From Bacteroidales bacterium (lineage in GTDB: Bacteria > Bacteroidota > Bacteroidia > Bacteroidales > UBA10428), in contig JAFGOZ010000213.1 of NCBI GenBank assembly GCA_016926235.1, positions 1-7,559 of the forward strand: a stretch of 7,559 nt of DNA, given 5' to 3'. A program made the translations under genes and the position numbers. Every line of letters starts with the position of its first letter. Positions within the stretch are counted from its first letter, which is position 1. Of this stretch, positions 1 to 7,559 are shown piece after piece. The notes under the pieces were generated by a model. That model was given only the letters and a program-made list of their open reading frames with translations, was not told the origin of the DNA and did no database searches.

Positions 1-133
1 CAATTAGAAACTTATTTTGTCCTACCTGATTTTATCAGATATTTTTTCAAACGGTGTTTTTAGGTATTTATATTTTCATTTTCAATAAAAATCATTGACC
101 CTGATTTTACATTTCATTAAAATTGAAACGAAA

Positions 134-178
134 TGCGGTAAAACTACAACATTGGGCAATGTTCACATATGCACCGCA
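134..178. repeat. nested inverted repeats upstream of the operon
   Basis: Two inverted repeats lie one inside the other. The inner arms AACATTG (148-154) and CAATGTT (157-163) are perfect complements separated by only two G bases. The outer arms TGCGGT (134-139) and ACCGCA (173-178) are also perfect complements. A pyrimidine-rich stretch with a run of five T follows at about 182-191. The whole could fold as a two-tier RNA hairpin, which would suit a terminator of an upstream gene or a small structured RNA. The tight inner 16-base dyad could equally be a protein-binding operator. The sequence does not decide between these. Confidence 0.4.
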
Positions 179-247
179 GTTCTCTTTTTCCTTCAAATGT
201 GAGGGAAAATGGGACTGACGGTGCGTGAGCCGTGGGGGAGGAAATAG

Positions 248-409
248 GTTCACAAAGGTGTTGCTCGTCGTGAAAGGGATAAACTGGGTTTTTCCGATAT
301 ATAAAAGGGGCTAGAAATCGATGCGATCAGGCTGATCTTGGCAAAATATGGGTTTGGTACTATGTTTGATGTTAAAAAGTGTATGTTGGTATTAGTACGG
401 ATTATTGTT
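248..409 (+). pseudogene. possible decayed coding remnant
   Basis: One frame reads as protein-like sequence interrupted by a stop: VHKGVARRERDKLGFSDI (248-301), TAA at 302-304, then KGLEIDAIRLILAKYGFG (305-358) and further residues to a TGA at 410-412. The mix of charged and hydrophobic residues looks more like protein than random AT-rich translation. There is no start codon with a ribosome binding site, a TAG lies just upstream at 245-247, and no family is recognised. It could be the end of a broken gene left by earlier rearrangement. Chance reading of non-coding DNA is a serious alternative. Confidence 0.2.
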
Positions 410-454
410 TGAAAAAAACCAAATATGAAGTCAATTATAAAGCAGGAATTAAAC

Positions 455-766
455 ATGGATACAAGATCAAAAATCACTTTTAGAGAACTAGAGGAAAGAG
501 TCAATATTGATGAAGTGAAAGAAATTATTTCTGATTTTAAGCTTTCAGGTATGGGTAACTTCTTTACATCTGATATCATTAAAAAATATACAGGAAGTTT
601 TGAAAAAAACAGCTGTACACCGGCAGCTCATTCGTTCAATGCGAATTTTGGGAAACTACTAAAGCAGGATGAGGGCTATTTTAGAATCAAGGAGATTCGT
701 AAATCGGCTTCAACAAAAGATGATAGTGGTGAATCCACACATTCTTCTGAGGAGAGCTTTCAATAA
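455..766 (+). CDS. small probable winged-helix protein, first gene of the DUF4007 operon
   Basis: This gene encodes about 103 residues with no family I can name. I chose the ATG at 455 because AGGA (444-447) lies 7 bases before it; the in-frame ATG at 425 has no ribosome binding site. Residues 12-75 look mostly helical, and the stretch FFTSDIIKKYTGSF followed by TPAAHSFNANFGKLLK resembles a compact helix-turn-helix or winged-helix fold, with residues 56-70 as a possible recognition helix. The last 20 residues are rich in Ser, Glu and Asp and are probably disordered. It lies 114 bases before the DUF4007 gene on the same strand. A role as transcriptional regulator or small DNA-binding subunit of the system is an inference from fold and position. 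No signal peptide or membrane segment is seen. Confidence 0.7.
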   Translation: MDTRSKITFRELEERVNIDEVKEIISDFKLSGMGNFFTSDIIKKYTGSFEKNSCTPAAHSFNANFGKLLKQDEGYFRIKEIRKSASTKDDSGESTHSSEESFQ

Positions 767-880
767 TATTTTCTTTATTGTATATTCATATTTGCATAAC
801 GATTGATTTTGAGAAATTAGTTGCCAGGTTGTCTGCTTATTTTAATGCACTTCTGAACATGAATTTATAGGTAGCGGTAA

Positions 881-1801
881 ATGAAGCACAATGTCAATAT
901 CCATGAATTTATTAACCAGGGTTCATTAGGGTCACATGAGACGTTTGTTCCAAGATTCAGTTGGTTAAAAAAAGGTTATAATCTCTTAAATGAAAACGGA
1001 CATATATTTCAGGATCCCGATGCCATTGAGAAATTGGGAGTCGGAAAAAACATGGTTCGTTCGATACGGTTCTGGTGTCTGGCATTTAAAATTGCAGAAA
1101 TTGATCCCAACACTTCCGGCACAGTTCGACCAACCAATTTAGGTCAATCATTATTAGATGATGATGGGTGGGATCCGTATTTGGAAGATTTAGCAAGCTT
1201 GTGGTTACTACACTGGCAACTATTCGTTCCTCCACTAAGTTTTGTTTCTGTGCCTTTGGCATTTAATTTTTGTTCATTACCAGAATTTTCCACTCAAGAT
1301 TTTGGTGCCTCGCTTGTACAAAACACTCTTAAGTACGATAAACTGGCAAAACTATCTGATAGCTCGAAAATGAAGGATGCATCAAGTATCATTCGAACAT
1401 ATATAAATACCAATGAAAAAACGGAGATCAGAAGTCAGTTCGAAGATTTACAACTAATCACCGGGTTGGATCATAACAACAGTTATTGTTTTAACCTGGA
1501 ACAGAAAAGCACATTACCACCGATTCTATTTTTGGCGGCCTGTTTATCATATTTATTTTACTATTATCAGTACCAGAATAGTATTTCCTTAAGCCGTCTT
1601 GTATACGATATCAACTCACCAGGTGTTGCATTTAAATTGTCGGAGACAGATTGTGGGAATTTACTTGAATCAGCAATGGGTGCCATTGAAAATATAAGCT
1701 TTATTGAAAGTACTGGTATTCGTCAACTTCAATTCCATGGAGAACCACAAGAACTCTATTGGAAATGTATTCAGGCTTATTACGGAGATTCAAAGCAATG
1801 A
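881..1801 (+). CDS. DUF4007 family protein
   Basis: This is a 306-residue soluble protein recognised as DUF4007 from its N-terminal half: GSHETFVPRFSWLKKGY (residues 17-33), then DAIEKLGVGKNMVRSIRFW (47-65), then PTNLGQSLLDDDGWDPYLED (84-103) and SLWLLHWQLF (106-115). These blocks are typical of the family, and the length fits. The molecular role is unknown. The basic GVGKNMVRSIRFW segment has a helix-turn-helix look and suggests nucleic-acid contact, which is inference; it is not a Walker A motif. From memory, DUF4007 genes occur in defence islands, often near sulfurtransferase (PAPS reductase-like) genes and large ATPases. Here the ATPase follows directly through an ATGA overlap, but no sulfurtransferase is visible. 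ATAGGT at 867-872, 8 bases before the ATG, is a modest ribosome binding site. The gene looks intact. Confidence 0.85.
   Translation: MKHNVNIHEFINQGSLGSHETFVPRFSWLKKGYNLLNENGHIFQDPDAIEKLGVGKNMVRSIRFWCLAFKIAEIDPNTSGTVRPTNLGQSLLDDDGWDPYLEDLASLWLLHWQLFVPPLSFVSVPLAFNFCSLPEFSTQDFGASLVQNTLKYDKLAKLSDSSKMKDASSIIRTYINTNEKTEIRSQFEDLQLITGLDHNNSYCFNLEQKSTLPPILFLAACLSYLFYYYQYQNSISLSRLVYDINSPGVAFKLSETDCGNLLESAMGAIENISFIESTGIRQLQFHGEPQELYWKCIQAYYGDSKQ
1784..1801 (+). promoter_or_regulatory. ribosome binding site and ATGA stop-start overlap
   Basis: GGAGA (1784-1788) lies 9 bases before the ATG at 1798, which shares bases with the TGA stop of the DUF4007 gene. This arrangement is typical of translational coupling and fixes the ATPase start at 1798 rather than at the in-frame ATG at 1759, which would create a 43-base overlap. 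Confidence 0.75.
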
Positions 1802-2535
1802 AATTGTCAAGCGTTGTTAAAATAAACTATCGTGCAGCGCGATCGGTAAATTTAGAACGGGATCAAAACGATATTGATCGTTTAAAAAATTATCAACTGA
1901 CCCAACAAGGTACTAAAATAATCAAAAGATTTGTGGAATCTCTTGAAGGTGAACCAGTTAATGCGTGGAGTTTAACTGGCCTTTATGGGATGGGTAAATC
2001 ATCATTCGCCAATTTTTTATTGAATTTGTGTAAACCGAAAAATGATATCAACCATATAACTGCAGTAAATCAGTTAAAAAAGAAGGATGGGTACCTTGCT
2101 ATTAAATATGTTGAGGTATTGGCGGCATTCGGCTCAAACGCACCGCTTTTTCCGATTTTTGTCACTGCAAAATATGAGTCTCTAAATTCTGCATTACTGT
2201 CAGGCCTATCGCAGGCACTTGATTTAGAGATAAAACATCCGCAATTTAAGGAAATCCAAAATCAGATTGATTCATCATTGCATACAGGAAAAGTGAAATC
2301 AACTGAAGTACTTACAGTTTATAAAAGAGTACAAAATATCATAGAAAAACCAATAGTACTCATTATTGATGAATTTGGAAAAATTTTAGAGTATCAGTCT
2401 CACAGACCAAAAGAAGGTGATATCTTTGCCATTCAATTATTGGCAGAATCCCATAATACCTACATCTGGCTGTGTTTACATCAAAGTTTCGACGAATATG
2501 CGATGACTCTTTCTAATAAATTAAGGAATGTGTAA
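1798..2535 (+). CDS. large defence-type P-loop ATPase, N-terminal fragment
   Basis: The 245-residue product carries a full nucleotide-binding core. The Walker A motif GLYGMGKSS is at residues 61-69 with Lys67 as the phosphate-binding lysine, and the Walker B motif IVLIIDEFGK is at 186-195 with Asp191 and Glu192. A following LHQSFDEYA block (227-235) matches the sensor-like region of very large ATPases found beside DUF4007 genes and, more loosely, those of BREX (BrxC/PglY-like) and related systems. In such proteins this block is soon followed by a conserved segment of the kind EWxKxQGRF and several hundred more residues. Here the frame ends at LRNV and that segment appears in none of the three forward frames, so this is a break and not a simple frameshift. 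The likely remainder lies at 4623-6731, beyond two unrelated genes. The fragment is probably translated, coupled to DUF4007, but its function is doubtful. Confidence 0.8.
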   Translation: MKLSSVVKINYRAARSVNLERDQNDIDRLKNYQLTQQGTKIIKRFVESLEGEPVNAWSLTGLYGMGKSSFANFLLNLCKPKNDINHITAVNQLKKKDGYLAIKYVEVLAAFGSNAPLFPIFVTAKYESLNSALLSGLSQALDLEIKHPQFKEIQNQIDSSLHTGKVKSTEVLTVYKRVQNIIEKPIVLIIDEFGKILEYQSHRPKEGDIFAIQLLAESHNTYIWLCLHQSFDEYAMTLSNKLRNV

Positions 2536-2605
2536 CAAATGAATAATTTTATAGTACATCCAAATACATATTTAAAATATAGCATAGGTTTTTCTTAGAA
2601 TAATT
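2536..2605. other. left junction and leader of the inserted cassette
   Basis: These 70 bases are very AT-rich and separate the broken ATPase from the HNH gene. The run TATTTAAAATATAGC (2569-2583) could be a promoter element for the cassette, being either a -10-rich bacterial region or an archaeal TATA-like box some 25-35 bases before the HNH start. A 19-codon frame from ATG 2539 is probably meaningless. I see no terminal inverted repeat and no target-site duplication. Confidence 0.35.
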
Positions 2606-3682
2606 ATGGAGGACAAAAAAATATTACCTTCAGATTTACATCTGCCAATAAATTTACTTGCGTCGGTTTTTAATAGAACGACTGCGACCTATAAATATTA
2701 CTGGTTTTTGTCGATTCTGGAACTTGTAGCTCAGACACCCAACAGATTAATCTTTCCAATCAGATCAATATTAAGCCGAATGATCGGCAATGTTTGGTAT
2801 CCTGTCCATTATTATAGAATATCTTTTGGACTTGCTGACCTGTTAAGATATAATACAATAGAAATCCAAAAGCAAACCAAGCTACCCATTGATGAAGATA
2901 AGGAAAAACTATACCAGAATCTTATAAATAATACTGATCACTATGTTGTGAATTTAATAATGCATTTCGGTAAATATGTTCCATTTCGGTTTCTAAGTCC
3001 CTGGTTTCCCGGGGCAAATAACAGAGAGGTTGTTAATTTTTCATCAGATTTTAAAAACTGCTGTTTGTATAAAGTTGATATTCAGAAAGATCAAATACAA
3101 ATTAATCCTAATTGGTCTGAATATCTTGTCTCGAACAACAGAATACTAAGAGATTTCTGTTATTGGAACCTTATACTTTATCTACAGGCAAAAAATCCTA
3201 ATGTCCCTGATATTGCCAACAAACTGATAAAACCAGTAAGTCGGGAAAGCATGACACGTCAGCGCCGTTTTTGGGATACAGTATTTATGAACAGTGAATC
3301 CCCACGGTGTATTTATACAGGCAAACCGCTGTTGATTTCAGATTATGTACTGGAGCATTTCATTCCTTGGAGTTTTGTATCACATAATCTGATTTGGAAT
3401 CTTGTTCCGGTGACGCAGACCGTGAACAGTTCAAAAAGTAACCGACTACCGCAGATTGACCGCTTTCTTGAGCCGTTTGTCAACGTTCAGAAACGGGCAG
3501 TTCAGACGGTATATCGATTACGTCCGCGGGATAAGATATTAGAGGATTATTTGGTCTTGGGAGAATCCATTCCAAAGATATTAACTTTGTCAATGCTGGA
3601 ATTTCGAGAGAGGTACCGAAAATTGTTAACGCCACTTGTACAGATTGCTGAAAATATGGGTTATGAATACTGGAGAGTGTGA
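2606..3682 (+). CDS. HNH endonuclease domain protein
   Basis: The 358-residue protein has a helical N-terminal domain opening with LPINLLASVFNRTTATYKYY (residues 13-32), and a C-terminal HNH nuclease. The nuclease reads CIYTGK (235-240), EHFIPWSF (250-257), WNLVP (264-268) and NSSKSNRLP (274-282). His251 is the likely catalytic histidine, Asn265 the middle asparagine and Asn274/Lys277 the last position. The usual Asp before the His appears here as Glu250, a conservative change. Related proteins are annotated as HNH endonuclease domain-containing. They are expected to cut DNA, but the substrate is unknown. The gene is 3 bases from the methyltransferase-HIT gene, so the two form an operon. No ribosome binding site precedes ATG 2606; a strong GGAGG lies just inside the frame. 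Base composition rises from about 30% G+C (2881-2940) to 45% (3241-3300) within the gene. Confidence 0.85.
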   Translation: MEDKKILPSDLHLPINLLASVFNRTTATYKYYWFLSILELVAQTPNRLIFPIRSILSRMIGNVWYPVHYYRISFGLADLLRYNTIEIQKQTKLPIDEDKEKLYQNLINNTDHYVVNLIMHFGKYVPFRFLSPWFPGANNREVVNFSSDFKNCCLYKVDIQKDQIQINPNWSEYLVSNNRILRDFCYWNLILYLQAKNPNVPDIANKLIKPVSRESMTRQRRFWDTVFMNSESPRCIYTGKPLLISDYVLEHFIPWSFVSHNLIWNLVPVTQTVNSSKSNRLPQIDRFLEPFVNVQKRAVQTVYRLRPRDKILEDYLVLGESIPKILTLSMLEFRERYRKLLTPLVQIAENMGYEYWRV

Positions 3683-3688
3683 ATAATG
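3672..3688 (+). promoter_or_regulatory. ribosome binding site of the methyltransferase-HIT gene
   Basis: GGAGAG (3672-3677) lies inside the end of the HNH gene, 8 bases before ATG 3686 and 11 before the in-frame ATG 3689. It supports the 3686 start and translation of both genes from one message. Confidence 0.6.
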
Positions 3689-4558
3689 ATGAAGAAACCT
3701 ATAAACCATTCCCATCTGACCGCAAAGCAGCGAATGTCGCTGTCGTTTCCGGTTCGATGGCTATGGCAAAATGGTTTATTAAAAGGCCGAATACTGGACT
3801 TCGGATGTGGGTTTGGCTCTGACGTGAAATTATTGTATGAAAAGGACATGGATATTTGCGGTTATGATAAACATTTTTTTCCAGAAAAACCGAAAGGCAG
3901 ATTTGATACCATCATTTGCAGTTATGTACTGAATGTTTTACAACCTGATGAACAGCCATATGTTTTGATGGACATTTGTGAAATGCTGAATAAATCGGGC
4001 ATTGCTTACTACGTTGTGCGCCGGGATATCCTGTACGAGGGTTTCCGAATGCATAAAATTCACAAGCAGACAACCTATCAATGTAATGTACTTCTGCCAT
4101 TTAAAAGTCTTTTTATAAATAAATTTTGTGAAATTTATGAATATCGACATTACAATGTCGTTAAGAATAATAATTCGGATTGTCCCTTTTGCTGTCCTGA
4201 TGGTGAAATGGGATTGATTACAGAGACGGCAAGGACGTTCGCTGTTTTTGATAAATATCCAGTTAGTTTGGGCCACGGGCTTGTTATTCCTAAGCGGCAT
4301 GTGTCAGATTATTTTGAATTGTCGGTTTGTGAACAGAGGGCGTGCTGGATTGTGGTGAACCGGGTAAAAGAAATTCTTACGCAGGAGCATCAGCCGGATG
4401 GGTTTAATGTTGGAGTCAATGTCGGAAATGCCAGCGGGCAGACTGTCCCACATGTGCATATTCATGTGATTCCCCGATATAATTATGATGTATGTGATCC
4501 CACTGGTGGAGTGCGGAATGTGATTCCAGAGAAAGGGAATTATTTAATCATTAGTTAA
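3686..4558 (+). CDS. class I SAM-dependent methyltransferase / HIT domain fusion
   Basis: This 290-residue protein joins two enzymes. The N-terminal half is a class I methyltransferase: the SAM-binding motif ILDFGCGFGSD is at residues 36-46, an acidic residue ending strand 2 is Asp61, and motif IV reads DTIICSYVLNVL (74-85). There is no NPPY or DPPY, so it does not look like an N6-adenine or N4-cytosine DNA methylase. The C-terminal half is a HIT domain: CPFC (166-169) is a probable zinc pair, HGLVIPKRH (197-205) follows, and the histidine triad HVHIHVI (256-262) has His258 as the expected nucleophile. It ends GGVRNVIPEKGNY (274-286), usual for bacterial and archaeal HIT proteins. HIT enzymes split or transfer nucleoside monophosphates. 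Fusions of this kind are annotated in databases as bifunctional methyltransferase/HIT proteins, but I know of no established substrate. The gene follows the HNH gene by 3 bases and is more G+C-rich than the ATPase fragments. Confidence 0.9.
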   Translation: MMKKPINHSHLTAKQRMSLSFPVRWLWQNGLLKGRILDFGCGFGSDVKLLYEKDMDICGYDKHFFPEKPKGRFDTIICSYVLNVLQPDEQPYVLMDICEMLNKSGIAYYVVRRDILYEGFRMHKIHKQTTYQCNVLLPFKSLFINKFCEIYEYRHYNVVKNNNSDCPFCCPDGEMGLITETARTFAVFDKYPVSLGHGLVIPKRHVSDYFELSVCEQRACWIVVNRVKEILTQEHQPDGFNVGVNVGNASGQTVPHVHIHVIPRYNYDVCDPTGGVRNVIPEKGNYLIIS

Positions 4559-4622
4559 AACAATTTCCAAAATAACTGATTATAAACACAATATTACTTA
4601 ACATATAAGATGAAGAAATTAA
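4559..4622. other. right junction between the cassette and the ATPase fragment
   Basis: AT-rich spacer with no gene, no hairpin with a T run, and no copy of the left-junction sequence that I can see. The frame of the downstream ATPase fragment opens just after a TAA at 4620-4622, so the breakpoint probably lies close to here. Confidence 0.35.
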
Positions 4623-4748
4623 TACCTTTTTTGTGATTGTCTTTTTGGCCATATTGATAAGCAAGAAAGTGCAAAATACGGCAATCATTTACTTAATTAT
4701 AAGTCCAAAATTAAAGATCAAATTGATCAAGTTTCCAATCGATTAATT
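4623..4748 (+). pseudogene. upstream coding extension of the ATPase C-terminal fragment
   Basis: This stretch is in frame with the fragment starting at 4749 and has no stop. It translates as YLFCDCLFGHIDKQESAKYG followed by NHLLNYKSKIKDQIDQVSNR and LI, running into VERHYISF. It has no ATG, and the protein-like pattern (a helix with alternating charge) suggests the coding sequence was once continuous with sequence now missing to the left. Confidence 0.45.
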
Positions 4749-6731
4749 GTGGAAAGACATTACATAAGTTTTAGTGATATTCAACTTCAATCAGTGAGAA
4801 TAAAAGATGCGACAAAATCCATTTTCTCACAATTATATACATCACCAATTTCTTTCCCGTTCGATGGATTTCATACATCAAAAGGGAATGCTGCTGCAGA
4901 TTGTAAACTTTTTATTGTAAACCTTATAAAAGGACAATTTAGTCATAGCTGGTATACATCTCAACATATTAGGATGAAAAACCGTGCAGATACTGTTTTA
5001 AGTAAGAAATGGAAAGTATTATCTCGTGATGGTTCGGTTGCGTTTAAACCACAAAATGAATTAATAAGTTCAATTGTAAGTGATATAGAAACACAAATAA
5101 AATCTGGAAAAAACATAAATCTTGCAGATTTATTTTCCCAATACTGTCTTCCTCCGTATACAGGAAATATTGCCTCAATTGGATTAATATTGGGAGTTTA
5201 TTGCGCCCCTAGACATGAATCTTTATCTATCATATTCAATGGTCAATTAATAACATTATCTCAATGGCTTAAAGAAGCATTTAAGGGAAATTATCTCGAT
5301 TTAGAAGTATTAAAAAAATCACATCTTCACCAATTAATTGAAGGACCAAGTGATGGGTGGAAATACCTTTTAGAGGAGTGGAAAAAAGTTACTACTCATG
5401 TTGAGATTGTGAATTATTTTCATAAATCAAAAGCACTCGAATTAACAAATCCTGTTCCTAGTAGTCTATTTTATTTGTTGGAAAGTTTACGGAAAGATGC
5501 AGAATATTCAGAAAACACTCTTAATAATTTAAAAATTGTCGAAGTTCAACACACTGAAAAATTAGAGAAGGGAATTAGTGATAAGGATATTTGTAATATT
5601 AGTTGGGCAGGTGCAGATTTTGTAAAATTAAAGCTGAAGTTGCAGGCAAAGCTTGAGAAATGGACAGAAGAACAAATCCATAAATATGATAATGATATTG
5701 AAAAGGCACGATTAAATATAATGGATTTATTTCCATTGTGGTTAAAAAACATAAAACCCTTTGGCACCAATCCAAGCGATTTATCTCAATTTGATTATAA
5801 AATGGCAAAAGTAATTGAAAATCTTGAAAAATTGGATATGGAATCTGAAAAAAATGAATTGCAAATCCAAAAGGATAAAATTGTAAAGGGGTATCAGCGT
5901 TATCAGGCATTGCATGGCTTACTTGAAGAAACAGGAGCCTGGCTTAAAAGACACGAATCCGGAGTTCCAATATCAAGAATTATTGAATTAACAATGTTAA
6001 TAGAAGAAATAAATCAATATGAATCGAAGTTAAATGAATATAAAATATTAGTTAAATCTGAGGATATCGATAATGCCTTGAGCAGGTTTTCCAAACTTAA
6101 AGAGCAATATTTGACTAGAAAACAGGATTTTATGAGTCAGGCCAGCAAAATATATGATGATAATTTTATTATTAAAAACGGGCTCGCTATCGCAGTAGAA
6201 ACAATAGAATCACTAAAAATTACTTTCCAAGGATCTGACCAAGATTCCGAAGATTTTGAAGACTTCTTAACCGAATTAGGCCATATCAAAGATTTGCTTT
6301 CACTCATAGATAGCTTACAATTAAGCTGGAAGGATTTTGATACTAAAATAAAAGTGTTCATTGATAAAAATAAACTAGCCTGGGAAAACAAAGATATTCC
6401 ATGGTCACTTGAAGAGATTATTAATAGTGAAAAACAATCAATCATTCAAAAAAGAAATAAACAAAGTAAATTATGGAAAAATGAATTAATTAAAGAATCC
6501 AAGTTACTTGAGGAATTAAATACTAGCCAATTGAACAATTTATTGGATAAAATAAATACTCTACCGCCATATGTTACTAATGACGATGGTGACGAATTAA
6601 AGGCTTTGAGACCGAAAGTGGTTGAAATGCTAAATACTAAAAAGGTAGATTGGCTACTTGAAGTATTTAGTGGATTGTCTAAAGATATACAAAAAACTGT
6701 TTATAAGAAATTAAGTGATATGATTAAATAA
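4749..6731 (+). CDS. large defence-type ATPase, C-terminal fragment
   Basis: From the GTG at 4749 the product has 660 residues, but the frame is open from 4623 and the extra residues (GHIDKQESAKYGNHLLNYKS onward) also look like real protein, so the start is arbitrary. No ribosome binding site precedes the GTG. The blocks FPFDGFHTSKGNAAAD (residues 36-51) and CLPPYTGNIASIGLILG (133-149) match, to my reading, the post-ATPase region of large P-loop proteins of DUF4007-type and related defence systems. There is no Walker motif. Residues 290-470 are strongly helical and charged, with coiled-coil character. It therefore fits as the C-terminal part of the ATPase whose N-terminal 245 residues are at 1798-2535, cut off by the HNH/methyltransferase-HIT pair. 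The two frames differ and a middle segment seems lost, so a joined protein cannot be made. It is likely a pseudogene half; a separate subunit is the less likely alternative. Confidence 0.7.
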   Translation: MERHYISFSDIQLQSVRIKDATKSIFSQLYTSPISFPFDGFHTSKGNAAADCKLFIVNLIKGQFSHSWYTSQHIRMKNRADTVLSKKWKVLSRDGSVAFKPQNELISSIVSDIETQIKSGKNINLADLFSQYCLPPYTGNIASIGLILGVYCAPRHESLSIIFNGQLITLSQWLKEAFKGNYLDLEVLKKSHLHQLIEGPSDGWKYLLEEWKKVTTHVEIVNYFHKSKALELTNPVPSSLFYLLESLRKDAEYSENTLNNLKIVEVQHTEKLEKGISDKDICNISWAGADFVKLKLKLQAKLEKWTEEQIHKYDNDIEKARLNIMDLFPLWLKNIKPFGTNPSDLSQFDYKMAKVIENLEKLDMESEKNELQIQKDKIVKGYQRYQALHGLLEETGAWLKRHESGVPISRIIELTMLIEEINQYESKLNEYKILVKSEDIDNALSRFSKLKEQYLTRKQDFMSQASKIYDDNFIIKNGLAIAVETIESLKITFQGSDQDSEDFEDFLTELGHIKDLLSLIDSLQLSWKDFDTKIKVFIDKNKLAWENKDIPWSLEEIINSEKQSIIQKRNKQSKLWKNELIKESKLLEELNTSQLNNLLDKINTLPPYVTNDDGDELKALRPKVVEMLNTKKVDWLLEVFSGLSKDIQKTVYKKLSDMIK

Positions 6732-6744
6732 ATTGTTATAGACA

Positions 6745-6813
6745 ATGCACACATCAAAACACCAACCTGAAACCTGCCCGGACTGTGGTTCAGATAAAAT
6801 CGCACTTCAATAG
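6745..6813 (+). other. 22-codon zinc-ribbon-like scrap
   Basis: A short frame from ATG 6745 to TAG 6811-6813 encodes 22 residues containing ETCPDCGSDKIALQ. CPDCGSDKI is the classic first knuckle of a zinc ribbon, seen at the start of many transposases and some nucleic-acid-binding proteins. The second CxxC pair needed to bind zinc is absent before the stop. No ribosome binding site is evident. It is best read as the remnant of a broken gene, possibly an insertion-sequence transposase, at the right edge of the ATPase gene; a chance match cannot be excluded. Confidence 0.3.
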
Positions 6814-7018
6814 GAATTGTGCTTTATCAGATTTATATCGAATGAATGAAAAGAAGCAGTCATCTCGTTGATGCTAAAAATAATTGTATAGTATGTTGAA
6901 TGAAATTATTGACATCTGTTAGTAATATAAATTGATTCGTCTGGAGAAGAGGCCACTCAATCTTTTTTTAATCAGTAAGTGCAAGTTATAATAATTAAAT
7001 TAATTGAAAGGAATTGCT
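6814..7018. other. intergenic spacer before the membrane protein gene
   Basis: No further gene is seen. A perfect TTGACA hexamer is present at 6909-6914, but no good -10 box lies 16-18 bases after it (ATTGAT or TTGATT). TTGATG (6868-6873) with TATGTT (6892-6897) at 18 bases is an alternative weak promoter for the next gene. Neither is convincing. Confidence 0.3.
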
Positions 7019-7021
7019 ATG
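7008..7021 (+). promoter_or_regulatory. ribosome binding site of the small membrane protein
   Basis: AAGGA (7008-7012) lies 6 bases before ATG 7019. This site decides the start against the in-frame TTG at 7004, which the site itself would overlap. Confidence 0.7.
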
Positions 7022-7378
7022 ACTAAAAAAGTACTTGAATTATGTTTATCACTTTTTTTGGTAGTATGTTGTGTTTCGTTATTAATAATATCATTATCTT
7101 TAAAATCAATGTTAGATTCTCAAAGGGATCTTGCAGAACTGACTCAAGTACAGCAAACTCAGCTAAGTACTGCAATATTAGAGGGAAAACAAATTATTAG
7201 TGAATTGGGATATGTTTGTGCTGTTTTTGCAATGACTGAGGGTGATATTGTTCCTCCATCCGAGGCAAATAAAAATATCGAAAAATCTATAACTCGAATC
7301 AAATCATATTCAGAAAGATTGGGAAACCTTGTAGAATATTTAAATGATTATAGAATAGACCAACAAGTTGGATATTAA
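7019..7378 (+). CDS. small single-pass membrane protein of unknown function
   Basis: The product has 119 residues. After the basic start MTKK, residues 5-28 form one strongly hydrophobic helix (LELCLSLFLVVCCVSLLIIS and following), which could be a membrane anchor or an uncleaved signal. The remaining 90 residues are polar and helical, rich in Gln and Glu at 30-60 and with a second helix around 86-113, so a short coiled coil outside the membrane is plausible. Under the positive-inside rule the N-terminus would be cytoplasmic. I recognise no family. The gene has its own ribosome binding site and lies about 290 bases past the ATPase fragment, so it is probably a separate transcription unit. A link with the upstream genes is not shown; small membrane proteins can be effectors in defence systems, but nothing here demonstrates that. 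Confidence 0.65.
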   Translation: MTKKVLELCLSLFLVVCCVSLLIISLSLKSMLDSQRDLAELTQVQQTQLSTAILEGKQIISELGYVCAVFAMTEGDIVPPSEANKNIEKSITRIKSYSERLGNLVEYLNDYRIDQQVGY

Positions 7379-7382
7379 TATT

Positions 7383-7410
7383 TAGTAATTATCGAAAGAG
7401 TTACTATTTT
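7383..7410 (+). terminator. weak hairpin with T run after the membrane protein gene
   Basis: TAGTAA (7383-7388) and TTACTA (7401-7406) are perfect complements separated by 12 bases and followed by TTTT (7407-7410), a few bases after the stop codon. The position suits a rho-independent terminator, but the stem is short and AT-rich, so stability is doubtful. Confidence 0.3.
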
Positions 7411-7559
7411 AAATATGGGCAAGATATTTTGTTATTCAGGTTTTAAAAAAAGAAAAATTAGTTGTGATTAGCCAGAAGAAAGCACTTCGGGGAAATGTAG
7501 AGGATACCGAATGAATTCACGGTGGGCTATATAAACGTTAGGGCGGAGTTATTACGATA
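7411..7559. other. right-end stretch without a gene
   Basis: No open frame of useful length or protein-like content is seen on either strand. The composition becomes more G+C-rich after about 7480. A TATATAAA run occurs at 7529-7536, which might belong to a promoter of a gene beyond the window. Confidence 0.35.

What the first reader, a model, noticed from the sequence alone, without database searches (positions are those of the whole stretch)
2606..4558. HNH nuclease plus methyltransferase-HIT pair as a candidate undescribed defence or conflict module
The two genes are 3 bases apart, share a message, and sit together inside another system's gene as a mobile unit would. A nuclease paired with a methyltransferase suggests modification and restriction, but the methyltransferase lacks a DNA amino-methylase motif IV and carries a HIT domain that acts on nucleotides. 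That hints at chemistry on a nucleotide, a nucleotide-linked signal or a hypermodified base.
Basis: partly seen in the sequence, partly recalled or inferred. Interest (0 to 1): 0.72.

Follow-up and report, generated by a model that had tools for sequence, protein, structure and literature searches.

The report
Nuclease and methyltransferase-HIT gene pair
Two neighbouring bacterial genes, a DNA-cutting enzyme and a two-part enzyme that probably acts on nucleotides, form a recurring defence-type pair that looks like an offshoot of sulfur-based DNA modification systems rather than a stray insert.

Summary
The two genes are real: an HNH_4 nuclease (2606-3682) and a class I methyltransferase fused to a HIT domain of the Fhit/Hint branch (3686-4558), 3 bases apart, with conserved active-site residues. 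In 395 genomes drawn from the phylum of a Bacteroidales genome, 17 have full-length methyltransferase-HIT, and 17 of 17 have an HNH nuclease directly upstream: 8 close to the window's nuclease, 8 weakly similar, 1 an SBD-HNH, a sulfur-reading type. Flanking genes are rich in defence families.

The 'mobile unit inside another gene' reading is not supported: the upstream gene is a truncated sspC, but the downstream ORF is not detectably sspC. This HNH family is a regular gene of Ssp phosphorothioation loci: sspB, sspC, HNH, sspD in three cyanobacterial loci; sspB, short sspC, HNH, methyltransferase-HIT in G279, the window's own gene order. Best account: a restriction-effector module of phosphorothioate descent, now mostly without modification genes nearby, with the methyltransferase-HIT as a nucleotide-acting control part. 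The lineage is supported; the chemistry is inferred. My paper searches did not show this pair. A new variant of a known kind.

The parts
881..1801 (+). sspB-like gene (DUF4007), 306 aa, full length
   Evidence: Pfam DUF4007 251.8 bits over 3-288/288; PADLOC SspB E 2.8e-85
1798..2535 (+). truncated sspC-like ATPase gene, 245 aa, ATG start overlapping the sspB stop (ATGA); N-terminal P-loop part only
   Evidence: PADLOC SspC E 1.3e-55 to profile positions 2-233 of 1104 (with the longer ORF from 1759); positions 3-195 of 1081 in a local profile, no other significant SspC match in six frames of the window
2606..3682 (+). HNH_4 nuclease, 358 aa: helical N-terminal domain (about 1-210, with Tyr29-Lys30 of a TYK motif) and a Cas9-like HNH domain (about 214-352)
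3686..4558 (+). class I methyltransferase (about 8-156) fused to a HIT domain (about 163-280), 290 aa
4626..6731 (+). orphan open frame (701 codons; first start codon at 4749), no detectable relation to SspC; possibly a 5'-truncated gene

Best explanation
The pair is a restriction-effector module that descends from Ssp-type phosphorothioate (PT) defence operons. Shown by sequence: this HNH family is a regular gene of Ssp loci, lying after sspC and before sspD or next to sspA; in Bacteroidota it is usually coupled to a methyltransferase-HIT protein; most such pairs have no PT genes nearby and many lie among defence genes; the window holds an Ssp operon whose sspC is truncated while the pair is intact. 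Inferred: the HNH protein nicks or cuts invading DNA, gated by its N-terminal domain. Also inferred: the methyltransferase-HIT protein is the control part. Its HIT domain removes a nucleotidyl (AMP-type) group from a small molecule, protein or DNA end, its methyltransferase acts on the same nucleotide-linked substrate, and together they keep the nuclease off or license it. A constant methyltransferase-HIT with exchangeable HNH partners fits a control part serving interchangeable nucleases.
Against: Most pairs have no PT genes nearby: 31 of 39 loci with HNH lack DUF4007, SspC and SspD-type genes. Of the other 8, five hold only fragments (L009, L014, L018, L021, L063); L011, L056 and L062 hold full-length ones. 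SspC was found in 5 of 17 HNH-bearing genomes searched, one of them only at E 5.8e-4. One of the 4 DUF4007 co-occurrences (G123) and two of the 8 (G430, G522) are on other contigs, and G035 and G430 have only fragments. L003, L278 and L285 lie beside atpG, not in a defence island. Of 11 strong-HNH genomes in the draw, 3 lack the partner (G033, G092, G261). All 27 cyanobacterial methyltransferase-HIT loci lack an HNH neighbour. No activity was measured; the N-terminal domain shows only a weak SBD hint.
Confidence: 0.55

Rival explanations
1. A toxin-antidote pair: the HNH nuclease is a self-harming toxin, and the methyltransferase-HIT reverses a nucleotide adduct or destroys a nucleotide signal, unrelated to PT except by sharing defence islands.
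For: Fixed order with close spacing (-16 to +25 bases in 36 loci); HIT-only partners beside HNH genes matching the profile at 26-58 bits in L064, L065, L066, L377, L378 and L379; a HIT protein, ThsC, accompanies 2.4% of Thoeris systems and was proposed as an off-switch (PMC8565338, passages read).
Against: HNH occurs without the partner in Ssp or Dnd loci (L198, L274, L276), and the partner occurs without an HNH neighbour in cyanobacteria.
Confidence: 0.18
2. A mobile or homing-type element: the HNH gene drives its own insertion into defence genes and carries the methyltransferase-HIT along.
For: Truncated sspB or sspC genes upstream at different points; somewhat higher GC at third positions than the flanks; one site occupied by different HNH types.
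Against: No repeats of 12 bases or more at the borders; the rest of the broken gene was not found downstream in the window nor, for sspB, in the 10 kb held downstream in L009 and L021 (L014 held 0.9 kb and L018 0.3 kb, too little to say); truncation points differ, so no fixed target site; a regular operon order elsewhere.
Confidence: 0.1
3. A classical restriction-modification pair in which the methyltransferase marks host DNA.
For: Nuclease next to a methyltransferase; defence surroundings.
Confidence: 0.06
4. The methyltransferase-HIT is a housekeeping nucleotide enzyme and the HNH neighbour is an incidental defence gene.
For: All 27 cyanobacterial loci lack an HNH neighbour; 384 of 395 genomes match the A1 profile, in the rows listed mostly by the HIT part alone.
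Against: 17 of 17 pairing in the draw of 395, with close spacing, diverse surroundings and different HNH types. In cyanobacteria the two co-occur in trans in 7 of 16 against 13 of 159 genomes (p 5e-4; not corrected for relatedness or genome size). The methyltransferase-HIT was inferred from short TIGR04096 matches; the 7 were all confirmed as full length, of the 13 I checked 5.
Confidence: 0.11

Closest known systems
Ssp phosphorothioation system (SspABCD-SspE)
   Same: Window has SspB and an SspC N-terminal part directly upstream; this HNH family lies in sspB, sspC, HNH, sspD loci elsewhere
   Different: The nuclease is HNH_4 with a helical N-terminus, not SspE (DUF262 + DUF1524 as described in PMC9646914, passages read); a methyltransferase-HIT is added; sspC is truncated and sspA/sspD are not in the window
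HNH nucleases already noted in Dnd and BREX neighbourhoods
   Same: PMC10853773 reports HNH nucleases among Dnd modification genes, and PMC12839542 reports HNH nucleases, stand-alone ones included, as auxiliary effectors of BREX, whose type 4 shares SspB-, SspC- and SspD-like parts (passages read); some of these could be this family, as supplements were not read
   Different: The passages I saw name no methyltransferase-HIT partner; the HNH of Dnd loci described there has wHTH and SAD(SRA) domains
SBD-HNH phosphorothioate-reading restriction endonucleases (ScoMcrA type)
   Same: One methyltransferase-HIT (G294) is partnered with an SBD-HNH; the TYK helix of our HNH aligns weakly with the aPhKPlLLL helix of SBD
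   Different: Domain match for our HNH is only hhalign E 0.013, probability 3.3%; HNH_4 instead of HNH_2
Thoeris type II ThsC (HIT protein)
   Same: HIT-domain protein added to a defence system; ThsC profile matches at 41.8 bits
   Different: No ThsA or ThsB match among the seven window ORFs scanned; here the HIT domain is fused to a methyltransferase and paired with a nuclease
TIGR04096 DNA phosphorothioation-associated putative methyltransferase
   Same: Shares about 80 residues around motif I (55.8 bits); in cyanobacteria TIGR04096 co-occurs with DUF4007 (21 of 25 DUF4007 genomes against 41 of 150 others)
   Different: Far below the family cut-off of 150 bits, no match beyond the N-terminus; 41 of 62 genomes with TIGR04096 have no DUF4007, and the two lie within 10 kb only in G499, G539 and G576
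Cas9 HNH domain

Membership tests
Ssp system | SspB (DUF4007) gene | tested here: met
Ssp system | full-length SspC ATPase | tested here: not met
   only profile positions 3-195 of 1081 present in the window
Ssp system | SspD (PAPS-reductase type) | tested here: inconclusive
   no significant match in the window (best E 0.051), but the window ends 0.8 kb after the last large ORF and no genome is held
Ssp system | SspA cysteine desulfurase | tested here: inconclusive
   no match in the window (best E 2.7); the gene can lie elsewhere in a genome
Ssp system | SspE effector (DUF262 + DUF1524) | tested here: not met
   window HNH matches HNH_4 only in Pfam; no SspE match among seven window ORFs
SBD-HNH PT-dependent restriction enzyme | HNH nuclease domain with conserved active-site residues | tested here: met
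SBD-HNH PT-dependent restriction enzyme | sulfur-binding domain | tested here: inconclusive
   hhalign E 0.013 and 0.016 (probability about 3%) for two HNH sub-families against 0.18 and 0.27 for a reversed control
Type II restriction-modification | DNA methyltransferase with (D/N)PP(Y/F) or C5 motifs | tested here: not met
   motif absent in 43 aligned homologues; no DNA_methylase match
Homing or mobile element | precise insertion with both halves of the target present | tested here: not met
   downstream ORF is not detectably the rest of sspC
Homing or mobile element | terminal repeats or known intron structure | tested here: inconclusive
   no repeats of 12 bases or more at the borders, no Rfam match at gathering scores; shorter duplications not tested
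HIT superfamily, Fhit/Hint branch | histidine triad HxHxH and HIT fold | tested here: met
HIT superfamily, Fhit/Hint branch | nucleotidyl hydrolase or transferase activity | not testable with these tools
   needs enzyme assay
TIGR04096 methyltransferase | score over 150 bits | tested here: not met
   55.8 bits, positions 4-83 of 478
Thoeris type II | ThsA and ThsB alongside ThsC | tested here: not met
   no ThsA or ThsB match among seven window ORFs

The most novel reading that the evidence does not exclude
A nucleotide-operated restriction switch: one conserved methyltransferase-HIT protein controls interchangeable HNH nucleases, of which some read phosphorothioate DNA, by adding or removing a methylated or adenylylated nucleotide group. 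The Ssp systems of cyanobacteria and Bacteroidota would then use an HNH effector other than SspE, and the pair would be a PT-independent descendant.
Probability: 0.25. Interest if true: 0.78.

Novelty: new variant of a known kind. Interest (0 to 1): 0.55.

Why it matters
If right, it adds a nuclease family to Ssp operons, explains a recurring but unnamed two-gene cassette in Bacteroidota, and gives a testable case of a Fhit/Hint-type enzyme working in immunity. It would open the question of which nucleotide substrate a defence HIT domain acts on, already raised by ThsC of Thoeris.

Tried and rejected
Site-specific homing into sspB: L009 and L021 truncate DUF4007 close together, which first looked like a fixed target, but L175 merely ran off the fetched stretch and L011, L014 and L018 truncate elsewhere. 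The reading 'one sspC gene split by the pair' was tested with an SspC profile and hhalign and dropped. I do not lean on the TIGR04096 name for a PT link: in 175 cyanobacterial genomes it is in 62 (61 over the cut-off). It does co-occur with DUF4007 (21 of 25 against 41 of 150, p 1e-7), but the p value takes no account of relatedness or genome size and the two are seldom close. Viral carriage: of the IMG/VR scans, the A1 matches listed cover the HIT part, at most residues 146-290, and the A2 scan gave two distant matches; phage records gave one match at 24%.

Weaknesses of counts. Genome searches score only the best few candidates per genome (5 to 11), so matches can be missed. One methyltransferase-HIT of the 17 (G207) has an internal TGA in the match, and one HNH of the 36 (L019) is split in two ORFs. 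The PADLOC comparison counts families, not genes, and many models hit one gene; genes were picked as longest ORFs, so some are spurious (L280:8498-9418 lies over the methyltransferase-HIT on the other strand). I gave it 104 of 111 flank genes and 104 of 139 control genes, dropping 7 and 35 to keep the sets equal and under the residue limit. Control regions were placed by hand on long contigs of pair genomes and are not cyanobacterial. 'Strong' HNH (133 bits or more) is my own cut. Genomes in a draw are related, so the Fisher p values are optimistic. In one search the 28 loci without HNH include L061. The HNH tree used 59 rows at 180 bits or more; divergent HNH types were left out, its labels count fragments as PT links, and midpoint rooting says nothing on direction. 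L014 and L272 carry the same 112-aa and 68-aa ORFs and are probably close relatives.

Literature: ten searches of the open PMC library did not show a paper on an HNH plus methyltransferase-HIT pair; several listings were capped. I read passages only of PMC12839542, PMC10853773, PMC8565338, PMC8704414 and PMC9646914; supplements and most subscription journals were not searched.

Full report

Is it a pair? Mostly yes. A scan of species genomes kept 80 loci of 550 that encode a relative. Of 64 with full-length methyltransferase-HIT, 36 have an HNH gene matching the profile directly upstream, at -16 to +25 bases by profile borders (30 strongly, 6 at 38-58 bits); the 28 without are 27 cyanobacterial loci and L061. 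To avoid picking, 395 genomes were drawn evenly from the phylum of L001's genome (a Bacteroidales MAG). Seventeen have full-length methyltransferase-HIT. Sixteen of them have the HNH profile directly upstream, 8 strongly and 8 at 37-54 bits. The last, G294, has a 305-aa gene 3 bases upstream with HNH_2 (44.9 bits) and an N-terminal match to the sulfur-binding domain SBDHga (8h0l, E 2.3e-7); its best plasmid relative (32.7% identity) sits beside dndB, dndE and dndD. HIT-only proteins also sit next to HNH genes with weak profile matches (L064-L066; L377-L379). L003 and L278 share both neighbours at an atpG-flanking site but carry HNH genes of two types (45 and 404 bits) beside similar methyltransferase-HIT genes; L285 (44 bits) shares the atpG side only (ATP synthase confirmed by Pfam in L278). 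So the methyltransferase-HIT is the more constant partner and the nuclease is exchanged. Against this, 3 of 11 genomes of the draw with a strong HNH lack the partner (G033, G092, G261).

Where does it live? Flank genes of 16 pair genomes matched 170 PADLOC families at E<=1e-10, against 8 families for equally many control genes. Examples: Wadjet JetA (DUF3375) and JetC downstream of the pair in L004, and a C5 methylase with Vsr in L287. Exceptions are the ATP-synthase neighbours L003, L278 and L285.

Phosphorothioate descent. On plasmids, full-length HNH relatives (28-35% identity) lie with a cysteine desulfurase (sspA), sspB, an SspC-like gene and a PAPS reductase in Hymenobacter, with a cysteine desulfurase in Leptolyngbya, and with sspB, a truncated SspC and a cysteine desulfurase in Synechocystis pSYSM; those of Allochromatium, Sinorhizobium, Calothrix and Nostoc CENA543 show no such genes in the stretch seen. 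In 175 cyanobacterial genomes the HNH (133 bits or more) is in 16, of which 8 have DUF4007 (25 of 175 overall; p 3.5e-4), 6 of them on the same contig within 8 kb. In the other draw it is 4 of 11 against 25 of 395 (p 0.003), adjacent in G035, G261 and G279 but on another contig in G123. Of 18 cyanobacterial HNH regions fetched, 9 carry DUF4007, SspC or SspD-type genes, against 0 of 28 methyltransferase-HIT loci without HNH and 0 of 20 controls. L352, L355 and L356 read sspB, sspC (in two ORFs), HNH, sspD, with two other ORFs before HNH in L355; in L356 the SspC half and SspD were confirmed by PADLOC. G279 reads sspB, a 673-aa SspC, HNH, methyltransferase-HIT, with overlaps or a 4-base gap between successive genes. 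This is the window's gene order with a longer sspC. In L009, L014, L018, L021 and L272 a 5' piece of sspB is left within 0.4 kb upstream of the pair, and L011 has a longer piece further up. Most pairs, however, have no PT genes nearby (31 of 39), and five of the other eight hold fragments only.

What the window is not. The orphan frame downstream is not detectably SspC (hmmsearch E 0.05, hhalign probability 0.4% against 99.3% for the upstream part), and a search of 5.8 billion proteins found only itself. With no border repeats of 12 bases or more, no Rfam hit and a regular operon order elsewhere, the 'mobile unit inside a gene' reading is dropped; a broken Ssp operon with an intact pair is simpler.

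How it may work. The HNH part should cut or nick DNA (inferred from fold and residues). Its N-terminal domain carries a TYK motif, identical in 59 of 59 at Tyr29 and Lys30, that aligns in place with the aPhKPlLLL helix of SBD in two separate profile comparisons, but weakly (E 0.013 and 0.016, probability about 3%, against 0.18 and 0.27 for reversed controls): a lead, not a finding. The HIT domain carries GQTVPHVHIH, which I recall as the active-site pattern of Fhit. Fhit enzymes act on adenosine phosphoramidate and adenylylsulfate (PMC8704414, passages). Removing a nucleotide group from a signal, a protein or a DNA intermediate is therefore plausible, but which one is open. ThsC of Thoeris, also a HIT protein, was proposed as an off-switch (PMC8565338, passages).

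Tree. Among 59 HNH sequences, PT-linked genes occur in a mostly cyanobacterial clade (10 of 17), in a clade with Hymenobacter, G261, G092, G279 and G202 (4 of 5), and scattered (7 of 34) in the pair clade that holds the window; fragments count as links here. The tree is drawn with a midpoint root, so it cannot fix the direction from Ssp operon to stand-alone pair.

Prior work. Passages of PMC10853773 and PMC12839542 already name HNH nucleases in Dnd and BREX neighbourhoods, so the link of some HNH to PT loci is not new in kind; the methyltransferase-HIT partner and this HNH family's place in Ssp operons I did not find described.

Verdict. The pair and its defence-type setting are sound; the lineage from PT systems is supported; the biochemical role is inferred. 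I rate it a new variant of a known kind.

Noticed in passing
window 4626-6731: Orphan coil-rich open frame of 701 codons without homologues in the protein search; the frame is open for 41 codons before its first start codon, so it may be 5'-truncated.
   Followed up: partly
window 425-766: 113-aa ORF upstream of sspB with no family match beyond a weak PADLOC PDC-M26B hit (E 0.009).
   Followed up: no
L352, L355, L356: Cyanobacterial sspC is split into two ORFs near profile position 700, in three genomes.
   Followed up: partly
L356:11735-15266: A protein with a DndB domain (786 aa) followed by a BrxL gene downstream of sspB, sspC, HNH and sspD: PT and BREX parts side by side.
   Followed up: partly
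L196 (Synechocystis pSYSM) 4423-5379: A gene annotated LAGLIDADG endonuclease lies on the other strand between a truncated sspC and the HNH gene.
   Followed up: no
L061:9995-11098, L052, L055, L057: Methyltransferase-HIT proteins of Bacteroidales with C-terminal extensions of about 75-80 residues; that of L061 ends in an HTH-like stretch (by eye) and L061 has no HNH neighbour.
   Followed up: no
cyanobacterial genomes G430, G448, G462, G497, G525, G551, G580: Methyltransferase-HIT and HNH occur in the same genome at different places, more often than expected (7 of 16 against 13 of 159).
   Followed up: partly
cyanobacterial draw of 175 genomes: TIGR04096 methyltransferases co-occur with DUF4007: 21 of 25 DUF4007 genomes against 41 of 150 others; close together in G499, G539 and G576.
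   Followed up: partly
L276 (G092): HNH without methyltransferase-HIT beside DndC, a PbeC/DndD-type ATPase and two DUF262-like genes (one by PADLOC, one by eye).
   Followed up: partly
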